From Armatimonadota bacterium (GTDB taxonomy: Bacteria > Armatimonadota > UBA5829 > DTJY01): a stretch of 64,000 nt of DNA. The notes below the pieces were generated by a model, which saw nothing but the letters and a program-made list of their open reading frames with translations, had not been told where the DNA came from and made no database searches. The stretch covers positions 1-64,000 of the forward strand of contig JAGONM010000018.1 of the NCBI GenBank assembly GCA_017993055.1, read 5' to 3'. Numbering within the stretch: position 1 is the stretch's first letter; the number at the start of each line of letters is the position of its first letter. This document shows positions 1-64,000 of the stretch, in pieces. Both the position numbers and the translations under genes were made by a program.

Positions 1-60
1 GAGCGCGCGCAGAAGGCGAAGCGCGCCCGCCAGAAAGCCCTGGAAGCGCTGGCGGCATAG
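1..60 (+). CDS. C-terminal end of an unidentified protein (partial)
   Basis: Frame 1 is open from the window edge to a TAG at 58-60. It encodes about 19 residues rich in Ala, Lys, Arg and Gln (ERAQKAKRARQKALEALAA), typical of a basic helical C-terminal tail. The rest of the gene lies outside the window and no function can be assigned. The downstream gene has its own promoter, so this is probably the end of the preceding transcription unit. Confidence 0.5.
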   Translation, partial: ERAQKAKRARQKALEALAA

Positions 61-142
61 TGATGAAAATCAAGTCCGCGAGACACGAGCCCAAAACAAA
101 TGTACACACTCCAGCAGGAGTGACCTGCTTCCGGCAGATTCG

Positions 143-171
143 TTGACAGCGCCATGCCTCTGTGATAGGAT
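143..171 (+). promoter_or_regulatory. Sigma-70-type promoter for the ABC-F gene
   Basis: TTGACA (143-148), a 17-nt spacer and TAGGAT (166-171). The predicted transcription start near 178 leaves about 120 nt of leader before the ABC-F start codon at 301. The leader contains a short reading frame (254-310). Confidence 0.6.
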
Positions 172-253
172 ACCGCTGGATCGGGCCGTGGGCAAGGCTG
201 GCGCTCACGGCCTTCGCTATGACGGCATATCAACTAACGGGAGCATCGGAGTG

Positions 254-310
254 ATGGACACCCGACACTCGAGGACTCCTTCACTCCCGACCATCCTCCT
301 ATGGCCCTGA
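254..310 (+). CDS. Possible leader peptide overlapping the ABC-F start
   Basis: An 18-codon frame (MDTRHSRTPSLPTILLWP) starts with ATG at 254, 10 nt after a GGGAG motif (239-243). It stops at TGA 308-310, just past the ABC-F ATG at 301. The ABC-F start itself has no Shine-Dalgarno sequence; its upstream bases are pyrimidine-rich. Ribosomes ending the short frame could therefore reinitiate at 301. Some antibiotic-resistance ABC-F genes are controlled by translated leaders, but this particular frame could be chance. Confidence 0.4.
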   Translation: MDTRHSRTPSLPTILLWP

Positions 311-2157
311 TCTCGCTTAGCTGTGTCCGCAAGTCCTTCGGCGGATTCGACGTGCTCGACGAGGTGACCTTCACCATCGGAGCGTCGGAGAAGGTCGCGC
401 TCGTCGGCCCGAACGGTTCGGGCAAGACCACCATCCTCCGCATGATCGTGGGCCAGGAGGACCCGGACGGCGGCTCGGCGGACCTCCTTCCCGGCACGAC
501 GATCGGCTTCATGCCTCAGGATACCGAGCTATCCGGGGGCGGCAACCTCGTGGATGAAGTCTCCAATGCGACGACCGAGATCAAGCACCTCGAACGGGAG
601 CTGCGGCGCCTGGAATCAGCGATGAGCGCGCATCTTGAGATCGAATCCCTGCTTGCGGAGTACGGTGAAGTCCAGCACGAGTTCGAACGGCTCGGGGGAT
701 ACGCATTCGACGCCGAGGTGAAGTCCACGTTGAGCGGCCTCGGACTCGGCCCGGCGCATTGGGACAAACCGGTCGGCGTGCTCAGCGGAGGTCAGAAGAC
801 ACGTGCGGCGCTGGCCAAGCTGCTCCTCCAGAAACCCGATGTCCTTCTGCTCGATGAGCCGACGAACCACCTGGACATCGAGGCGTGCGAGTGGCTCGAA
901 GAGTTCCTGCAGGGCTTTCCCGGCGCGGTGCTCGTAGTGTCGCATGACAGGTATTTCCTCGACCGCGTCGTCACAAAGGTCGTGGACCTCCACGAGGGAT
1001 CCACGCGGAGCTACCACGGCAACTACACTGCTTACGCACGGCAGAAGGAGGAACTCCTCCGGCAGCAGGTCGAGAGCTACGAGCGCCAGCAGGCCGAGAT
1101 TGCCAGACTCGAGGACTTCATCGCTCGATATCACGCCGGTCAGCGGCATCGCGAAGCCAAGAGCCGAGGGAAACGGCTCGATAAGATGGAGCGAATCCGA
1201 AAGCCACGGACCGAGGCGTCCAGTATACACGTCAGACTCGAGACGGGCAGTTCGAGCGGCCACATCGTGCTCGACCTTCGCGAGGTCGGCAAGAGCTTCG
1301 ATGAGAAGCCTCTCTTCAGCGGTCTGAACCTGCTGGTCGAGAGCGGCGACCGGATCGGCCTCGTCGGGCCGAACGGGGCGGGTAAGACCACCCTGCTGCG
1401 GATGATCATGGGTGAGGAAGCGCCTTCGATGGGTACTCTCAGTGTGGGATACGGCGTGGAGGCCGGGTACTTCGCGCAGGACCTGGCAGGGCTCGACCCG
1501 GAGAACACCGTTATTGAGGAGCTGCTCGAGTCGGCCGACCTGACTCCCGGGGAGGCGAGGGACATACTCGCCCGGTTCATGTTCAGGGGAGATGATGTGT
1601 TCAAGCCGGTCTCCAAGTTGAGCGGTGGCGAGAGGAACAGGCTCGTCCTCGCCAAGTTGATGCTGAGCAAGCCGAACCTGCTGCTCCTCGACGAGCCGAC
1701 AAACCACCTGGACATAGACTCGCGACAAGCCCTAGATCGGGCTCTAAAAGAGTTCGGCGGAACGATCGTCCTGACATCGCACGACCGGTATCTTCTGAAC
1801 TCGGTGGCTACCCGGATCGTCGAGATAGCCGACGGGGCCGCGAGGGTGTTCGATGGGAACTACGATTTCTTCGTGGAGCGCGCCCGCAGTCAGAGGGCGC
1901 GCATCAGACCCGCGAGAAGGAAGCCGAAACCGAAACCCGAAGCGCCGGCCGGACCGAAAGGTCCGACCGCTGCCGACTATGAGCGGGAGATCGAAGCCGC
2001 TGAGGCACGTCTCGCCGAGCTGACCCATCTGCTCGGCAGGCCGGAAACCTACGCGGACGGTTCGGTTGCGGCTGCAACCCAAGCGGAGTATCGCGAAGAG
2101 GCAGCCACTATCGAGAGGCTCTATGCGGAGTGGGAAGCAGCCCTCGAAACACAGTGA
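301..2157 (+). CDS. ABC-F family ATP-binding protein
   Basis: A 618-residue protein with two ABC ATPase cassettes and no membrane segments, as in the ABC-F translation factors that act at the ribosomal E site. Cassette 1 has Walker A GPNGSGKTT (36-44), signature LSGGQ and LLLDEPTNHLD. The linker is charged and coiled (about 240-310). Cassette 2 has GPNGAGKTT, LSGGE and LLLDEPTNHLD. A Lys/Pro-rich hinge and a C-terminal coiled coil (about 560-618) resemble the Uup-type DNA- or RNA-binding tail. ATG 301 is the first possible start after an in-frame TAA. Whether it is a housekeeping Uup/EttA-like factor or a resistance protein cannot be told from sequence alone. Confidence 0.92.
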   Translation: MALISLSCVRKSFGGFDVLDEVTFTIGASEKVALVGPNGSGKTTILRMIVGQEDPDGGSADLLPGTTIGFMPQDTELSGGGNLVDEVSNATTEIKHLERELRRLESAMSAHLEIESLLAEYGEVQHEFERLGGYAFDAEVKSTLSGLGLGPAHWDKPVGVLSGGQKTRAALAKLLLQKPDVLLLDEPTNHLDIEACEWLEEFLQGFPGAVLVVSHDRYFLDRVVTKVVDLHEGSTRSYHGNYTAYARQKEELLRQQVESYERQQAEIARLEDFIARYHAGQRHREAKSRGKRLDKMERIRKPRTEASSIHVRLETGSSSGHIVLDLREVGKSFDEKPLFSGLNLLVESGDRIGLVGPNGAGKTTLLRMIMGEEAPSMGTLSVGYGVEAGYFAQDLAGLDPENTVIEELLESADLTPGEARDILARFMFRGDDVFKPVSKLSGGERNRLVLAKLMLSKPNLLLLDEPTNHLDIDSRQALDRALKEFGGTIVLTSHDRYLLNSVATRIVEIADGAARVFDGNYDFFVERARSQRARIRPARRKPKPKPEAPAGPKGPTAADYEREIEAAEARLAELTHLLGRPETYADGSVAAATQAEYREEAATIERLYAEWEAALETQ

Positions 2158-2210
2158 TCGCTTTACACTATGTTCACATTTCACTCGCCACATGCGACTA
2201 AAAGTCGGAT

Positions 2211-2807
2211 ATGTGGACTCTCGACGCAGCGATGCCGATGAATAGACCCGGAAAGCCGGCAACCTTGAATGCCGCCGTCGAGGACGACGGCGCGGTGCTC
2301 GTACGCCGGTATCTCGCGGGCGAAGAAGCCGCGTTTGACGAAATCGTGACTCGTTATCAACCTTACGTGTACAACGTCTGCCTGCAGATGCTCTACAATC
2401 CGTCGGACGCCGAGGATGCCGCGCAGAACGTGTTCATCGCCGTCTATAAGTCTCTGCCGAAGTTTCGAATGCAGTCAAAAGTCTCCACGTGGATCTATCG
2501 TATCGCAGTCAACCAGTGCATAAGCTGGCGGCGCGGCCGGCGGGAGGAACTGCCGATCGAGGAGGATATCCTCGACACGTCACGGCACTTTGAGGGCGCG
2601 GAAACCAGGGGTGAGATATCTCGCCTGATGCAGAAGTTGGCCCCTCACTACAGAGCGGTACTGGTGCTGAAGTACTATAGAGAGCTGTCGTACGAAGAGA
2701 TAGCCGAGATCCTGTCGTGGTCGCCGGACAAGGTGAAGTGCTACCTGCATCGGGCGAGAAACATATTCAAGGGGCTCTACGAAGCCGAGTTTGGGGGACA
2801 GCAATGA
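2211..2807 (+). CDS. ECF-type RNA polymerase sigma factor
   Basis: A 198-residue protein with the two conserved sigma-70 regions of group 4 factors. Region 2 (about 35-105) holds DAEDAAQNVFIAVYKSLPKF and a basic WIYRIAVNQ helix. Region 4 (about 140-190) holds the helix-turn-helix LSYEEIAEILSWSPDKVKCY. It should recruit RNA polymerase to a specific envelope or stress regulon. Its TGA overlaps the ATG of the next gene (ATGA), so it is translationally coupled to a zinc-type anti-sigma factor that probably holds it inactive. The start is uncertain: ATG codons at 2211, 2232 and 2238 all lack a clear Shine-Dalgarno sequence. Confidence 0.9.
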   Translation: MWTLDAAMPMNRPGKPATLNAAVEDDGAVLVRRYLAGEEAAFDEIVTRYQPYVYNVCLQMLYNPSDAEDAAQNVFIAVYKSLPKFRMQSKVSTWIYRIAVNQCISWRRGRREELPIEEDILDTSRHFEGAETRGEISRLMQKLAPHYRAVLVLKYYRELSYEEIAEILSWSPDKVKCYLHRARNIFKGLYEAEFGGQQ

Positions 2808-3637
2808 AGTGCTCGAAAGTACGCGAAAGGCTGATGGATTACATCCCGGCCGAACTGCCGCCGGGCGAACTTCAGCAGATCAACATGCATCTGGTCGGCT
2901 GTGAGGCGTGCCGCGCCGAAGTCGAGAAGGCTCGAAAGGCATCGTCTGCCCTCAAGGCGCTCGCGAACGAGTCGCCCTACCCGGACCTCGTCGCGGCAGT
3001 CAGGACGAGGCTCCCGGGAAGCGTACAGAGGCGCCCGGCGATCATGCCCGGGCTGGCGATAGGGTTCTCGGCGGCCGCAATGGTCGCGCTCATAGTGACC
3101 GGCTGGCTGCGATACGGCGACCTCGACCGCGGTGCCGCGACGGCGGTGGCGCCGACCGGTCAGCCCGGCGTTCAGCAGAAAGCGGCCACGGTGCAGACGC
3201 AGCCCACCACAGTTCAGCAAGAAACGGCTTCAGCGGATACCGCTGCCGCCGATCGGGAGCGTACCCCGTCGAAGGCCGCGGCTCCAAAGAGGAAACCGCT
3301 GAGGTCGGTGGCGAAACAAGGCATATCAGGCGCGGCCGACAAGCCGTCGTCCGAGCGGTTCGACGCAAAGGTGGACGATTCCGACTCGGTCATCCTGTTC
3401 GCCCTGAGGCCAAGGGAGCCTGAGATCTACGTGATGCACACTCAGGCCGAGGGTGAGGAATCCGCCACTGAACTGACAGTCGTCCGCGAGTTTGACGAAG
3501 GGGGCAACATCACCTCTGTGACCATCAGCGGAACGGTTGCCGGCAATGACGGGACGGGCAGCGACGTGCGGACTCTCGACAGGACCCTCGTTCCCGAACC
3601 GCCTCCGGCCGCCGAAGGGAGTTTGAAGGATGCGTAG
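2804..3637 (+). CDS. Membrane anti-sigma factor with zinc-finger N-terminus
   Basis: A 277-residue protein starting at ATG 2804, overlapping the sigma stop by 4 nt. The N-terminus carries an anti-sigma zinc domain (MKCSKVRERLMDYI then HLVGCEAC, the H-x3-C-x2-C pattern of zf-HC2 proteins). A single membrane segment lies near residues 82-102 (LAIGFSAAAMVALIVTGWL). It is followed by a low-complexity Thr/Gln/Ala-rich extracytoplasmic stretch and a compact C-terminal region (about 185-277) that I do not recognise. The predicted role is to hold the sigma factor at the membrane until an envelope signal releases it. It overlaps the next gene by 8 nt, so the three genes form one operon. Confidence 0.85.
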   Translation: MKCSKVRERLMDYIPAELPPGELQQINMHLVGCEACRAEVEKARKASSALKALANESPYPDLVAAVRTRLPGSVQRRPAIMPGLAIGFSAAAMVALIVTGWLRYGDLDRGAATAVAPTGQPGVQQKAATVQTQPTTVQQETASADTAAADRERTPSKAAAPKRKPLRSVAKQGISGAADKPSSERFDAKVDDSDSVILFALRPREPEIYVMHTQAEGEESATELTVVREFDEGGNITSVTISGTVAGNDGTGSDVRTLDRTLVPEPPPAAEGSLKDA

Positions 3638-5024
3638 ACTGCTGGTTATCGCACTCGCATTGCTCGCGCTGGCCGCGTCTGAATGCTGCGCGCAACCACC
3701 CGACGACCCTGCAAGGAGCGGTCCCGGTGAGGCTCGGGGGCGTTTGGGCGCGCGATCAGAGAATGCTGATCCGAATATGCAGCAGATGTGGGAGAACGTG
3801 CGGCAGTTCATGCCGGGCAGCCCGGACCTCTTCCGGATAGGCGACACATTCTTCGGCGAATCCATGTGGCTGAGATGGCCGGACAAGCGGATAACCCTGG
3901 ACGTCAAGAACGCCGCCGTATCCGATATCGCCGCGACGCTGCAGGAGCAGACCCAGATTCAGTTTGAAGTGAGTGAAGGCGTTCCCTCGGACCTCAAGAT
4001 CACGATACACGTGAACAAGATGCGTGTCAGGGAGTTCCTCGACACTTTCACATCCACCACGAACCTCACTTACGTGGCAGAAGGTCGGCAGAACTCGGAC
4101 GGCGCCGCGGAATCGGAGAAAGCTGCTGCCAAGGAATTGCCCTCTCCCGATTCGCAGAGCGAACCCTCTGCCGACTCGAGGCGCAGGGACGGACCGCCTA
4201 TTCCTCGAAGGCTGCTGACCGTCACCCACGTCACGATCCTCAACCCGAGGATCGAAGGGGTAGTTGTCAACATGGGGAAGGTCTCGGCGTCCCTGAAGAG
4301 GGCCGAACCGATCGAGGCGGTCACAAACCTCATCAAACAGATAAAGGGCGCAAACTATGTCGTCATGAGCCTAGATGACTACCTGGCGCTGCAATCGCCG
4401 GACGACGCGGTAAAGATCAAGGAAGCGCTCAGCAAAACGTCCAGACGACGGGTGACCCTGGAGATTCGCAACACGCCGGTGGCCGATGCCCTGACTCAGC
4501 TATCGGAAGCGGGGAAGTTCTACATCACGATTCCGAAGCCCGGGATACCGAGCTTCCTCATAATCCCCGACGTCACGGTGGCCTCCGAGAACAGCTTGCC
4601 GAGCCCGCCGATATCCTATTGGAGCACCGCCACGCGCGAGGCCCGGGAGCAGGGCATCTGCATGGAGTACACCAGGGAGATGACCCAGGCGCTGCTCGAC
4701 TACGCGAAGAAGAACGGCGATGCGCTTCCGGAAGCGGCGAAGTGGGTCGAGTTGGTTCCGTTGCGGAACGAGTACCTCGAGCGCCGTATGCCCGGAGGCC
4801 GATATCAGTACTCATACGGCATGAACTCTTATCTGAGCGGCACGAAGTTAGGCGAGATCAAGAATCCTGCTCAGGTGGTGTTGATTTTCGAATGCGACAA
4901 CAACCAGGGATACGGCACGGAGGACGACGTGATCCGGACGCTGAGGCATCCGGGCGGCGTCGTCTACGGTTTCGCAGATGGCAGTGTGAGAATCCTTACG
5001 GAGAAGCCGACCTTCAAACCGTGA
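3630..5024 (+). CDS. Secreted protein with two secretin/STN-like modules and an H-X9-DG C-terminus
   Basis: 464 residues with a signal peptide (MRRLLVIALALLALAASECCA). Two segments resemble the short N-terminal (STN) domains of secretins and TonB receptors: about 90-150 (KNAAVSDIAATLQEQTQIQF) and about 275-310 (RNTPVADALTQLSEAGKFY). The last 120 residues match the end of the DUF1559 prepilin-like proteins of Planctomycetes and relatives, with the H-X9-DG motif HPGGVVYGFADG. The N-terminal type IV prepilin motif that usually accompanies it is missing. It overlaps the anti-sigma gene, so it may be a target or sensor of that system. Its role is unknown. Confidence 0.75.
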   Translation: MRRLLVIALALLALAASECCAQPPDDPARSGPGEARGRLGARSENADPNMQQMWENVRQFMPGSPDLFRIGDTFFGESMWLRWPDKRITLDVKNAAVSDIAATLQEQTQIQFEVSEGVPSDLKITIHVNKMRVREFLDTFTSTTNLTYVAEGRQNSDGAAESEKAAAKELPSPDSQSEPSADSRRRDGPPIPRRLLTVTHVTILNPRIEGVVVNMGKVSASLKRAEPIEAVTNLIKQIKGANYVVMSLDDYLALQSPDDAVKIKEALSKTSRRRVTLEIRNTPVADALTQLSEAGKFYITIPKPGIPSFLIIPDVTVASENSLPSPPISYWSTATREAREQGICMEYTREMTQALLDYAKKNGDALPEAAKWVELVPLRNEYLERRMPGGRYQYSYGMNSYLSGTKLGEIKNPAQVVLIFECDNNQGYGTEDDVIRTLRHPGGVVYGFADGSVRILTEKPTFKP

Positions 5025-5049
5025 GTCGGCTGGGCATACCACTACTGAC

Positions 5050-5093
5050 AGGTGCCGGAGAGAGAATGAATCCCCCGCTCCGGCACCTTTTTT
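5050..5093 (+). terminator. Intrinsic terminator of the sigma/anti-sigma operon
   Basis: GGTGCCGGAG (5051-5060) pairs with CTCCGGCACC (5078-5087) and is followed by six T (5088-5093). It lies 26 nt after the stop at 5024. Confidence 0.9.
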
Positions 5094-5146
5094 CGTTCAT
5101 GAACCATCTTGCATGTTTCCCGACCGGGAAACGAAAATCAGAACCC

Positions 5147-5224
5147 TCATCCCCATTTCTGGCATCCCGAAAGGGCAATGGAGATCACGAGAAGAAACGG
5201 CAGAAACCAGAGCAGTCTCCCCAT
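5147..5224 (-). CDS. Tiny predicted lipoprotein (25 residues)
   Basis: ATG at 5224 begins a 25-codon frame: a basic start (MGR), a hydrophobic core (LLWFLPFLLVISIA), the lipobox LSGC, and only QKWG after the Cys. Signal peptidase II cleavage would leave a five-residue lipopeptide, as in entericidin-like micro-lipoproteins. A GGAAAGGGG motif lies about 10 nt upstream. It follows the TPR gene on the same strand after 80 nt, so both could be co-transcribed. The frame is too short for statistical support; the evidence is the complete signal and lipobox architecture. Confidence 0.5.
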   Translation of the reverse strand: MGRLLWFLPFLLVISIALSGCQKWG

Positions 5225-5305
5225 GTTAGTACACCCCTTTCCGAAAAACCGCCCCCTGCAACACTAAGGGAGCTTCGTTCAGGTGAGAGAGAGTGCAGGT
5301 GCGGG

Positions 5306-5812
5306 CTACTTGCCGGCGCAGTGGGCACAGAATACCTGATCAGCCACGACGACCTTGCAGGCCTTGCACACCGGCAGATGGCAGAATGAGCATACGCCTA
5401 CCGCGGGCTCATCGGTGTGGCGGGCGCAAGCCTGCGCCGACAGCGGTGTCATCCCTTCGTCCTCTTCGGCAAGCCTATCCAGAGCCTCGGCCGCCTTGGC
5501 GTAGTCGGGGTCGAGCCTTAGAGCAGTGCGGTAAGCCTCTCGAGCGAGGTCGTGAAGCCCATCCGCCTGGTACGCCAACCCGAGGTTGTAGTGGATGTTG
5601 GCGATATTCGGCCGGATGCTCATGGCGGTCTGGAATGCGCCGACCGCGCGATCGTAGAGCTTCTTCTGCGCGTAGGCGACGCCCAGGTAGTTGAAACCCC
5701 GATAGTCGTTCGGAAACTCGGAGCAGGCGCGCTCCAGAAACCCGACGGCGGCATCGAACTGCCCGGCCTTCAGCGCCAACAGTCCCTGGTCGAGGGAGGT
5801 CTGACCGATCAT
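5306..5812 (-). CDS. TPR-repeat protein with C-terminal zinc-binding module
   Basis: 168 residues from the ATG at 5812, chosen because AGGAGG lies 8 nt upstream; the ATG two codons earlier directly abuts that motif. Three tetratricopeptide repeats fill residues about 5-115 (FNYLGVAYAQKKLYDRAVGAF and IHYNLGLAYQADGLHDLARE are typical helices). The final 40 residues hold paired Cys/His (CARH, CSFCHLPVCKACK, FCAHC) resembling a B-box-type zinc finger. TPRs scaffold protein complexes; the finger may dock a partner. Partners are unknown. It has its own promoter at 5869-5897. Confidence 0.75.
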   Translation of the reverse strand: MIGQTSLDQGLLALKAGQFDAAVGFLERACSEFPNDYRGFNYLGVAYAQKKLYDRAVGAFQTAMSIRPNIANIHYNLGLAYQADGLHDLAREAYRTALRLDPDYAKAAEALDRLAEEDEGMTPLSAQACARHTDEPAVGVCSFCHLPVCKACKVVVADQVFCAHCAGK

Positions 5813-5868
5813 CCACATCCCCTCCTGAAACCCGCGTTTCTCCTGACCTGTGCTCGGGGGTCTGTTAG

Positions 5869-5897
5869 ACTGTATCGCGTTTGCCTGCAATTGTCAA
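5869..5897 (-). promoter_or_regulatory. Sigma-70-type promoter for the TPR gene
   Basis: On the minus strand, TTGACA (5897-5892), a 17-nt spacer and TACAGT (5874-5869). Transcription would start near 5862, about 50 nt before the ATG at 5812. Confidence 0.65.
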
Positions 5898-5942
5898 TCC
5901 TCTATCAAGATCATGTCGCTCGGAACGAGTGATATGTGCATG

Positions 5943-6326
5943 TTACCTAGCGCTGAATCGCACAGCAGCAGACGGAGCGGCTCGAGTATTCACCGAGTCC
6001 CTGACGGACGCCAGAATGTCAATGTCGGCGAGGGCAAAGACATAGACCCCCACGTAGACCGCGATTGCCAGCCGAAGCATCCGTCGGACGAAATGCGGGC
6101 GGTATCGCCGGCCCCACTCCGCAACGAATATGGGAAACAGCACCAGCAGCAGCTTCACTTCGACAAGGACGTTCCACCCCCTGTCCAGATAGTAGGACAT
6201 CAAGGGATTGCCCTCTACTGCACGATGGGTGCGAACCAGCCAGATCGTGACGACCAGATCCAGCGCGCATATCCCGAGTATGATGCAGCTCTCTGTGGCG
6301 AGCCAACGCTCGCAGACGCGTTTCAT
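5943..6326 (-). CDS. DUF5658-like small membrane protein
   Basis: 127 residues from ATG 6326 (MKRVCERWLATESCIILGIC). It has three predicted membrane segments near residues 13-30, 52-70 and 80-100. The segment with NPLMSYYLDRGWNVLVEVKL resembles DUF5658 membrane proteins, whose function is unknown. It lies 28 nt downstream of the c-di-GMP enzyme gene on the same strand, so it is likely the last gene of that riboswitch-controlled unit. The longer frame upstream of 6326 overlaps the enzyme gene and was not used. Confidence 0.6.
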   Translation of the reverse strand: MKRVCERWLATESCIILGICALDLVVTIWLVRTHRAVEGNPLMSYYLDRGWNVLVEVKLLLVLFPIFVAEWGRRYRPHFVRRMLRLAIAVYVGVYVFALADIDILASVRDSVNTRAAPSAAVRFSAR

Positions 6327-6354
6327 GGGCTGTTGTCGGCGCAGGAATCGCGGA

Positions 6355-8730
6355 TCAGGCCGCGTGGCGCTCCGGATGGCGCCGGCGCTTGTCCGCGTAC
6401 ATCTCCGTATCGGCTCGGGCGACCAGCGACTTGACGTCGTCGCCGTCATCGGGGAACGCCGCCAGACCTATGCTGACCCCGATTCTGACGGGCTGATCGT
6501 GATGGAATCCAGGATCGTATGCATCCACCGCATGCTTGATGCGTTCCGCGGTCTCCTGCGCTTCCTTCCCGGAAACCCCCGGAAGTATGATGACGAACTC
6601 GTCGCCGGCGTACCGGCAGACAGCGTCGTAGTCCCTTACCTGCGCTTTGAACAGGCTTCCCAGCTCTCTCAGCGCCTGATCACCCTGCTGATGGCCGAAT
6701 GTGTCGTTGACCGGCTTGAAGTTGTCCAGATCCAGGCAGAGCACGGACACGGACGACTTGGAACGCTTCGCGCGGCTCAGTTCCTGCTCCAGGTGGAGCA
6801 GCATGTACCGGGCATTGTGGAGTCCGGTAAGCGGATCGGTCAGCGCTGACTCTCTCGTCTGCTCGAAGAGCTGCGCGTTCTGTATCGCCCTGCCGACCTG
6901 AGGAGACACCACCGTCAACATTCGCAGATCGTCCGGCCGGAAGGCGTCCGGGGCGATGTCGTAGAGATTGAGGGTCCCGATGACCTCTTCCCCGCTCAGA
7001 ATCGGCACGATCATGGTAGACTGCAGTTCGATCCACTGTATGTACAGCTGTTTCAGCATCAGGTCGAACCGGTCGTAAGCGGCCACAAGTCCCTCGCCGC
7101 TCCTGGCGACCATGCCTGTCAACCCGTGGCCCACGAGAGTCCGGCTGTCCTCGAAGTAACGACCGTTCACCCCCACGGCGATCTTCGCGGCCAACCTGTC
7201 TGACTGGTCGTCCCTGAGGTAGATGACGCAGGTCGAGCAGGATACCATGTTCCGTATCTTGTTCGCCATCAGGCTGAGTACTTCTTCGAGGTTCAGTGTA
7301 GTGCTGGCCGTCTGGGCTATCTCATACATGGCCAGGAACTCATCCGTATATCCGGATATGCCGTCCTCGATGACGCGGCCCGCGCTCTCATCGGCTTCCG
7401 GCGAGGGTTCGACGCCGCTCGTGTCGGGCGACTCACCGCGCGAATCGAGGAAATGATCGAGCCCGTACTGCTCGACACCTTCGACGAACGCTTCCACGAC
7501 GGCCGGATCGAAGTGCGTTCCGGCCGCACCCTTGACGTACTCCAAGACCTGTTCAGGGGTGCTGTTCTCCCGATAGGAACGCTTATTGGTCATCGCGTCG
7601 AACACGTCGGCCGCGGCCAGTATCCGAGCCCCGACGGGAATCTCATTGCCTTTGAGACCGTCCGGGTAGCCGCCGCCGTCCCATCGCTCATGATGGCTGC
7701 GGATCATGGCGCCCACCGGCCAGGGGAAGTTCACGCCGCGCAGAACCTTCTCGCCGATGGCCGAGTGTGCCCTGACTTTCTCGAAATCCTGGTCATCCAG
7801 CTTCCCCGGCTTGTGGAGTACATGATCCGGGACCCCGAGCCGCCCTATGTCGTGCAGTATGGCCGCCGTGCGGATTCCCTCCACATCGTTGGGTGAGAGC
7901 TTCATTTGCTGAGCGATGGCCACCGCCACCCGCTCCACTCCCTTGGTGTGATAGGACTTGAACTTCTCCTTGGCGTCTATCGCGCCTGCGATGGATTCGA
8001 TCGTAGCGAGGTACACATCCGCGATGCTTCCGGACCTCTTAGTGAGGCGTGAGAAGGGGTCGGCGGCGATCTCCAACAGCGAAACATTGATCAGGTATGC
8101 AAGCGGCATCAGGACAGCGATCGGCTGCCACAGAGTGATCGCTTGCAGCATGTCGGCCGCGACTGCGATGCCCGCTCCTGCGACAAACTCACCCGCGAGA
8201 CGATAGCCGCGTATTCGACGGTTCGCGAGCGACCAGCTTCGCTGATGCCCGGCGAAGAGCTCACTTGCCAACAGCGCCACAAGACACGCAACGGCCGGCA
8301 CGACCACTGCAATGACCTGCAGATAGGCGGTATGTGCGGTGTTCTGAACGATGAACATCCGAGCCAGGCCCGCCACCGCGCCTGCGAGCGCGGCCTGCAA
8401 CCCCGTCTTGAGCACCCGCACAGTCGAATACGCGGACGATCCGGAGACTCCCGTGCCGATACCCGCCGCCATTCCGACCGTGAGGCCGCCGACCGGGCCG
8501 AACTGGATGGCCCCTGCGAAGGCGAGGGCTGCCGACACAGCCTTCGGCACATCCCGCCTCACCAGGCTGGCGGACTTCACTCCGACCAGGAACGCAAGTA
8601 GCGCGTACGTTGCCAGCATGTTTGCATACAGCGATCCGAAGGAGAACACTGTAAGGATGGCAAGCCAGAAGACGGTGAAGAAGACTGCTGCGGTCTGCTG
8701 TTTTGTAGCTTCTCTGTATGTCATAGGCAT
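6355..8730 (-). CDS. Membrane-bound HD-GYP / GAF / GGDEF cyclic-di-GMP turnover protein
   Basis: A 791-residue protein with opposing c-di-GMP activities. About seven membrane helices occupy residues 15-225. An HD-GYP phosphodiesterase domain (about 235-420) has HD at 293-294 and HHERWDGGGYP (346-356). A GAF-like sensor lies at about 465-620. A GGDEF domain (about 625-785) has AGDEF at 708-712 in place of GGDEF, a substitution tolerated in active cyclases. An RxxD inhibitory site (RDYD, 699-702) sits the usual five residues ahead. It could make and break c-di-GMP depending on membrane or GAF signals. Its mRNA leader carries a c-di-GMP-I riboswitch (9161-9270), giving feedback by its own product. 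Confidence 0.93.
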   Translation of the reverse strand: MPMTYREATKQQTAAVFFTVFWLAILTVFSFGSLYANMLATYALLAFLVGVKSASLVRRDVPKAVSAALAFAGAIQFGPVGGLTVGMAAGIGTGVSGSSAYSTVRVLKTGLQAALAGAVAGLARMFIVQNTAHTAYLQVIAVVVPAVACLVALLASELFAGHQRSWSLANRRIRGYRLAGEFVAGAGIAVAADMLQAITLWQPIAVLMPLAYLINVSLLEIAADPFSRLTKRSGSIADVYLATIESIAGAIDAKEKFKSYHTKGVERVAVAIAQQMKLSPNDVEGIRTAAILHDIGRLGVPDHVLHKPGKLDDQDFEKVRAHSAIGEKVLRGVNFPWPVGAMIRSHHERWDGGGYPDGLKGNEIPVGARILAAADVFDAMTNKRSYRENSTPEQVLEYVKGAAGTHFDPAVVEAFVEGVEQYGLDHFLDSRGESPDTSGVEPSPEADESAGRVIEDGISGYTDEFLAMYEIAQTASTTLNLEEVLSLMANKIRNMVSCSTCVIYLRDDQSDRLAAKIAVGVNGRYFEDSRTLVGHGLTGMVARSGEGLVAAYDRFDLMLKQLYIQWIELQSTMIVPILSGEEVIGTLNLYDIAPDAFRPDDLRMLTVVSPQVGRAIQNAQLFEQTRESALTDPLTGLHNARYMLLHLEQELSRAKRSKSSVSVLCLDLDNFKPVNDTFGHQQGDQALRELGSLFKAQVRDYDAVCRYAGDEFVIILPGVSGKEAQETAERIKHAVDAYDPGFHHDQPVRIGVSIGLAAFPDDGDDVKSLVARADTEMYADKRRRHPERHAA

Positions 8731-8832
8731 CCCCGAAAGCCGGCTGGGCGCGAATCCCGCCTATAGTTGGTTTCGGACGAACCGCCAAGCTTCTTTAGAC
8801 TCCGCCTGCGCTCCTCTCACTAAGCAGGTGGA

Positions 8833-9000
8833 TCAACGCCTATCCGAGAGAACCATCGCTCTTCTTTGAACCGCGCAGATTCTGCAGGCATCCGGCCGGT
8901 GCCTGTCACAACAAGGCGTGTTGCGAACATCCCAGCAGTTGAGACCTTCCTCGAATGCCGGACAACCTCTGACGTCGTATTCGCTGCATCGGCTAGACAT
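8833..9000 (-). CDS. 55-residue cysteine-rich protein between riboswitch and c-di-GMP enzyme
   Basis: ATG at 9000 is preceded by a near-perfect Shine-Dalgarno GAGGAGG (9013-9007) at 6-nt spacing. The 55 codons end at TGA 8835-8833. Seven Cys fall in a regular pattern: C5, C13 (GCPAF), C22 (NCWDV), C30-C31 (TPCCDRH), C39 and C42 (DACRIC). Four to six could bind zinc, a cluster or heme; the CP and CW pairs recall two-CW-type mini proteins, but I cannot name a family. It is the first gene after the c-di-GMP-I riboswitch and precedes the HD-GYP/GGDEF gene by about 100 nt. It may be a small c-di-GMP-linked output or redox protein. Confidence 0.7.
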   Translation of the reverse strand: MSSRCSEYDVRGCPAFEEGLNCWDVRNTPCCDRHRPDACRICAVQRRAMVLSDRR

Positions 9001-9093
9001 CTCGAACCTCCTCGTGCCCCCTTGTTCCGGGTCTCGCAGGAGATCAGTGTCCGACTTGCCGATACCGGACGCTGGTCTTTCTGATGCACAGCC

Positions 9094-9153
9094 AAAAAAG
9101 TAACCAGGCTGCCCCAGCCAACCGCGTTCACCGGAACTCCATGCTCCGGTTAC
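9094..9153 (-). terminator. Riboswitch-controlled terminator region
   Basis: On the minus strand, GGCAGCCTGGTT (9113-9102) is followed by AC and six T (9099-9094). It can pair along 12 bases, with one G-U wobble, with AGCCAGGCTGCC (9179-9168), the 3' strand of the riboswitch aptamer. A smaller local hairpin GGCTG-GGG-CAGCC (9119-9107) and a hairpin ACCGGA/TCCGGT (about 9150-9130) lie in the same region. Ligand binding would hide the aptamer strand and block the long stem, predicting an ON switch. Confidence 0.6.
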
Positions 9154-9160
9154 TCGCGGC

Positions 9161-9270
9161 TCACTTCGGCAGCCTGGCTATCAGACCCCCGACCTCCGGC
9201 CGGCGGGGTTCAGATCCATTGGCTTTGCGTCTCCGCCTCTCGACGGGTTTGCCTTTGTCGGTGCTCGGTC
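9161..9270 (-). ncRNA. Cyclic-di-GMP-I (GEMM-I) riboswitch
   Basis: On the minus strand the hallmark pieces occur in order: AAAGGCAAACC, hairpin CCGTC-GAGA-GGCGG with its GNRA tetraloop, GACGCAAAGCC, a GC-rich receptor helix (AACCCC...GGGGTCTGA), and TAGCCAGGCTGCCGA, the conserved 3' strand. This matches the GEMM-I consensus (GGCAAACC, tetraloop stem, GACGCAAAGCC, GGUAGCxxGGUUxCCGA). It sits upstream of the Cys-rich micro-gene and the HD-GYP/GGDEF gene, so c-di-GMP would control the enzyme that makes or degrades it. Confidence 0.88.
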
Positions 9271-9386
9271 GCTATTGTCTCTCATCTGGTCTATGCCACG
9301 TTTGGGGATGGTGGGGTGCTGGTACTTCTGCGGGGTTTTGCGGGATACCACTAAGGGAGTTGGACGGTGGCAGTTGCCCGGAGGTT

Positions 9387-11546
9387 TCAGCTCCGGGCTT
9401 CGGCGATAACCAGCACAAGTCCACTGCGACCGGGAACCCTGATCCTCTGATCAGAGGAGTCACCCTGCGAGGACGATTCGAGTCCCTCGGGGCCGAAGCG
9501 CTCGATTGTGAAGCCCTTCGAGGGAGTGTTCCCGGCCCGGATGAGTGGGAGATGCACTTCGACCTCCCGCTCCTTGTCCGAAACATTCGCCAGCAGGACT
9601 CCAAGCGCGCCGTCCTCCGCCTGCCACGCGGACCCGATCACCGATGGCGTGTCGATCTTGTACGACCCGCTGAACGAGCCGCTTCCCTCGACCGTCAAAC
9701 CAGGATTGTCGCCCGTCGGGGTAACCAGCCCGAGGAAGCGCCCGTACGTCACGAACTGATGCGCGAACCGTCGCGTCCGTGCCAGCGTGCGCAGGTACTC
9801 GGCCTCGTCCCTGTTATCGTCGGCCATGATGACGGCGGGCTGGATCCACCCCATCTGCGAGCCGAATATGAAGCACCTCGCGGTCTTGAAGTTGAACGGA
9901 AGTGTCCTCTGCATGTCGGTCGCCGGGTAGTAGAGGAACCCGAAGTTGACCACCCTGCCCGAGTAGACCGCCTGCCACAGCGGGATGATCGGGTGCTCGC
10001 CGATCGGGGTGTTGACTAGCAGGAGCGCGTCGAACTGGTCGAGCCAGCACTCGGCATTCTCCTCGGTCGTGATCATGCGGTCCTTCGGGATCAGCTTCCG
10101 GGTCTTGTCCAGAAGCTTCCGGTAGCCTCGGTACCAGAAGTCGCCGCCGCCGACCGGATGCCCGTGTTCGGGATCGAAGCACTGGACCGGGTACGCCGCG
10201 CCGATCTGGTCAACGTACACGCCGTTCACGCCTAGCTCGGAGAACATCCGCTTCACCAGGCCGGAAACCTTGTCCTGCCACTGCTTGGTGTACGGGCACA
10301 TTGCGTTGAGCGGCACTTTCGAGCCGTAGATCTCGGTGTACGGCTCGCCGTTCTCCTGGCGGGCGGCGGACTTGCTGCCCCCCTCCTCGTTCCATGTCTT
10401 CGAGTTCGGATCGCACAGCCGGCCGTTGATATACGGCATCACGCGCGTGCCGGCCTCCTGGACCTCCCGGATGCCCTCCGCGAAGCCTGGGAGCGGCGGG
10501 AAGTACTCTGGGTAGAGCGTGTCATAGGGGATGACGTGCCAGCGGTACCAGTGGAGCGAGGTCGGCACGTCGAAGTACGCGAGCGCCTTCTTCGTCACCT
10601 CGACGTTCTGCTCCGCCGAGCCGTCCGGTCGAAGCCAGAGATCGGTCTCCTTGACCCACTTCGGTATCGGGCGCTTCGAGATCGGCCCGGCGCTGCCCCA
10701 CTTAGTGGTGAAGGTCCACTTACTGTAGATCTGGGCCGCGTCCCAGTAGTCGCCGTCGAAGACGCCGACCGCGAACTCATACGGGAGCTTGAACGTGCCG
10801 CCGGACTTCTCAGGGATCGCGGGGTAGTTGGCCATGGTGAAGCCGACACCGTCCTCCCGGGCATGCGCCGAGAGATGCTTGTGGTTGGCGTTCGAGTCGT
10901 GCGCGGCGATGTAGAGCCCGCGCCCCTTGCTGTAAAACGCGACGAACTGCATCGCGGCCGAGCATGAAGGATAAGTGCCGCCGTAGCCGACCCCGGGCCT
11001 CATGGCGTACTCGACGCCCCACCCCGCCGGCGCCGCCAGCTTCAGGCCTTTCTCCTGCTTGATGTTCGGGATGATCGGGAAGTCGGCGCGCATCACCTTC
11101 CAGCCGTCGGGAAGTTCGACCCGGAGCGTCCAGCAGGAGATCGGATCGTTCGGCTCGAGCCGGACACTCATCGTCACGGTCGCCGACTGCGATCCGAGCG
11201 GGATGGTAGACGTGAACTCGGCCTTGCCGCCGCCGGTCTTTACGCCGGTAAGTTCGACATCGCCGCTGCCGACCTCGCGGGAGGCGTTCCCGGGCCAGCG
11301 GAGATCGAGCCTCCACAGCGAAGCGCCCGGTCCGAACGCGCCGAGCCGCTCGCCGCCGCGGCCGAAGATGCTATTCAGGGCGAGATGCTTCTCAGACGTG
11401 CCGAACGTCAGGCTGATGATGCCGTTCTCGAGGGTGACGGCATCCGGTGTCTTCGAGATTCGTACGGACTGCGCCGCCATAGCTGCCTCCATCGTGCTCA
11501 GTAATATGCAGAGCCCCAGCAGTACCGGGGCGAGTCGTCCTGTCAT
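9387..11546 (-). CDS. Secreted DUF6259-type glycoside-hydrolase-like protein
   Basis: 719 residues from ATG 11546 (GAGG nine nt upstream), with a signal peptide ending near AMAAQS (25). The N-terminal half is a beta-rich region. The centre (about 280-600) looks like a TIM barrel of the DUF6259 group: HWYRWH, VMPYINGRLCD, GVNGVYVDQIG and MITTEENAECWLD. The Asp in VYVDQIG and the Glu in TTEENAE are candidate acid/base residues. A beta-sandwich C-terminus follows. The family is linked to glycan breakdown, with no fixed substrate. A likely promoter with extended -10 lies at 11581-11589. Confidence 0.72.
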   Translation of the reverse strand: MTGRLAPVLLGLCILLSTMEAAMAAQSVRISKTPDAVTLENGIISLTFGTSEKHLALNSIFGRGGERLGAFGPGASLWRLDLRWPGNASREVGSGDVELTGVKTGGGKAEFTSTIPLGSQSATVTMSVRLEPNDPISCWTLRVELPDGWKVMRADFPIIPNIKQEKGLKLAAPAGWGVEYAMRPGVGYGGTYPSCSAAMQFVAFYSKGRGLYIAAHDSNANHKHLSAHAREDGVGFTMANYPAIPEKSGGTFKLPYEFAVGVFDGDYWDAAQIYSKWTFTTKWGSAGPISKRPIPKWVKETDLWLRPDGSAEQNVEVTKKALAYFDVPTSLHWYRWHVIPYDTLYPEYFPPLPGFAEGIREVQEAGTRVMPYINGRLCDPNSKTWNEEGGSKSAARQENGEPYTEIYGSKVPLNAMCPYTKQWQDKVSGLVKRMFSELGVNGVYVDQIGAAYPVQCFDPEHGHPVGGGDFWYRGYRKLLDKTRKLIPKDRMITTEENAECWLDQFDALLLVNTPIGEHPIIPLWQAVYSGRVVNFGFLYYPATDMQRTLPFNFKTARCFIFGSQMGWIQPAVIMADDNRDEAEYLRTLARTRRFAHQFVTYGRFLGLVTPTGDNPGLTVEGSGSFSGSYKIDTPSVIGSAWQAEDGALGVLLANVSDKEREVEVHLPLIRAGNTPSKGFTIERFGPEGLESSSQGDSSDQRIRVPGRSGLVLVIAEARS

Positions 11547-11580
11547 GGATGTACACCTCGCATGCAGAGCATTCCTTGCC

Positions 11581-11622
11581 ATGATAGCAGAAAGGCTCGG
11601 GTTCATCCATAACCCGGGCCTT
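11581..11622 (-). promoter_or_regulatory. Weak terminator followed by an extended -10 promoter
   Basis: On the minus strand a hairpin formed by CGGGTT and AACCCG arms with flanking GGC/GCC (about 11622-11594) and a short T run follow the PEP-CTERM gene. The motif TGCTATCAT (11589-11581), an extended -10, follows directly and would start transcription near 11574, 28 nt before the DUF6259 start. No clear -35 is visible. Confidence 0.4.
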
Positions 11623-11656
11623 GGTGGCACGAAACACGCATCAACGCTCCCAGAGG

Positions 11657-12862
11657 TCACACCTTCCCGCGGACGCGCCTCCTCAGCGCCCCGAGGATGC
11701 CGATTCCACCCACTCCGAACGCCAGGAGTGAGGACGGCTCGGGGACGACGTAGTGCCACAGGATCGCTTCGTCGTAACCCGTGAGGGTGTTATAGGCCCA
11801 GCCCGTGATCCAGGTGCCGTCGTCCGCCACATCAACGTCGGTCGCGTACGACGACACGTAGTGACTCCCCAGCATGCCGTGCAGGTCTATCCAACTGTCT
11901 GGGGTCCCGCTCCACAATGCCGCGTGCCAGGTGTGGCTCACGACCTCCACGCGGCCGACCTGCATCCCGTGCGAAATACCGGCAACACTAGAGGATACTG
12001 CTGCCGACGGATGGAGGTCAACGAAGCTCTCCGCAGTGCCATGCCACAGGGCGGCGTGGTGGAATATGCCGACCTGCGCCCACCCTGCCTGTTCCCCCTG
12101 TGAAGTGGCGCTAGCAGATGACTGAACGCTACCCACCGGATGGAGGTCAACGAAGCTCTCCGCAGTCCCGTACCACATGGCCGCGTGACCATAGCCGCCA
12201 AACCACGCAGACCCGACCTGCGACCCAGCGGAGACGCCGCGGGCTTGGGAGAGCTCAGCCCCAGATGGATTGAGGTCAACAAAGCTGTCTGCAGTCCCGC
12301 TCCACAACGCCGCGTGATAGCGGCCGACAGTCGCGTATCCCACCTGCTGGCTGCCTGAGACGCCGTGGGCCTGAGACTGGGAACTGCCGTCGGGGTTCAG
12401 GTCAACCCAACTCTCGGCTGTCCCGTACCACAGGGCCGCATGATACTCGATGCCGATCTGTGTAGCCCCCACCTGCTTTCCATCGCAGACGGCGCCAGCG
12501 CCTGAGTGCTCGACAGCGGCCGGGTGGAGGTCAGCGAAGTTCTCCGCCGCGCCATTCCAAACCACGGCGTGGCGACGGCCCATGAACGTCGCTGAGCCGA
12601 CCTGCTGACCGTCGGAAACGCCGGAGGCGTATGATGACGTGCTTCCCGCAGGGTTGAGATATGTCACAGTCCATCCGCCGAACGCGGACGTACCGCAGAG
12701 CGTGAGTGCGAGGGTAGCCGCGAAGAGCGCGACGCACCTCACTGTCAGATACAACCCCCCACGCGCAGCTTCGCAGCCAAGGAGATGGGCAAGCCGCTTG
12801 GCCACGCCCGCGTGGACTGCGTTAGAGTAACAAGAACCGCTGAGAACACATATCCTATTCAC
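11657..12862 (-). CDS. PEP-CTERM protein made of HAF-type repeats
   Basis: 401 residues. The GTG start at 12862 is supported by GGGAGG five nt upstream, which gives an unusually long N-region before the signal core (ALFAATLALTLCGTSAFG, about 45-62). Six or more repeats of about 45-50 residues follow, each with HAALWxGTAESFVDLHP and then GVSxGxQVG, the pattern of the HAF extracellular repeat. The C-terminus is a PEP-CTERM sorting signal: VPEPSSLLAFG, a hydrophobic helix, then RRRVRGKV. Such proteins are processed by an exosortase and become surface or exopolysaccharide-matrix proteins; no exosortase is in this window. Confidence 0.85.
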   Translation of the reverse strand: MNRICVLSGSCYSNAVHAGVAKRLAHLLGCEAARGGLYLTVRCVALFAATLALTLCGTSAFGGWTVTYLNPAGSTSSYASGVSDGQQVGSATFMGRRHAVVWNGAAENFADLHPAAVEHSGAGAVCDGKQVGATQIGIEYHAALWYGTAESWVDLNPDGSSQSQAHGVSGSQQVGYATVGRYHAALWSGTADSFVDLNPSGAELSQARGVSAGSQVGSAWFGGYGHAAMWYGTAESFVDLHPVGSVQSSASATSQGEQAGWAQVGIFHHAALWHGTAESFVDLHPSAAVSSSVAGISHGMQVGRVEVVSHTWHAALWSGTPDSWIDLHGMLGSHYVSSYATDVDVADDGTWITGWAYNTLTGYDEAILWHYVVPEPSSLLAFGVGGIGILGALRRRVRGKV

Positions 12863-12898
12863 TTAAGCCTCCCTTGGCGTAGTTCGCAGTGCGCCATT

Positions 12899-15589
12899 TC
12901 AGAGTTCAGAACAGAAAGCTTGCAGCATTGACGGCACTGCGACAGGCATCCATTCCTGGTCGTAAATGTGTCCGTTTCGTGTGGTCACGAATAGCCACCT
13001 GCGCCATATGCCTTCGTCGAGAGTGTAGCATACAGCGGGGGACGAGGATATCGGTCCTCCAATCGCCCCTGTCACATCCACCGCATCGGGGAGAAGCAGC
13101 TTGTTTCCGGGCGGTTCGGTGAAACCAACCAGACGACGTGCCTGCAACAGACCCTTGTCATTCCCGTGCAAGACAACTCCACTCGTCAATGCCGGGGAAG
13201 CAAATGCATGGCCGTCTGTGTCCCAGATCTGTATGGCTTCGACTTCATTGGTGTCAAAGCCGAAGTGGTAGAGGTCTATGCCGGTTTCGTCTCCGACATA
13301 GATACCATCCGGGCAGAGCGCCGGCGTGGTCCTGACCTCTGCATTCGTGAAGCCGTTCCACTGCAATCCGAACGTTGAGGCGTCAAGACCATACATGTTG
13401 TACTGCCCGCTTTCGGGAGCACAGAGCGTGCTGCCGAAGTACACGATTCCATCCATATACGAGGGAGACGATTCGAGACAATCGAGCCCGTAGGGGTCCT
13501 GCTGCGTGGGGGTCTCATTCGGATACCTGGCCGCAATCTGTCCCTCCAGGGCGTGCCCGGCGGCGTAGACCTTGTACGCGTAGCCGTCATCCGACGTAAC
13601 GAAGACATAATCCGCGCCGCCTGCCTCGGCCAACATCGGGGAGGATGTGCCCGTGATGCCGTCTTGGGCATACTGGTTCAACGTAGTGGTGAACACCTCG
13701 TCGCCCGTTGCGGCGTCCACTGCCACAAGCTCGTTCATCTCGTTACCGATGTAGACTACGCCTTCCCACACGACCGGCGCGGCGAGAATCATGGACTCTG
13801 TGTCATACTGCCAGCGAAGCGCACCGGAGGATGCGCTGACTGCGTAGAGCTTCCCCTTCGCACAGCCGAAGAACACTCGCAGGTCCGGGCCGGTAGCCGT
13901 GTCCACCCAGGCGACCGCCGGCGTGGACGCCACTCCACCTGAAAGCGCGGACTGACCGGTGTCCGGGTAGGTCCAGACGCTCGCACCCTCGAAATCGAAG
14001 CAGTAAAGACGTCCGGACGAGCTGGTGTAAGTGCCGTTGAAGCCGCCGACGTAGACTCGCCTGACGGTCTCGCCGTTCTCCCTCCACATCTTCACTACAG
14101 GCGACGAATCGAATATCGGATGATCGACCTGGTTCTGAAGGGCATTGCGATGATTGTCTGGCTGCGGGACAAACGGGGGATTCGGATAACGGGCCCTCTG
14201 TCCGTCGAGGGTCGGCACCTCTGCGGTCCATGCCCTGTACATGGTGATGGTCTCGTTCGCACCCACTCCGCCAAGATCGGGCACCGGGCTGCGGCCAGTG
14301 TGATGGGGATCGTGCATGAACATCGGCCAGTCACAAAACTCCACATCATCGAACGCCACATCGCCTCCGATCCCGGTCCGAGGTCTGAGCACGCGGATCA
14401 GCGCCTCCTCGGGTTCCTCTACGGACGCCATACTGCTGATACCAATGACCTGCAGCCGCCACCCCTTCTCGACGAGCGCCAGTTCGCTGCCGACTACTCC
14501 ACCCGTGCTCCAATCCCAACTGACTCTGATCCCCAGCACCGGATTGCTCTGCGCATCGGTATGGGTGGTATCATCGAGGGCGGAACCGTCGTCCAGGTAG
14601 AAGCAGTGTTCGGCGGGACAGACCTCGGTCACGACGCCCCAGGTCTTAACGAGCAGGCCGATGTTGTTCAGCCCCCTGCCGTTCAGGACGCCCGCCTGGA
14701 GTATGGTCTGACCGTCGGCGAAGTCGCACCCGCCGATGTCCCGGTTCGGCAGGCCAAGCGGCAGGACTTCGCCGGAGCCCGTCACGCTGACGGTCGCTTC
14801 ATCTATGAATCTCTCCCCATCGTCCGAGGTAGCCATCGTGCCTGCGGAGATCGTTACCACGTCACCGGGAACGTATGTGCCCGAGGTCGGAACTACCCGA
14901 ATGCCGCACGAGCGATCCGGTTCCTCGACATAGAAACAGCCCGAGAACTGGTTCGTGCCGGCGGTCACTATCTTGCCGGTCAACGATTCCGGGATCGGGT
15001 CGTCATCTCCGGCGCTCTTGGCCTTCGCGATACTGTGATCCGGCAGCGTCATCTGGGCGAGAGGCGGCGGGTCGCCTTCGCCGGGCGGCTGGGGATCGTC
15101 GAGGAGCAGGTTCATCTCCGGAGACGAAAGGCTGAACAGGAAGACGGACGGCCTGACTTCCAACCAGCCTCGGGTCGGCCATACGCTCGCGTCGAAGAGA
15201 CCCTTCAAGGGAGGAACAGCCGGGGCGAGATAGCCGTATCTGTCGAGGTAGTAGGCGATCCGGTCGCAGAGGACGGCTCTTCCGCCCCTGGGCAGCGTGG
15301 TCATGACGCCTTCGAGATCAATGGTCTGCCCGGGGAGAAGTCCCGGCGGAGGGCTGAACAGCGCGGGGAGCGAGGTCGTCTTATCCCACCATTCGTGGAC
15401 GGACACTCCGGCGGTGTCTACTCGTCCGATGATCACCATCGTGAGGCTCGCGCGCGCTCCGTCAGGCTGAGTGAGTGCGTACCCGATCGTGCCGGGGCCG
15501 GCGGCGTAGTCCATCGCCGCTTGTCCTATACCGGCGGTCAGGCAGAGAAGCGCGAGTAATATCACCCCCGTTGTTCTTACGGCTTGCAC
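12899..15589 (-). CDS. Secreted PQQ-like beta-propeller protein with OB-type module
   Basis: 896 residues. GTG 15589 was chosen because GGGAGGG lies seven nt upstream; the ATG at 15610 lacks such a site. A signal peptide (VILLALLCLTAGIGQA) is followed by OB-fold-like modules at about 200-400 (FYVEEPDRSCGIRV, YVPGDVV, VLNGRGLNNIGLLVKTWGVV). A PQQ/quinoprotein-like propeller follows (about 430-880; WPMFMHDPHHTGRS, LYAVSASSGALRWQY, VAVDAATGDEVF). Propellers of this type bind ligands or stack as secreted scaffolds; PQQ enzymatic residues were not evident. The gene sits behind a sigma-54 promoter, so an enhancer-binding activator should switch it on. Confidence 0.82.
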   Translation of the reverse strand: MQAVRTTGVILLALLCLTAGIGQAAMDYAAGPGTIGYALTQPDGARASLTMVIIGRVDTAGVSVHEWWDKTTSLPALFSPPPGLLPGQTIDLEGVMTTLPRGGRAVLCDRIAYYLDRYGYLAPAVPPLKGLFDASVWPTRGWLEVRPSVFLFSLSSPEMNLLLDDPQPPGEGDPPPLAQMTLPDHSIAKAKSAGDDDPIPESLTGKIVTAGTNQFSGCFYVEEPDRSCGIRVVPTSGTYVPGDVVTISAGTMATSDDGERFIDEATVSVTGSGEVLPLGLPNRDIGGCDFADGQTILQAGVLNGRGLNNIGLLVKTWGVVTEVCPAEHCFYLDDGSALDDTTHTDAQSNPVLGIRVSWDWSTGGVVGSELALVEKGWRLQVIGISSMASVEEPEEALIRVLRPRTGIGGDVAFDDVEFCDWPMFMHDPHHTGRSPVPDLGGVGANETITMYRAWTAEVPTLDGQRARYPNPPFVPQPDNHRNALQNQVDHPIFDSSPVVKMWRENGETVRRVYVGGFNGTYTSSSGRLYCFDFEGASVWTYPDTGQSALSGGVASTPAVAWVDTATGPDLRVFFGCAKGKLYAVSASSGALRWQYDTESMILAAPVVWEGVVYIGNEMNELVAVDAATGDEVFTTTLNQYAQDGITGTSSPMLAEAGGADYVFVTSDDGYAYKVYAAGHALEGQIAARYPNETPTQQDPYGLDCLESSPSYMDGIVYFGSTLCAPESGQYNMYGLDASTFGLQWNGFTNAEVRTTPALCPDGIYVGDETGIDLYHFGFDTNEVEAIQIWDTDGHAFASPALTSGVVLHGNDKGLLQARRLVGFTEPPGNKLLLPDAVDVTGAIGGPISSSPAVCYTLDEGIWRRWLFVTTRNGHIYDQEWMPVAVPSMLQAFCSEL

Positions 15590-15673
15590 TTCGATGCCCT
15601 CCCGGTGCATGGCGAATGTGCGCTGCTACCCTGCTTTGACAAACAGGCGTGCCGATTTGTTCCAATGCATACC

Positions 15674-15691
15674 TTGCAAGAATCGTGCCAA
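15674..15691 (-). promoter_or_regulatory. Sigma-54 promoter for the beta-propeller gene
   Basis: On the minus strand TTGGCACGATTCTTGCAA (15691-15674) matches the -24/-12 consensus TGGCACG-N4-TTGC exactly, with GG at 15689-15688 and GC at 15677-15676. Predicted start near 15664, about 75 nt before the GTG at 15589. The same core occurs at the sRNA promoters at 30.2-30.6 kb and 49.1 kb. Confidence 0.88.
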
Positions 15692-15715
15692 GAGGTGCGG
15701 TTTCGAGAAATTTCC

Positions 15716-16591
15716 CTACCGCCCCAGCGCCACGATCAGCGCCGCGGTGACGCCCCAGAGGAGGATGTTGACGAGGAGCGGCTTGTCGCGCACGACGAGC
15801 ATCTCCGGGCTCTCCACCCCGAGCCGGTGGTGGATCAGGAACAGGTAGCGGAAGATGCCGTAGACCACGAACGGGAGGGTGACCAGCAGGAGCGGGTGGG
15901 CTATCCCCGTGCGCGAGAAGATGGTGTAGAGCGCGTAGAAGACGATCGTCGAGGCCGCCGTGATGTTGATCATCTGATCCGCGAAGGCGATCGTGTAGTC
16001 CTCCAGCGACGGGCGGTGCTCCCCGGCCGCCGCTTCCATCGCGGCCAGCTCCTCCCGGCGCTTCGCCAGCGCGAGCATGAGCGCGATAAGGGCCGTGCAG
16101 ATCAGCAGCCATCGGGAGATCTGGACGCCGATCACGACCGCTCCCGCCGCCGCCCGCAGCACGAATCCCGCCGCGATGAGCATCACGTCGAGGATCACGA
16201 CCTCCTTCAGCCGCACCGAGTAGGCCGTGAAGATGAGCATGTACACGGATGCCGCCGCGCCGAACTTCCACCCCAGGGCGAACGACCCGCCGAGGCCGAG
16301 TACGGTCAGCGCCGCGAATGCCCCGACCGCCGACCGTCCGCTGAGCCGCCCGGACGCGACCGGGCGCAGGCGCTTCTTCTCGTGAAGGCGGTCGCGCCCG
16401 GCGTCGAGCGTGTCGTTGAGCAGGTAGACGGCGCCGGAAAGCACGCAGAAGAGGGCGAATGCCAGGACGGCCCGCAGGTAGTCCGCCGGCGGGTGGGGCA
16501 CGTCGAGCGTGAAGATCAGCCCGGCGAAGACAAACAGGTTCTTCAGCCACTGCCGGGGGCGCATGGCCTCGAGGATCGTGAGCATAGGCAT
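15716..16591 (-). CDS. UbiA-family decaprenyl-phosphate phosphoribosyltransferase-like protein
   Basis: 291 residues, nearly all in membrane helices, with the prenyltransferase Asp motif NDTLDAGRDRLHEKKRLRP (about 59-77) and the N-terminal signature MRPRQWLKNLFVFAGLIF typical of the decaprenyl-phosphate phosphoribosyltransferase branch. That enzyme moves phosphoribose from PRPP to a polyprenyl phosphate on the way to arabinosyl donors; non-actinobacterial relatives probably use the lipid-linked pentose for other cell-surface glycans. The second conserved region (about 170-190) contains DQMINITAA. No arabinan enzymes are nearby, so substrate assignment is by family only. Confidence 0.85.
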   Translation of the reverse strand: MPMLTILEAMRPRQWLKNLFVFAGLIFTLDVPHPPADYLRAVLAFALFCVLSGAVYLLNDTLDAGRDRLHEKKRLRPVASGRLSGRSAVGAFAALTVLGLGGSFALGWKFGAAASVYMLIFTAYSVRLKEVVILDVMLIAAGFVLRAAAGAVVIGVQISRWLLICTALIALMLALAKRREELAAMEAAAGEHRPSLEDYTIAFADQMINITAASTIVFYALYTIFSRTGIAHPLLLVTLPFVVYGIFRYLFLIHHRLGVESPEMLVVRDKPLLVNILLWGVTAALIVALGR

Positions 16592-16605
16592 AGGGAGAGT
16601 GAACA

Positions 16606-16692
16606 GTAATGAGTGATTAGTTATTAGTGATTAGTGATTAGTTATTGGCAGGAGCGACGTCCGCCCATCACCAATCACCCATCACTAATCAC
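16606..16692. repeat. Tandem ATCACTAATCACC-type repeat with inverted arms
   Basis: GTGATTAGT-like units (16615-16650) and their complement (16664-16692; ATCACCAATCACCCATCACT) face each other around a 25-nt spacer. Similar strings occur at 51090-51135 and 51597-51640. Intergenic; it could form a long hairpin after the PKD-protein gene's neighbour. Confidence 0.6.
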
Positions 16693-16713
16693 CCGTAACC
16701 GACCGCCGGTCCC

Positions 16714-17622
16714 CTAGTCGAACACCTGGGCCTTGACCGTACGGGTCACCGGCTCCTTGATCTTGAAGATGTCGGACACGGTGAGCGTGATGGTGTAGTC
16801 GCCGGCCTTCCGGTACTTGTGGTAGACGACCTCGCCGAGCGCGTCGGTCTGGATGCCGTCCTTCGAGTCGAAGTCCCACGCGTACCTCAGGGCGGCCGCC
16901 CCGCCGTCGCCGACCGCGCGGAACATGATGTCGTCGTTCGCCGCGACGAACTGGTCCAGCCCGGCGTCGGCGGTGATCGGCTTCGTGTCGGTGACTATCT
17001 GTATCTGGCCGATGTAGAACGGCTCTGAGCCGTCGCCCGAGATGATGATGCGCTTCAGCTTGTGCTCGGTGCGCGCCGTCTTGCCCTTCAGGGCGGACAT
17101 CGGGAAGGAGAGGGCGAGCCAGCCGTCGTCGCCGAGCCTGAACCCGCTCACGTCGGCCTGGCACTCCGACGCCGCTCCGGCGTCGAACATCAGGACGAGC
17201 CTCACCCGGCTGACGGGCGATCCGGTCCCCGCGACGGACCCGACCTCGCCGTATGCCTCGGCGGGGAAGAACCCCTCCAGCAGCGGGTCGGACCCGAGGT
17301 CCTCGTCCAACTGCATCTTCGCCAGGAGCTGGAAGTAGGCGTTCGGGTTGGCGAAATGCCTGCTCAGGTCCACCGGCTCGATGAAATCTATCCGGCCTCC
17401 CTCGAAGAGGCTGCGCGCCGTGATCTTCAGCGACCGGCTGCCGCTGTAGCCGCTCTTCGCCACGTCCTCGGCCGAGCCGCTTCCCCAGCTTCCGACCGAG
17501 ATGTACTTGCCGTCAACGGGATCGCCCTTGTAGAGGATCTGGTCCTGGGCGAGCGCCGGAACGGACGCGGCGATCAGCATGCAGGCCGCGATGATGAGTG
17601 CATGAGTGCATTTTGTCTTCAC
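16714..17622 (-). CDS. Secreted protein with C-terminal PKD domain
   Basis: 302 residues from GTG 17622 (GGAG eight nt upstream). The longer upstream frame runs into an intergenic repeat and was not used. The signal peptide (ALIIAACMLIAASVPALAQ) ends near residue 25. Residues 30-200 form a beta-rich carbohydrate-binding-like region with SRSLKITARSLFEGGRIDFI. A PKD fold follows at about 215-300 (LRYAWDFDSKDG, GDYTITLTVSD). PKD domains are surface interaction or spacer modules. No catalytic motif is visible. It lies between ymdB and the UbiA gene on the same strand. Confidence 0.7.
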   Translation of the reverse strand: MKTKCTHALIIAACMLIAASVPALAQDQILYKGDPVDGKYISVGSWGSGSAEDVAKSGYSGSRSLKITARSLFEGGRIDFIEPVDLSRHFANPNAYFQLLAKMQLDEDLGSDPLLEGFFPAEAYGEVGSVAGTGSPVSRVRLVLMFDAGAASECQADVSGFRLGDDGWLALSFPMSALKGKTARTEHKLKRIIISGDGSEPFYIGQIQIVTDTKPITADAGLDQFVAANDDIMFRAVGDGGAAALRYAWDFDSKDGIQTDALGEVVYHKYRKAGDYTITLTVSDIFKIKEPVTRTVKAQVFD

Positions 17623-17647
17623 TTGTCTGTCTCCATTGGTGCCGCCG

Positions 17648-17745
17648 TCCTTCGATACACTCCTCGCTTCGCTCGGAGCACTCAGGACTTGCGGAACATC
17701 GCTCCGACTGCCCTGAGTGTGCGCGCAGCGGACGTATCGAAGGGC
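17648..17745. repeat. Palindromic repeat family R1 (CTTCGATACAC...GTATCGAAG)
   Basis: Outer arms CCTTCGATACAC and GTATCGAAGG enclose inner arms GAGCACTCAGG and CCCTGAGTG around a variable spacer. More than ten full or half copies are scattered through gaps in this window, in two arm versions (TCTCCGCTTCGCTCCGAG and GCGCCGGAGCGCG). Confidence 0.85.
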
Positions 17746-17752
17746 CAAGCTA

Positions 17753-18553
17753 TCAGCCGACCGACGCCGGCCGGTAGTCGGCGCCTATGCGGCGTATGCT
17801 CGACGCCCTGCCGGTCGAGGGATCGGCCTCCACGAGAACCGCGGCGAGCGACGCCGGCCCGTCCGCCACCTCGAACTTGTTCGGCATCTGCGTCATGAAC
17901 TTCTGAACGATCAGTTCTCTCCGTATGCCGAGCACGGAGTCCTCCGGGCCCGTCATCCCCACGTCGCTGATGAAGGCGGTACCCTCCGGCAGGACTCTCT
18001 CGTCGGCGGTGACGACGTGGGTGTGCGTGCCGAGCACGGCGGTCGCCCTACCGTCGAGATGCCACGCCAGCGCGGCCTTCTCGGAGGTCGCTTCCGCATG
18101 GAAGTCCACCACGACGATCTGCGCCTGCTCCGATATCTCCTTCAGGATGCGGTCCGCCGCCCGGAACGGGTCGTCGAAATGCTCGGGCATGAACACCCTG
18201 CCGCAGAGGTTCACGATCCCGACCTTCCGCCCGCAGTCGTCCTTGCAGATAATCCATCCGCGCCCGGGGCACCCGTTCGGGTAGTTCGCCGGCCTCACGA
18301 CTCGCGCGTCCTCGTCGAGGAACCCGTATACTTCCTTCTTGGCGAACACGTGGTTGCCGAGAGTCAGCGCGTCAATCCCCGAGTCGAGCAGCTCGACGGC
18401 GGTCTCCTTCGTGACGCCGAGCCCGCCGGCCGAGTTCTCCCCGTTGGCGATGACTATCCCGGGCGAGAGTTCCTTCCTGAGGCCCGGCAAGAGCGCGCGG
18501 ACGGCCTCCCGGCCAGGTTTCCCGACGACGTCGCCGATGAATAGTATTCTCAA
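17753..18553 (-). CDS. ymdB: YmdB-type metallophosphoesterase (TIGR00282)
   Basis: 266 residues, the usual length of the TIGR00282 family. Metal-binding motifs are in place: MRILFIGDVVGKPG (D8), IANGENSAGG (37-46), LTLGNHVFAKKEVY (GNH near 67), VVVDFHAEATSEK and GTHTHVVTAD. Family members hydrolyse 2',3'-cyclic AMP and affect biofilm and sporulation choices in Bacillus, where ymdB follows rny. The same order occurs here, 115 nt downstream of rny, supporting a conserved functional pair in RNA or nucleotide turnover. Confidence 0.93.
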   Translation of the reverse strand: MRILFIGDVVGKPGREAVRALLPGLRKELSPGIVIANGENSAGGLGVTKETAVELLDSGIDALTLGNHVFAKKEVYGFLDEDARVVRPANYPNGCPGRGWIICKDDCGRKVGIVNLCGRVFMPEHFDDPFRAADRILKEISEQAQIVVVDFHAEATSEKAALAWHLDGRATAVLGTHTHVVTADERVLPEGTAFISDVGMTGPEDSVLGIRRELIVQKFMTQMPNKFEVADGPASLAAVLVEADPSTGRASSIRRIGADYRPASVG

Positions 18554-18667
18554 GCGGCGGTTCCTGTTCTGTTAGACTGAAACAAGGCGCTCAGGGTTTC
18601 AGGTTCAAGGTTCAAAGTTCAAGGTGCGCCAAGGCCGCCGTTTCCGCACGGCGACCCCGGCACAAGC

Positions 18668-20203
18668 CTACTTCGCGTACTCGACCGCCCGGGTCTCCCG
18701 GATGACCGTGATCTTGATCTGGCCGGGGAACTCCATCTCTTCCTGTATCTTCTTGGCGGTGTCCCGGGCCAGTTTGGCGGCCCCGTCGTCGTCGAGATCG
18801 GTCGGCCTCACCATCACGCGGATTTCGCGGCCGGCCTGCACGGCGAACGACTTGTCCACTCCGGCGAACGAATCCGCTATCGTTTCGAGCTTCTGGAGGC
18901 GCTTGACGTATGTCTCGAGCGTCTCGCGGCGCGCCCCCGGCCTCGACGCCGACACGGCGTCCGCGACGGCCACGAGCGTCGCCTCGATGGTCTGAGGCTC
19001 CTCGTCGTGATGATGGGCGCCCACCGCATGGATCACCTCGGGGTGCTCGCGGAACTTGCGGCACAGGTCGGCGCTTATGACGGCGTGCGGGCCTTCCACC
19101 TCGAAGTCCACCGCCTTGCCCAGGTCGTGCAGCAGTCCGGCGCGCCTCGCCAATGCCACGTTCGCGCCCAGCTCGGCCGCCATCGCCCCCGCCAGGTGCG
19201 CCACCTCGATCGAGTGATCGAGCACGTTCTGCCCGTAACTCGTCCTGAACCTAAGCTTCCCGAGCAGCTTCACCATCTCCGGGTCGAGCGCCGTGACGCC
19301 CGTCTCGAAGACCGCCCGCTCCCCGGACTCCCGGACCTTGACCTCGACCTCTGCCCCGGCCTTGGTTATCATCTCCTCGATGCGCCCGGGATGGATGCGC
19401 CCGTCGGAGATCAGGTTGCTCAGGGCTATCCGGGCGATCTCGCGCCGGATGGGATCGAACGCCGAGAGCACGACTGCCTCGGGCGTGTCGTCTATGATCA
19501 GGTCAACGCCGGTCAGGGTCTCGAAGGCGCGGATGTTCCGCCCCTCGCGGCCGATGATCCGGCCCTTCATCTCGTCTCCGGGAAGAGGCACCACCGAGAC
19601 GGTCGTCTCGGACGTCTGGTCCACCGCGCATCTCTGGAGGGCCAGGGTTACGATGTGCCTCGCGCGCTTGTCCGCTTCTTCTTTCGCTTCGGCCTCGATG
19701 TCGCGTATCAGCTTCGCGGCGTCGTGCCTCGTCTCGTCTTCGATGATCTTGAGGAGGATGTTCCTCGCCTCTTCCGGCGTCAGGCCGGACATGCGCTCCA
19801 GCTCCGAGCGCTGCCTGGCCACCACGCGGTCGAGTTCCTCCTTCAGTTTCGCCGCTTCAGTCTCTTTGGCGGAGAGTGCCCTCTCCTTGTTTTCGAGACC
19901 GTCGAGTCTCCGGTCGAGTTGCTCTTCCTTCTGCGTCAGTCTTCGCTCTAACCTCTGAATCTCGGCTCGTTTCTCTCGGTTCTCCGCTTCGACCTCGGCC
20001 CTCATTCGATGGGCTTCGTCCTTCGCTTCCAGGAGAACCTCTTTGCGTTTGGTTTCGATCTCTTTCTGTATGTCATCTCGGAGCCTGACGGCCTCTGCCT
20101 TGATCTCCTCCGCCTTTCGGCGGGCGGGCAGCACTATGCCGACAAACCCGAGCACTACGATAGCGACCGATGCCGCTATGAAAACGATATCCAGCGATGA
20201 CAT
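18668..20203 (-). CDS. rny: Ribonuclease Y
   Basis: 511 residues with the full RNase Y architecture: an N-terminal membrane anchor ([19 protein letters not shown]), a long charged coiled coil (about 28-190), a KH RNA-binding domain ([17 protein letters not shown], about 205-265) and an HD phosphohydrolase domain ([18 protein letters not shown], about 325-420) with the catalytic HD. It starts endonucleolytic mRNA decay at the membrane in bacteria lacking RNase E. ATG 20203 is preceded by a GAGG motif. It is followed by ymdB and preceded by recX. Confidence 0.96.
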
Positions 20204-20256
20204 ATCTTACCTCACCCCCTGTGTAAATGGGATTGAGGTCGAGCGAGTTTGGGACG

Positions 20257-20955
20257 CTATTCATCGTTCGCTTCGCGGGCGAGGTCGTCAATGATTTCGG
20301 ATATGACCTGCCAATCGAAGCCCTGCCTCTGCAGGTAAGATGCCGTTCTGCGCCGCCTTGCGCGGAGATCCGGATCCCGGTCCTTCTCCCATCGGCGCCG
20401 CGCGGCATCTGCCGCTAGTGTTCGCTCTACGCCCGGATCAACCGACGATAGAGCCTCCTCTACTACTTCGGCCGCCACGCCCTTCCGCTTCAGTTCCCAC
20501 CTGATGCGCGACTTCCCGAGCCCCTTCCCGGAGACACGTGATTTCACCCATGCTTCGGTGAACTGCGCGTCGTCAACGAGGCCCGCGGCCTCCAGGCGCG
20601 ACAACGTCTCTTCCACTATGTCTTCGTCGTAGCCCGCGATGCCCAGCCTCCGCGCCAGTTCCGCCTTGCTGCGGGACCGGTACGAGAGCAGGTTCAGGGC
20701 CCTCGCCTTCGCCCTGGAAAGCGTTTCCGCGCGCACGACTGCCTTCAGTTCGTCCTCGCTGAACATGCGGCCGACTTCCAGCCCCAGCTCGGCGACTACA
20801 TCCTCGCGCGCGCCTATGACGAACTTGCCGTCCACGAATATGGACCGGCGGTCCTTTCTTCTCTCCTGGACCTCTATTGCGGTTATTCGCTGTTGACCGT
20901 CAATCAACCTTCTATCCGGTTTGTCATCCGCGTCATGCTGAACTCGGTTCAGCAT
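20257..20955 (-). CDS. recX: Regulatory protein RecX
   Basis: RecX proteins are three-helix-repeat inhibitors of RecA filaments. Matching blocks are RSKAELARRLGIAGYDEDIV (about 92-111), LVDDAQFTEAWVKSR and KSRIRWELKRKGVAAEVVEE. The gene lies 84 nt after recA on the same strand, the classic arrangement. The start is doubtful: the first eight residues from ATG 20955 (MLNRVQHD) are encoded by an intergenic palindromic repeat, and there is no Shine-Dalgarno there. TTG 20907 (LIDGQQRITAI), right after AGAAGG, gives a start closer to the family norm. Confidence 0.85.
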   Translation of the reverse strand: MLNRVQHDADDKPDRRLIDGQQRITAIEVQERRKDRRSIFVDGKFVIGAREDVVAELGLEVGRMFSEDELKAVVRAETLSRAKARALNLLSYRSRSKAELARRLGIAGYDEDIVEETLSRLEAAGLVDDAQFTEAWVKSRVSGKGLGKSRIRWELKRKGVAAEVVEEALSSVDPGVERTLAADAARRRWEKDRDPDLRARRRRTASYLQRQGFDWQVISEIIDDLAREANDE

Positions 20956-21000
20956 CCATCCGGGGGAGTCGTGGATGCTGAACCGAGTTCAGCATGACGA
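20931..21000. repeat. Palindromic repeat family R2 (GTCATGCTGAAC...GTTCAGCATGAC)
   Basis: Two internal hairpins (CTGAACTCGGTTCAG and CTGAACCGAGTTCAG) inside outer arms GTCATG/CATGAC. It occupies the recA-recX gap and overlaps the annotated recX start. At least eight further copies occur in this window. Confidence 0.85.
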
Positions 21001-21038
21001 CTGCTGCGGGCGTCCGAACCAACAGCGCCGGTTACCAG

Positions 21039-22079
21039 TTACTCCTCATCCTCGGACGCCGCCGCCACGAGCACGTCCTCCGTGCCGTTCGCGCGGATCT
21101 TCGCCTCGATCTCCTCCATCAACTCAGGATGCTCCTCGAGGTGCTGCTTGGCGTTCTCCCGTCCCTGCCCCAGCCGGTTCTCCTCGTACGTGAACCAGGT
21201 GCCGGTCTTCTCGACGATCCCAAGCTCGGTGCCGATGTCGAGTATCCCGCCGGAGCGCGATATGCCCTTGCCGAACATGATGTCGAACTCCGCCTGGCGG
21301 AAGGGTGGGGCGACCTTGTTCTTCACGACCTTCACGCGCACCCGGTTGCCGACCATCTCGTTGCCCTGCTTCAGAGTCTCGACGCGGCGTATCTCCAGCC
21401 GGACCGACGCCCAGAACTTGAGCGCGCGCCCGCCAGGGGTCGTCTCCGGGTTGCCGAACATCACGCCGATCTTCTCGCGGATCTGGTTGATGAATATCGC
21501 CGACGTGTGCGACTTGCTGGTCGAGCCGCCGATCTTCCTCATCGCCTGAGACATCAATCTAGCCTGCAGGCCGACGTGAGAGTCGCCCATCTCGCCCTCG
21601 ATCTCGGACTTCGGCACGAGCGCCGCGACCGAGTCAAGCACCACCACGTCTACCGCGCCGCTCCTTATGAGCGCGTCAATGATCTCGAGCGCCTCCTCGC
21701 CGGTGTCCGGCTGGGAGATCAGCAGCGAGTCCACGTCCACGCCCAGGTTTCGCGCGTAGACGGCGTCCACGGCGTGCTCGGCGTCTATGAAGGCGGCGAT
21801 CCCGCCGGCCTTCTGCGCCTCCGCGATGACGTGGTATGCCAGAGTCGTCTTGCCGGAGGACTCCTGGCCGTAGATCTCGGTGATCCGGCCCCTGGGGACG
21901 CCGCCGACCCCGAGCGCGAGGTCGAGCGCGAGCGATCCCGTCGGTATCACGTCAACATTCAGCTTGGTGGCCTCCCCGAGGCGCATCACCGATCCCTTGC
22001 CGAACTGCTTTTCTATGCGGCCGAGGGCGAGTTCCAGGGCCTGCTGTTTTTCCTTGCCGTTGCCGCCGTCCTTGTCCAA
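21039..22079 (-). CDS. recA: Recombinase RecA
   Basis: 346 residues with all RecA landmarks: [13 protein letters not shown] (30-42), Walker A (GQESSGKT; the usual Pro is Gln here), the [10 protein letters not shown] Walker B strand, L1/L2 loops and the [20 protein letters not shown] segment, plus an acidic C-terminal tail (AAASEDEE). RecA forms filaments on single-stranded DNA for recombination and SOS cleavage. The start is TTG 22079, with AGGAGAAGAGGG just upstream. It is in the order cinA-thpR-recA-recX, known from several phyla where competence and recombination genes are grouped. Confidence 0.97.
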
Positions 22080-22119
22080 CCCTCTTCTCCTCTCTTCGTG
22101 CGATGTTCGAAATCAGAGG

Positions 22120-22222
22120 TCTACCTGTTCGGGATGGAGTTGTACTCCATCCCGCGAGAGACTAGATGCGGAGTTCAACTCCGCCGGCGTCTCGGGTTCG
22201 GGAGTACAACTCCCGAACCAAC
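22120..22222. repeat. Repeat family R4 (GGAGTTGTACTCC hairpins)
   Basis: Three consecutive short palindromes: GGAGTTGTACTCC-like (22136-22152), GGAGTTCAACTCC (22171-22184) and GGGAGTACAACTCCC (22200-22215), in the recA-thpR gap. The same unit recurs at 34137-34152 and inside the phage portal gene (56669-56857). Confidence 0.75.
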
Positions 22223-22779
22223 TAGAACCTGACATCCGCGAGCGCGGTATACACCGGCCCGCCGGGACGAAGCTCGCTTCTCATCACGGAAACCCCGTCT
22301 ACCGGTGCCGACCCGGCCCGCTCGTTCTTCAGTTCCTCGATGCGCTCCCGCAGACTCTCGGCGCCCCTGGGAGACCGCACCCGCCCGAGCGTGACGTGCG
22401 CGCCGAAAGGCCGGTCCTCCCTCGGAAAGCCGACGCCCGCGAGCTCGCCGTCCACCAGCGCCGCAAGTGATCTCAGCTCGTCACGGCCGGACTCGATCCC
22501 GACCCAGACGACCCTCGTCGGCCTGCCGAATGATCCGACCCCGGCGAACCCGAGGTCGAACGGCCGGACGCCGGACGCCGCGCGCTCGACCGCCTCGCGG
22601 ACTCCGGACATCTTCGCCTGCTCCACGCCGCCCAGGAACTTCAGGGTGATGTGGAAGTTCTCCTCCGGCACCCACTTCACGTCCGCGCCGGACTCCATCA
22701 AGCGTTTCTCTATCTCCGCCAGCCGCCGCCGGACTTCGCCCGGCAGCTTCACGGCGATGAATGTGCGAATCTTTTCCAT
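22222..22779 (-). CDS. thpR: RNA 2',3'-cyclic phosphodiesterase (2H family)
   Basis: 185 residues from ATG 22779 (MEKIRTFIAVKLP); the upstream extension is repeat sequence and was rejected. Two catalytic HxT motifs define the 2H phosphoesterase fold: HITLKFLGG (about 42-50) and HVTLGRVRS (about 125-133). LigT/ThpR enzymes open 2',3'-cyclic phosphates on RNA ends. The gene sits between cinA and recA, a location common in Deinococcus, Thermus and other lineages. Confidence 0.92.
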   Translation of the reverse strand: MEKIRTFIAVKLPGEVRRRLAEIEKRLMESGADVKWVPEENFHITLKFLGGVEQAKMSGVREAVERAASGVRPFDLGFAGVGSFGRPTRVVWVGIESGRDELRSLAALVDGELAGVGFPREDRPFGAHVTLGRVRSPRGAESLRERIEELKNERAGSAPVDGVSVMRSELRPGGPVYTALADVRF

Positions 22780-22797
22780 GGTCGGACTTGTCGCCTC

Positions 22798-23027
22798 CGC
22801 TGTCCCCCTTGCCAAGGGGGACCGGCCTCCCGGCCGAGGGGGTCCTGCTCCCCGGCGCCCTTCGATACACTCTTCGCTTCGCTCCGAGCACTCAGGGCTC
22901 ACGGCATCCGGTATCCGGCATCCGGGACAAACCCGCTAGTCCTGAGTGCGCGCTCCGGCGCGTGTATCGAAGGACGGTCTCCCTGAACCTCCCCTAACCC
23001 CTCCTTGACAAGGAGGGGTGTGCCGAC
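22798..23027. repeat. Composite of repeat families R3 and R1
   Basis: R3: TGTCCCCCTTGCCAAGGGGG plus CCGGCCTCCCGGCCGAGGGGG (22800-22848). R1: CCTTCGATACAC and CGTGTATCGAAGG arms (22860-22975). A further R3-like CTCCTTGACAAGGAG hairpin lies at 23000-23020. The block fills the whole cinA-thpR gap. R3 followed by R1 recurs at 48705-48955 and 61025-61125, so the two travel together. Confidence 0.8.
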
Positions 23028-23029
23028 CG

Positions 23030-24277
23030 TCAGACTCCAATCAGCCACATCCTCAGCATGTTCAGCGCCGCCTGAGACGCGCGCATCCTGACGTCCTCCC
23101 GGCTCCCGCCGAAGATGTTCTTCGCGACCTCGACTCCCGCGGGCGTCTTCAGCCCGATGTAGACCAGGCCGACCGGCTTCTCCTCGGTCCCGCCGTCCGG
23201 CCCCGCGATGCCCGTGACCCCGAGCGCGACGTCGGACCCGAACTCCCGCGCCGCGCCGACCGCCATCGCCTCAGCCGTCTCGGGGCTGACCGCGCCGCGC
23301 GCCCGGAGCGTCTCCTCCGGCACGCCGAGGAAGTTCATCTTCGCCTCGTTCGAATACGCCACGATCCCGCCGAGGAACGCCGCCGAGCTGCCGGGCACGT
23401 TCGTGACCCGATGCGCCACCAGCCCGCCCGTGCAGGATTCCGCAAGCCCGAGGGTCAGCTTCCGCTCGACGAGCATCCGCACGACCACGGTTTCGAGGGT
23501 CTCGTCGTCAACGCCGTAGACGAACTCGCCGAGCCGCTCCCGCACCTCGGATTCGAGCCCGGCGATCAAACGTTCGGCCTCATCATCGTCGGACGCCTTG
23601 GCGGTCACCCGGAAGTGCACCTCGCCGCCCTTCGCGTAGGGCGCGAGGCTCGGGTTGGAACCTGCCAGCAGGTCCTTCACTTTCTGCTCGGCGGCGGATT
23701 CGCCGATCCCGCAGACGCGCAGGACCCTCGACTTGATGACCGATCGTCCGGACGTGGAGGCGGCGCGCTCGCCGAGGATCGGGGCGACGTAGCTGTCCAC
23801 CATCGGGATGAACTCCCCGGGCGGACCGGGAAGCGCCATGACGATCTTCCCGTCCTTCTCGAAGAGCGCCCCTGGGGCGGTGCCGACGTCGTTCGGCAGG
23901 ACTTCGCCGCGCTTCGGGCGGAGCGCCTGCTTCAGGTTGCTCTCGGCGATCGGCAGGCCCCGTTTCTCGAAGAAGCCGCGAATCCGGGCCTCGGACTCGG
24001 GGTCCATGACCATCTCGTCGCCAAGCGCGTCGGCTATCGTCTCCTTGGTGAGGTCGTCCTCGGTCGGCCCGAGCCCGCCGATGGTGATCACGACGTCCGA
24101 TCTGGACAGCGCGGTCTTCAGGATGTCGGCGAGCCGGGGGGCGTTGTCGCCCACGGTGGAGCGGTAGTATATGTCAATCCCGACTGAGGAGAGCATCCGG
24201 CTCAGGTACGCGGCGTTCGTATCCACGATCTGGCCGAGCAGAAGCTCCGTCCCCACGGAGATGATCTCAGCGCGCAC
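23030..24277 (-). CDS. cinA: CinA family protein: MoCF-like domain plus nicotinamide-nucleotide amidase
   Basis: 415 residues, full length for the family. The N-terminal molybdopterin-binding-like domain (about 1-170) starts MRAEIISVGTELLLGQIVDT and has ITIGGLGPTEDDLTKE. The C-terminal PncC deamidase domain (about 255-410) has LAESCTGGLVAHRVTNVPGS. The enzyme recycles NMN by deamidation to nicotinate mononucleotide, and the N-terminal domain hydrolyses ADP-ribose in some members. The GTG start at 24277 follows GGAGG by seven nt. It is the first gene of the cinA-thpR-recA run, behind a strong promoter. Confidence 0.95.
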   Translation of the reverse strand: MRAEIISVGTELLLGQIVDTNAAYLSRMLSSVGIDIYYRSTVGDNAPRLADILKTALSRSDVVITIGGLGPTEDDLTKETIADALGDEMVMDPESEARIRGFFEKRGLPIAESNLKQALRPKRGEVLPNDVGTAPGALFEKDGKIVMALPGPPGEFIPMVDSYVAPILGERAASTSGRSVIKSRVLRVCGIGESAAEQKVKDLLAGSNPSLAPYAKGGEVHFRVTAKASDDDEAERLIAGLESEVRERLGEFVYGVDDETLETVVVRMLVERKLTLGLAESCTGGLVAHRVTNVPGSSAAFLGGIVAYSNEAKMNFLGVPEETLRARGAVSPETAEAMAVGAAREFGSDVALGVTGIAGPDGGTEEKPVGLVYIGLKTPAGVEVAKNIFGGSREDVRMRASQAALNMLRMWLIGV

Positions 24278-24304
24278 GCGGGTTCCTCCACGTTTACTGG
24301 GGAC

Positions 24305-24333
24305 ATTATACTTTCCCGGGGTGAGGAATTCAA
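24305..24333 (-). promoter_or_regulatory. Sigma-70-type promoter of the cinA-recA cluster
   Basis: On the minus strand TTGAAT (24333-24328), a 17-nt spacer and a consensus TATAAT (24310-24305). The start of transcription near 24298 is about 20 nt before the GTG start codon. Confidence 0.8.
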
Positions 24334-24351
24334 GGCGTCACCCAGAACGCC

Positions 24352-25833
24352 TCAATCCACCTGAGGCGCGCCGGGATGCGATCCGCGCGGATAGCCCGTC
24401 CGCATCTTCAGCTTCGAGAGCTCGACCCTCATCCGCCTGACGTCCGAGGCGCGGCGCGGGTTCTGCGAGAGGTTGTCCATCTCGAACCGGTCGGCCTTCA
24501 GGTCGTATAGCTCCTCGATGTCCTCGATGTCCGGGTAGGAGACATACTTCATGTCTTCCGTCCGCACGCCGAGCATCGTCGGTATGCCCGCCTGGAAGTC
24601 CTCGCGGAAATACTCGTAGAGGAACGACTTCCGCCAGGGATGCCGCTTCCCGTCGAAGAGCGGCGCCATCGAGCGGCCCTGCATGGTGGAGGGCGCCTTC
24701 GCTCCGGCGAGGTCGAGGAACGTCGGGCCGAGGTCAATGTTCAGCGTCATCTGCTCGATCTTCGTGCCCGGCTTGATGAGCTTCGGGTAGCGGATCAGCC
24801 ACGGTATGCGGATTGACTCCTCGTACATGAGCCGCTTGTCGCCCTTCCGATGCTCGCCTTGGAAGAAGCCGTTGTCGCCCGCGAAGGCGACCACCGTGTC
24901 GTCGAGGATGCCCTTCTCCTCCAGCGTTTCCAGCACCCTGCCGACGCTGTCGTCCACGGCGAGGAGCGCGCGGTAGTAGTCGAGCCTCCTCGGCTCGTTC
25001 CCGGCCCACTTCGTCGGCTCGAGGGTCTCCGGGACCGGCTTGTCCTTCGACGCGATCCACTTGTCCTTCCGGCCGCCGCCGTGGGCGAGCAGGCGCCTCT
25101 GCCACTCCGGCTTGCCGCGGTAGTCGTCCCGGAAGCTCTCGGGCTCCGGCACCTCCGCGAGCGGGAAGGCGTCCTTGTGGCGTTCGGCGGGGGTGAACGG
25201 CTCGTGGACGGCCTTGTGCGCGAGGATCAGACAGAACGGCTTGTCGCGTTCCTTCTCCAGCCATTTCACCGCGTAGTCGGTGAGCAGGTCGGTCATGTAT
25301 CCCTCGGCCTGAAACTCGCGGCCGTCCTCGTTCAGCATCGGATTGACGTATACGCCCTGTCCCATGAAACTCAGCCAGTAGTCGAAGCCGGGGCGGGGGT
25401 CGGACTTCCGCTCCATGTGCCACTTGCCGACGTAGGCGGTCTCGTACCCGGCCGTCCGGAGCGCCTGGGGGAACGTCTCGAAGGCGGGGTCGGGATCGTT
25501 CGCCTCATTGTTCACGACGCCGTGCCGGTGTGCATATGCGCCCGTCAGGAACGACGCGCGGCTCGGCGAACAGAGCGCGGTCGTGACGAAGGCGTTCGTG
25601 AGAGTCGCTCCCTCGCGCGCCAGGCGGTCCATGTTCGGCGTCTCGAGGAACGGTGTGCGCCCCATGAAGCCCATCGCGTCGTAGCGGTGGTCGTCGGTCA
25701 GGATGAAGATCAGGTTCGGGCGCTTCGCTGGCGCGGCCTCGAGCGACCCGCCCCACAGAGGCAGAGCGGCGGCGGCCCCGGCGGCGGCGGCACGGGTGAT
25801 GAACTCCCTGCGGGTGATATGCTTCTCGGTCAT
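24352..25833 (-). CDS. Tat-exported arylsulfatase-type sulfatase
   Basis: 493 residues from ATG 25833, with GAGGAG seven nt upstream. The twin-arginine leader (TRREFITRAAAAGAAAALP) indicates Tat export. The catalytic segment CSPSRASFLTG (Cys88) is the C-x-P-S-R motif whose Cys is converted to formylglycine. Metal-binding Asp residues lie in IFILTDDHRYD, and AFAGDNGFFQGEHRKGDKR forms the second metal site. The C-terminus has the usual ELYDLKADRFEMDNLSQNP segment. It removes sulfate esters from glycans, probably periplasmic. A maturase is required but none lies in this window. Confidence 0.93.
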   Translation of the reverse strand: MTEKHITRREFITRAAAAGAAAALPLWGGSLEAAPAKRPNLIFILTDDHRYDAMGFMGRTPFLETPNMDRLAREGATLTNAFVTTALCSPSRASFLTGAYAHRHGVVNNEANDPDPAFETFPQALRTAGYETAYVGKWHMERKSDPRPGFDYWLSFMGQGVYVNPMLNEDGREFQAEGYMTDLLTDYAVKWLEKERDKPFCLILAHKAVHEPFTPAERHKDAFPLAEVPEPESFRDDYRGKPEWQRRLLAHGGGRKDKWIASKDKPVPETLEPTKWAGNEPRRLDYYRALLAVDDSVGRVLETLEEKGILDDTVVAFAGDNGFFQGEHRKGDKRLMYEESIRIPWLIRYPKLIKPGTKIEQMTLNIDLGPTFLDLAGAKAPSTMQGRSMAPLFDGKRHPWRKSFLYEYFREDFQAGIPTMLGVRTEDMKYVSYPDIEDIEELYDLKADRFEMDNLSQNPRRASDVRRMRVELSKLKMRTGYPRGSHPGAPQVD

Positions 25834-25860
25834 GTTCCTGCTCCTCAGTTCGGCGCTCAT

Positions 25861-25895
25861 TATTGACTCTTACTCCTACTCACACTCATACTCCT
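25861..25895. repeat. Degenerate CTCxTA hexamer run upstream of the sulfatase
   Basis: TACTCC/CACTCA/TACTCC-type hexamers. On the minus strand they read as purine-rich GAGTAG/GAGTAT units directly before the sulfatase ribosome-binding region. Related runs lie at 52635-52690 and 57374-57435. Confidence 0.55.
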
Positions 25896-25946
25896 TCTCC
25901 TCCGCAGCTCCCCCTCGAATCAGGAGGCCGCAATCGCCGATAGGTG

Positions 25947-25955
25947 TGATATAAT
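25947..25955 (+). promoter_or_regulatory. Extended -10 promoter for the large secreted protein
   Basis: TGATATAAT: a consensus TATAAT (25950-25955) preceded by the TGn of an extended -10. No good -35 is visible. Transcription would start near 25963, about 80 nt before the ATG at 26043. Confidence 0.55.
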
Positions 25956-26042
25956 AGAGGGTGTACGGATCGTACGGCGAACGGCCGGTTCAGCGCATGC
26001 CGACGTCCCCCTGCGCCGGAACAAAGCAAGGAGGTAGGTATC

Positions 26043-29000
26043 ATGCAGTACCGCAAGCTCCTGCTCCACCTCGCACTACTTTCATTTCTACTTGTCGGCA
26101 GCGCCTATTCCGCGGTCGAGATCTACGACGCGAGCGCCTCGCTGTTCGTGCCCACGTTCATTGACTACACGCTGAACTGCACGGCGGACGTGACTGTCGA
26201 GATCCTGCCGTGCACCTGGGACGGCACCCCTGCGGGCTCCGCAGTCAGGACCATAACATGGTCCGGCCAGTCCAAGGGTTTCCACAGATACATCTGGCTT
26301 GGCGACGTGGACGGCGGCGGGACTGCGCCTTACGGTTACTACGTTCCCCGGATCACCGCTACGGCCGATCAGCCTCAGTGGGGCCCGATCAGCGGCCTCT
26401 ACCTGAACAGCGACTGGGACACGGAGTACGCTCCGATGCCGTGGCCGTCCGTCCCCGACGTGGAGGGCTTCTACGGGGTCGGCATCAACAAGAACCCGAA
26501 CAGCGCGTACTACGGCCGGATGTACGTCAGCCACAAGACCCAGAAGGATATCTACATGTACGGCCCGGCGGGGAACTACCTAGGCAAGTTCAACGACGCC
26601 GGGATAGCGTGGGGCGCTAGCGCGCCCTGGGACCTGGCGGTCGCGGACGACGGCTGGGTCTACGTGTCAGACCGGTCGAACATGATCATCCACTGCTTCA
26701 GCCCGGACGGCAACCTGGCGTCAACATCGCCGACGGTCACCAATATGCGCGCGATCTTTGCCCGCACGACTCCCGACGGCAGGACCCACATCTTCATGTC
26801 CGGTTCCTCGACCGGGATCAAGAAGGTCATCGTCGAGCCGGACCACCTGACGTGGACACTGCCGATCACGACCCCGTACAACACCGGCGGCGGAGACGGC
26901 TGGGACGCCTACGGCATGTGGGTCTCGCCTGACCTGCGGACGATCTATCAGGCGTGCAACCAGGGGCCGAGCGTCGGCCTGACCAGATGGAACGATCCTG
27001 AGAGCGACGGCATCTACGTCAGGGATATGAGCTTCACCTGCGGCAGCGAGATCGGCGCGTGCATAGACGTGGACTTTGTTGACGCCGCCGGCAGCGACTA
27101 CCTGTGGACGACCCGGATGACTTACTACGCGAATGATAATCCGGCAACCACCCCGGACGAGTCTTCCAGAGCGATCTACAAGGTGAACCTCGATACGTGC
27201 TCGGTAACCGGCGATCCCTACAACATCGTCGCGTACGGCCTCATGGTCTCCGCTGACGCCGTGGGGAATCCCGCCGTCACCTTCGGCAAGTCCTCGCCGA
27301 CCTGGGCGCAGAGATACTGGGGACTCTTCGCGGAACCGGGAAACAGCACGGCCCAGAAGCTTCTGACCCCGTTCACAGGGCCGTCGTCCGACGGCTGTCC
27401 GATGGTAGTTCCGGGCAGCGCGGTGTGGACGCCGGACAACACGCTGATCGCCGACAACACGGACAGCGCGTCCGTATCCGTCAAGGTGATAGACCTGAGC
27501 GGATGGGGGGATATCACCAGCGTCACCCTTGATCTGACGCCCCTCGGTTACGGTATCAAGTATGCCGTCATCACCCAGGACCCGAGCGATCCGACCGGCA
27601 GGACTGCGATCGCCACCTTCTCCGGGATCAAGGCCAAGGTGGGAGCGCGCTGCACCACGAGCTACGGGCAGCCCCCTCACTATCTTACAGTGACGGCGTG
27701 CGATTCCAGTGGTTGCTGCAGTTCCGACTACGAGGAAGTCCAGGCGCAGGTTACCGGACATGCCGTCAACGCCCGCATCGGGCACACGCGCGTGGCCGGG
27801 TGGTACGTCCAGGACGCTCAGGTTCGGGCGGTCGGCGGCGGGATTCCGGGGACGACCGATCACCGCGCCACGGGGCCGTTCACCTACTACTCCACGCCAT
27901 CCAATGCGAGCGGCAGCGCCTCCATCGAGATCAGCGCAGGGAGCTTCGGGGTGACCGCTCAGAAGACCGGTTTTGGCAGCCAGGCGCCGATCAACGTCAC
28001 CGCTCCCTACGGCGGCGGCACGCTCGATCTCTACCTGAGGCCGCTGACCGTCGCCGAAGCTCGAGCCACGGCAAACGGCACGAAGGTGAACATGGAAGGC
28101 GTCTGCTTCGCCCAGCCGGTGGGATACGACTGCTTCGGTCAGATCGCGCAGTTTGGACTGGCGCCCCGCACTGATACCATGGTATTGCGCAACCAGTGGT
28201 ATGTCTGCGATCCGAACGATCCGTCGAACGGGATGCTGTGCCTGGTCACCAAGCCGACCGAGAGCTTCCTGCCGCAGTGGGACTGCCCTACCGGCGAGGA
28301 TTGGCTGGGCAACTCGACCTACATCGGCAAGTATCCCTCTCAGGGTGAGACGATCATGATCACCGGTCTACTGGACATTCCGGCAGGCCACGAGCGCAGG
28401 GTCCTCGTCGGCAACAGCGACCTCGAAGCCGGTCTTGCGGCCGGGACCTTCGCGCGGACATATCTGAACAGGGGCAGTCTGGGGGGCCTGCCGTCAACTC
28501 CGGTCACCGGGACCGTGGCGGACATCGGACACCCCGCGACCACCGGCTTCTCCGATTACTGGGGGCAGTACGTCCAGATCACCGGCAGGGTGGTCGCGAC
28601 CTATCCGTCCGGCAACGACAACCCTCCGTTCGGGGATACCGTACCGTTCGCATTGGTGGCCGACGCACAGGGCAACACCTGCGAGATCGCCATACAGACT
28701 CAGGATACCCTCAACATGCAGGGGTGGTGGCCGATGGTCAACTGCGTCTACCAGATCCGTGGGGCTGCCGGCCGCACCAACAGGTACGATAAAGGCTGTA
28801 TCCGCCTGAGGGACGCGAGCGACTTCACAATGACGGGTGACTGCGGCGGCCCCGTGGAGGATCTGAGTGCCGTGAGGTCAGCCGACATCGGCACATCTGT
28901 GCGGACCCTGGGTGTTGTGACCGCAAAGATCGGCAACTCCCTCTGGATCGAATCTACGGACAGGCATGCGGGCGTGCGGGTCATGGTCAATCCGTCATAC

Positions 29001-30125
29001 GTGGCTGTCAGTGACTGCGTATACGTGTACGGCACCATCGCCCTGATCGACGGCGAGCGTGTCATCCAGCCCACCGAAGCGATTGTCACCGCCAGCACCG
29101 GCAACTTCCTGCCCGAGCCCTTCGATCTTCGCACGAGGGAGATCGGCGGCGGGCCGTGCCTCGCTGACCCGGGAGTCACGAACGGTCGGGGTGCGCTGAA
29201 CGTCGGCCTCCTGGTGCGGGTTCAGGGCCTGGTGACCGGCATCGATCCCGTTGCCGGCGAGTACTACTACCTGTGGGACGGCGCGAACAGGACCGACGCG
29301 CCGGTGAGCGACTCCAACGCGCGCGGGTTCCTCGGAGTGAGGGTCGAGGCCGCCCCGCCTGCCGGCATAGACGCCGCCTCGATCTTGAAGGACTGGGTCG
29401 AGGTCACCGGCGTCGTAAGCGCCGACGCGACCATCGCCGCCGGAAAGGTCGCCCCGACGATCATACCGACATCGGCCTCAAAGGTGACCTCGTTCGACGC
29501 GATCAGCACTTCTCTCGGTGAGGGATGGAACCTGATCGGCCTGCCCGCCGCTCCGGCCGGTTCGGGCGACGGCGGCGAGTGGAGCGCCAAGCCGTGGGCC
29601 CCTTACATTGTGCTCAGCCCGAATCAGACCCCGGACAACCTGGACTCGCGCCTGTACCGATGGGAGAGCTGCACCGGCGGCCTGTACGCGTACGACTCAT
29701 GGAGCGAATGGGAGGGGCCCGGCGCGTTCGGCGGACTGCTTCTCGGCGACGGCTACTGGCTGAACCTCGACGAGGACCGGCCGGTCAGCTACTCCGGCAG
29801 GAACAGCGCGCTCGACCAGTGGATCGGGGTATGCCGCGCCGGGTGGGCGCTGATAGGCCATCCAAAGGACCATCCCACGCACCTCGCGGACGTGAAGGTC
29901 CACGCGGGCGACCGCATCGTCGGCATGGGCGACGCGATCCTCACCGAGGGTTGGATAGACTGCGCGAGCTACTGGTGGGACGCCGAGACCCAGGGCCTCA
30001 TGGATGTCGGCATACCGGAGTGTTGGGGGTCCACCGACACCCTGCTCCCCTGGCACGGATACTGGCTGCAGGTCTATCGCGGCGACCTCGCGCTGATCGT
30101 GCCGGAGTCTCCCGCCGCGCCGTAG
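26043..30125 (+). CDS. Giant secreted multidomain protein with propeller and OB-like modules
   Basis: 1360 residues; AAGGAGG lies eight nt before the ATG. Signal peptide LLLHLALLSFLLVGSAYSA. Segments in order: an NHL/propeller-like region (about 150-450; VADDGWVYVSDRSN); a carboxypeptidase-regulatory-like Ig fold (about 575-665); several OB-fold-like modules (about 665-1130) with KVNMEGVCFAQPVG, VQITGRVVATYPSG, VRTLGVVTAKIGNSLWIES and VGLLVRVQGLVTGI; and a C-terminal GEGWNLIGLPAAP domain (about 1155-1360) ending in a WHGYWLQVYRG repeat. The OB-like block is clearly related to that of the protein at 12899-15589. It is probably a surface or matrix protein with no sorting signal visible. Catalysis is not evident. 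Confidence 0.75.
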   Translation: MQYRKLLLHLALLSFLLVGSAYSAVEIYDASASLFVPTFIDYTLNCTADVTVEILPCTWDGTPAGSAVRTITWSGQSKGFHRYIWLGDVDGGGTAPYGYYVPRITATADQPQWGPISGLYLNSDWDTEYAPMPWPSVPDVEGFYGVGINKNPNSAYYGRMYVSHKTQKDIYMYGPAGNYLGKFNDAGIAWGASAPWDLAVADDGWVYVSDRSNMIIHCFSPDGNLASTSPTVTNMRAIFARTTPDGRTHIFMSGSSTGIKKVIVEPDHLTWTLPITTPYNTGGGDGWDAYGMWVSPDLRTIYQACNQGPSVGLTRWNDPESDGIYVRDMSFTCGSEIGACIDVDFVDAAGSDYLWTTRMTYYANDNPATTPDESSRAIYKVNLDTCSVTGDPYNIVAYGLMVSADAVGNPAVTFGKSSPTWAQRYWGLFAEPGNSTAQKLLTPFTGPSSDGCPMVVPGSAVWTPDNTLIADNTDSASVSVKVIDLSGWGDITSVTLDLTPLGYGIKYAVITQDPSDPTGRTAIATFSGIKAKVGARCTTSYGQPPHYLTVTACDSSGCCSSDYEEVQAQVTGHAVNARIGHTRVAGWYVQDAQVRAVGGGIPGTTDHRATGPFTYYSTPSNASGSASIEISAGSFGVTAQKTGFGSQAPINVTAPYGGGTLDLYLRPLTVAEARATANGTKVNMEGVCFAQPVGYDCFGQIAQFGLAPRTDTMVLRNQWYVCDPNDPSNGMLCLVTKPTESFLPQWDCPTGEDWLGNSTYIGKYPSQGETIMITGLLDIPAGHERRVLVGNSDLEAGLAAGTFARTYLNRGSLGGLPSTPVTGTVADIGHPATTGFSDYWGQYVQITGRVVATYPSGNDNPPFGDTVPFALVADAQGNTCEIAIQTQDTLNMQGWWPMVNCVYQIRGAAGRTNRYDKGCIRLRDASDFTMTGDCGGPVEDLSAVRSADIGTSVRTLGVVTAKIGNSLWIESTDRHAGVRVMVNPSYVAVSDCVYVYGTIALIDGERVIQPTEAIVTASTGNFLPEPFDLRTREIGGGPCLADPGVTNGRGALNVGLLVRVQGLVTGIDPVAGEYYYLWDGANRTDAPVSDSNARGFLGVRVEAAPPAGIDAASILKDWVEVTGVVSADATIAAGKVAPTIIPTSASKVTSFDAISTSLGEGWNLIGLPAAPAGSGDGGEWSAKPWAPYIVLSPNQTPDNLDSRLYRWESCTGGLYAYDSWSEWEGPGAFGGLLLGDGYWLNLDEDRPVSYSGRNSALDQWIGVCRAGWALIGHPKDHPTHLADVKVHAGDRIVGMGDAILTEGWIDCASYWWDAETQGLMDVGIPECWGSTDTLLPWHGYWLQVYRGDLALIVPESPAAP

Positions 30126-30155
30126 GCGGCAGGTCGAATCACAGACAAGGCACTC

Positions 30156-30186
30156 GGCCCGGCTTGATTCAAGCCGGGCCTTCTTT
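30156..30186 (+). terminator. Intrinsic terminator after the giant secreted protein
   Basis: GGCCCGGCTT (30156-30165) pairs perfectly with AAGCCGGGCC (30171-30180), followed by TTCTTT. It isolates the sRNA units that follow from the upstream gene. Confidence 0.88.
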
Positions 30187-30236
30187 GCGCCCCCATCCTC
30201 GCAGTATTTCCAGGTTTTTTCGCGCAAACACGCGAA

Positions 30237-30253
30237 TTGGCACGAATCTTGCA
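30237..30253 (+). promoter_or_regulatory. Sigma-54 promoter A
   Basis: TTGGCACGAATCTTGCA: exact TGGCACG-N4-TTGC match, with GG at 30239-30240 and GC at 30251-30252; predicted start about 30264. A perfect dyad TTCGCG-N6-CGCGAA (30219-30236) lies immediately upstream and may bind a regulator. Confidence 0.9.
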
Positions 30254-30263
30254 GGTACTCTTA

Positions 30264-30333
30264 CTTGGAAAAGCAACATCTTTTTCTCCTTCCTTACTAG
30301 GCCCGCGGGCATCACCCGCGGGTTTTCTTTTTG
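30264..30333 (+). ncRNA. Predicted sigma-54-dependent small RNA, copy A
   Basis: About 70 nt between a sigma-54 promoter and an intrinsic terminator (CCCGCGGG-CATCA-CCCGCGGG, 30302-30322, then TTTTCTTTTT). It holds the core GGAAAAGCAACATC followed by a pyrimidine stretch TTTTTCTCCTTCC. No reading frame with a ribosome site is present. The core can fold as a short GAAAA/TTTTC hairpin. CTCCTTCC is complementary to Shine-Dalgarno sequences, so antisense repression of translation is plausible. Confidence 0.78.
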
Positions 30334-30433
30334 TCCGGCGGCGGCCGGGAATCGTGCGTACAGCCATGGCATTTCGTGAACATCTAGTGTCCAACGGATG
30401 AAATATCGAACATATTTGACCCTATCGCGCGGA

Positions 30434-30450
30434 TTGGCACGAATCTTGCA
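30434..30450 (+). promoter_or_regulatory. Sigma-54 promoter B
   Basis: TTGGCACGAATCTTGCA, identical over 17 nt to promoter A, with GG at 30436-30437 and GC at 30448-30449; predicted start about 30461. Confidence 0.9.
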
Positions 30451-30460
30451 GGCAATCCTA

Positions 30461-30531
30461 CCTGGAAAAGCAACATCTTTTTCTCCTTCCTTACTAAGAC
30501 CCGTGGGCATCACCCGCGGGTTCTTTTTTTG
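30461..30531 (+). ncRNA. Predicted sigma-54-dependent small RNA, copy B
   Basis: About 71 nt, with the same core as copy A (GGAAAAGCAACATC, then CTCCTTCCTTACT). The terminator is CCCGTGGG-CATCA-CCCGCGGG (30500-30520) followed by TTCTTTTTTT. The C-to-T change in the 5' arm keeps pairing as a G-U wobble, which argues for selection on structure rather than simple duplication. Confidence 0.78.
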
Positions 30532-30568
30532 TGCGCGGGCCCCGAGTATTTTCGCCCCAAGCGCGCTT

Positions 30569-30585
30569 TTGGCACGATTCCTGCA
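30569..30585 (+). promoter_or_regulatory. Sigma-54 promoter C
   Basis: TTGGCACGATTCCTGCA, with GG at 30571-30572 and GC at 30583-30584; spacing identical to A and B. CTGC replaces TTGC at the -12 element. Predicted start about 30596. Confidence 0.85.
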
Positions 30586-30595
30586 GTATATCAAC

Positions 30596-30661
30596 TCGGA
30601 AAGCAACATCTTTTCTCCTTCCCAATTGCCTTCCGGCCCAGAGCCGGGAGGCTTTCTTTTT
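30596..30661 (+). ncRNA. Predicted sigma-54-dependent small RNA, copy C
   Basis: About 66 nt. The core is GGAAAGCAACATC then TTTTCTCCTTCC; both the A run and the T run are one base shorter than in A and B, keeping the hairpin paired. The terminator differs in sequence (GCCTTCCGGC-CCAGA-GCCGGGAGGC, 30628-30652, then TTTCTTTTT) but not in position. The conserved core against a replaced terminator points to the core as the functional part. Confidence 0.75.
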
Positions 30662-30677
30662 GCCGCCGGCCCCTCGG

Positions 30678-30706
30678 TTGACACGGACCGCCTCAAGGTT
30701 TACCAT
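30678..30706 (+). promoter_or_regulatory. Sigma-70-type promoter for the MFS gene
   Basis: TTGACA (30678-30683), a 17-nt spacer and TACCAT (30701-30706). Transcription would start near 30713, about 40 nt before ATG 30755. Confidence 0.7.
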
Positions 30707-30754
30707 AGCTGTCGGTTTGCATCACCTGGGCGCCCGCCCGGAATCGAGGAGCGG

Positions 30755-32002
30755 ATGAGCGAGATTACGGCTGCGAGACCGGAGCGCAGGGGCACGCTCT
30801 GGCTGATCCTGATCGTCGCCTGGCTGGGATGGATGTTCGACGGCATGGAGATGGGCATATACTCCGTGCTGGCGCACCCGGCGCTGAAGGAACTCCTGAA
30901 CACGACCGACAAGGGGGTCATCACCCAGTACGCGGGCTACATGTTCGCCCTCTTTCTGCTCGGCGCGTCGGCCGGAGGGTTCATCTTCGGGCGGCTCGGC
31001 GACAAGATCGGCCGGGTCAAGACGATGATCATCACCGTCCTGCTCTACTCGGTCTTCACCGGCCTGAGCGCGCTCTCGCAGACCCCGTGGCAGCTCGGCA
31101 TATTCCGGTTCGTCGGCGCGATGGGCCTCGGCGGCGAGTGGGGCCTGGGGGTCGCGCTGGTGATGGAGTCGTGGCCGAACGCGAAGCGCCCGGTCCTGGC
31201 GGGACTGCTGGGCAGTTCGGCGAACGTCGGGTTCCTGATCAGCTCGCTCGTCAATCTCAACTTCGGCTTCCTCGGCTGGCGGCTCATCTTCTGCATAGGG
31301 CTCGTCCCGGCTCTGCTCTCCATCCCGATCCGGTTCCTGGTGAAGGAGCCGGAGAAGTGGGTCAAGGCGAAGGAACGGGGAGAGCGGCCCGACCTCAAGC
31401 AGCTTTTCGAGCCCGCTCTGCGCCGGAACACCATCATGGCGTGCCTGCTGTCATCGGTGGCCGTGATCGGCACGTGGGGCGTCTTCCAGCTCATCCCGAC
31501 GTGGGTGAACACGCTGGTCGGCGGCGCGGCGACCCACGAGCGCGCGGTCGCGGCAATGTGGATGGCGTTCGGGCAGATCGCGGGGTCGTTCCTCGGAGGT
31601 CCGGCGGCGGACTGGTTCGGGCGGCGGTGGTCCTACGCGATCTTCTGCGTCACCAGCCTCGTATCGGCGATCCTCGTGTTCCAGTTCTCGGACGGGTACG
31701 GCATGAGGCTGCTGGTCTTCGCGGCGGTCGCCGGGGTCTTCACGACCAGCTTCTTCGGGTGGCTGCCTCTCTATCTGCCTGAGCTGTTCCCGACGCGCAT
31801 CCGCTCGACCGGCGAGGGGATCTCGTTCAACATCGGGCGCGTCGTGGCGGCGGCGGCGATCCTGATGGGATTCGGCCAGCTACCGAAGCTGTTCGGCGGA
31901 TCGTTCGAGCGCGCCGGCAGCACGATGGCGTTCATCTACCTGATCGGCCTGATCCTGATCTGGTTCGTGCCCGAGACGAAGGGCCGGGCGCTGCCGGAGT
32001 AG
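30755..32002 (+). CDS. MFS transporter of the metabolite:H+ symporter type
   Basis: 415 residues from ATG 30755, which has GAGGAG a few nt upstream; the longer upstream frame crosses the sRNA units and was rejected. Twelve membrane helices are predicted. The N-terminal GWMFDGMEMGIYS, the loop 2-3 motif GRLGDKIGRVKTM and the LGGEWGLGVALVMESWP segment in helices 4-5 are typical of the aromatic-acid and metabolite H+ symporter families. ELFPTRIRSTGEG lies in the second half. The substrate cannot be told from sequence; an organic acid or sugar is likely. Confidence 0.88.
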   Translation: MSEITAARPERRGTLWLILIVAWLGWMFDGMEMGIYSVLAHPALKELLNTTDKGVITQYAGYMFALFLLGASAGGFIFGRLGDKIGRVKTMIITVLLYSVFTGLSALSQTPWQLGIFRFVGAMGLGGEWGLGVALVMESWPNAKRPVLAGLLGSSANVGFLISSLVNLNFGFLGWRLIFCIGLVPALLSIPIRFLVKEPEKWVKAKERGERPDLKQLFEPALRRNTIMACLLSSVAVIGTWGVFQLIPTWVNTLVGGAATHERAVAAMWMAFGQIAGSFLGGPAADWFGRRWSYAIFCVTSLVSAILVFQFSDGYGMRLLVFAAVAGVFTTSFFGWLPLYLPELFPTRIRSTGEGISFNIGRVVAAAAILMGFGQLPKLFGGSFERAGSTMAFIYLIGLILIWFVPETKGRALPE

Positions 32003-32059
32003 GAGAGGAGTTACCGGTGACCGGTGAGACTGATTACCGGTCACCGGCCACTCAGTCCC

Positions 32060-32788
32060 ATGCGAACTCGCGTCATAGCCATACTGCTCATAGCCGCCTC
32101 TGCGGTCGGGTACGGCATCCACTACGCCGTGTTCCGCGACTCGCACCACATTTTCCTGTACCTGATAGGGGACATCGCGTTCCTGCCGATCGAGGTGCTT
32201 CTCGTCACCATAGTCATAGATCGCATGCTCTCGGCCCGCGAGGCCAGGGAGCGGCGGTACAAGATGAACATGGTGATCGGCGCGTTCTACAGCGAGGTCG
32301 GGCACCGGCTTCTGGAACTGATGGGGGGCATGACTTCGGATCGGGACGCGATCGGCGAGAACGCCGGGGTCGCGCCGAGCTGGGGAGATGCGCGGATACG
32401 CAAGGCGATCGAGTGGACGCACGGTCGAAAGTTCGCCGTCGCCGCGACCCGCGCGCAGTTTCTCGACCTTCAGGCGCACCTGGCGGAGAAGCGGGAGTTC
32501 ATGGTCAGGCTGCTGGAGAACCCGATGCTTCTCGAGCACGAGTCGTTCACCGATCTGCTGTGGGCGGTCTTCCACCTCGAGGATGAGCTGAGCTACCGGG
32601 AGGACGTGGAAGCATGCCCGGATGCGGACCTGGCGCACCTCTGCGCGGACGCGGAGCGGGCTTACACCGCGCTGATCACCCAGTGGCTGGAGTACATGAT
32701 CCACCTCAGGAGCGACTACCCGTTCCTCTTCTCGCTCGCCGCCCGCATGAACCCCCTGCGCCCGGGCGCCCGCGCGGAGATCGGGTAG
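32060..32788 (+). CDS. Unrecognised protein with two N-terminal membrane helices
   Basis: 242 residues from ATG 32060; a GTG at 32024 with GAGGAG 13 nt upstream is the alternative start. Two hydrophobic helices (VIAILLIAASAVGYGIHYAV and FLYLIGDIAFLPIEVLLVTIVI) are followed by a cytoplasmic, mostly helical domain rich in Glu, Arg and Leu (AREARERRYKMNMVIGAFY, TRAQFLDLQAHLAEKREFM). I recognise no domain or catalytic motif. It follows the MFS gene after 57 nt that include an ACCGGTGACCGG inverted repeat, so co-transcription is possible. Confidence 0.65.
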   Translation: MRTRVIAILLIAASAVGYGIHYAVFRDSHHIFLYLIGDIAFLPIEVLLVTIVIDRMLSAREARERRYKMNMVIGAFYSEVGHRLLELMGGMTSDRDAIGENAGVAPSWGDARIRKAIEWTHGRKFAVAATRAQFLDLQAHLAEKREFMVRLLENPMLLEHESFTDLLWAVFHLEDELSYREDVEACPDADLAHLCADAERAYTALITQWLEYMIHLRSDYPFLFSLAARMNPLRPGARAEIG

Positions 32789-32837
32789 GCGCAGAAGGAC
32801 TCGCGGAGGACGGGCGCCGCGCACAGAGACCGAAAGC

Positions 32838-33000
32838 CCTGAGTGCGCGCTCCGCCGCGTGTATCGAAGGGCGTTCTCCCTGCAAGGAGCCGTCGCCCGA
32901 TACGCTCCGCCGCTCAGAACTGACGGGCCGGCGGCCGAGGGGTTGTGCCGAGCCCGACTCTCACCCCGGCCCTCTCCCCTAGACGGAGAGGGAGGACTGC
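32838..33000. repeat. Half copy of R1 followed by R3-like GC-rich hairpin
   Basis: CCCTGAGTGCGCGCTCCGCC...GTATCGAAGGG (32838-32871) is one arm of R1. CCCTCTCCCCTAG/AGGGAGGA (32970-32997) resembles R3. No gene was seen in this gap. Confidence 0.65.
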
Positions 33001-33005
33001 CGGAA

Positions 33006-33983
33006 TCAGCCGTACCGCGCGAACTCGTCCACCGCCCACATCTGCCAGGCGGGGTCTATGCCGAGGGAGCGGGGGTCGCCGTAGTAGCCGCAGATGAACC
33101 CTCCGCCCCTGCTCCCGAGCTTGTCTATCAGCTCGCGGGCGCGGGCGCGGATGTACTGCTCGTCACCCGTCGGCAGGTCGCGCTGGATGTCCACCGGCGC
33201 CCAGATCGCGGTCCGGCCGTGGCAGGTCTCGGCGAGGAAATCGAGGTCGGAGAGCGTCGGCTGATCGAGCTGGAGGACCTTCATCCCCATGTCCGCCAGC
33301 GCCGGGATGATATCCTTGATGTAGCCGCAGGAGTGCATCCAGACCGCGATGTTCAGGCTCCGCGCGTGCCCGACGATCTCGCGGAAGCCCCACTCGAACA
33401 TCTCGTGCCAGAGCGCAGGCGAGACGAGCAGCCGCTCCTGAGTGCCCCAGTCCTCCGCGAATATCACGCCGTCGCAGTCGGTCGTCGCCCACTGATCGAG
33501 GCACCGCTTCAGGAGGTCCACCACGTCCCGCTGGAGGGCGTTCACCTCGTCGGGGTAGAGCAGCACGTCGGCGAGGAACTCCTCGACCCGGCGCATGTAC
33601 CGCATGATGGCGAACGGGAACCCGGGCAGGCTTCCGAGGTGGTACATCTCCGGGTTCTCGGCGAACTTCGCCCGAGCCGCGTCGTACCGCAGGGGGAGGT
33701 CCATGCGCGGCATCTGATACGCCTCGACCTCCGACCAGTCCTTGATGACGCCCTCGATGACCTCGCCGCGCGACGTATTGGGAAGACACTTCCAGACGTT
33801 GTGCCACTCGTCCTCCCACTGCTTGCAGTCCTCGAACTCCCAGGTGCGCCAGGGCTTCCACTCCGGGTCGGCGGAGATCCCCGCGCTGCAGAAGTCGTTG
33901 GGGTGCGGGGCGGGAAGGGACATCGGGCACCGGTCCGGGTTCTCGAACTCGATGCACCGCTTGGCGCGTTCTCGGCTGGTCAT
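33006..33983 (-). CDS. Uroporphyrinogen decarboxylase (URO-D) family protein
   Basis: 325 residues from ATG 33983, with GAGGAGG eight nt upstream. It has the URO-D/MtaA barrel pattern: N-terminal MTSRERAKRCIEFENPDRCP, central DGVIFAEDWGTQERLLVSP, then IAVWMHSCGYIKDIIPALADMG with the HxCG segment used as a metal or substrate site in methyltransferase members, and a C-terminal GFICGYYGDP. It lacks the true HemE N-terminal PxWxMRQAGR signature, so it is probably a methyltransferase or a decarboxylase of unknown substrate. Confidence 0.85.
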   Translation of the reverse strand: MTSRERAKRCIEFENPDRCPMSLPAPHPNDFCSAGISADPEWKPWRTWEFEDCKQWEDEWHNVWKCLPNTSRGEVIEGVIKDWSEVEAYQMPRMDLPLRYDAARAKFAENPEMYHLGSLPGFPFAIMRYMRRVEEFLADVLLYPDEVNALQRDVVDLLKRCLDQWATTDCDGVIFAEDWGTQERLLVSPALWHEMFEWGFREIVGHARSLNIAVWMHSCGYIKDIIPALADMGMKVLQLDQPTLSDLDFLAETCHGRTAIWAPVDIQRDLPTGDEQYIRARARELIDKLGSRGGGFICGYYGDPRSLGIDPAWQMWAVDEFARYG

Positions 33984-34188
33984 GGGTTGTGCCTCCTCGT
34001 TGGGGGGCGAACCATCGGCTGCCGGCATCCGACATGTCCGCAGTCCCGGAGGCCGATGTCTCGCCCCTACAGCAAGGTAGGGTTACGCGCGGGCCGGCGG
34101 AGTTCCTCCGCGTCGGTCACGCACCTCCTCTTTCGGGCTGGAGTTGTACTCCGGCACGAACAGCGTTGAACCCGGAACCCTCCCGATC

Positions 34189-34197
34189 TGCTATAAT
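34189..34197 (+). promoter_or_regulatory. Extended -10 promoter for DAHP synthase
   Basis: TGCTATAAT with a consensus TATAAT at 34192-34197; TTGAAC lies at 34166-34171 but 20 nt away. Predicted start about 34204, 23 nt before the ATG at 34227. Part of the upstream region is a copy of R4 (34137-34152). Confidence 0.6.
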
Positions 34198-34226
34198 GGC
34201 GCAACGCTTTGTGAGGGGAACACGCC

Positions 34227-35249
34227 ATGATCATCATCATGCGAACCGAGGCGACGCCGGAACAGGTCCGTGAGATCGAGAGCGAGATCCAACGGATCGG
34301 GTGCAAGCCGTTCATCAACCCTGGCGTCGAGCGGAAGGTCATCGCCGTGCTGGGCGCGATAGACGCGCGGAAGGGCGACCTGGTCGAGCATTTCAGCGCG
34401 TTCCCCGGCGTCGGGCGCGTCGAACTGATATCGCACCTCTGGAAGCTCGCCTCGCGCGAATACCATCCCGCCGACTCCGTGATCGAGGTCGCCGGGGTGA
34501 AGGTCGGCGGGAACGAGGTCGTCGTCGCCGCGGGGCCGTGCAGCATCGAGACCGAGGAACAGACGCTCGAGATCGCGCGGGCGGTCAAGGCCGCGGGCGC
34601 GAAGTTCCTCCGCGGGGGCGCGTTCAAGCCTCGGACCTCGCCGTACGCGTTCCAGGGCCTCGGCGAGGAGGGCCTGCGGTATATGGCGAAGGCGCGCGAG
34701 GAGACCGGCCTCCCGGTCGTGACAGAGGTCATGGACACGCACGAGGTGGACCTCGTCGCACGGTACGCCGACTGCCTGCAGATCGGCACGCGGAACATGC
34801 AGAACTACTCGCTGCTCAAGCTGGTCGGCACGCTCGAGAAGCCGATCCTGCTCAAGAGGGGGCTCGGCGCGAAGCTCAAGGACCTCCTCATGTCCGCCGA
34901 GTACATCATGTCCGAGGGCAACCCGAACGTCATCCTCTGCGAGCGGGGCATCACGACCTTCGAGGACTCCTGCCGGAACACGACCGACATCAACGCGATC
35001 CCGGTGCTCAAGCACTGGACGCATCTCCCGGTGATCCTCGATCCGAGCCACGCGACCGGCGACTGGCATTACGTCGGCCCGATCGCGAAGGCGGCGGTGG
35101 CGGGCGGCGCGGACGGACTGATCATCGAGGTGCACCCCGACCCGATCCACGCGATGAGCGACGGGCCGCAGAGCCTCACGCCAGACAGGTTCGCCGCGCT
35201 GATGGAGCAGATCGGGCGCGTGGCATCGGCGGTAGGTCGCGCGGTCTGA
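34227..35249 (+). CDS. aroF: 3-deoxy-7-phosphoheptulonate synthase (type I-beta, with regulatory N-domain)
   Basis: 340 residues. The first 70 ([20 protein letters not shown] to [11 protein letters not shown]) form the ferredoxin-like regulatory domain of Thermotoga-type enzymes, which binds Tyr or Phe. The catalytic barrel follows, with [55 protein letters not shown] and DPSHATG. It joins phosphoenolpyruvate and erythrose 4-phosphate at the head of the shikimate pathway. GAGGGG lies eight nt upstream. No other shikimate genes are near. Confidence 0.97.
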
Positions 35250-35289
35250 CGGATCGGACGAGTCAGACTGGTCCGACGGGAGGTGTCTG

Positions 35290-36720
35290 GTGTCCAGGGT
35301 ATCTCTCATCAACCCGAACCGGATGAAGCCGGCGGTCGCGCCGATCGCGCTCGACTACATCGCCGATGCGCTCGATGCCGCCGGGCATGAGGTCTCGATC
35401 CTCGACCTCTGCTTCTCCCCGGACTGGGGCGCGGATGTGGACTCCTTTTTCGCGGGCTACCAGCCGGATCTCATCGGCCTCACGATCCGCAACACCGACG
35501 ACTGCTACTTCGCCAGCCGCGACTTCTTCGTGCCCTACTACAAGGAGGTCGTCGAGCGCATCAGGTCCCGGACCGACGCCCCGGTCGTGCTCGGAGGAGC
35601 GGGGCTCTCGGTAGCCCCCGAGGCAGTGCTGGAGTTCACCGGCGCGGATTATGCGATCCGGGGCGATGGGGAGAAGGCCCTGTCCGACCTGTCCGACATG
35701 TCTGACCTTTCCGAGGTTCCCGGGCTGGTCTTCCGAGAGGGCGGCGCCGTCCGGAGCAATCCCCCGCAGTGGACGAGTTTGGCCGACCTCCCGGCGCACA
35801 GCAGGAAGTGGCTCGACAACGAGCGCTACTTCCGCGAGGGCGGTCAGGCCGGGATCGAGACCAGGCGCGGGTGCGACCGGAAGTGCATCTTCTGCGCCGA
35901 CCCCGCCGGGAAGGGACGCGCGTGCCGAGTCCGACCGCCGTCGCACGTCACCGCCGAGATCGGGGCGCTGCTCGAGCAGGGCATTGACGTCTACCACCTC
36001 TGCGACTGCGAGTTCAACATCCCGATCGCCCATGCGGAGGACGTCTGCCGGGAGATCATCCGGTCGGGCCTCGGCGACCTGATCCGCTGGTACACATACG
36101 CGAGCCCGAAGCCGTTCACCGACGAACTCGCCGACCTGATGGTGCGCGCCGGGTGCCGGGGGATAGATTTCGGCGTGGATTCCGGCGACGACAGGGTCCT
36201 GCGCTCGCTCGGGCGCGACTTCACCTCGGAGGACGTGCGCCGGACGGCCGAGATATGCCATCGGCACGGGATCACCTTCATGTACGACCTGCTCATCGGC
36301 GGCCCGGCGGAGACCCCCGAATCGGTCAGGCGCACGATCGAGCTCATGAAGCGCATCGAGCCGGACCGGGTCGGCGTCTCGATCGGCGTGAGGGTCTACA
36401 ACGGCACCGCGCTCGGGGAGATGGTCCGGCGTGATGGTGTCACACCGTCGAACCCGACGCTCCACGGCATCATCGAGGGCAACGAGAGCTTCCTCGCGCC
36501 GATCTACTACCTCTCGCCTGCGGTCGGGATGCAGGTCTTCGGCCTGGTGGATGACCTCGTTGGGGGCGACTCACGCTTCCTCCACGCCTCGCCCGCCGAA
36601 CTCGAGGGCAACTACAACTACAACGACAACACCGTGCTCGTGGACGCGATCCGGTCGGGCTTCCGAGGGGCCTTCTGGGACATCCTCCGCCGCGCACAGG
36701 CGGGGGAGCGGGCTTCCTGA
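35290..36720 (+). CDS. B12-binding-domain radical SAM protein
   Basis: 476 residues from GTG 35290 (GGGAGG six nt upstream). An N-terminal Rossmann-like B12-binding domain (about 1-145; SLINPNRMKPAVAPIALDYI) lacks the DxHxxG lower-ligand motif, as in many radical SAM members. The radical SAM core follows, with the cluster motif CDRKCIFC (Cys195, Cys199, Cys202) and FMYDLLIGGPAETPE. Residues 132-142 (LSDLSDMSDLS) are encoded by a short DNA repeat also present just upstream of the gene. Substrate unknown. It may be co-transcribed with the DAHP synthase (40-nt gap). Confidence 0.88.
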   Translation: MSRVSLINPNRMKPAVAPIALDYIADALDAAGHEVSILDLCFSPDWGADVDSFFAGYQPDLIGLTIRNTDDCYFASRDFFVPYYKEVVERIRSRTDAPVVLGGAGLSVAPEAVLEFTGADYAIRGDGEKALSDLSDMSDLSEVPGLVFREGGAVRSNPPQWTSLADLPAHSRKWLDNERYFREGGQAGIETRRGCDRKCIFCADPAGKGRACRVRPPSHVTAEIGALLEQGIDVYHLCDCEFNIPIAHAEDVCREIIRSGLGDLIRWYTYASPKPFTDELADLMVRAGCRGIDFGVDSGDDRVLRSLGRDFTSEDVRRTAEICHRHGITFMYDLLIGGPAETPESVRRTIELMKRIEPDRVGVSIGVRVYNGTALGEMVRRDGVTPSNPTLHGIIEGNESFLAPIYYLSPAVGMQVFGLVDDLVGGDSRFLHASPAELEGNYNYNDNTVLVDAIRSGFRGAFWDILRRAQAGERAS

Positions 36721-36724
36721 TCTC

Positions 36725-36990
36725 TCCACGTCACCCTGAACTCTATTCAGGGTCCACCCGGATGGATGCTGAACCAAGTTCAGCATGACGGCGTCGTTCA
36801 GCATGACGGCGCAGCCACCGCGGTGCAGATTGCTGCACCGTCCAGTCCTGAGTGCGCTCTCCGGAGCGTGCATCGAAGGACGGCCTCCCGCAGCAAGAAC
36901 GCCCTTCGATACATCCGCCGGAGCGGACACTCAGGGCTGTCGGTCCCAGTTCGAGAAGTGCACTCAGGGCTGGTCGGGCCTGCCTGACAC
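36725..36990. repeat. Cluster of R2 and R1 repeats
   Basis: R2 (36725-36815; CCCTGAACTCTATTCAGGG and GCTGAACCAAGTTCAGC plus an extra CAGCATGACGG end) is followed by R1 in both orientations (36843-36885 and 36898-36945). No gene was seen in 36721-37050. Confidence 0.8.
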
Positions 36991-37050
36991 CCGGACGTGT
37001 AACGAACAGCGACTTCTCTCCGTCTAATCGGAAAACCTCGGGGGCGCACA

Positions 37051-38127
37051 GTGAAAACAAGACATCTTCTTCTCTCCGCACTGGTCCTGGCGATCGGTGT
37101 GTCCATCTTCTACGCCGGCGCGCGGTACGGCGGGCGACGAACATCGCCGCAGGCGCCGAAGACGGCCGACGTGAGTGTTCCCAAGAGCATCGAGCAGCCT
37201 CCGAAGCCTGAGCCTCCACCGGTCAAGCCCGTCGCCAAAGCGGCCGGACCCGTCAAGCCATCTCCCACTAAGGCCGTCAGCAAGGTGATCGCGAGCGACA
37301 AGGAATACGCCCGCGGGAATGTGACCGACCCCGAGGGCAGGCCGCTCATGGGCGCGGAGATCACGATCGGCGGGGCGTGGGTGACTCACGCGGTCACCGG
37401 CTCCGACGGCAAGTTCCGCATCGAGGTCCCGCAGCTCGAGTGGAAGCCCGGCGGGTGAGGCCCCAAGGGATGCGCGGCCGGTTCGGTCGTGATGCACGTC
37501 GAGCACGCGGAGAAGAAGCTCGGCTTCGTCCGGGAGATAGACCGCTACGAGCTTATCGGCAAGGGGATCACGGTCAAGGCCGTTCCCGCCCACTCGCCGA
37601 AGGTCACCGTCATGGACGTCTGGTGCAAGCCGATCGAAGGCGCGGGGATATGGCTTCGGGAGTTCTACGGCTTGGGCTGGGATGACATACGATGCGGCAA
37701 GACCGACGCGAGCGGCGAGTACGTCGTCCCGGCGGTCTACGTAGGCGGCAAGTACCAGTTCCGGGCGGTCCTTCCGGGATTCTACGGCTACGGTTCCGGC
37801 GGCCCGTCCGTCGGCAGTGGGAACTGGATAGACAACGTGGAGGTCATCCTTGACACCGCTAACAATGAGCGCAAGGGGAAGGTCGTGGATGACAAGGGCA
37901 AGCCTGTCGCGGGCTTCCGGGTATACACCGACTTCGGGCCGGAAGCGGTCACGGATGCGAAGGGAGAGTTCGCGCTGGCCTCGATGCCGAAGGGCCTGGT
38001 CATCATCCAGGCGCGGAAGGGCGACCTCTACGGCAGCAACTACGTCAAGGCGCGCGTGCTGGACCCCGACAAGAATCCCATCAGGGTCAGCAAGCTCCCT
38101 CCCGGCTTCGACCCGGAGAAGTGGTGA
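37051..38127 (+). pseudogene. Exported protein with three carboxypeptidase-regulatory-like domains, broken by an in-frame TGA
   Basis: A GTG at 37051 opens a frame with a signal anchor (LLLSALVLAIGVSIFYAG), a Pro/Lys-rich linker and an Ig-like regulatory domain (ARGNVTDPEGRPLMGAEITI). TGA at 37456-37458 stops it after 135 residues. The same frame continues without other stops to 38127, with two more such domains (VDVWCKPIEGAGIWLRE-like at 37610 and GKVVDDKGKPVAGFRVYTDF at 37870). Replacing TGA by TGG (Trp) would give one 358-residue protein. It could be a strain-level nonsense mutation, a sequencing error or, less likely, recoding. It sits 25 nt before the YCF48 gene and probably shares its transcript. 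Confidence 0.7.
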
Positions 38128-38152
38128 AATGACAGGGAAAGGAAGACTCGCA

Positions 38153-40327
38153 ATGAAGCTCATCAAGGCATCTCTGGTTCTCGGCATGATCTGCGCGGCC
38201 TGGTTGCTGCTCGTGGGACAGCATCCCTCATCGGCCTCATCGTTCATCTCCACCGGCGACGGCGGCTGGGAGTGGGTCAAGCCTACGCCCGGCGGCCAGT
38301 GGTGGCGGGGGGTTTTCTTCCTCGACGACAGCACCGGCTGGGTCGTCGGCAGCGACTGCACGATCCTCAAGACGACCGACGGCGGGCAGCACTGGGCGCC
38401 GCAGGGGGTCAGAGAGCATAAGGTCCTGAACGACGTGTATTTCACCGACAAGGATCACGGCTGGGCTGTCGGCGCTGGACTGCTCAGCCTCGACTGCACG
38501 GGAATCATCTTCAAGACGAGCGACGGCGGCGCGACGTGGCGCAAGGTAGTGGATGGCGGCATAGACAACCTCAACGCCGTCCACTTCGTCAGCAGCGATA
38601 TCGGTTGGGCGGTCGGTGGATACCCCGGCAGCGAGGGCGCCATCCTGAAGACCACCGACGGCGGCGCGACGTGGCAGAAGCAGGACTGCGAAGTGCCCGT
38701 GAAGGCCGGAAGCCTTAGAGCCTTCAACGACGTGTTCTTCGTTGACGCGAACACCGGCTGGGTCGTAGAGAACGACAGAAGCATCTACAAGACGACCGAC
38801 GGCGGGAAGACGTGGCGGGTCTCGCGGCTGGAGGGCGAGGGCGGATTCCGGAAGGTCCAGTTCCTCGATGCTAACAAGGGCTGGATACTTGGCTCGCGGG
38901 CTGCGGTCTACGCCACGGCCGACGGCGGCAGGACCTGGACAACCCGCGAGACGGGCAGGGACAATGCGCCCATGGATTTCCGTTTCACCGATGCTCTGCA
39001 CGGATGTCTCGTCGGACTCACCGGCCAACCTCGGTACACCACCGACGGCGGCAAGACCTGGTCGGCCTCGAAGCCTTTCGACCCGCGCTGGTGGTTCGAG
39101 GCCGTCAGCTTTCCCGACGCGAAGAACGGCTGGGCGGTCGGCCGCGGGGTAATCTACCGCTCGCCGGACGGCGGGGCGTCATGGCAGCCTCAGTCCTGGG
39201 GCCAGGGCGACCTTGCGATGGGTGTATATCCCCTCGATCCGCTGAGAGTATGGACCGTCGGCTCGAACAACGGGCGCGACGACCTCGCGCCGGTCATCAT
39301 GAACACCGCGGACGGAGGCGCGACCTGGAGCTGCCGGACCGCGGGCGTGAAGGCGCAGCTTAACAAGGTCTGCTTCCTGGACGAACAGACCGCGTGGGCG
39401 GTCGGTTGGAGCGGGGCGATCGTCGTCACGCGTGACGGAGGCTCGACCTGGCAGGCGCAGCACTCCGGCGTCAAGGTCAGTCTCTTCAACCTGAGCTTCG
39501 TTGACGCCGATACGGGATGGGCCGTGGGTGACGAGGGCACCGTCGTCAGGACCACGGACGGCGGGAGCACATGGAAGAGGCTGAACCTTGGGACGATGGA
39601 CGTCCTGCACGGGATATTCTTCCTCGACCGGAACACCGGCTGGGTCTGCGGCCTCAACGGGCGGATCATGAAGACGACGGACGGCGGCGAGACGTGGAAG
39701 CGTCAGCCTTCGGGTACCGCGAACTTCCTTGGCGCAATCTGTTTCGTCTCCCCGACCACCGGCTGGATCTCCGGGGTCAAGGGCACCATGCTCAGGACCA
39801 CGGACGGCGGGAATACGTGGATCCAGCAGGACTCGGGCAGCGACGACCAGATCGTGGCGCTGTCCGTGAGAAACGCGGACACCGCGTGGGCGGCCGGGGG
39901 TGACCGCACCATCCAGCACACGAACGACGGAGGGGACACGTGGACCGACATGGACACCGGGTCCTGGAACGGGCTCTGGGATGTCGCCTTCCTCGATGCC
40001 GACAACGGCTGGGCGGTCGGCGGGCAGACGATCATCCGCACTTCCACGGCGGGCCTCCCGGGCGCGGTCTGGGCGAGGAAGCAGGAGGACGGGAAACCGG
40101 CGAACTTCGGGCATCTGGTGGTGACGAAGAAGTCGGAGGGATACCTCCTCGCCGAGCACCCGGACTCGCGCGTCGGCATCCACATCAAGACCTCGGATGC
40201 CAAGCCCAACGTCGGCGACTACATCTACGTCCATGGCAAGGTGGCCTCCGAGAACGGCGAGAAGATCATCGCCGCCGACTCGATAGACATCCAGTGCGCG
40301 GGATGGGGCATCCTGCCGGAAAGATGA
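38153..40327 (+). CDS. Secreted YCF48-like beta-propeller protein with C-terminal OB-like module
   Basis: 724 residues from ATG 38153 (GGAAG seven nt upstream; ATG 38129 is the alternative). Signal peptide SLVLGMICAAWLLLVGQHPS. About fourteen repeats of 40-45 residues follow, each with GWAVG then a hydrophobic strand then TTDGGxTW, the BNR/Asp-box pattern of YCF48/HCF136 proteins. The last 80 residues (HLVVTKKSEGYLLAEHPDSR, VGDYIYVHGKVASENGEKII) form an OB-like module related to those in the two other large secreted proteins. HCF136 helps photosystem II assembly; bacterial secreted relatives have no fixed role. It is probably a surface protein. Confidence 0.85.
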   Translation: MKLIKASLVLGMICAAWLLLVGQHPSSASSFISTGDGGWEWVKPTPGGQWWRGVFFLDDSTGWVVGSDCTILKTTDGGQHWAPQGVREHKVLNDVYFTDKDHGWAVGAGLLSLDCTGIIFKTSDGGATWRKVVDGGIDNLNAVHFVSSDIGWAVGGYPGSEGAILKTTDGGATWQKQDCEVPVKAGSLRAFNDVFFVDANTGWVVENDRSIYKTTDGGKTWRVSRLEGEGGFRKVQFLDANKGWILGSRAAVYATADGGRTWTTRETGRDNAPMDFRFTDALHGCLVGLTGQPRYTTDGGKTWSASKPFDPRWWFEAVSFPDAKNGWAVGRGVIYRSPDGGASWQPQSWGQGDLAMGVYPLDPLRVWTVGSNNGRDDLAPVIMNTADGGATWSCRTAGVKAQLNKVCFLDEQTAWAVGWSGAIVVTRDGGSTWQAQHSGVKVSLFNLSFVDADTGWAVGDEGTVVRTTDGGSTWKRLNLGTMDVLHGIFFLDRNTGWVCGLNGRIMKTTDGGETWKRQPSGTANFLGAICFVSPTTGWISGVKGTMLRTTDGGNTWIQQDSGSDDQIVALSVRNADTAWAAGGDRTIQHTNDGGDTWTDMDTGSWNGLWDVAFLDADNGWAVGGQTIIRTSTAGLPGAVWARKQEDGKPANFGHLVVTKKSEGYLLAEHPDSRVGIHIKTSDAKPNVGDYIYVHGKVASENGEKIIAADSIDIQCAGWGILPER

Positions 40328-40366
40328 GGGATGTTGGCTGTCAGGCGTCGGGGAACAATCCCCGTC

Positions 40367-40482
40367 AGCCCTGAGTGATCCTGGTGAATGACAGGATTGT
40401 ATCGAAGGGCGGCCTCGTCGCACAACAGCTGGCAGTTCCCGGCCGTCCTTCGATACACGCGCCGGAGCGCGCACTCAGGACT
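40367..40482. repeat. Two facing copies of R1
   Basis: GCCCTGAGTGATCC...TTGTATCGAAGGGC (40368-40410) and GTCCTTCGATACACGCGCC...CACTCAGGAC (40444-40482) lie between convergent genes; they could act as a bidirectional hairpin. Confidence 0.75.
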
Positions 40483-40510
40483 GACGGTTCTGGACCTCGG
40501 AAGAAGGCTG

Positions 40511-41929
40511 TCACGCCTTGTCCGGGATGACGAACGGCGGCCTCGGCGCGCGTGCGAGCAGCGCGTTCGCCTGATCGTCGCCGATGAACCTCTCCGCCGC
40601 CGGGTCGAACTTCAGCTCCCGGCCCAGACGGTACGACGAACGCTCCACCTCGATGCCGTTGGCCTTCAGGTGCTCGCCCATCCTCCGGAACGACTCGTTG
40701 CCGAACTCGTTCGCCTGGAACGGATCGGGAATGCCCGCGAACGTCACCCTCGTGCCGAGCCGCTGGGAGATGTTCGCCAGGTGGCAGAGCGCCGAGGAGT
40801 AGTGCGCGGTCTCGATGTTCCAGTCGAAGAGCGCCTTGTCCCGGCTTCGCATCACGCTTATGAACTCCGGGAAGCTCGCGCTCCTGCTGGTCTTGTCCGG
40901 CTCGATCTTCACGACCGGCTCCGGCTCTTTCCCGCCGTTCGGATAGAACTTGTCGCCCGCGACCACGCCTTCTTCGAAGTGGAAGGTGTTGCCCACGCCC
41001 TGCCCGTAGTACCCGCCGGTCTCGAGCCCTCGGACCTCGAAGATGAGTTGAGTGTCGCCGTAGTCGAACACCGCGACCTGCGTGTTGGCCGTCTGCCCCT
41101 GGTCCACGTAGCCGAACCTCCCGCCGACGCTCACGACTCCGCGCGGGAGAGTCGCGTCGGGGATCGCGTGGAGCGCGGCGTGCATCTCGTGCGCGCCCTG
41201 GTTGCCGATGTCGCCGCACCCGTACTCCCAGAACCAGTGCCAGTTGTAGTGGACGAGGTTCTCGTGGTAGCCCTTCTTCGCCGCGGGGCCGCACCAGAGG
41301 TCGAAATCGAGCTCGGCCGGCGGCTGCTTGACGTCTCGGAACTCGATGCTCTTGCGCCGCTTGTAGCAGAGCCCGCGCGAGACCAGCAGCTTGCCGTACG
41401 TGCCCCTTCGCGCGAGCGCCGCGATCAGGTCGCCCTTGGTCCCCTTGTCCGTGCCGTACTGGACCACCCGGTCGTGCTTGCGGGCGATCTCGACGGCGAC
41501 GCGCCCCTCGTGCACGGTCTGGCTGAGCGGCTTCTCGACGTAGACGTCCTTGCCCGCCTGGCAGGCCCATATCGTCTGGATGCAGTGCTGGTGGTTGCAC
41601 GAAGCGATCGAGACCGCGTCGAGGTCCTTGTCGTCGAGCGCCCTGCGGATATCCTGCACGCAGGTCGGCGCCCGCTTGCCCGCGTCGGTTATCTTCTTGC
41701 TCCTGCGGTCGAACAGCCGGCTGTCGGGGTCCACGAGGTATGCTATCTCGACGCCCTCCAGCCCGAGGAGACTGTTGATGTGAGACTCGCCCCTGCCGTT
41801 GATGCCGACCACCGCCACGCGGATGGTGTCGTTCGCGCCCAGCACGGGGCTGAACCGACTGCTGATGACGAATGACGCGGTGGCTCCCGCCGTCATCCCC
41901 AGGAACTGCCTGCGAGTGAGACCTTTCAT
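40511..41929 (-). CDS. Tat-exported Gfo/Idh/MocA-family oxidoreductase
   Basis: 472 residues from ATG 41929, with GGAGG six nt upstream. A twin-arginine leader (TRRQFLGMTAGATASFVISS) precedes the Rossmann domain (IRVAVVGINGRGESHI). The conserved EKPLSQTVHEG segment (about residues 135-150) holds the catalytic-type Lys. The C-terminal domain has HYNWHWFWEYGCGDIGNQG and HEMHAALHAIP. Exported members of this family are common in Planctomycetes and Armatimonadota and are linked to sugar oxidation or glycan metabolism. NAD(P) must be tightly bound to function outside the cytoplasm. Confidence 0.9.
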   Translation of the reverse strand: MKGLTRRQFLGMTAGATASFVISSRFSPVLGANDTIRVAVVGINGRGESHINSLLGLEGVEIAYLVDPDSRLFDRRSKKITDAGKRAPTCVQDIRRALDDKDLDAVSIASCNHQHCIQTIWACQAGKDVYVEKPLSQTVHEGRVAVEIARKHDRVVQYGTDKGTKGDLIAALARRGTYGKLLVSRGLCYKRRKSIEFRDVKQPPAELDFDLWCGPAAKKGYHENLVHYNWHWFWEYGCGDIGNQGAHEMHAALHAIPDATLPRGVVSVGGRFGYVDQGQTANTQVAVFDYGDTQLIFEVRGLETGGYYGQGVGNTFHFEEGVVAGDKFYPNGGKEPEPVVKIEPDKTSRSASFPEFISVMRSRDKALFDWNIETAHYSSALCHLANISQRLGTRVTFAGIPDPFQANEFGNESFRRMGEHLKANGIEVERSSYRLGRELKFDPAAERFIGDDQANALLARAPRPPFVIPDKA

Positions 41930-42136
41930 GACTGCCTCCAAGTGATTCCGCGCGCTGATGGGCAGGCCCGAAGGCCTGCCGCTCCTCACGATCACATTCT
42001 CCATCGCCGGCAAAACCCCTCTTTGCGGGGAGCGGCCGGCCGGGGCGGCGCCGGTCGGTAACAACGGGGCGGCGCGCATCGTATCAACAAGATGAGGCCC
42101 GCGCGCTCGCGGCTTGCACAAAAAGCCCGCGATATA

Positions 42137-42145
42137 TGCTATAAT
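42137..42145 (+). promoter_or_regulatory. Extended -10 promoter for the multiheme cytochrome
   Basis: TGCTATAAT with TATAAT at 42140-42145; TTGCAC (42114-42119) lies 20 nt upstream, longer than ideal. Predicted start near 42152, 30 nt before ATG 42182. Confidence 0.6.
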
Positions 42146-42181
42146 CGGGCCGCAACACCGTCCCGCCAAGGAGTAACTTTC

Positions 42182-43135
42182 ATGCGCAGAAAAGCGTTTG
42201 CCGTCTGGCCGATTGCCGCCGCGATCCTCGCGGTGTTCGGGCTGACCGCGCTCGCCCAGGATGCCTGGGACGTCCACAAGGCATCCTACAAGGGCAGTAT
42301 GCTCTGCAAGATGTGCCACCAGACCCTCGAGGAGAAGGGCAAGGCCTTCGTTCCGGGCTTCGACAAGACCGCTCACCCGAAGGCGATGCAGAAGGCGTCC
42401 GTCGAGGGCGCGATCGTCGGCGATTTCACGACCAATCCGGTGTTCAAGAAGGAACAGGTCGCCTGGGTCCTCGGCAAGGGCACCAACAAGCAGGCCTATC
42501 TCGACGCGAACTTCCAGGTGCTCCCCGCCATGTGGTACGTCAAGGAGAAGAAGTGGAAGCCCGCTCAGGCCGCCGACGGGGCCGCGCAGTGCATCGCCTG
42601 CCACACCACCGGCTTCGACCCGGCCACCAAGAAGTTCCTCGCGGAGGGAGTCGGCTGCGAGATGTGCCACGGCCCGGGCAGCGACCACGTGGGCGGAAAC
42701 CAGAAGGCGATCGTCAACCCGAAGAACCTCGACCCCGTGAAGAAGGGGATGATCTGCGGCCAGTGCCACTCCGCCGGCAAGGACCCGACCGGCAAGCTGC
42801 CTCACCCCGTCGGCTTCAGGCCCGGCGACGACCTGACGAAGACCTTCGTGGACGCCAAGCCGACCGCGCCCGGAGCGAACCAGCAGTACTCCGAGCACCT
42901 TCAGAGCGAGCACGCCAAGGTCGGGACGAACTGCACGACCTGTCACGACCCGCACAAGTCGGTCGAAGGGCTCAAGGCGCAGATACGCAAGCCCGTGAAC
43001 GACCTCTGCCTGGAGTGCCACGCGGGCACGATAAAGGATATGAAGACTCACGCCCCGACCGCGGCGGCCGACGCGACCTGCGCGACTTGCCACATGCACG
43101 GCGGGGTGCACACGTTCAAGAAAGCGACTCAGTAG
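42182..43135 (+). CDS. Periplasmic heptaheme cytochrome c
   Basis: 317 residues from ATG 42182, with AAGGAG eight nt upstream. A signal peptide (AVWPIAAAILAVFGLTALAQ) is followed by seven CXXCH heme-binding motifs: CKMCH, CIACH, CEMCH, CGQCH, CTTCH, CLECH and CATCH. The central GVGCEMCHGPGSDH resembles the cytochrome c554 family; the C-terminal part has the doubled CXXCH pattern. It is an electron-transfer protein of the periplasm, perhaps in anaerobic or nitrogen/sulfur respiration. It is followed by cytochrome c assembly and heme genes on the same strand, which fits its maturation needs. Confidence 0.93.
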   Translation: MRRKAFAVWPIAAAILAVFGLTALAQDAWDVHKASYKGSMLCKMCHQTLEEKGKAFVPGFDKTAHPKAMQKASVEGAIVGDFTTNPVFKKEQVAWVLGKGTNKQAYLDANFQVLPAMWYVKEKKWKPAQAADGAAQCIACHTTGFDPATKKFLAEGVGCEMCHGPGSDHVGGNQKAIVNPKNLDPVKKGMICGQCHSAGKDPTGKLPHPVGFRPGDDLTKTFVDAKPTAPGANQQYSEHLQSEHAKVGTNCTTCHDPHKSVEGLKAQIRKPVNDLCLECHAGTIKDMKTHAPTAAADATCATCHMHGGVHTFKKATQ

Positions 43136-43171
43136 CCTTGCAGTGCGCGGTCGCGTGGTGCCGACGGACTC

Positions 43172-43236
43172 GTCAAGCTGAACTCGATTCAGCATCTGCG
43201 ACGGGATGGACCCTGAATCAAGTTCAGGGTGACGAC
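43172..43236. repeat. R2 repeat
   Basis: CAAGCTGAACTCGATTCAGC and CCCTGAATCAAGTTCAGGG hairpins in the gap between the cytochrome and ccsA-like genes. Confidence 0.8.
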
Positions 43237-43274
43237 TGCGATGCCGCGCCGCCGCGCTTCATACGGAGAAAAGC

Positions 43275-44117
43275 ATGACGGTCGAGCTGGGCTCAACGCT
43301 GTTTCAGATCGCATTCTGGATCTACGCCGCCGCGGCGGTTCTGTATGCCGCTTACCTCTTCAGCAAGCGTGAGGCGGCCGGCAGGGCGGGGCTGATCGTC
43401 CTGCTGATCGGTTTCGCGTTCCACACCGGCTCGCTGGTCGTGAGGACCGTAGCAGCCGAGCGTCCCCCGTTCCTGAACATGTACGAGTATATGCTCTCTT
43501 TCGCGTGGGGCGGGGTGCTCGTCTACCTCGGGCTCGAGTTCCTGACCAGGACGCGCGTCTACGGGTCGTTCGCCGTGCCGCTCGTAGCCTGCATTTCCCT
43601 GCTCGCGGTGCGCCTGCCGACGGAGGTGAACCCGACGATGCCCGCCCTCCGGAGCGCGTGGAGGGTGCCGCACATCGCGACCGCCGTCCTCGCCTATTCC
43701 GCGTTCGCCATCGCGGCGGGCCTCGCGCTGATGTATCTCATACGCGAGCGGAAGACTCGGTCGGATTCCTTCTGGGCGAGCAGGCTTCCCGCGCCGGACA
43801 CGCTCGATCGGACGGCCTACCGCCTGGTCAGCTTCGGATTCCTGATGCAGACCCTCCTCCTCATCACCGGCGCGCTCTGGGCGCAGAAGGCGTGGGGGAC
43901 CTATTGGGGGTGGGACCCGAAGGAGACCTGGGCGCTGATCACCTGGCTGATCTACGCGTCGTACCTGCACATGCGCTTCTCGAAGGGATGGAAGGGCCGC
44001 ACGTCCGCGATCGTTTTGGTCGTCGGCTTCGGGGCGGTGATCTTCACCCTGTTCGGGGTCAACCTGCTTGACAAGCTGGGCCTGCTCGGCCCGAGCCTGC
44101 ACACATACACGAACTGA
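43275..44117 (+). CDS. CcsA/ResC-type cytochrome c assembly protein, paralog 1
   Basis: 280 residues with about eight membrane helices and the tryptophan-rich WWD-type signature WGWDPKETWALITW (about 210-225) that binds heme in System II cytochrome c synthases. Conserved His residues occur in FHTGSLVV (near 53), VPHIATA and ASYLHMRF. With a CcsB/ResB partner (not in the window) it would carry heme across the membrane and attach it to CXXCH apocytochromes. GGAG precedes the ATG. Related to the HemX-like gene at 46263. Confidence 0.87.
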   Translation: MTVELGSTLFQIAFWIYAAAAVLYAAYLFSKREAAGRAGLIVLLIGFAFHTGSLVVRTVAAERPPFLNMYEYMLSFAWGGVLVYLGLEFLTRTRVYGSFAVPLVACISLLAVRLPTEVNPTMPALRSAWRVPHIATAVLAYSAFAIAAGLALMYLIRERKTRSDSFWASRLPAPDTLDRTAYRLVSFGFLMQTLLLITGALWAQKAWGTYWGWDPKETWALITWLIYASYLHMRFSKGWKGRTSAIVLVVGFGAVIFTLFGVNLLDKLGLLGPSLHTYTN

Positions 44118-44139
44118 GTGCGCTCTCACCAACGGACCC

Positions 44140-44248
44140 GTCATCCTGAACTTGATTCAGGATCCATGGATGCCGAATCGAGTTCGGCATGACGCTCCTT
44201 GGAGCGTCGTCCTTCGATACACGCGCCGGAGCGCGCACTCAGGACTGG
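44140..44248. repeat. R2 followed by R1 (half)
   Basis: R2 at 44140-44197 (ATCCTGAACTTGATTCAGGAT and GCCGAATCGAGTTCGGC) and an R1 half at 44209-44248 (CCTTCGATACACGCGCC...ACTCAGGACT). Confidence 0.8.
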
Positions 44249-44276
44249 CGGGCTCGCTTCCGGTCACCGACAACCC

Positions 44277-44900
44277 ATGCCCTACTACCCGATCAACCTG
44301 AATCTGAGCGGACGCACCTGCGCGGTCATCGGCGGAGGCGCCGTCGCGGAGCGGAAGACCGAGTCGCTCCTCGAATACGGCGCGTCGGTCCGCGTCGTCT
44401 CGCCCGACCTCACCCCCAGGCTGGCCGGCCTGAAGTCCGAGGGACGCATCGAGCACGTCGAGTCCGAGTACCGCCCGGAGCACCTCGACGGCGCGTTCCT
44501 CGTCATCGGCGCGACCGACGACCGCGAGGTCAACCGGCGCATATCCGAAGACGCCCGGGCGAGGGGCATCCCCGTCAACATCGTGGACGACCCGGAACTC
44601 TGCACCTTCTTCGTGCCCGCATCCGTCCGGCGCGGCGACCTCGTCATCAGCGTCTCGACGTCCGGCAGCAGCCCCTCACTCGCCCGCACCATCCGCGAGG
44701 AACTGGAGGCGCGTTACGGCCCGGAGTACGGCCGCCTCGCCGACCTGCTCGGGTCGCTCCGGGACGAGGTCAAGGAGAGGTACGCTTCCATGGAGGAGCG
44801 CGCCGCCGCGTACGAGCGCATCCTCCGATCCGAGGCCCTGAGACTCCTCGCCGAAGAGTCGTTCGACGAAGCCCTGGAGGCCGCGCGAGAGTGCATCTAG
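44277..44900 (+). CDS. Precorrin-2 dehydrogenase / sirohydrochlorin ferrochelatase-type protein
   Basis: 207 residues from ATG 44277. An N-terminal Rossmann fold has CAVIGGGAVAERKTESLL (about 15-32); a middle segment has VIGATDDREVNRRISEDA and VNIVDDPELCTFFVPA; SVSTSGSSPSLARTIREELE is the siroheme-synthase dimerisation and active-site region. The NAD-linked enzyme oxidises precorrin-2 to sirohydrochlorin and may insert iron. It is a stand-alone SirC/Met8-type protein without the methyltransferase half of CysG. It overlaps hemA by 10 nt, so heme and siroheme branches are co-expressed. Confidence 0.92.
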   Translation: MPYYPINLNLSGRTCAVIGGGAVAERKTESLLEYGASVRVVSPDLTPRLAGLKSEGRIEHVESEYRPEHLDGAFLVIGATDDREVNRRISEDARARGIPVNIVDDPELCTFFVPASVRRGDLVISVSTSGSSPSLARTIREELEARYGPEYGRLADLLGSLRDEVKERYASMEERAAAYERILRSEALRLLAEESFDEALEAARECI

Positions 44901-46270
44901 TCGTCATCGGCCTGAACCACACCACCGCCCCGGTGGAGATTCGCGAGAAGCTGGCCGTCCCCGAGGCCGAGTGCGGAGCCTTCGCTTCGAGAGTCGCCCG
45001 GTGCGAAGGAGTCCGAGAGGCCGTCGCCCTATCCACCTGCAACCGCACCGAGATATACGCCTGGACGACGTCTGAGAGAGCCCCCTCCCCCTGCCCCCTC
45101 CCTCAAGGGGAGGGGGTGAGGGACGGTTTTCCCCCTCCCCTTGAGGGAGGGGGCAGGGGGAGGGGGTACCTGGCCGACGATGACATCCTCGACGCCATCT
45201 CCGATTTCTGCGGCGTTCCTTCGTCGTCATTCGAGCCTTACCTCTACTCCCGCGCGGGCCACAAGGCGATCGAGCACCTCTTCCGAGTCTCCTCCGGGCT
45301 CGATTCCATGGTCATCGGCGAGGCGCAGGTCCTCGGCCAGGTGAGAAACGCCTACGCTGCCGCCGCCGCCGCGGGGGCGACCGGCCCGGTGCTGAACCCT
45401 CTCTTCCAGCAGGCCGCCGCAGTCGGGAAGCGCGCGCGGACCGAGACCGACATCGGGCGCGGGGCGTTCTCGGTCGGCTACACGGCCGTCCAGCTCGCGC
45501 GCTCGATCTTCGACCCGCTGAACGGCCGCACGGTGCTGATCGTCGGCGCGGGCAAGATGGGCGAGCTTGCCGCCACCCACCTCTCGTCCGCCGGAGTGAC
45601 CTCAGTGCTGGTGGCGAACAGGACTCACTCGAGGGCCGAGGACCTCGCGGCGCGGTTCGAGGGGCAGGCGGTCGCCTTCGACGAACTCCCGGAGGCGCTC
45701 CGCAGGTCGGACATCGTGATCACCTCGACGGGCGCGGAGGAGCCGATCGTCACGCGGGCGATGGTCTCGTCCGCGATGCAGGCCCGGCGCGGGCGGCCGA
45801 TGTTCCTGATAGACGTCGCCGTCCCGCGAGACGTGGAGGCAGGGGCAGGGGACCTCGACAACGTCTTCCTGTACGACATTGACGACCTCCAGGCAGTCGT
45901 CGAGCGGCACGCTGGCGAGCGCAGGGCCGAGATTTCGAAAGTGGATAGGATCATCGAGGAGGAGGTGGGGAAGGCCATGGAATGGTTCCGCACTCTGGAC
46001 GCGGTGCCGGTGATCGCGGCGATGAGGGACAAGTTCGAGGAGATCAGGAAGTCCGAGGTCGAGAGGCTGCGCGCGAGGCTGCCGAAGCTCTCCGACGACG
46101 AGATCGAGGCCGTCCACCAGACGACGCGCTCGATCGTGAACAGGATCTGCCACGAGCCGATGATCCGCATCAAGGAGTACGCGGCGGAAGACGACCCGTC
46201 GGGCCGCCTGGAGACGATCTGCGAGGTCTTCGGCATCTGCCCGCCCGAGGACGGAGGCCCCGATGCATAG
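44891..46270 (+). CDS. hemA: Glutamyl-tRNA reductase with an in-frame repeat insertion
   Basis: 459 residues from GTG 44891, overlapping the previous gene by 10 nt. Hallmarks: VVIGLNHTTAPVEIREKL, catalytic Cys50 in STCNRTEIYA, RVSSGLDSMVIGEAQVLGQV, the NADPH fold VLIVGAGKMGELAATHL, LIDVAVPRDVE, and a C-terminal dimerisation helix. It makes glutamate-1-semialdehyde, the committed step to heme. Residues about 64-93, rich in Pro and Gly, are encoded by a palindromic GC-rich repeat (45081-45168); they lengthen the protein by about 28 residues in a variable loop of the catalytic domain while keeping the frame. Confidence 0.94.
   Translation: MHLVVIGLNHTTAPVEIREKLAVPEAECGAFASRVARCEGVREAVALSTCNRTEIYAWTTSERAPSPCPLPQGEGVRDGFPPPLEGGGRGRGYLADDDILDAISDFCGVPSSSFEPYLYSRAGHKAIEHLFRVSSGLDSMVIGEAQVLGQVRNAYAAAAAAGATGPVLNPLFQQAAAVGKRARTETDIGRGAFSVGYTAVQLARSIFDPLNGRTVLIVGAGKMGELAATHLSSAGVTSVLVANRTHSRAEDLAARFEGQAVAFDELPEALRRSDIVITSTGAEEPIVTRAMVSSAMQARRGRPMFLIDVAVPRDVEAGAGDLDNVFLYDIDDLQAVVERHAGERRAEISKVDRIIEEEVGKAMEWFRTLDAVPVIAAMRDKFEEIRKSEVERLRARLPKLSDDEIEAVHQTTRSIVNRICHEPMIRIKEYAAEDDPSGRLETICEVFGICPPEDGGPDA
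45081..45168. repeat. R3-like palindrome inserted in frame in hemA
   Basis: CCCCCTCCCCCTGCCCCCTC and its complement GAGGGGGCAGGGGGAGGGGG (arms 45082-45113 and about 45132-45167) face each other around TGAGGGACGG. Length and phase keep the hemA frame open. Confidence 0.85.
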
Positions 46271-47093
46271 CCCGACGCTCTACGCGGCCTCGCTGTTCGT
46301 CTTCGGGGCCACGGCGGTCCTGCACCTCTGGAGCCTTGCGCTCAGGCCCGGGCGCATCGGGCGGGCGGCGGCGTGGTCGGGGATAGGCGGGCTGATCCTG
46401 CTCGCGCTCGCGATGGCCGTCCGGGGCGTCGAGCACCAGCGCCTGCCGTTCGCCACGATGCTCGAATCGCTCGCCTTCGTCGCGTGGGCGCTCACCGCGA
46501 TCTACCTCGCGACGAGGCGCGGCCCCGAGGTCAACGCGCTCGGGGCGTTCGCCTCCCTCGCGGCATTCGTCGCGCTCGGCGTCTACGTCTTCCTGATGCC
46601 TCAGGCGGAGGGCAACGCGCATCTCCGGGAAGCGCTCGGCAACCGGTGGAGCGCCGTGCACATCGTCAGCAGTCTGGCGGCCTACGCGAGCTTCGTGCTG
46701 GCCTTCGGGGCGGCTCTGGGATACATGCTGCAGGAGCGGCTGCTGAAGGCCAAGCGGATCACCGGCCTCCAGCGCCACCTGCCCTCGCTCGACTCGCTGG
46801 ACGTCCTGGCGTACCGGATGGTCGCGCTCGGCTTCCCCCTGCTCACGCTGGGCATCATCACCGGCGCGATATGGGCGCAGACGGCGCAGGGAGCGTACTG
46901 GAGCTGGGACCCGAAGGAGACGTGGTCGCTGGTTACCTGGCTGGTCTACGCGGCCTACCTGCACGTGCGGATAGTCCAGGGCTGGCGCGGCAAGTGGTCG
47001 AACCGCCTGCTGGTGATCGGGTTCGCCGCGGTCCTGATCACCTACTTCGGCGTAACATACTTCATGACCGGCTACCACAGCCACGGAGTGTGA
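46263..47093 (+). CDS. CcsA/HemX-type membrane protein, paralog 2
   Basis: 276 residues, overlapping hemA by 8 nt. About eight membrane helices and the heme-handling signature WSWDPKETWSLVTW (about 217-230); conserved His in VHIVSSLAAY (near 141) and AAYLHVRI. In Bacillus and relatives a HemX protein of this family is encoded next to hemA and lowers HemA level; CcsA members act in cytochrome c synthesis. The position here fits either role, and the second paralog at 43275 suggests the two may have split these tasks. Confidence 0.85.
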   Translation: MHSPTLYAASLFVFGATAVLHLWSLALRPGRIGRAAAWSGIGGLILLALAMAVRGVEHQRLPFATMLESLAFVAWALTAIYLATRRGPEVNALGAFASLAAFVALGVYVFLMPQAEGNAHLREALGNRWSAVHIVSSLAAYASFVLAFGAALGYMLQERLLKAKRITGLQRHLPSLDSLDVLAYRMVALGFPLLTLGIITGAIWAQTAQGAYWSWDPKETWSLVTWLVYAAYLHVRIVQGWRGKWSNRLLVIGFAAVLITYFGVTYFMTGYHSHGV

Positions 47094-47191
47094 GGGCGCG
47101 TCGGGACGGGCAAGGCCGTCATGCTGAACTGGGTCCCAGGTGCTAAGCTATGTCCAACATAGCGAAGGGTTTCAAAAGGAAGTGATAGCTG

Positions 47192-48598
47192 TTGGATACA
47201 GCCGCCGAGAGATGGCATTCCGAGTTCAATCCCTCGAAGTTCCTGAGTCGCGTAAATCTGGCGCAGCTTGTCGAACGTAACGAGGCCTACAAAGAAAGTG
47301 CCATCAGCAATGCAAATAGCCCCTGCATGCTGTGTAGGAGGACGTACACCCACGGCATTCTGCTAAGTGACAAGTCGTTCCTATGCCAGCCCTGCTTTTC
47401 AGAGGTGGCACTGATCTCATACCCAGAGAGATATGAGGCGCTCCGCCGCCAGTTCATTATGGCAACTGAGGCGCGACGGCTCGCCTGGGAAGGATTTCGC
47501 GAAAGGTTTGAATTCCAATCGGAAGACAGCGCGCTCGTAGTCTGTGGCTGGGCATCGCTGCTTCTTGTTCTTGCCAACCCTGCGTTCTTGGTATTGACTG
47601 CCATACTATTGACTGTCGGCTATTCAAAGAGCTTCATGAACAAGAAGAAGACTAATGAGTGGCTAAACCGGAGAGCACAATGGGAGCAGAGTAACCCCGT
47701 GCCGACCGAGCCAACGCTGAAACACTTCCATGATCCAACGGCCGAACTGACGGACAGAGATCGACAGATACTCAAGGTCTTTGACCACTGGCCTGGCTAT
47801 CCGCCATTCTGGGAATACCTTCGCTCTGTTGTTATCAGCAGAGACTCCAATCGCTGCCAAGTAACGGGGTGCCCGTCTCGGCTCGAATTGCACGTTCACC
47901 ATGTACGCCCTGTCGCAGAAGGCGGAACTCATTCCCCGGACAACCTCGTCTCGCTGTGCATCTTCCATCACGCGTTGGAGCCGGAGAAGGGCCACGAGAG
48001 GATATGGGGTAGTATCAAGACAGGGTATTTCACTCTTGTTTGTACCCACGAGAGAAGTAACCGAGCAAGCAATGGAACTCATCATGTCCGGGCACATCTC
48101 CGCCGGCTGCAACTCGTCACGTTGGACGAACTGCAAGAACTGACGAGGATATACGGCTATCGCTGTCCTAGCTGTGGGGAAGGCAAGATAAAGTTCCTCC
48201 TATATCGCCGCAAGAACCTTATCAGAATCGAGTGCCCCACATGCCAGAAAGCAACGGAAGGCCCCCAACAACTCACAGAGGAAACCGGCCCACATCTGGC
48301 GGAAGTGTTGCGGGTTACCAGAAACAAGGGCAGATGGCAGGCAAGATGGGATATGCTCGCTGAGAGGAGAAGTGCAACGTGGGGCACATGGAGTAGTTTT
48401 GCCATGTCTGCGACGCCGAAGCGGCATAAGGGAAGAGTCCAGACGACGAAGTTCGCCCCTACCTGTCCCGAATGCGGCTCACCTATGAGGGTTGTTAGGC
48501 CGCGCCTCAATGACAAATGGAAAGCATTCTGGGGCTGCACGCAGTATTCGGTTACGGGATGCAGGGGAACTGCAAGATACATTCCGCCAGAGAGCTGA
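47192..48598 (+). CDS. Membrane-anchored HNH nuclease with several zinc modules
   Basis: 468 residues from TTG 47192 (AAAGGAAG about ten nt upstream); no in-frame ATG lies nearby. Order: Cys pairs CMLC (45-48) and CQPC (65-68); a hydrophobic hairpin (113-147; LLLVLANPAFLVLTAILL); an HNH core (216-262) with SRDSNRCQVTGC, LHVHHVRPVAEGG, NLVSLC and FHH; a zinc ribbon (CPSC 325-328, CPTC 348-351); and a C-terminal topoisomerase-I-type zinc finger (CPECGSPM 425-432, GC and C457). Base composition is clearly lower in GC than neighbours and it is flanked by repeats, suggesting transfer. A DNA-damaging defence effector is possible. No partner gene is seen. Confidence 0.78.
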   Translation: MDTAAERWHSEFNPSKFLSRVNLAQLVERNEAYKESAISNANSPCMLCRRTYTHGILLSDKSFLCQPCFSEVALISYPERYEALRRQFIMATEARRLAWEGFRERFEFQSEDSALVVCGWASLLLVLANPAFLVLTAILLTVGYSKSFMNKKKTNEWLNRRAQWEQSNPVPTEPTLKHFHDPTAELTDRDRQILKVFDHWPGYPPFWEYLRSVVISRDSNRCQVTGCPSRLELHVHHVRPVAEGGTHSPDNLVSLCIFHHALEPEKGHERIWGSIKTGYFTLVCTHERSNRASNGTHHVRAHLRRLQLVTLDELQELTRIYGYRCPSCGEGKIKFLLYRRKNLIRIECPTCQKATEGPQQLTEETGPHLAEVLRVTRNKGRWQARWDMLAERRSATWGTWSSFAMSATPKRHKGRVQTTKFAPTCPECGSPMRVVRPRLNDKWKAFWGCTQYSVTGCRGTARYIPPES

Positions 48599-48704
48599 TC
48601 CTGAGTTCCACCGGCCTCCGCTGTGGGTTCGTTCGACGCCGGCAACGGCCTCTGCTCTTTTACAGACAGACCCTCAGTTGAGTCCAAGGCGACGGCGCGG
48701 GCAG

Positions 48705-48955
48705 CTCTCCGCTGTCCCCCTTATCAAGGGGGACCGGCCTCCGGGCCGAGGGGGTTCTTGGGGAGGGTTCAAGGTTCAATGTTGGGGTTCGGCACTTCCG
48801 GCTCCAGCTTCACCCCTCGCCACGCGCCCTTCGATACACTCTCCGCTTCGCTCCGAGCACTCAGGGCTCACGGAGTGGTTGACCGGCGATCAGTTGACGG
48901 AACAGAACCGCAAGTCCTGAGTGCGCGCTCCGGCGCGTGTATCGAAGGACGGCCG
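48705..48955. repeat. R3 plus R1 composite
   Basis: R3 (48711-48755; CCCCCTTATCAAGGGGG and CCGGCCTCCGGGCCGAGGGGG) then a full R1 pair (48827-48953) around a variable spacer. Same order as at 22798-22978 and 61025-61125. Confidence 0.85.
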
Positions 48956-48985
48956 CCCCGCTGCTATCAGTAGACTGCATCCCGA

Positions 48986-49091
48986 AAAGAAAAAGCCCGG
49001 TCGAATGCTCGACCGGGCTTATAATGTGCGCCGGTAGCCAACCGGCAAGATTGCCACGAAAGGAAAGAAGAAAATTCGTGTAATCACCCGG
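48986..49091 (-). ncRNA. Predicted sigma-54-dependent small RNA, copy D
   Basis: About 106 nt on the minus strand. After the promoter come a hairpin CACGAA...TTCGTG whose loop is pyrimidine-rich (TTTTCTTCTTTCCT), a second hairpin GCCGGT-TGGCT-ACCGGC (about 49045-49029), and a 12-bp terminator AAGCCCGGTCGA/TCGACCGGGCTT (49020-48993) with TTTTTC. No coding frame with a ribosome site. The exposed C/U-rich loop recalls the CTCCTTCC stretch of copies A-C, though the primary sequence differs. Confidence 0.75.
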
Positions 49092-49102
49092 TAGATGTAC
49101 TT

Positions 49103-49117
49103 GCAAGAATCGTGCCA
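49103..49117 (-). promoter_or_regulatory. Sigma-54 promoter D
   Basis: On the minus strand TGGCACGATTCTTGC (49117-49103), an exact match to TGGCACG-N4-TTGC; predicted start near 49091. Its core sequence is the same as the promoter at 15674-15691. Confidence 0.9.
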
Positions 49118-49223
49118 TTCACCGCATTTCTAGCGAATTTCTTCCGGACTTTTTTCCATCGAGCCCTTGTCGCGCCCGGCCTGGATTATCACCAGATGAT
49201 AATTTCGAGCGTGACAGGGCTCC

Positions 49224-50093
49224 TCACTTCGGCGGCATCACGTTCACCGAGAAGTTCATGTGCGCCCGAACCGCCACCTTGCCGGAGGCGCTCGCATCCT
49301 TCACGTCGGCGTCCATCTGCATGTCCAGCGTCCCCTCGGTGCGGATGACCCGCCCCTTCTCGGCGGAGAAATAGCTGTTCATGCCGCCGACCACCAGCGC
49401 CTTCAGGTTGCCGTCGAACGGTATCTGCTGGACCCCGGGCATCTGTCCGGCCAGCGCGGCGAGCTGGGAGAACGGCACGTCAATGTCGCCGCTCAGATCC
49501 TGCTTGATGACCGCGACGCTGTACCGGCCGAGCGCCGCCTTCTCGGAGACGAGCGTCGAGCGCTGCTGGATGTTCGCGCCGAGCGGCAGGTTGACGGTGT
49601 CCGTCCAGTAGTCGCCGATGTTCAGCGCCTGCCCGGGCAGAAGGATGTACTGCGTCATGCCGAAGTTGCCGAGCGGCATCGTCGAGAGCGCGCTTCCGTT
49701 CCCGCCCGCGCTCGCGAGCGGGTTCGCCGGCCCGAACCTGGAGACTATCCCGGTGATCGGCGGAACCTTCTCCAGCGGGAGCTTCCTCGTCTCGCCGCCT
49801 ATCATCATCGTCATTGACTCGACGGTGTCCGTCACCTCGGCGTTGCCGTCGGGCAGCACCCTGTTCGTCTTCTGCTTGACGAAGCCGACGACCTTGATGT
49901 GCATCGGCGGGATCTGAGGCGCGTTCGGGGCGCTTATCGCCAGCGCCACGTCCATGTCCACCACGATCTTGTGGCGGACCACCTCCCCCGGTTTGAACTT
50001 GTACTGCAGGTCAACCGCGCCCGCAGCTTCGGTCCCGGCAAGCAGGACCGCCGCGAGGCATCCTATCACGACCAGCGTTACTCTTCGGACCAT
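49224..50093 (-). CDS. Secreted protein of unknown function (DUF6263-like)
   Basis: 289 residues from ATG 50093 (GGGAGG eight nt upstream). Signal peptide LVVIGCLAAVLLAGTEAAGA. The rest is beta-rich: an opening KFKPGEVVRHKIVVDMDVAL, repeated V/T strands, and a closing TEGTLDMQMDADVKDAS and KVAVRAHMNFSVNVM. The pattern fits the DUF6263-type periplasmic or surface proteins common in Planctomycetes and relatives. No catalytic residues are evident. Monocistronic as far as seen. Confidence 0.6.
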   Translation of the reverse strand: MVRRVTLVVIGCLAAVLLAGTEAAGAVDLQYKFKPGEVVRHKIVVDMDVALAISAPNAPQIPPMHIKVVGFVKQKTNRVLPDGNAEVTDTVESMTMMIGGETRKLPLEKVPPITGIVSRFGPANPLASAGGNGSALSTMPLGNFGMTQYILLPGQALNIGDYWTDTVNLPLGANIQQRSTLVSEKAALGRYSVAVIKQDLSGDIDVPFSQLAALAGQMPGVQQIPFDGNLKALVVGGMNSYFSAEKGRVIRTEGTLDMQMDADVKDASASGKVAVRAHMNFSVNVMPPK

Positions 50094-50155
50094 GTTCTCG
50101 ACCTCCCCTGGGAGCATCCGGCTCGCCGCCCGCCTCACTCACCGGGGCTGCCCGT

Positions 50156-50236
50156 CGTCACCCTGAACTTGATTCAGGATCCACGCCCTCTGGATGGTGA
50201 AACGAGTTCAGCATGACGCCTTTGGCCCGGCATGAC
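50156..50236. repeat. R2 repeat with extra half unit
   Basis: CCCTGAACTTGATTCAGG and GGTGAAACGAGTTCAGCATGAC, then CCCGGCATGACGG. Marks the 3' boundary region of the phage remnant. Confidence 0.75.
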
Positions 50237-50300
50237 GGCAAGGGCGCGCGCTCCCAGAGGTTTTATGTCACATCCCGGGCCAAATACCAATACCGGTTTT

Positions 50301-50648
50301 TCATCCCTCGATGTAGTAGACCAGGAACACCCCGCCGCTGCCGAAGTTCTTCGTGGCAGTGATGCCGTTCGGGCAGGCGACCGGGCAGGGGAGCGTGAAC
50401 CCGCTGATGTTGCCCGACCCCGTCGTCTTCCATGCCAGCACCGTGTTCCCGTCGGCGGCGACGGTCATCTGCGCCGACTCAGTGCCGGATATCACGATCA
50501 TCCCGATCAGCCGGATCGGGCCGGCGATGGTGCCCGTTTCGGTGAGCGCGGCCGCCTTCGCGTCCGCCGGTATCGTCACCAGCTCGCCCTTCGACGTAGC
50601 CGCAACCTCCTGCGCCTGTTTCGTCGTTCTGTGCGCTGCCGTAAGCAT
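50301..50648 (-). CDS. Phage-associated protein, paralog of 52891-53238
   Basis: 115 residues from ATG 50648 (GGAG eight nt upstream). Starts MLTAAHRTTKQAQEV and is beta-rich (RLIGMIVISGTESAQMTVA, then GFTLPCPVACPNGI). It is aligned end to end with the protein at 52891-53238: shared MLTAAxxTTxQAQEV start, the T-E-T-G-T turn, and the hydrophobic centre. Duplicated small beta proteins in a head module could be decoration or fibre-like proteins. No family recognised. Confidence 0.65.
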   Translation of the reverse strand: MLTAAHRTTKQAQEVAATSKGELVTIPADAKAAALTETGTIAGPIRLIGMIVISGTESAQMTVAADGNTVLAWKTTGSGNISGFTLPCPVACPNGITATKNFGSGGVFLVYYIEG

Positions 50649-50667
50649 TTCATGTCTCCTCTCCGCG

Positions 50668-51075
50668 TCATCGCTTCTTTGCCGCCCGCATCTCCGCCAG
50701 AGTGCGCCCCTTCCGCCACTGGACGTGCGGGCGGTCGGGGAGCTTCTTCCAGCCGCCGCCCCACTCGAGGCCGCACTCCCGCGCGATCCTGCCGAAGACG
50801 TTCCAGGGCCCGTCCCAGGTGATCCGCCCGCCGGCCGCGAACGCGTAGTCGGCCGCGAGCCCATAGTTGTGCCAGGAGTAACCGCCCCTCGCGTTGGTCA
50901 CGATCCGCCCGGGCGCGGTCCGCCCCTGAGCGTACAGGCGGTTCTGCTCGGCGGCGGACCGGTATCCGCAGGTCATCTTCACCCCGATGCCGGCCGCCTC
51001 CAACCGCCGCTCGAACTCGTCCAGACTCGCCCGAAACTCCGGATCGAGGCCCCTGTAAGCGCTCTCGTTCTTCAT
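50668..51075 (-). CDS. Phage endolysin, M15-type L-alanyl-D-glutamate peptidase
   Basis: 135 residues from ATG 51075. Metal-site pattern of the M15C/VanY-like peptidases: MTCGYRSAAEQNRLYAQG, then SWHNYGLAADYAF (H and D ligands) and a late RPHVQWR (third His). It cleaves peptide cross-links of peptidoglycan at lysis. Next to two small membrane proteins that look like holin partners. Confidence 0.88.
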   Translation of the reverse strand: MKNESAYRGLDPEFRASLDEFERRLEAAGIGVKMTCGYRSAAEQNRLYAQGRTAPGRIVTNARGGYSWHNYGLAADYAFAAGGRITWDGPWNVFGRIARECGLEWGGGWKKLPDRPHVQWRKGRTLAEMRAAKKR

Positions 51076-51129
51076 GTTCTCGCCGCCCCACCCATCACTA
51101 ATCACCCATCACCCATCACTAATCACTAA

Positions 51130-51462
51130 TCACCCACCACCGGCCCCCGCTCGCCCCTTCCGCCGCACCAGCGCGTGCTCGATCAGGAAGTTGATCGTGC
51201 TCTCCGGCAGCCGGCCGCCGAGCAGAGTCTGCAGTTCCGACTTCGCCCACGCCCGGACGTATGCCCGCTTCTGCTCACTCGTCGTGTCCTTCATCGTCTC
51301 GGCCGCCTCGATGCCCTGGACGACGACCGCGACGGCGTCCGCGTTCTCCAACAGCGCCGAGATCGGTTTCGGCACTCGGATCGCGTTCTTCCGCTTCCCG
51401 ATGATGTACGAGATGATCGGCAGGATGAACGGTATCACCTGCCACAGTTCGTTCTTGCTCAT
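51130..51462 (-). CDS. Holin-like small membrane protein
   Basis: 110 residues from ATG 51462, with AAGGAG seven nt upstream. One N-terminal membrane helix (LWQVIPFILPIISYIIG) is followed by a soluble helical part (AVVVQGIEAAETMKDTTSEQ, then ELQTLLGGRLPESTINFLIEH). This resembles LLH-type phage holins in layout. The position between endolysin and other phage genes supports a lysis role. Confidence 0.6.
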   Translation of the reverse strand: MSKNELWQVIPFILPIISYIIGKRKNAIRVPKPISALLENADAVAVVVQGIEAAETMKDTTSEQKRAYVRAWAKSELQTLLGGRLPESTINFLIEHALVRRKGRAGAGGG

Positions 51463-51483
51463 TATGATTCTCCTTTCCGCAAG

Positions 51484-51640
51484 GCCGTCCTTCGATACGC
51501 TGTGCGTCATACTGACCGACCACACGTCATCCTGAACTCGTTTCAGGATCCATGCAGAGCGGTAGATCCTGAATCAAGTTCAGGATGACGGTCACTCATC
51601 GCTAATCACTAATCACTGGCCTCTGCTCACCAATCACTTC
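51484..51640. repeat. R1 fragment, R2 copy and ATCACTAATCAC run
   Basis: R1 start (51484-51502), R2 (51527-51595; ATCCTGAACTCGTTTCAGGAT and ATCCTGAATCAAGTTCAGGAT) and a TCACTAATCACTAATCACT run (51597-51620) between two phage genes. Confidence 0.75.
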
Positions 51641-51876
51641 CCCAGCACGTGCCCGATGAACGCTCCCATCAACGCGACCGCGATCACGCCCCCCAGCCAC
51701 TGGACCGCGCGTATGTTGCGCTCCAGGACGCCGATCCGCTCCGAGTGCTCGACCATACTGCCCGGGATGAAGGCGCGTATCGCGCTCAGCTCCGCCAGTA
51801 TCATCTCGAGCTTCTCCTCGATGACCGCCAGCCGCGCGCCCGCATATCCGCTCCTTACAGCAGCCCTGTTTGCCAT
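51634..51876 (-). CDS. XhlA-like phage membrane protein
   Basis: 80 residues. An amphipathic coiled-coil segment (AVIEEKLEMILAELSAIRAF, then SERIGVLERNIRAV) precedes one C-terminal membrane helix (WLGGVIAVALMGAFIGHVLG). This is the layout of hemolysin XhlA-type proteins found in phage lysis cassettes. Follows the holin-like gene in the same direction. Confidence 0.6.
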   Translation of the reverse strand: MANRAAVRSGYAGARLAVIEEKLEMILAELSAIRAFIPGSMVEHSERIGVLERNIRAVQWLGGVIAVALMGAFIGHVLGK

Positions 51877-51887
51877 CGTCCGCCTCT

Positions 51888-52193
51888 CTAGGTCAGCAGG
51901 ATGAACTGCGACACCACTTCATCGCGGTACCGCCGTTTCGCCACCCTGCTGACCGTGTAAGTCCTCCCGTCGCGCGTGACGGTGTTGTTCACCGCCACCT
52001 GGGTGTCCGCCGGCGCCAGGACGATCAGCGCGGGCCGGTCGAACTGGTCCTGCTCGACGTCGTCGAAGAACACGTGCATGCGGTTCTTGTCGAGCAGCAT
52101 GATGATCCCCTTCGCCGCGGTCGTCCCGTTGATGAGGAACTGCTCCCCGACCCGGTCGAACACACCGTCCGCCCTCCTCTTGAGTGCGCTCAT
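51888..52193 (-). CDS. Phage head-tail connector-like protein
   Basis: 101 residues from ATG 52193, just 3 nt after the preceding gene's stop. Short beta-rich protein (GTTAAKGIIMLLDKNRMHVF, then RPALIVLAPADTQVAVNNTV, TYTVSRVAKRRYRDEV). Size, composition and place next to a gp6-like gene fit head-tail adaptor or closure proteins. Assignment is by context. Confidence 0.5.
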   Translation of the reverse strand: MSALKRRADGVFDRVGEQFLINGTTAAKGIIMLLDKNRMHVFFDDVEQDQFDRPALIVLAPADTQVAVNNTVTRDGRTYTVSRVAKRRYRDEVVSQFILLT

Positions 52194-52195
52194 TC

Positions 52196-52630
52196 CTACC
52201 AACTCCTCATGCTTTCGTCCGTGAAGCAGAGCTGCACGCCCGTGGTGGTGCTCCCGATCCCGGCGTCGCCGTCGGCGGCGTATGCCTTCAGGTAGGGCCG
52301 CAACCTCTCCGCCCCCTGCGCGGCGAGCGACGCACCGTAATCCCTGCGCGCGCCGAGGGTGATTCCCCCTGCCGACAGGGTCTCCGACGCCCCGGATTCG
52401 CGGTCCATCTGCCGCAGGCACTCCCCGCTGATGATCTCCAGGATGCCGAGCTTCAGGGTCGCCTGCAGCCTGGTGTTGCCCGTGTCATTCAGGCAATCGT
52501 CCGATATCGTGTACTCGACGCTCGGCTGCATCTCGCCGATGAGCGCGTCTATGTCCGAATCGCGGCTCGTGTCCGACGTCGGGATCATGCACTTGCGCTT
52601 GACCTCCGCCCGGCTGATCGAAATCGCCAT
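52196..52630 (-). CDS. Phage head-tail connector-like protein
   Basis: 144 residues; GAGGAGG lies six nt upstream of ATG 52630. Mostly helical (DSDIDALIGEMQPSVEYTIS, LQATLKLGILEIISGECLRQ) as in the gp6/gp15-type connector group, with a C-terminal segment (GAERLRPYLKAYAADGDAGI) like that of phage protein Gp36-type head-completion proteins. Not certain by sequence; context is strong. Confidence 0.5.
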   Translation of the reverse strand: MAISISRAEVKRKCMIPTSDTSRDSDIDALIGEMQPSVEYTISDDCLNDTGNTRLQATLKLGILEIISGECLRQMDRESGASETLSAGGITLGARRDYGASLAAQGAERLRPYLKAYAADGDAGIGSTTTGVQLCFTDESMRSW

Positions 52631-52634
52631 GTCA

Positions 52635-52690
52635 TCCTCCTCTCATACTCCTGCTCATACTCGTACTCGTACTCCTACTCGTGCTCGTAC
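52635..52690. repeat. TACTCG hexamer microsatellite
   Basis: About nine imperfect units of TACTCG/TACTCC. On the minus strand they read GAGTAC/GAGTAG and run directly into the ribosome-binding region of the connector gene (start 52630). Confidence 0.75.
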
Positions 52691-52731
52691 TCGACAACCT
52701 CCAGTAGCGGCCGCGCCCCAGTGCCGGCCGG

Positions 52732-52876
52732 CCGCCCTTCGATACACTCTCCGCTTCGCTCCGAGCACTCAGGGCTCACGGAGTGGGCAGCCGGCAACCA
52801 GTAGTCAGTAACCAGTGACCGGTAACCGAAACCGCCGGTCCTGAGTGCGCGCTCCGGCGCGTGTATCGAAGGACGA
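52732..52876. repeat. R1 pair with an ACCAGTAACCAGTGACC spacer
   Basis: CCCTTCGATACACTCTCC arm (52736-52776) and CCTGAGTGCGCGCTCC...GTATCGAAGGAC (52840-52876) flank a spacer containing GGCAACCAGTAGTCAGTAAC-type units. Confidence 0.8.
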
Positions 52877-52890
52877 CCTCCACCATCGGC

Positions 52891-53238
52891 TCACACCGCA
52901 TCCGCCACGTACAGGTAGGCCTCGGCCCCGTTCCCCGTCAGCGTGACCGCCAGGTCCGCAGGGCATCCGAGCGGCATCGGCAGCATCACCGACTGCGCCC
53001 AGCCCGAGGCAGCCCTCAGCTTCACCACCGGGTCCGAGTCGCACTCCACCGTCACGGTCGCGGCCTCCATACCGGAGACCAGCAGCACGCCCGCCAGCCT
53101 GCACGCGCCGGTCTCCACCGTCCCGGTCTCCGTGACCCTGTGGCACCGGCACTCCTCCTGAGCCGTCATCAGGCCGCCCTGAGCGGTGCAGAGCACCTCC
53201 TGAGCCTGCCTCGTGGTCTTGTTCGCCGCCGTCAACAT
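52891..53238 (-). CDS. Phage-associated protein, paralog of 50301-50648
   Basis: 115 residues from ATG 53238. Starts MLTAANKTTRQAQEV and carries a beta-rich core (RLAGVLLVSGMEAATVTVEC, VMLPMPLGCPADLAVTLTGN). The Cys pair in EECRCHRV is absent from its paralog. Sits just downstream of the major capsid gene, where decoration or head-fibre genes are usual. No named family recognised. Confidence 0.65.
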   Translation of the reverse strand: MLTAANKTTRQAQEVLCTAQGGLMTAQEECRCHRVTETGTVETGACRLAGVLLVSGMEAATVTVECDSDPVVKLRAASGWAQSVMLPMPLGCPADLAVTLTGNGAEAYLYVADAV

Positions 53239-53261
53239 AGCCCGACCCTCCTTCTCCGCGT

Positions 53262-53363
53262 GACCAGTGGCCAGTAACCAGTGACCGGTAACCAGTGATT
53301 GGTGACCGTCATCCTGAACTTGATTCAGGATCCATGGATGCCGAATCAAGTTCGGCATGACGT
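53262..53363. repeat. ACCAGTGACCGGTAACC units and R2
   Basis: GACCAGTGGCCAGTAACCAG-type units (53262-53310), then R2 (53308-53363; ATCCTGAACTTGATTCAGGAT and GCCGAATCAAGTTCGGC). Confidence 0.75.
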
Positions 53364-53404
53364 CCCTCCTCCGTCCTCTCCGCGTCTCTCCTCCCCGCGT
53401 CTCC

Positions 53405-54310
53405 CTAAGCCACCGCGCTGCCGTACGCGAGCTGCCAGAGCCCGTAGCCGACGTTGTACCGGGCGCGCACGCCGTAGACGTACTGGTCGCGCATGAACCC
53501 GTTCTCGGAGTTGCCCTCCAGCGCGGCGAACTCAACCGGCACCCTCGACTGGAAGATCACCGGCTTGATGACCCGCCTCGTGCAGAGCAGGAACCAGTCG
53601 TTCGCGTCGCTGAGATACGGGCTCACGACCAGGTCGAGCGAGTTGCGCAGCACGTTCCTGCGGTTGTCGGTCTTGTTCGCGGCCGTGTCCGGCGCGAGCC
53701 ACGACTCGAGCAGTTCCATCGCGGTCCACCTGAGGTCGGGCGGAACCACCAGCGTGTCAGGCACGACGCCCATGATCCGCCCCTTGTCGTCCTTGAACTT
53801 CGACATGCTCGTGATCGCGGTCTGCAGCGAGGTGGCGGAGAGGGCGGTCGTGCCCTTGTTCGACTGCGTGCCGGAGTCGCCCTCGGCGTGATCGGTGTCG
53901 AAGAAGTACTGGCCGTCGTAGGCGAGGCTCGCGAACCCGTCCTTCAGCAGGCCGAACACCAGCTCGTCCTGATGCCGCCGCGCCTCGTCGGCGAGGCTCT
54001 GGACCCGGAGCTTGATCTGGCCGTACTGGTCGTCCTCAAGCGCCGCGCGGTCCACGGAGATCGAGGACTCCCAGGTCTTGTTGACGATCGAATAGCTGTG
54101 CTCGAGCAGGCTCGTGGGCGCTCGCTCGTCCTTGAACTCGCGCATCTTCGGCACGGAGCCGAGCCAGGCGTACTTCTCGGTGTCCTGCCCGGACGGCACG
54201 ACGGTCGCGATGCGCTCCCAGTCGCCGACCGCGGACTCGTATGCGTCGAAGAAGACCGCGCGCAGCCCCGCCTCCAGCATGTTGGGAATGTCCGACTTCA
54301 CGATTGGCAT
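53405..54310 (-). CDS. Mu-like major capsid (gpT-type) protein
   Basis: 301 residues; AGGAGACACAA precedes ATG 54310. The N-terminus MPIVKSDIPNMLEAGLRAVF and VPSGQDTEKYAWLGSVPKMR are typical of Mu gpT major head subunits, with the middle SYSIVNKTWESSISVDRAAL and later PDTLVVPPDLRW and SNKGTTALSATSLQ segments. It would form the HK97-fold icosahedral shell. Full length, no internal stop, so still potentially functional. Confidence 0.88.
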   Translation of the reverse strand: MPIVKSDIPNMLEAGLRAVFFDAYESAVGDWERIATVVPSGQDTEKYAWLGSVPKMREFKDERAPTSLLEHSYSIVNKTWESSISVDRAALEDDQYGQIKLRVQSLADEARRHQDELVFGLLKDGFASLAYDGQYFFDTDHAEGDSGTQSNKGTTALSATSLQTAITSMSKFKDDKGRIMGVVPDTLVVPPDLRWTAMELLESWLAPDTAANKTDNRRNVLRNSLDLVVSPYLSDANDWFLLCTRRVIKPVIFQSRVPVEFAALEGNSENGFMRDQYVYGVRARYNVGYGLWQLAYGSAVA

Positions 54311-54327
54311 TTGTGTCTCCTTTCTTG

Positions 54328-54478
54328 AATGCAGAGAACACGGAAGCGCGGAGAAGAGCGGAGGACACGGAGAGGCCTCTCATCAGAAACCGAGGAGGGT
54401 GTCGTCTTCTGCCCCTTCCCGACTTCCCGATGGTGTTCCGCGTATTCCGTTTCCCCTCCGTGCTCTCAGCGTTCTCTC
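54328..54478. repeat. GAGAACACGGAAG...CCGTGCTCTCAGCGTTCTC inverted repeat
   Basis: GCAGAGAACACGGAAGCGCG (from 54331) and TTCCCCTCCGTGCTCTCAGCG (to about 54478) are loosely complementary arms around a GC-rich spacer between the capsid and decoration-like genes. Confidence 0.55.
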
Positions 54479-54901
54479 CTAACGCGCGTAACCGTCTATC
54501 CTGACGCGCACCTGGCTCGCGCTCACGATCTCCGCGATCACCCCGCACTTGACGTCGTTGGTCGTCGCGCCCGCGTCGTCGTCAACCGTCTGGTTGTCCA
54601 CGATGTAGACCTCCTTGCCGACGACCGCCTGGGCCGCGTCGCCGCCGTTGTATGCGAACGTATGTTCGCCTGTCTTCTCGATGCGGATCTCCCTCGCGCC
54701 GGCCGATCCCGCGGAGTTGTCCGCCGTCTCGTAGCTGACCCCGGCGAAGAGGAAGCTCGCCGTGTCCGCGCCGTTGGTGACGTGCCCGCTCGTGTTGATG
54801 CACGCCAGCACCCCCTTCGGGATCTTGACGTTCGACATCTTCATCGCCTTCAGCTTGCCGTCACTGCGCCTGGTGTCTCTGTCTGTGGTTGTTGCTGTCA
54901 T
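54479..54901 (-). CDS. Phage head decoration-like protein
   Basis: 140 residues; GAGG lies a few nt before ATG 54901. It begins with a polar stretch (TDRDTRRSDGKLKAMKMS) followed by a beta-rich domain (GVLACINTSGHVTNG, ASFLFAGVSYETADN, TFAYNGGDAAQAVVGKEVYI). Position between the protease and the major capsid matches decoration or DUF2190-type capsid-associated proteins. Confidence 0.6.
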   Translation of the reverse strand: MTATTTDRDTRRSDGKLKAMKMSNVKIPKGVLACINTSGHVTNGADTASFLFAGVSYETADNSAGSAGAREIRIEKTGEHTFAYNGGDAAQAVVGKEVYIVDNQTVDDDAGATTNDVKCGVIAEIVSASQVRVRIDGYAR

Positions 54902-54955
54902 GATTCACCTCATCTTTCATCGGGTCTGACTGGTCGGACGCGTCGGACGTGCGCC

Positions 54956-55819
54956 CTACGCATACTTCTCCACCTGCTCCCGGCTGACCCCGAGCTTCGA
55001 GAGCACGTCCTCCTCCTCCACGCTCAACAGTATCCGCGCCGCCATGCCGGTGCTGCCGGGAGTGAGTTCCCCGAACTCGATCACCTTCGGCTGGGCCTCG
55101 ATGAAGTTCAGGAACACCTCGCCCACCGTCGCCTCGCGATCCGCGAACTTCACTACCTGCTCGCCCTGCATCAGCAGGTCCCGCGCGAACGGCTCCGACG
55201 CGGGCACGATCTTCCCCTGCGACCTCAGCAGCTCCAGCCGCGCCTCAACGACCTTCGACCGGAGCGCGAACTTCAACTCCTCGATTCGCCGATCCTTCTC
55301 GTCTTCGCTCATCATCTTCACCTCCTCTCCATCCTCCGACTCATCCGCAGATGAACGCCGATGAACGCAGATGGAATCGAAATCCGGTCCGGTTTGATCC
55401 GCGTCCATTTGCGTGTATCGGCGGTTGCGTTCCGCGTCCCGAAACATCGCCGCGCCCGCCACCCTCGGGCTGAGCACCAGCGACACCTCCGCCAGCCTCA
55501 GCGGCTCCCTCAGCAGGCCGACGCTCAGCCGCCTGATCCCCCGCCGCTCCAGGAAGCTCGCCAGGTCCTGCGGGAATGCCAGGGTGGCGAACAGCTCCTT
55601 TCCCTTGCGCCAGATCCGCTTCACGGTCCCGAGCGGGTCGAGCGGGCTGTCGGCATGCTCGACCTTCACCGGGCACTCCGCGAAGCCCTCGACGATCGCG
55701 TCGAGGTCGGCCTCGGTCACCGTGATCCCCTTGTCGGGATACTCCCCCGCCTCGAAGATCCGCGCGGACTTCTCCACCGGCATCTCCTCAGGCGTACACT
55801 CGAAATCGAAGTGAATCAT
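54956..55819 (-). CDS. Mu gpI-type prohead protease/scaffold with in-frame repeat insertion
   Basis: 287 residues from ATG 55819. The N-terminal domain (about 1-127; KGITVTEADLDAIVEGFAEC, CPVKVEHADSPLDPLGTVKR, IRRLSVGLLREPLRLAEVSL) matches Mu I-type serine proteases. A helical scaffold-like C-terminus follows (about 165-287; DEKDRRIEELKFALRSK, RDLLMQGEQVVKFADRE). The junction, residues about 128-160, is encoded by a host-type repeat (55339-55436) that keeps the frame. Such proteins guide and cleave the prohead. Confidence 0.78.
   Translation of the reverse strand: MIHFDFECTPEEMPVEKSARIFEAGEYPDKGITVTEADLDAIVEGFAECPVKVEHADSPLDPLGTVKRIWRKGKELFATLAFPQDLASFLERRGIRRLSVGLLREPLRLAEVSLVLSPRVAGAAMFRDAERNRRYTQMDADQTGPDFDSICVHRRSSADESEDGEEVKMMSEDEKDRRIEELKFALRSKVVEARLELLRSQGKIVPASEPFARDLLMQGEQVVKFADREATVGEVFLNFIEAQPKVIEFGELTPGSTGMAARILLSVEEEDVLSKLGVSREQVEKYA
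55339..55436. repeat. GATGAACGCAGATG-type repeat inside the phage protease gene
   Basis: TCCGCAGATGAACGCCGATG...AACGCAGATGG then GCGTCCATTTGCGTGTATCGGCGG: arms of a GCAGAT/ATCTGC-type intergenic repeat seen widely in other genomes; read here in frame as low-complexity residues. Confidence 0.65.
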
Positions 55820-55842
55820 CGGTCTCCCTCCTCTCGGTGATG

Positions 55843-55990
55843 CAAATTCGAAATTCGAAGCACGAAATTCGAAACAATGCCAAATGACGGAAAGGAGCAA
55901 AACGGCGAACAGGGATGTCCTTCAGGGATTTCCCTTTCTCACTATTTGTAGTTTGTTTCGTGCTTCGTGCTTCGTGCTTCGAGTTTTCCT
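55843..55990. repeat. GAAATTCGAAGCACGAAATTCGAA / TTCGTGCTTCGTGCTTCG inverted repeat
   Basis: CGAAATTCGAAGCACGAAAT (55849-55870) and GTTTCGTGCTTCGTGCTTCG (55957-55976) face each other across about 85 nt. Fills the portal-protease gap with no gene seen. Confidence 0.6.
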
Positions 55991-55993
55991 CTG

Positions 55994-57373
55994 TCACGCT
56001 GCCGGAATCCCCAGATGCTCCCTGATCCACGGCTCGTCCGGCGCGACCACCTTCCCCTCGATCAGCTTCCCGATCACCCCGCCGAGCAGGCCGAGGTCCC
56101 TCTCCTCGAGGCTGCCGAGCGCGAACCGCGGGCATTCGGCCCGGCCGAAGTTGAACTCCACCAGCCGCCGCACGAGCTGTTCCCGCATCACCGTCTCCTC
56201 CAGGTCGCGCTCTAGCCGCTCCAGGTAGAACCTCAGCACGTCCATGTGCACCCTCGCCAGCGCGAGCGACCCGACCCGCGAGCCTTCGTCGCTCGTCAGC
56301 GTCTGGCCGAGGATCGCCTTGGCGATCTGCTTGTTGTGAAACTCGATCGCCGCGACGTACCCCGCATCGCCGCTCCTCTGAGCCTCCAGCAGTTCTATCG
56401 TCACGTCCTCCGGCACCACCAGCGCGGTCTCCTGCTGGATCTTGTCGAGCACCCGGAGCAGCTCGTCCTGCTGGTCCTTCGAGACGCCCCGGCGGTACGT
56501 GCCCTTCGCGGTCGGCATCCCGAACTTCTCCAGGTAGAGGTTCCAGAACTTCAGGATCACCTCTTTGCTCCACCAGTGCTTGTACGCCGCGCGGAGGTCC
56601 GACTGCCCGTGCGGAAGCTCGTAGACCGGCATGTGCGTGTAGACGATGAACTTCTCCGCGGGGAGCAGGCGGGGCTGGAGTGCAACTCCAGCCCCAACGT
56701 CTCTATTATGTTGGGACCCTCCAAGATGTTGGGGCTTTCCACAATGTTGCGGCCCGAGTTGTACTCCAGCCCCAGAGTCTTCACAGTGTTGGGACCCTCC
56801 AAGATTCTGGGGCTCTCCACAGTGTTGGGGCCGGAGTTGTACTCCGGCCCCCGAAGCCAGATGCGTCAGCCCCCGCACGTTCAGGAACTCGTCCATCTCG
56901 AACCCGAACTCCGCCGGGTCCTTCGATTTCACGCTCGCGAGGCCGATCATCCCGCCGAACGGGCCGCCCTCGATCCGCCTGTAGTTGATCTCGCAGACCG
57001 AGAACCCCTTCGCGATCGCGTCGAGCACCTTGAAGAGCATGTCCGCTACCGAGCCCTTCATGTCGTTCAGGCAGAACTCGACGAACCGGGCGACCCGGAC
57101 GTCCTCCGGAGAGTCGGATGCCGGACGGACGCTCCATCCCTTCGACAGAACCGCGAACTTCTTGGTGTTCAGGCACGAGCGCACCTGCGCGTCGTTCTGC
57201 ATCTCGTCGTAGACCGCGAACCCCTTGCGGCTCACCAGGTCGTCCGGCGAGTATGCCGCCAGCCGGAACGCGCCGCTCGCAAGGCCCGACCTCGCCGCCG
57301 CGATCTCCCGCATCTCGGGCGCCTTCCGCTCGAACCTCCCGAGGATTCTCTCCCTGATCCAACCTTCCCTCAT
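55994..57373 (-). CDS. Mu-like portal protein (DUF935/gp29) with in-frame repeat insertion
   Basis: 459 residues from ATG 57373, the Shine-Dalgarno being part of a GAGTAGGAGCAGGAG repeat. DUF935 portal pattern: DEMQNDAQVRSCLNTKKFAV (about 55-75), DAIAKGFSVCEINYRRIEGG, HMPVYELPHGQSDLRAAYKHW, FWNLYLEKFGMPTAKGTYRR and VAAIEFHNKQIAKAILGQTLT. It should form the portal ring for DNA entry. Residues about 173-235 (three units of GAGVQLxPQHCGxPQ-like sequence) are encoded by repeat family R4 plus a CCAACATCTTGGAGGG-type unit, inserted in a loop without breaking the frame. Confidence 0.85.
   Translation of the reverse strand: MREGWIRERILGRFERKAPEMREIAAARSGLASGAFRLAAYSPDDLVSRKGFAVYDEMQNDAQVRSCLNTKKFAVLSKGWSVRPASDSPEDVRVARFVEFCLNDMKGSVADMLFKVLDAIAKGFSVCEINYRRIEGGPFGGMIGLASVKSKDPAEFGFEMDEFLNVRGLTHLASGAGVQLRPQHCGEPQNLGGSQHCEDSGAGVQLGPQHCGKPQHLGGSQHNRDVGAGVALQPRLLPAEKFIVYTHMPVYELPHGQSDLRAAYKHWWSKEVILKFWNLYLEKFGMPTAKGTYRRGVSKDQQDELLRVLDKIQQETALVVPEDVTIELLEAQRSGDAGYVAAIEFHNKQIAKAILGQTLTSDEGSRVGSLALARVHMDVLRFYLERLERDLEETVMREQLVRRLVEFNFGRAECPRFALGSLEERDLGLLGGVIGKLIEGKVVAPDEPWIREHLGIPAA
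56669..56857. repeat. R4 palindromes inserted in the portal gene
   Basis: Three GGAGTTGTACTCC-like or GAGTGCAACTCC palindromes (56675-56690, 56757-56770, 56834-56848) alternate with near-identical units GTTGGGACCCTCCAAGAT (56710 and 56789) and GGGGCTTTCCACAATGTTG. Total about 189 nt, a multiple of three. Confidence 0.8.
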
Positions 57374-57435
57374 GCTCCTGCTCCTACTCGTAATCGTACT
57401 CGTAATCGTACTCGCAATCGTACTCGTACTCGCCC
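57374..57435. repeat. TACTCG/TAATCG hexamer microsatellite
   Basis: Ten imperfect hexamers (CTACTCGTAATCGTACTCGT). On the minus strand GAGTAC units run directly into the portal start and supply its ribosome-binding purines. Confidence 0.8.
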
Positions 57436-57565
57436 CTCTCCCGGCAGACGGCCGAAATTTTCTCTCTCATATATGAAGGGCGCGAAAACGGCCAAAATGA
57501 ATGAACGTAGCGTGAAATTTTCGAGAAACTTTGGGGCGGGGTCCTGCCCGCAGGTCAGGATGATG

Positions 57566-57571
57566 TATAAT
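57566..57571 (+). promoter_or_regulatory. Consensus -10 upstream of the ACT-like gene
   Basis: TATAAT at 57566-57571, 47 nt before ATG 57618. No recognisable -35 and no TGn extension, so support is moderate. Confidence 0.45.
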
Positions 57572-57617
57572 GGCCTGGTTGACAGCCTGGTTCTGCAACA
57601 TCCGATGGAGGAATGAC

Positions 57618-57875
57618 ATGAGCAAGCGAATAGTACTTGGAGTCCATCTTTCGAACAGGATGAAGGAGGCCGTGGAGTTTCAGTCCGTCCTGAGCAAGTG
57701 CGGCTGCAACATCCGCACGCGCGTCGGCCTTCACGACGTCGCCGACGGGGTCTGCTCGTCCGCCGGGCTGATCCTGCTCGAGATGTACGGCGACGAGGGA
57801 CAGATAGCCCAGTGCGAGGCGAAGCTGAACGCCATCGAGGGCGTCGAAGTCCAGAAGATGGTCTTCGAGGAGTAG
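57618..57875 (+). CDS. Small ACT-like regulator (TM1266 type)
   Basis: 85 residues from ATG 57618, with GGAGG six nt upstream. It fits the iron-only-hydrogenase-system regulator/TM1266 family: KRIVLGVHLSNRMKEAVEFQ, CGCNIRTRVGLHDV and GLILLEMYGDEGQIAQCEAK, with the alternating beta-alpha-beta pattern of ACT or NikR-C-like domains. These small dimers are thought to sense metabolites or redox state. Three Cys near residues 28-47 could matter. No hydrogenase genes are nearby, so the pathway is unknown. Confidence 0.75.
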   Translation: MSKRIVLGVHLSNRMKEAVEFQSVLSKCGCNIRTRVGLHDVADGVCSSAGLILLEMYGDEGQIAQCEAKLNAIEGVEVQKMVFEE

Positions 57876-57883
57876 CGCGCGGC

Positions 57884-58005
57884 CGTCCTTCGATACACGC
57901 GCGGGAGCGCGCACTCAGGACTAGCGGGTCTTGTGCCAGTTTGACGAATGGTGGATACCGACAGCCCTGAGTGCTCGGAGCGAAGCGGAGAGTGTATCGA
58001 AGGGC
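57884..58005. repeat. Two R1 units in opposite arm versions
   Basis: GTCCTTCGATACACGCGCGG...CACTCAGGAC (57884-57922) and AGCCCTGAGTGCTCGGAGCG...GTATCGAAGGGC (57962-58003). Confidence 0.85.
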
Positions 58006-58075
58006 GGCCTTGCCGGCACGGAGACACGGCCGCTACAGTTGCCGCCGCCCACTCCCCCCGCCCGCCGCCCCGAAC

Positions 58076-58104
58076 TTGATTCAGGGCCCATCCGGCGGTA
58101 TAAT
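58076..58104 (+). promoter_or_regulatory. Promoter whose -35 lies in an R2 repeat fragment
   Basis: TTGATT (58076-58081), a 17-nt spacer and TATAAT (58099-58104). The TTGATT is part of GAACTTGATTCAGGG, a partial R2 copy. Predicted start near 58111, about 22 nt before ATG 58133. Confidence 0.65.
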
Positions 58105-58132
58105 CTGGTACCATTCCCAGGAGGTATCAGAG

Positions 58133-59056
58133 ATGCAGGAACCTATCGCAAAGTATTTTCACGCGGGGCTGATTCACCCCATGGCATATCCGCAGGTCAT
58201 CAAGGGCGAGGGCCCCGTCCTCGAGACGCTCTCGAGGATCCTGACCGACGACTACTTCGGCGCCGTCGAGGTCACCTGGATCAAGGACGACGCCGTCCGC
58301 GCCGAAGCCGCGAAGATGCTCCGGACCGCCCACGTGGACGTCGTCTTCGCCGGACAGCCGCCTCTCCTCACCCAGAAGCTCGACATCAACGCCGCCGATG
58401 CGTCCGCCCGCGCGCAGGCCGTCGCGCAGTGCAGGAACTCCGTTGACCAGGCGTATGAGATCGGCGCGTGCATCCTCGCCGTCCTGAGCGGCCCGTACCC
58501 CGCCGACGGGGACAAGCAGGCCGCCTACGAGCGGCTCGCCGACTCCCTCAGGCAGATCTGCAGCTACGCCAGATCGAAGGGCGACCTCGTCGTCTCGCTC
58601 GAGACCTTCGACTACGACATAGACAAGAGCTGCCTCGTCGGCCCGACCGCCGAGGCCGTCGAACTTGCGAAGCAGGTCACCTCCGAGTGCCCGAACTTCG
58701 GCCTCACGGTGGATCTGAGCCACCAGCCAATGCTCAACGAGTCCATCGAGCAGATGGTTTCCACCGCCGCGCCTCACCTCGTGCACGCGCACATCGGCAA
58801 CGCGGTCCTGGCCGACAAGTCAAGCGCGGCATACGGCGACCAGCACCCCGCGTTCGGCTGCGCGGACGGCGAGAACGACGTGGACGAGGTCGTCCTGTTC
58901 CTGAAGGCCCTCATGGACACCGGCTACTTCAAGAAGAAGCTCCCCTCGAAGATGCCGATCGTCAGCTTCGAGGTCAAGCCGCTCGCGGGCGAGGACTCGG
59001 ACATCGTGGTCGCCGGGGCGAAGCGGGTGCTCAACGAGGCCTGGGCGAAGCTCTAG
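58133..59056 (+). CDS. Sugar-phosphate isomerase/epimerase-like TIM-barrel protein
   Basis: 307 residues from ATG 58133 (AGGAGG nine nt upstream). TIM-barrel pattern of the AP-endonuclease-2/xylose-isomerase-like superfamily: FGAVEVTWIKDD, VVFAGQPPLL, GACILAVLSGPYP, LVVSLETFDYD (metal Glu), FGLTVDLSHQPM (Asp/His), HLVHAHIGNAVL and IVSFEVKPL. Metal-binding Glu, Asp, His and Glu are placed as in these enzymes. A sugar or inositol catabolic isomerase is likely; the substrate is not shown by the context. Confidence 0.83.
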   Translation: MQEPIAKYFHAGLIHPMAYPQVIKGEGPVLETLSRILTDDYFGAVEVTWIKDDAVRAEAAKMLRTAHVDVVFAGQPPLLTQKLDINAADASARAQAVAQCRNSVDQAYEIGACILAVLSGPYPADGDKQAAYERLADSLRQICSYARSKGDLVVSLETFDYDIDKSCLVGPTAEAVELAKQVTSECPNFGLTVDLSHQPMLNESIEQMVSTAAPHLVHAHIGNAVLADKSSAAYGDQHPAFGCADGENDVDEVVLFLKALMDTGYFKKKLPSKMPIVSFEVKPLAGEDSDIVVAGAKRVLNEAWAKL

Positions 59057-59097
59057 GGCAGGGCCGAGGGACGAGGGGCGGACACGATGCCCAACCC

Positions 59098-59150
59098 GCC
59101 GTCATGCCGGACTTGATCCGGCATCCAGCACGGGATGGATCCTGAATACC
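59098..59150. repeat. R2 variant
   Basis: GTCATGCCGGACTTGATCCGGCATCC and GGGATGGATCCTGAAT, one hairpin complete and the second truncated. Confidence 0.7.
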
Positions 59151-59243
59151 GGCTGCCGGGCACCGGTCACTTCCCGCGCCGCAGGTTTTCGCCCGGCCCG
59201 CGGCGAACACACATGTGTCCAACAATGCCCGGAGGTTGATCTA

Positions 59244-60020
59244 TTGACCCGCAATCACGCCGTCGTCGTTCTGCTTGCTCTCTTGTCCCTGGCCGCCGTC
59301 TCCCGTGTATCCGCCGCCGAACAAGCCGCGCCGAAAGCCGCCCCGAAGCCGAAGGCCCCCGCGGTGACGCGCACGCTCGACGCGCAGGTGAGCGGCTTCA
59401 CTTCGCAGGACGCCGACAACATATACGCGAGGCTCGCCATGGAGGAGAAGAAGGACGGCCGCACCTGGTACGTCAAGGGATCGCACAGCCGCACCCAGAC
59501 CAAGGCCACGCGCTACTACACGGTATCAACCACGAAACTCGACTCCCGGCTGGAGCGCGCGCTGAGCGAGAGGGATTTCAGCGTGCTCACCGCCGTCGTC
59601 AGCACCAGGGACAGGTCCTATTACTCCTCCTCGCCGAATGACTCCGGCTACGAGTTCGCATCTTACGGGGTCGGCAGGCGGCTCGACGCCAACATGAGGG
59701 GAGACCTCGGTCTCGGCCTTCTGCGCGTGCGGGATGACGACGACGGGTTCCGGCCGGCCCTGGTGGCGGCGCTCCGAGGCAGCAGGCCGCTCAGCGACAA
59801 GCTCACGCTGACCGCGGACACCATGCTGCTCCAGCCGGTCGGGGAAGCCGACTCGACCAAGCTCGACTCCGACATCGGGTTCTCCTATCAGATGGCCCCC
59901 GGGTTCTACCTGAGGCTCAACTGGCAGGCCACCAACCTGATCCGCTCCGCCTACAGCCTGAGCGAGTGGGACTCCGTCTGGCGGCTCAGCATCGCCTTCC
60001 GCCAGACCACGAAACACTGA
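59244..60020 (+). CDS. Outer-membrane beta-barrel protein (DUF481/YdiY-like)
   Basis: 258 residues from TTG 59244 (GGAGG eight nt upstream). Signal peptide VVVLLALLSLAAVSRVSAAE, a Pro/Ala/Lys linker, then alternating amphipathic strands (LDAQVSGFTSQDADNIYARL, FEASYG-like YEFASYGVGRRL, LTADTMLLQPVG, YLRLNWQATNLIRSAYSLS) ending in an aromatic/His terminus (SIAFRQTTKH). This is the pattern of DUF481 barrels. It implies an outer membrane, in line with the endolysin and lipoprotein seen elsewhere. Confidence 0.72.
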   Translation: MTRNHAVVVLLALLSLAAVSRVSAAEQAAPKAAPKPKAPAVTRTLDAQVSGFTSQDADNIYARLAMEEKKDGRTWYVKGSHSRTQTKATRYYTVSTTKLDSRLERALSERDFSVLTAVVSTRDRSYYSSSPNDSGYEFASYGVGRRLDANMRGDLGLGLLRVRDDDDGFRPALVAALRGSRPLSDKLTLTADTMLLQPVGEADSTKLDSDIGFSYQMAPGFYLRLNWQATNLIRSAYSLSEWDSVWRLSIAFRQTTKH

Positions 60021-60084
60021 TGCCTCGATCCGACGCTTACGCCGCCCGCGGGATGGGTAAAACTCAGCGGAGGTGGAAACAGCC

Positions 60085-61002
60085 GTGCACGACCTGATCA
60101 TCATAGGCGGAGGCCCCGCCGGAATGACCGCCGCCATCTACGCGGCGCGCAAGAAGATGGACGCCGTCGCCCTCTCTCCGCAGATCGGCGGCCAGGCCGT
60201 GTGGGCGTCGGAAGTCGAGAACTACCTCGGCTACCGGCTGATCTCCGGCATGGACCTCGTCGAGAAGTTCGAGTCGCACGTGAAAGACCTCGGGATGCGC
60301 GTCGTCGAGGCGGCCGTCCGAAGCCTGAGGGTGGACGGCAGGGCCTTCGCGGTCGAGACCGAGTCCGGGGAGTCCTACGAGGCGCGCGCGGTCATCGTCG
60401 CCTCGGGCAGGTCGTCCCGCCCGCTCGGCGCGGCCGGCGAGGAGGAGTTCAAGGGCCGGGGGGTGACCTACTGCGCCACCTGCGACGCCCCGCTCTTCGC
60501 CGGGGAGGACGTCGCCGTGGTCGGCACCGGCAACGCCGGCCTCGACGCCGCGATCCAGCTCTTCAAGTACGCCAGGCAGGTGACGATCGTCGAGATGCTC
60601 GACCACCTCACCGCGGATGAGTCCCTCCAGGACCGCGTCCGCGCCCGGCCGAACGGGACGATCATGCTCCGCACCCGCATCGTCGAGATCCTCGGCGACA
60701 AGTTCGTGACGGGCATCAGAATCCGCAACCTCGACACCGACGAGGAGTCGGTCCTGCCCGTCACCGGCGTCTTCGTGGAGATCGGCTCGCTCCCGAACGT
60801 CGGTTTCCTGCCGCCGGCACTCAAGCTGAACAAGTGGAACGAGATCGAGATAGACTGCGCCTGCGCCACGAACATCCCGGGCCTGTTCGCCGCGGGCGAC
60901 GTCACCAGCGTGCCGGAGAAGCAGATCGTCATCGCCGCGGGCGACGGGGCGAAGGCCCTGCTCTCAGCCCACGATTACCTCGTCCGCAACTTCCCGGGGT
61001 GA
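60085..61002 (+). CDS. Thioredoxin-reductase-like flavoprotein resembling the AhpF reductase half
   Basis: 305 residues from GTG 60085 (GGAGG upstream; GTG 60073 abuts that motif). FAD site GGGPAGMTAAIYAARKKM, redox pair CATC in GVTYCATCDAPLF (near residues 128-140), a second nucleotide fold VAVVGTGNAGLDAA, and a C-terminal GLFAAGDVTSVPEKQIVIAA FAD segment. The HRRxxFR-type NADPH motif of TrxB is replaced by VEMLDHLTADESLQDR, as in the NADH-linked AhpF C-terminal half. It likely reduces a thioredoxin- or AhpC-like partner with NADH; the partner is not in the window. Confidence 0.85.
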   Translation: MHDLIIIGGGPAGMTAAIYAARKKMDAVALSPQIGGQAVWASEVENYLGYRLISGMDLVEKFESHVKDLGMRVVEAAVRSLRVDGRAFAVETESGESYEARAVIVASGRSSRPLGAAGEEEFKGRGVTYCATCDAPLFAGEDVAVVGTGNAGLDAAIQLFKYARQVTIVEMLDHLTADESLQDRVRARPNGTIMLRTRIVEILGDKFVTGIRIRNLDTDEESVLPVTGVFVEIGSLPNVGFLPPALKLNKWNEIEIDCACATNIPGLFAAGDVTSVPEKQIVIAAGDGAKALLSAHDYLVRNFPG

Positions 61003-61024
61003 GCGGTGATCGTCAGTCAGCCGC

Positions 61025-61258
61025 GCTGTCCCCCTTGTCAAGGGGGACCGGCCTCCGGGCCGAGGGGGTTCTGCCGCCCACGCCCTTCGATACACTCTCC
61101 GCTTCGCTCCGAGCACTCAGGGCTGACGGTGTCTGTCGTATGTAATACCGGCGTCATCCTGAACTCGATTCAGGATCCATCCCTTCCCTGGATGCTGAGT
61201 CAAGCTCAGCATGACGTCAGGGGCGTGCCGGCCAGAACGCCCTTCGATACACGCGCCG
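61025..61258. repeat. R3, R1, R2 and a truncated R1 in series
   Basis: R3 (61026-61068), R1 first arm (61081-61126), R2 (61150-61218) and an R1 fragment CGCCCTTCGATACACGCGCC (61239-61258) that lies inside the 3' end of the PEP-CTERM gene. Confidence 0.8.
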
Positions 61259-62386
61259 CCTCCGGATCATCCCCGCCAGCGCCGCCAGTCCACCGCTCAG
61301 CGCGAGGAGGCTCGACGGCTCGGGGATCGGCTCCCACCGCGCGTACTTCAGGGTGAGCGTCTCCTTGTGCCAGTAAGATATGTGCGGGTTTCCGTCCGCG
61401 TCAAGCGCGATCGAGTTCGTCTCGCCGACGTTCGCCCCGGTATCCACAACGCTGATGACCCACGAGCTGCCGTTCCACGCCGCATGCTTGAGCTGACCCT
61501 TCGTGTAGTCCTGATAGCTGATGTGGGGCCTGCCCGACTTGTCGAGCGCCATGTTGCAGTAGCCGCCCAGACTGCCGATGCTCTCGACCGTCTCCACGTC
61601 CCAGGAACTGCCGTTCCTCCGCGCGAATTTCAGCGCGTTCGCCCAGTAGTCCCAGTAGGCGATGTTGGGATTCCCGCCGGGCCCGAGGCATATTGCCTGA
61701 CCGAACGGGTGGCCGCTCCCTACCTCAGACTTGTCCCAGCCGGTGCCGTTCCATCTGCCATACCAGACTTTCTCGCTGTTCCGGTAGACGACATGGGGCG
61801 TACCGCCGGAATCCACCGCGATCGAACTGAGGTCGGACGTTCCGGACGCGGTCTCCACCGGTACGATCGTCCAGGCGGCGCCGCTCAAATAGGCCATGTA
61901 GACCATCAGCCTGCTGCCACTCGCGGCATAGGATATGTACGGGACGCCGCTCGGGTTCAAGGCCAGCGACGGCTTGATCCCCGTGGTGCCGACCTGGTCC
62001 ACCCTGCTGGTCTGCCAGACCCCACCGACGCGCTTCGAGTACATGGCATCGAGCCAAGACCCGAATGGGCTGTAATATGCCACGCACGGGTTGCCCTGGC
62101 TGTCGAGTACCAGTGACCTGGACGTTCCGCCGGAGCCGTATTCGCTGGCCCCGACTTCGGCCCTCTGCCAGGCGGAGCCGTCCCATTCGGCAAATACCGC
62201 CATCGGCGTTACGGAGCCCGGGGCGAGGTAGGCCACGCACGGGTTGCCCCTGCCGTTGACGGCGATTGACGACCAGTTGCCCGCGTTGGCCTCGATGGTG
62301 CTGATCTGCCAGTCGGCGGACGCGGTGATGCATGCGGCCAGGCCGAGCGCGACCAGAACAAGTGTTACCGGCAGGCTGCTCTTCAT
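61217..62386 (-). CDS. PEP-CTERM protein with repeat-derived C-terminal tail
   Basis: 389 residues; AGGAGG precedes ATG 62386. Signal peptide LVLVALGLAACITASA. The body (about 25-345) is a series of about 50-residue propeller-type repeats with SIAVDSGGTPHVVY or SLVLDSQGNPCVAYY, then WNGSSWxxxxV, as in FG-GAP or carbohydrate-surface propellers. The sorting signal IPEPSSLLALSGG, a hydrophobic helix and RRRR lies at 354-378. An extra 11-residue tail (VYRRAFWPARP) is coded by an R1 fragment and adjoining bases. That is longer than usual for PEP-CTERM, and may or may not hinder exosortase processing. Confidence 0.85.
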   Translation of the reverse strand: MKSSLPVTLVLVALGLAACITASADWQISTIEANAGNWSSIAVNGRGNPCVAYLAPGSVTPMAVFAEWDGSAWQRAEVGASEYGSGGTSRSLVLDSQGNPCVAYYSPFGSWLDAMYSKRVGGVWQTSRVDQVGTTGIKPSLALNPSGVPYISYAASGSRLMVYMAYLSGAAWTIVPVETASGTSDLSSIAVDSGGTPHVVYRNSEKVWYGRWNGTGWDKSEVGSGHPFGQAICLGPGGNPNIAYWDYWANALKFARRNGSSWDVETVESIGSLGGYCNMALDKSGRPHISYQDYTKGQLKHAAWNGSSWVISVVDTGANVGETNSIALDADGNPHISYWHKETLTLKYARWEPIPEPSSLLALSGGLAALAGMIRRRRVYRRAFWPARP

Positions 62387-62482
62387 GTTAACCTCCTAAT
62401 ATATTGGTGTCGCACTTGCTTCTGCCGTCCCTGAGCCGCAACCGTGGCGCCGTACGACCGGAACGTCGGATGCTTCTTTACG

Positions 62483-62511
62483 AGGTTATCACCAGCTTGC
62501 CGGTCTGTCAA
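62483..62511 (-). promoter_or_regulatory. Sigma-70-type promoter for the PEP-CTERM gene
   Basis: On the minus strand TTGACA (62511-62506), a 17-nt spacer and TAACCT (62488-62483). Predicted start near 62476, about 90 nt before ATG 62386. Confidence 0.65.
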
Positions 62512-62674
62512 GGATTCTGCGCCCCAGTGACCCAAGAACCCGCAATAGTACCAGTGCCGGTATCCGCATCAGGCCTCAGATATCCGGTGGATGCGATGGC
62601 TTGACATCGCTTCTCCGGGCGGTGCCTCGACACGGCGTGTCCCCGGGCGTCGAGCCGCCGCAGTCCAAAGAGGC

Positions 62675-62792
62675 CGCCCTTCGATACACTCTCCGCTCCG
62701 CTCCGAGCACTCAGGACTCACGGTGATAGGCGGCCGGAGGAAAACCCGCTAGTCCTGAGTGCGCGCTCCGGCGCGTGTATCGAAGGACGGCC
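62675..62792. repeat. Full R1 pair
   Basis: CGCCCTTCGATACACTCTCC...ACTCAGGACT and GTCCTGAGTGCGCGCTCCGG...GTATCGAAGGAC around a 36-nt spacer. Confidence 0.85.
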
Positions 62793-62834
62793 TACCACGG
62801 CACGAGACCGCCTTGAACCTCGAACCTGGACCGC

Positions 62835-64000
62835 CTAGAAGAGCTGCCCCGGGGTCGGGACGACGGACTTGACGGAGAGGATCGCGACGTCGTCGTTGAG
62901 GCGGTCGCCCGCGTACCTGCGGATGTCCTCGTACAGGGCCTCGGGCAGGTTGCGGCTCCCCAGCCTGACGTGCCGCTCCACCATTTCCTGCAGGCCCTCT
63001 GTGTTCAGGAAGCCCTCCTCGCCGCGCGCGTCGGTCGCGCCGTCCGTGTAGAGCACGAGCACGTCGCCCTTCTTGAACGGGACCGTCTCGGCGGAGTATT
63101 CGGCCTCCTGAAGCGCGCCTGCGGCAACCCCCGTCGAGTCGAGGCAGACCAGCTTGCCCTCATCGGCGCGGTAGTGGAACGGAAGCTCGTGCCCCGCGTT
63201 GACGTAGCGGAACTCCCCGGCGTTCACGTCCGCCACCCCGTAGACCAGCGTGATGAACCGGCCGGTCGGCGTGTGAGCGCAGAGGGCGCTGTTCAGCCTA
63301 GTCACCACGGCGACGGGGTCCGGGTCGTCGTCCGAGTACGCCTTGATCATGTGCTTCGCCATGCCCATGTAAGCGGCCGCGTCGAGCCCCTTGCCCGAGA
63401 CGTCGCCGATCGCCAGGGCGTACCGGCCGTCGCCCAGCTCGATCACGTCGAAGAAGTCGCCCCCGACGGCCGCCTCCTGCCAGGCGGGCCGGTAGCACGC
63501 GGAGACTTCGATCCCGGGGAACTCACGGTCGAGCCCGGCCATCAGGCTCTCCTGCAGGGACGAGGCGATGCTCCGCTCGCGCTCGTAGACCTGGGCGTTC
63601 CGGACCCCCGCCGCCACGAACTTGCTCAGCATCTCCAGCAGGCGCGCCTCCGCCTCGGTCCAGGGCGCCCCGTCCGCGCTGCGAAAGACGTTGATCGCGC
63701 CGACCGTCCGGCCGCGGAGGGACATCGGCACGGAGAGCAGGTGGTGCACTCCGTCGTCCTTGCCGATGAGGACGGGATACTTGCAGTGCGCGCTGTTCGG
63801 CACGTCGTTCAGCACCTTCAGCCGCCCGGTCTCGGCGACCTCTATCGCGGTGGCGTCGCAGGCGTCGAAGTGCTCCGCCGCGGAGTGCTCCCTCGACGGG
63901 CGGTTCAGCCCGAGGATCTTCATCTTCTCGCTGTCCTTGTCGAAGATCAGCACGGAGCAGGTCTGCGCGGCGAGCGCCCGGCTCAACTCGACGCCGAGCC
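62835..64000 (-). CDS. GAF plus PP2C-type (SpoIIE/RsbU) phosphatase, N-terminally cut by the window edge
   Basis: The frame is open to base 64000, so the real start is outside. The visible part has a GAF-like sensor (about 1-150 of the visible 388; KYPVLIGKDDGVHHLLSVPM) followed by a PP2C serine phosphatase of the SpoIIE class: AAVGGDFFDVIELGDGRYAL, IGDVSGKGLDAAAYMGMAKH, YVNAGHELPF, VLVLYTDGATDARGEEG and DDVAILSVKS, with the metal-binding Asp residues in place. Such proteins dephosphorylate anti-sigma antagonists in partner-switching stress pathways or act on other regulators. The upstream part may carry more sensors. Confidence 0.9.
   Translation of the reverse strand, partial: LGVELSRALAAQTCSVLIFDKDSEKMKILGLNRPSREHSAAEHFDACDATAIEVAETGRLKVLNDVPNSAHCKYPVLIGKDDGVHHLLSVPMSLRGRTVGAINVFRSADGAPWTEAEARLLEMLSKFVAAGVRNAQVYERERSIASSLQESLMAGLDREFPGIEVSACYRPAWQEAAVGGDFFDVIELGDGRYALAIGDVSGKGLDAAAYMGMAKHMIKAYSDDDPDPVAVVTRLNSALCAHTPTGRFITLVYGVADVNAGEFRYVNAGHELPFHYRADEGKLVCLDSTGVAAGALQEAEYSAETVPFKKGDVLVLYTDGATDARGEEGFLNTEGLQEMVERHVRLGSRNLPEALYEDIRRYAGDRLNDDVAILSVKSVVPTPGQLF

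Follow-up and report, generated by a model that had tools for sequence, protein, structure and literature searches.

The window analysed here is a stretch of 64,000 nucleotides from an Armatimonadota contig, and direct reading of its sequence at about 30237-30662 reveals three units placed back to back, each composed of a sigma-54 promoter, an RNA of ~70 nt and an intrinsic terminator. The features of this array, together with a more distant unit of the window, are as follows.

30237-30253 (+): sigma-54 promoter of unit A, TTGGCACGAATCTTGCA, from sequence reading and conserved in relatives; predicted +1 at ~30264
30267-30293 (+): core of unit A, with the hairpin GGAAAAG[CAACAU]CUUUUUC and the seed CATCTTTTTCTCCTTCC at 30277-30293
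30300-30333 (+): terminator of unit A, from sequence reading and folding
30434-30450 (+): sigma-54 promoter of unit B, TTGGCACGAATCTTGCA, from sequence reading
30464-30490 (+): core of unit B, with the seed at 30474-30490
30497-30531 (+): terminator of unit B, related to that of unit A and with a G-U pair within the stem
30569-30585 (+): sigma-54 promoter of unit C, TTGGCACGATTCCTGCA
30598-30622 (+): core of unit C, with one base fewer in each of the A and T runs and the seed at 30607-30622
30628-30661 (+): terminator of unit C, whose sequence is unrelated to the terminators of units A and B
48988-49117 (-): probably another sigma-54 small RNA (sRNA) unit, read from 49117 to 48988, with a sigma-54 promoter, a pyrimidine-rich core that has diverged, and a strong terminator (TGGCACGATTCTTGCA ... 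TTTTCTTCTTTCC ... terminator); weak model match, E 1.2e-4

The common core is GGAAAAGCAACATCTTTTTCTCCTTCC in units A and B and GGAAAGCAACATCTTTTCTCCTTCC in unit C. The preliminary description of this DNA had reported three tandem promoter/RNA/terminator units with a common core, A and T runs that shorten together in copy C, a copy B terminator stem kept through a G-U pair and an unrelated copy C terminator in the same place, and direct reading confirmed all of this, with one base lost from each run. Each RNA is predicted to fold into a 5' hairpin, followed by single-stranded CUCCUUCC and then by the terminator (folding z = -4.1, -3.1 and -2.7 for the three RNAs against dinucleotide shuffles), and the anti-Shine-Dalgarno (anti-SD) sequence that had been described as exposed is this CUCCUUCC, which is unpaired in every predicted fold. 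Throughout the 3.7-Mb host genome (G000) the core occurs three times, always in the array, and the reversed pattern does not occur; the three-unit array is not a chance arrangement. Nor is it the whole set in the host, which has extra copies elsewhere, and a fourth copy of the sRNA unit lies on another contig (G000:C13). Other features of the window include two PEP-CTERM genes, at 12862-11657 (-) and about 62386-61217 (-), and a c-di-GMP-I-GGC riboswitch at 9262-9164 (-; 61.7 bits), which is located ~430 nt before an ORF of 791 aa (8730-6355, -) resembling a membrane HD-GYP/GAF/GGDEF protein.

A sequence-only model was built from four units, the three of the array and one from a sister genus whose base composition is quite different; there the core was found once, preceded by a sigma-54 promoter and followed by an unrelated terminator of its own. 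The preliminary description had tied its proposal to the conservation of such promoter-core-terminator units among relatives; the model search found them in 21 of the 28 genomes of this Armatimonadota class, and none of the ~263 other genomes among the 291 searched in the phylum had a unit at E<=1e-4. The homologues carry their own sigma-54 promoters, with the -24/-12 elements at a fixed distance 5' of the RNA; their terminators are often unrelated and their flanks variable, and arrays of two or three copies recur in G002, G003, G014, G017 and G022. Because the weaker model matches lean partly on the promoter, they were checked by direct reading, and they share TTGGCACG-N4-TTGC, after which come a 5' arm rich in purines, in most cases CAUC, then a run of U and CUCCUUC(C). 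Different lineages preserve the 5' hairpin with different base pairs (GGAAAAG/CUUUUUC, GGGAAAG/CUUUCCC, AGAAAG/CUUUCU and GAGAAAA/UUUUCUC), and 28 of 42 units are more stable than their own shuffles by >1 sd; the hairpin is poorly kept in families f2, f4 and f5, and the seeds have diverged in f4 and f5. A strict promoter-plus-core pattern matched 14 loci in 257 Gb of prokaryote genomes, with 12 belonging to the sRNA family and two due to chance; by inferred taxon, most of the 12 come from Armatimonadetes/Armatimonadota (one from UBA5829) and the others from MAGs. Pattern matches in Coatesbacteria and Lachnospiraceae were rejected as chance because the core is absent. The earlier remark that the family is unrecognised was borne out: no Rfam family was at threshold for the units, permissive E-values included, and Qrr gave no covariance match even at E<=10. 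RF00519 (suhB/mmgR), an alphaproteobacterial sRNA, matched weakly over the core and terminator, with 23.2, 22.9 and 15.4 bits versus a gathering score of 41 bits. The units constitute a real sRNA family, specific to one Armatimonadota class and absent from Rfam.

RpoN, which the host genome encodes, was over the cut-off in 22 of the 28 class genomes, and 20 of these 22 have the sRNA. Among the RpoN-less genomes (G001, G010, G011, G013, G021 and G025), the sRNA is present in one of six, G011, which is 69% complete, and is absent from the complete ones (Fisher p ~0.001 for the co-occurrence). The genomes without PEP-CTERM and exosortase are exactly G001, G010, G013 and G025, and all four also lack RpoN and sRNA. 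Hfq is encoded in 24 of the 28 genomes, including the host (G000:C22:60557), and was not found in G007 and G020, two draft genomes that bear the sRNA. The units are very probably transcribed as sRNAs under the control of sigma-54.

It might be supposed that the units are cis-acting leaders or attenuators of the downstream gene, an MFS transporter at 30755, instead of trans-acting RNAs, given that unit C ends ~90 nt 5' of the MFS ORF and that a non-sigma-54 copy of the core on G000:C60 precedes a PEP-CTERM gene. Such a role is highly improbable, however, as three complete terminators stand in series, the surroundings of the units differ among relatives, units occur on different contigs in one genome, and no PEP-CTERM gene was found next to the sigma-54 sRNA units. 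Still less credible is an antisense reading in which the conserved stretch would open a small protein (AAGGAGAAAAAG-ATG-TTG-CTT...), for which units A and B do offer a perfect SD-spacer-ATG on the reverse strand: the frame after the ATG is not conserved, single-base changes in the runs distinguish A/B from C and recur among relatives, and certain units no longer have the ATG, whereas the promoter, core and terminator of the + strand stay in register.

If the units act in trans, their core indicates what they might recognize. The complement of the core CAUCUUUUUCUCCUUCC is GGAAGGAGAAAAAGAUG, which comprises an SD, a spacer and a start codon and reads GGAAGGAG-AAAAAG-AUG. The core is more than an anti-SD in that it appears to imitate and extend the anti-SD of the 16S rRNA. 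In several lineages the tract changes and CAU stays a few bases 5' of CUCC, so the complement is still SD, spacer and AUG; some units have lost CAU. A class-wide search for complements of the 17-mer with <=2 mismatches found the sRNAs, core copies behind non-sigma-54 promoters, and gene starts. The three best non-sRNA complements in the host genome are gene starts, and all three belong to PEP-CTERM (exosortase-sorted) genes, a class that accounts for ~1% of host genes (31 over the cut-off, with the gene total estimated from genome size). In the genomes with the sRNA or their close relatives, 27 ORFs of >=100 aa lie at 17-mer sites, and at least 17 of them end in PEP-CTERM; the other 10 comprise three secreted proteins with an unseen C-terminus, three secreted proteins without PEP-CTERM, and four that are neither or lie inside genes. 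TIGR02595 was confirmed in seven of the eight ORFs tested. The predicted unpaired seed is complementary to start regions of unlinked genes, as would be expected of a trans-acting anti-SD sRNA.

Targets were assessed by pattern searches and gene samples. Because the 17-mer gene set had been chosen by complementarity, PEP-CTERM genes were re-sampled by their C-terminal domain and scored by the energy of the duplex that each start region would form with the seed. The mean energy was -16.6 kcal/mol for the host's own PEP-CTERM genes (n=32), -11.3 for other secreted proteins (n=17) and -10.9 for the remaining genes (n=59), so that the PEP-CTERM genes pair better than either group (p=0.001 and p=5e-6, respectively), with some start-codon error remaining in these values because starts were set by a simple rule (signal peptide and SD, spacer ignored). 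None of 300 shuffled seeds separated the gene sets as well as the unit A seed. Such values might also be obtained if the RNAs were general anti-SD sRNAs that repress all mRNAs combining a strong SD with an A-rich spacer, the enrichment of PEP-CTERM being incidental. PEP-CTERM start regions are generally purine-rich, and part of the complementarity could therefore be shared composition; at least 3 of the 27 class-wide matches, moreover, are secreted proteins without PEP-CTERM. We nevertheless regard a general action as unlikely, since the PEP-CTERM difference of the unit A seed remains after regression on 16S anti-SD energy and other secreted proteins stay at background. Moreover, the PEP-CTERM genes of G021, which has ~30 of them along with exosortases and neither RpoN nor sRNA, do not pair: their start regions are at background (-10.3, n=10, p=4e-5) and the genome has no 17-mer match, a contrast that is supporting and not decisive because G021 may differ for other reasons.

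A further point against general action comes from the PEP-CTERM genes that have sigma-54 promoters of their own. Seven of the 32 host genes have a near-perfect one 40-146 nt upstream, and these pair poorly (median -11.8), compared with a mean of -17.2 for those without such a promoter; in relatives the means are -12.4 for 11 sigma-54-driven genes and -16.9 for the others. The contrast gave p=6e-4 when pooled and p=0.011 when labels were permuted within genomes, and was not significant in the host genome alone (p=0.12), where L237 is an exception. SD strength goes in the opposite direction, the sigma-54-driven genes having SDs at least as strong despite their poor pairing. PEP-CTERM mRNAs are thus, in our judgment, likely to be the main targets of the sRNAs. 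The preliminary description had proposed that multicopy sigma-54 sRNAs silence translation through an anti-SD sequence, and every computational test supported this, the repression itself being inferred; two findings go beyond it, namely that the predicted pairing runs through the spacer to the AUG and is aimed at PEP-CTERM mRNAs, and that it largely spares the PEP-CTERM genes driven by a sigma-54 promoter.

The core is also found behind other promoters, on G000:C60 in the host and in relatives, for example on G004:C4, with the GGCACAAACAACCAUCUUUUCCUCCUUCC form occurring in family f3 (17-mer search); the seed therefore seems to serve more than one regulator. Loci L104 (G000:C60, the copy 5' of a PEP-CTERM gene), L105, L106 and L112-L117 have the same core and terminator layout with a GATAAT- or TATAGT-like -10. 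In G004, a sigma-54-promoter/hairpin/terminator unit with an unrelated core (L003 1321-1440) lies directly upstream of an sRNA copy, and a matching unit, also with an unrelated core, is situated upstream of the first sRNA copy of G002:C9. With core copies behind other promoters in several genomes, a pool of interacting RNAs is conceivable, in which the sRNAs would be activators or sponges that bind an antisense RNA, another sRNA or a protein. This is quite improbable, because pairing over SD and AUG together excludes the ribosome in known examples of such geometry, and no conserved partner RNA was seen.

Repression of PEP-CTERM translation would require a sigma-54 activator that turns the sRNAs on. 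Of the host's response regulators, one (G000:C14:77475) is close to PrsR; it scores 396 bits and is below the TIGR02915 cut-off of 502.6, a value reached in none of the 28 class genomes. A GAF/PAS histidine kinase precedes it, a PilZ response regulator follows, glycosyltransferases and RmlD lie around it, and the same contig carries an exosortase at a distance of 25 kb. G001, G010, G013, G021 and G025, all without RpoN and sRNA, lack relatives of this regulator as well. Among 12 of the host's own upstream regions, neither a common activator site nor a convincing dyad was found upstream of the sRNA and PEP-CTERM sigma-54 promoters. The weak shared word CAGGTTT(T), present in 5 of the 12 (shuffled maximum 2-4) and often ~26-36 nt before the -24 box, is a possible activator or bending site, with weak statistics.

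What is observed in the sequences, that is, the units, their conservation, their complementarity, the identity of the complementary genes and the contrast between genes with and without sigma-54 promoters, can be explained as follows. The sRNAs would be transcribed by sigma-54 and act in trans, probably with the assistance of Hfq, and their core would pair with the SD, spacer and AUG of PEP-CTERM mRNAs and block translation. The activator is probably the PrsR-like response regulator adjoining the GAF/PAS histidine kinase in the polysaccharide locus. When it is on, sigma-54 would directly transcribe the PEP-CTERM subset whose start regions largely escape the sRNAs, and the sRNAs would silence the remaining PEP-CTERM genes. 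The core being a near-perfect complement of PEP-CTERM start signals, one set of surface proteins is probably shut off when another is turned on. To this whole explanation, in which class-specific sigma-54 sRNAs block PEP-CTERM translation and sigma-54 activates other PEP-CTERM genes, we assign a probability of roughly two-thirds. The stricter version, a two-way switch in which a single sigma-54 signal directly activates some exosortase substrates and silences the rest of the sorting class via the multicopy sRNA, is more tentative, at somewhat less than even odds. If it is true, no earlier RNA-level control of a PEP-CTERM regulon is known to us; the switch would be conserved across a class of uncultured bacteria and would provide a testable logic for bacterial surface remodelling, in that one sigma factor would switch on part of a sorting class and silence the other part. 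With target class, seed and controls specified, an E. coli reporter test is possible without culturing the organism. An sRNA family is added in Armatimonadota, and PEP-CTERM/exosortase systems would gain a post-transcriptional layer.

Searches by title and abstract found nothing relevant on PEP-CTERM with small RNA and no sRNA study for the phylum. The type of mechanism is known, from Qrr-like control and an anti-SD seed, and no description was found of the sequence family, the target class or the proposed wiring. PrsK/PrsR/RpoN has been proposed to drive PEP-CTERM genes in Proteobacteria (PMC1569441), and RpoN dependence has been shown for one PEP-CTERM gene (PMC9850573). The present system resembles it in the protein class, the sigma factor and the presence of a kinase and an NtrC-type regulator in a polysaccharide locus (PMC1569441, PMC9850573), but PrsK/PrsR/RpoN is a system of transcriptional activation whose promoter motif was reported only for Proteobacteria, whereas here sigma-54 would also repress via RNA. 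As in Qrr of Vibrio, several near-identical sRNA genes occur per genome, each of which has a terminator of its own and a sigma-54 promoter of consensus type, YTGGCACG-N4-TTGC (PMC3352281). An NtrC-type response regulator turns the Qrr RNAs on, and they act in trans together with Hfq (PMC3352281); the RNAs described here differ in that they belong to another phylum, their seed complements an entire SD-spacer-AUG, and their predicted targets form a surface-protein sorting class. With alpha-r14/NfeR1 of alpha-rhizobia they share an unpaired, ultraconserved anti-SD motif, which in that sRNA masks start regions and so represses a number of mRNAs (PMC10746234). In NfeR1, three hairpins each hold a CCUCCUCCC motif, and LsrB and NtrC control the RNA (PMC10746234), in contrast to the one CUCCUUCC per RNA, the single longer seed reaching the AUG and the sigma-54 promoter of the present family, which works like Qrr and alpha-r14/NfeR1 and is a member of neither.
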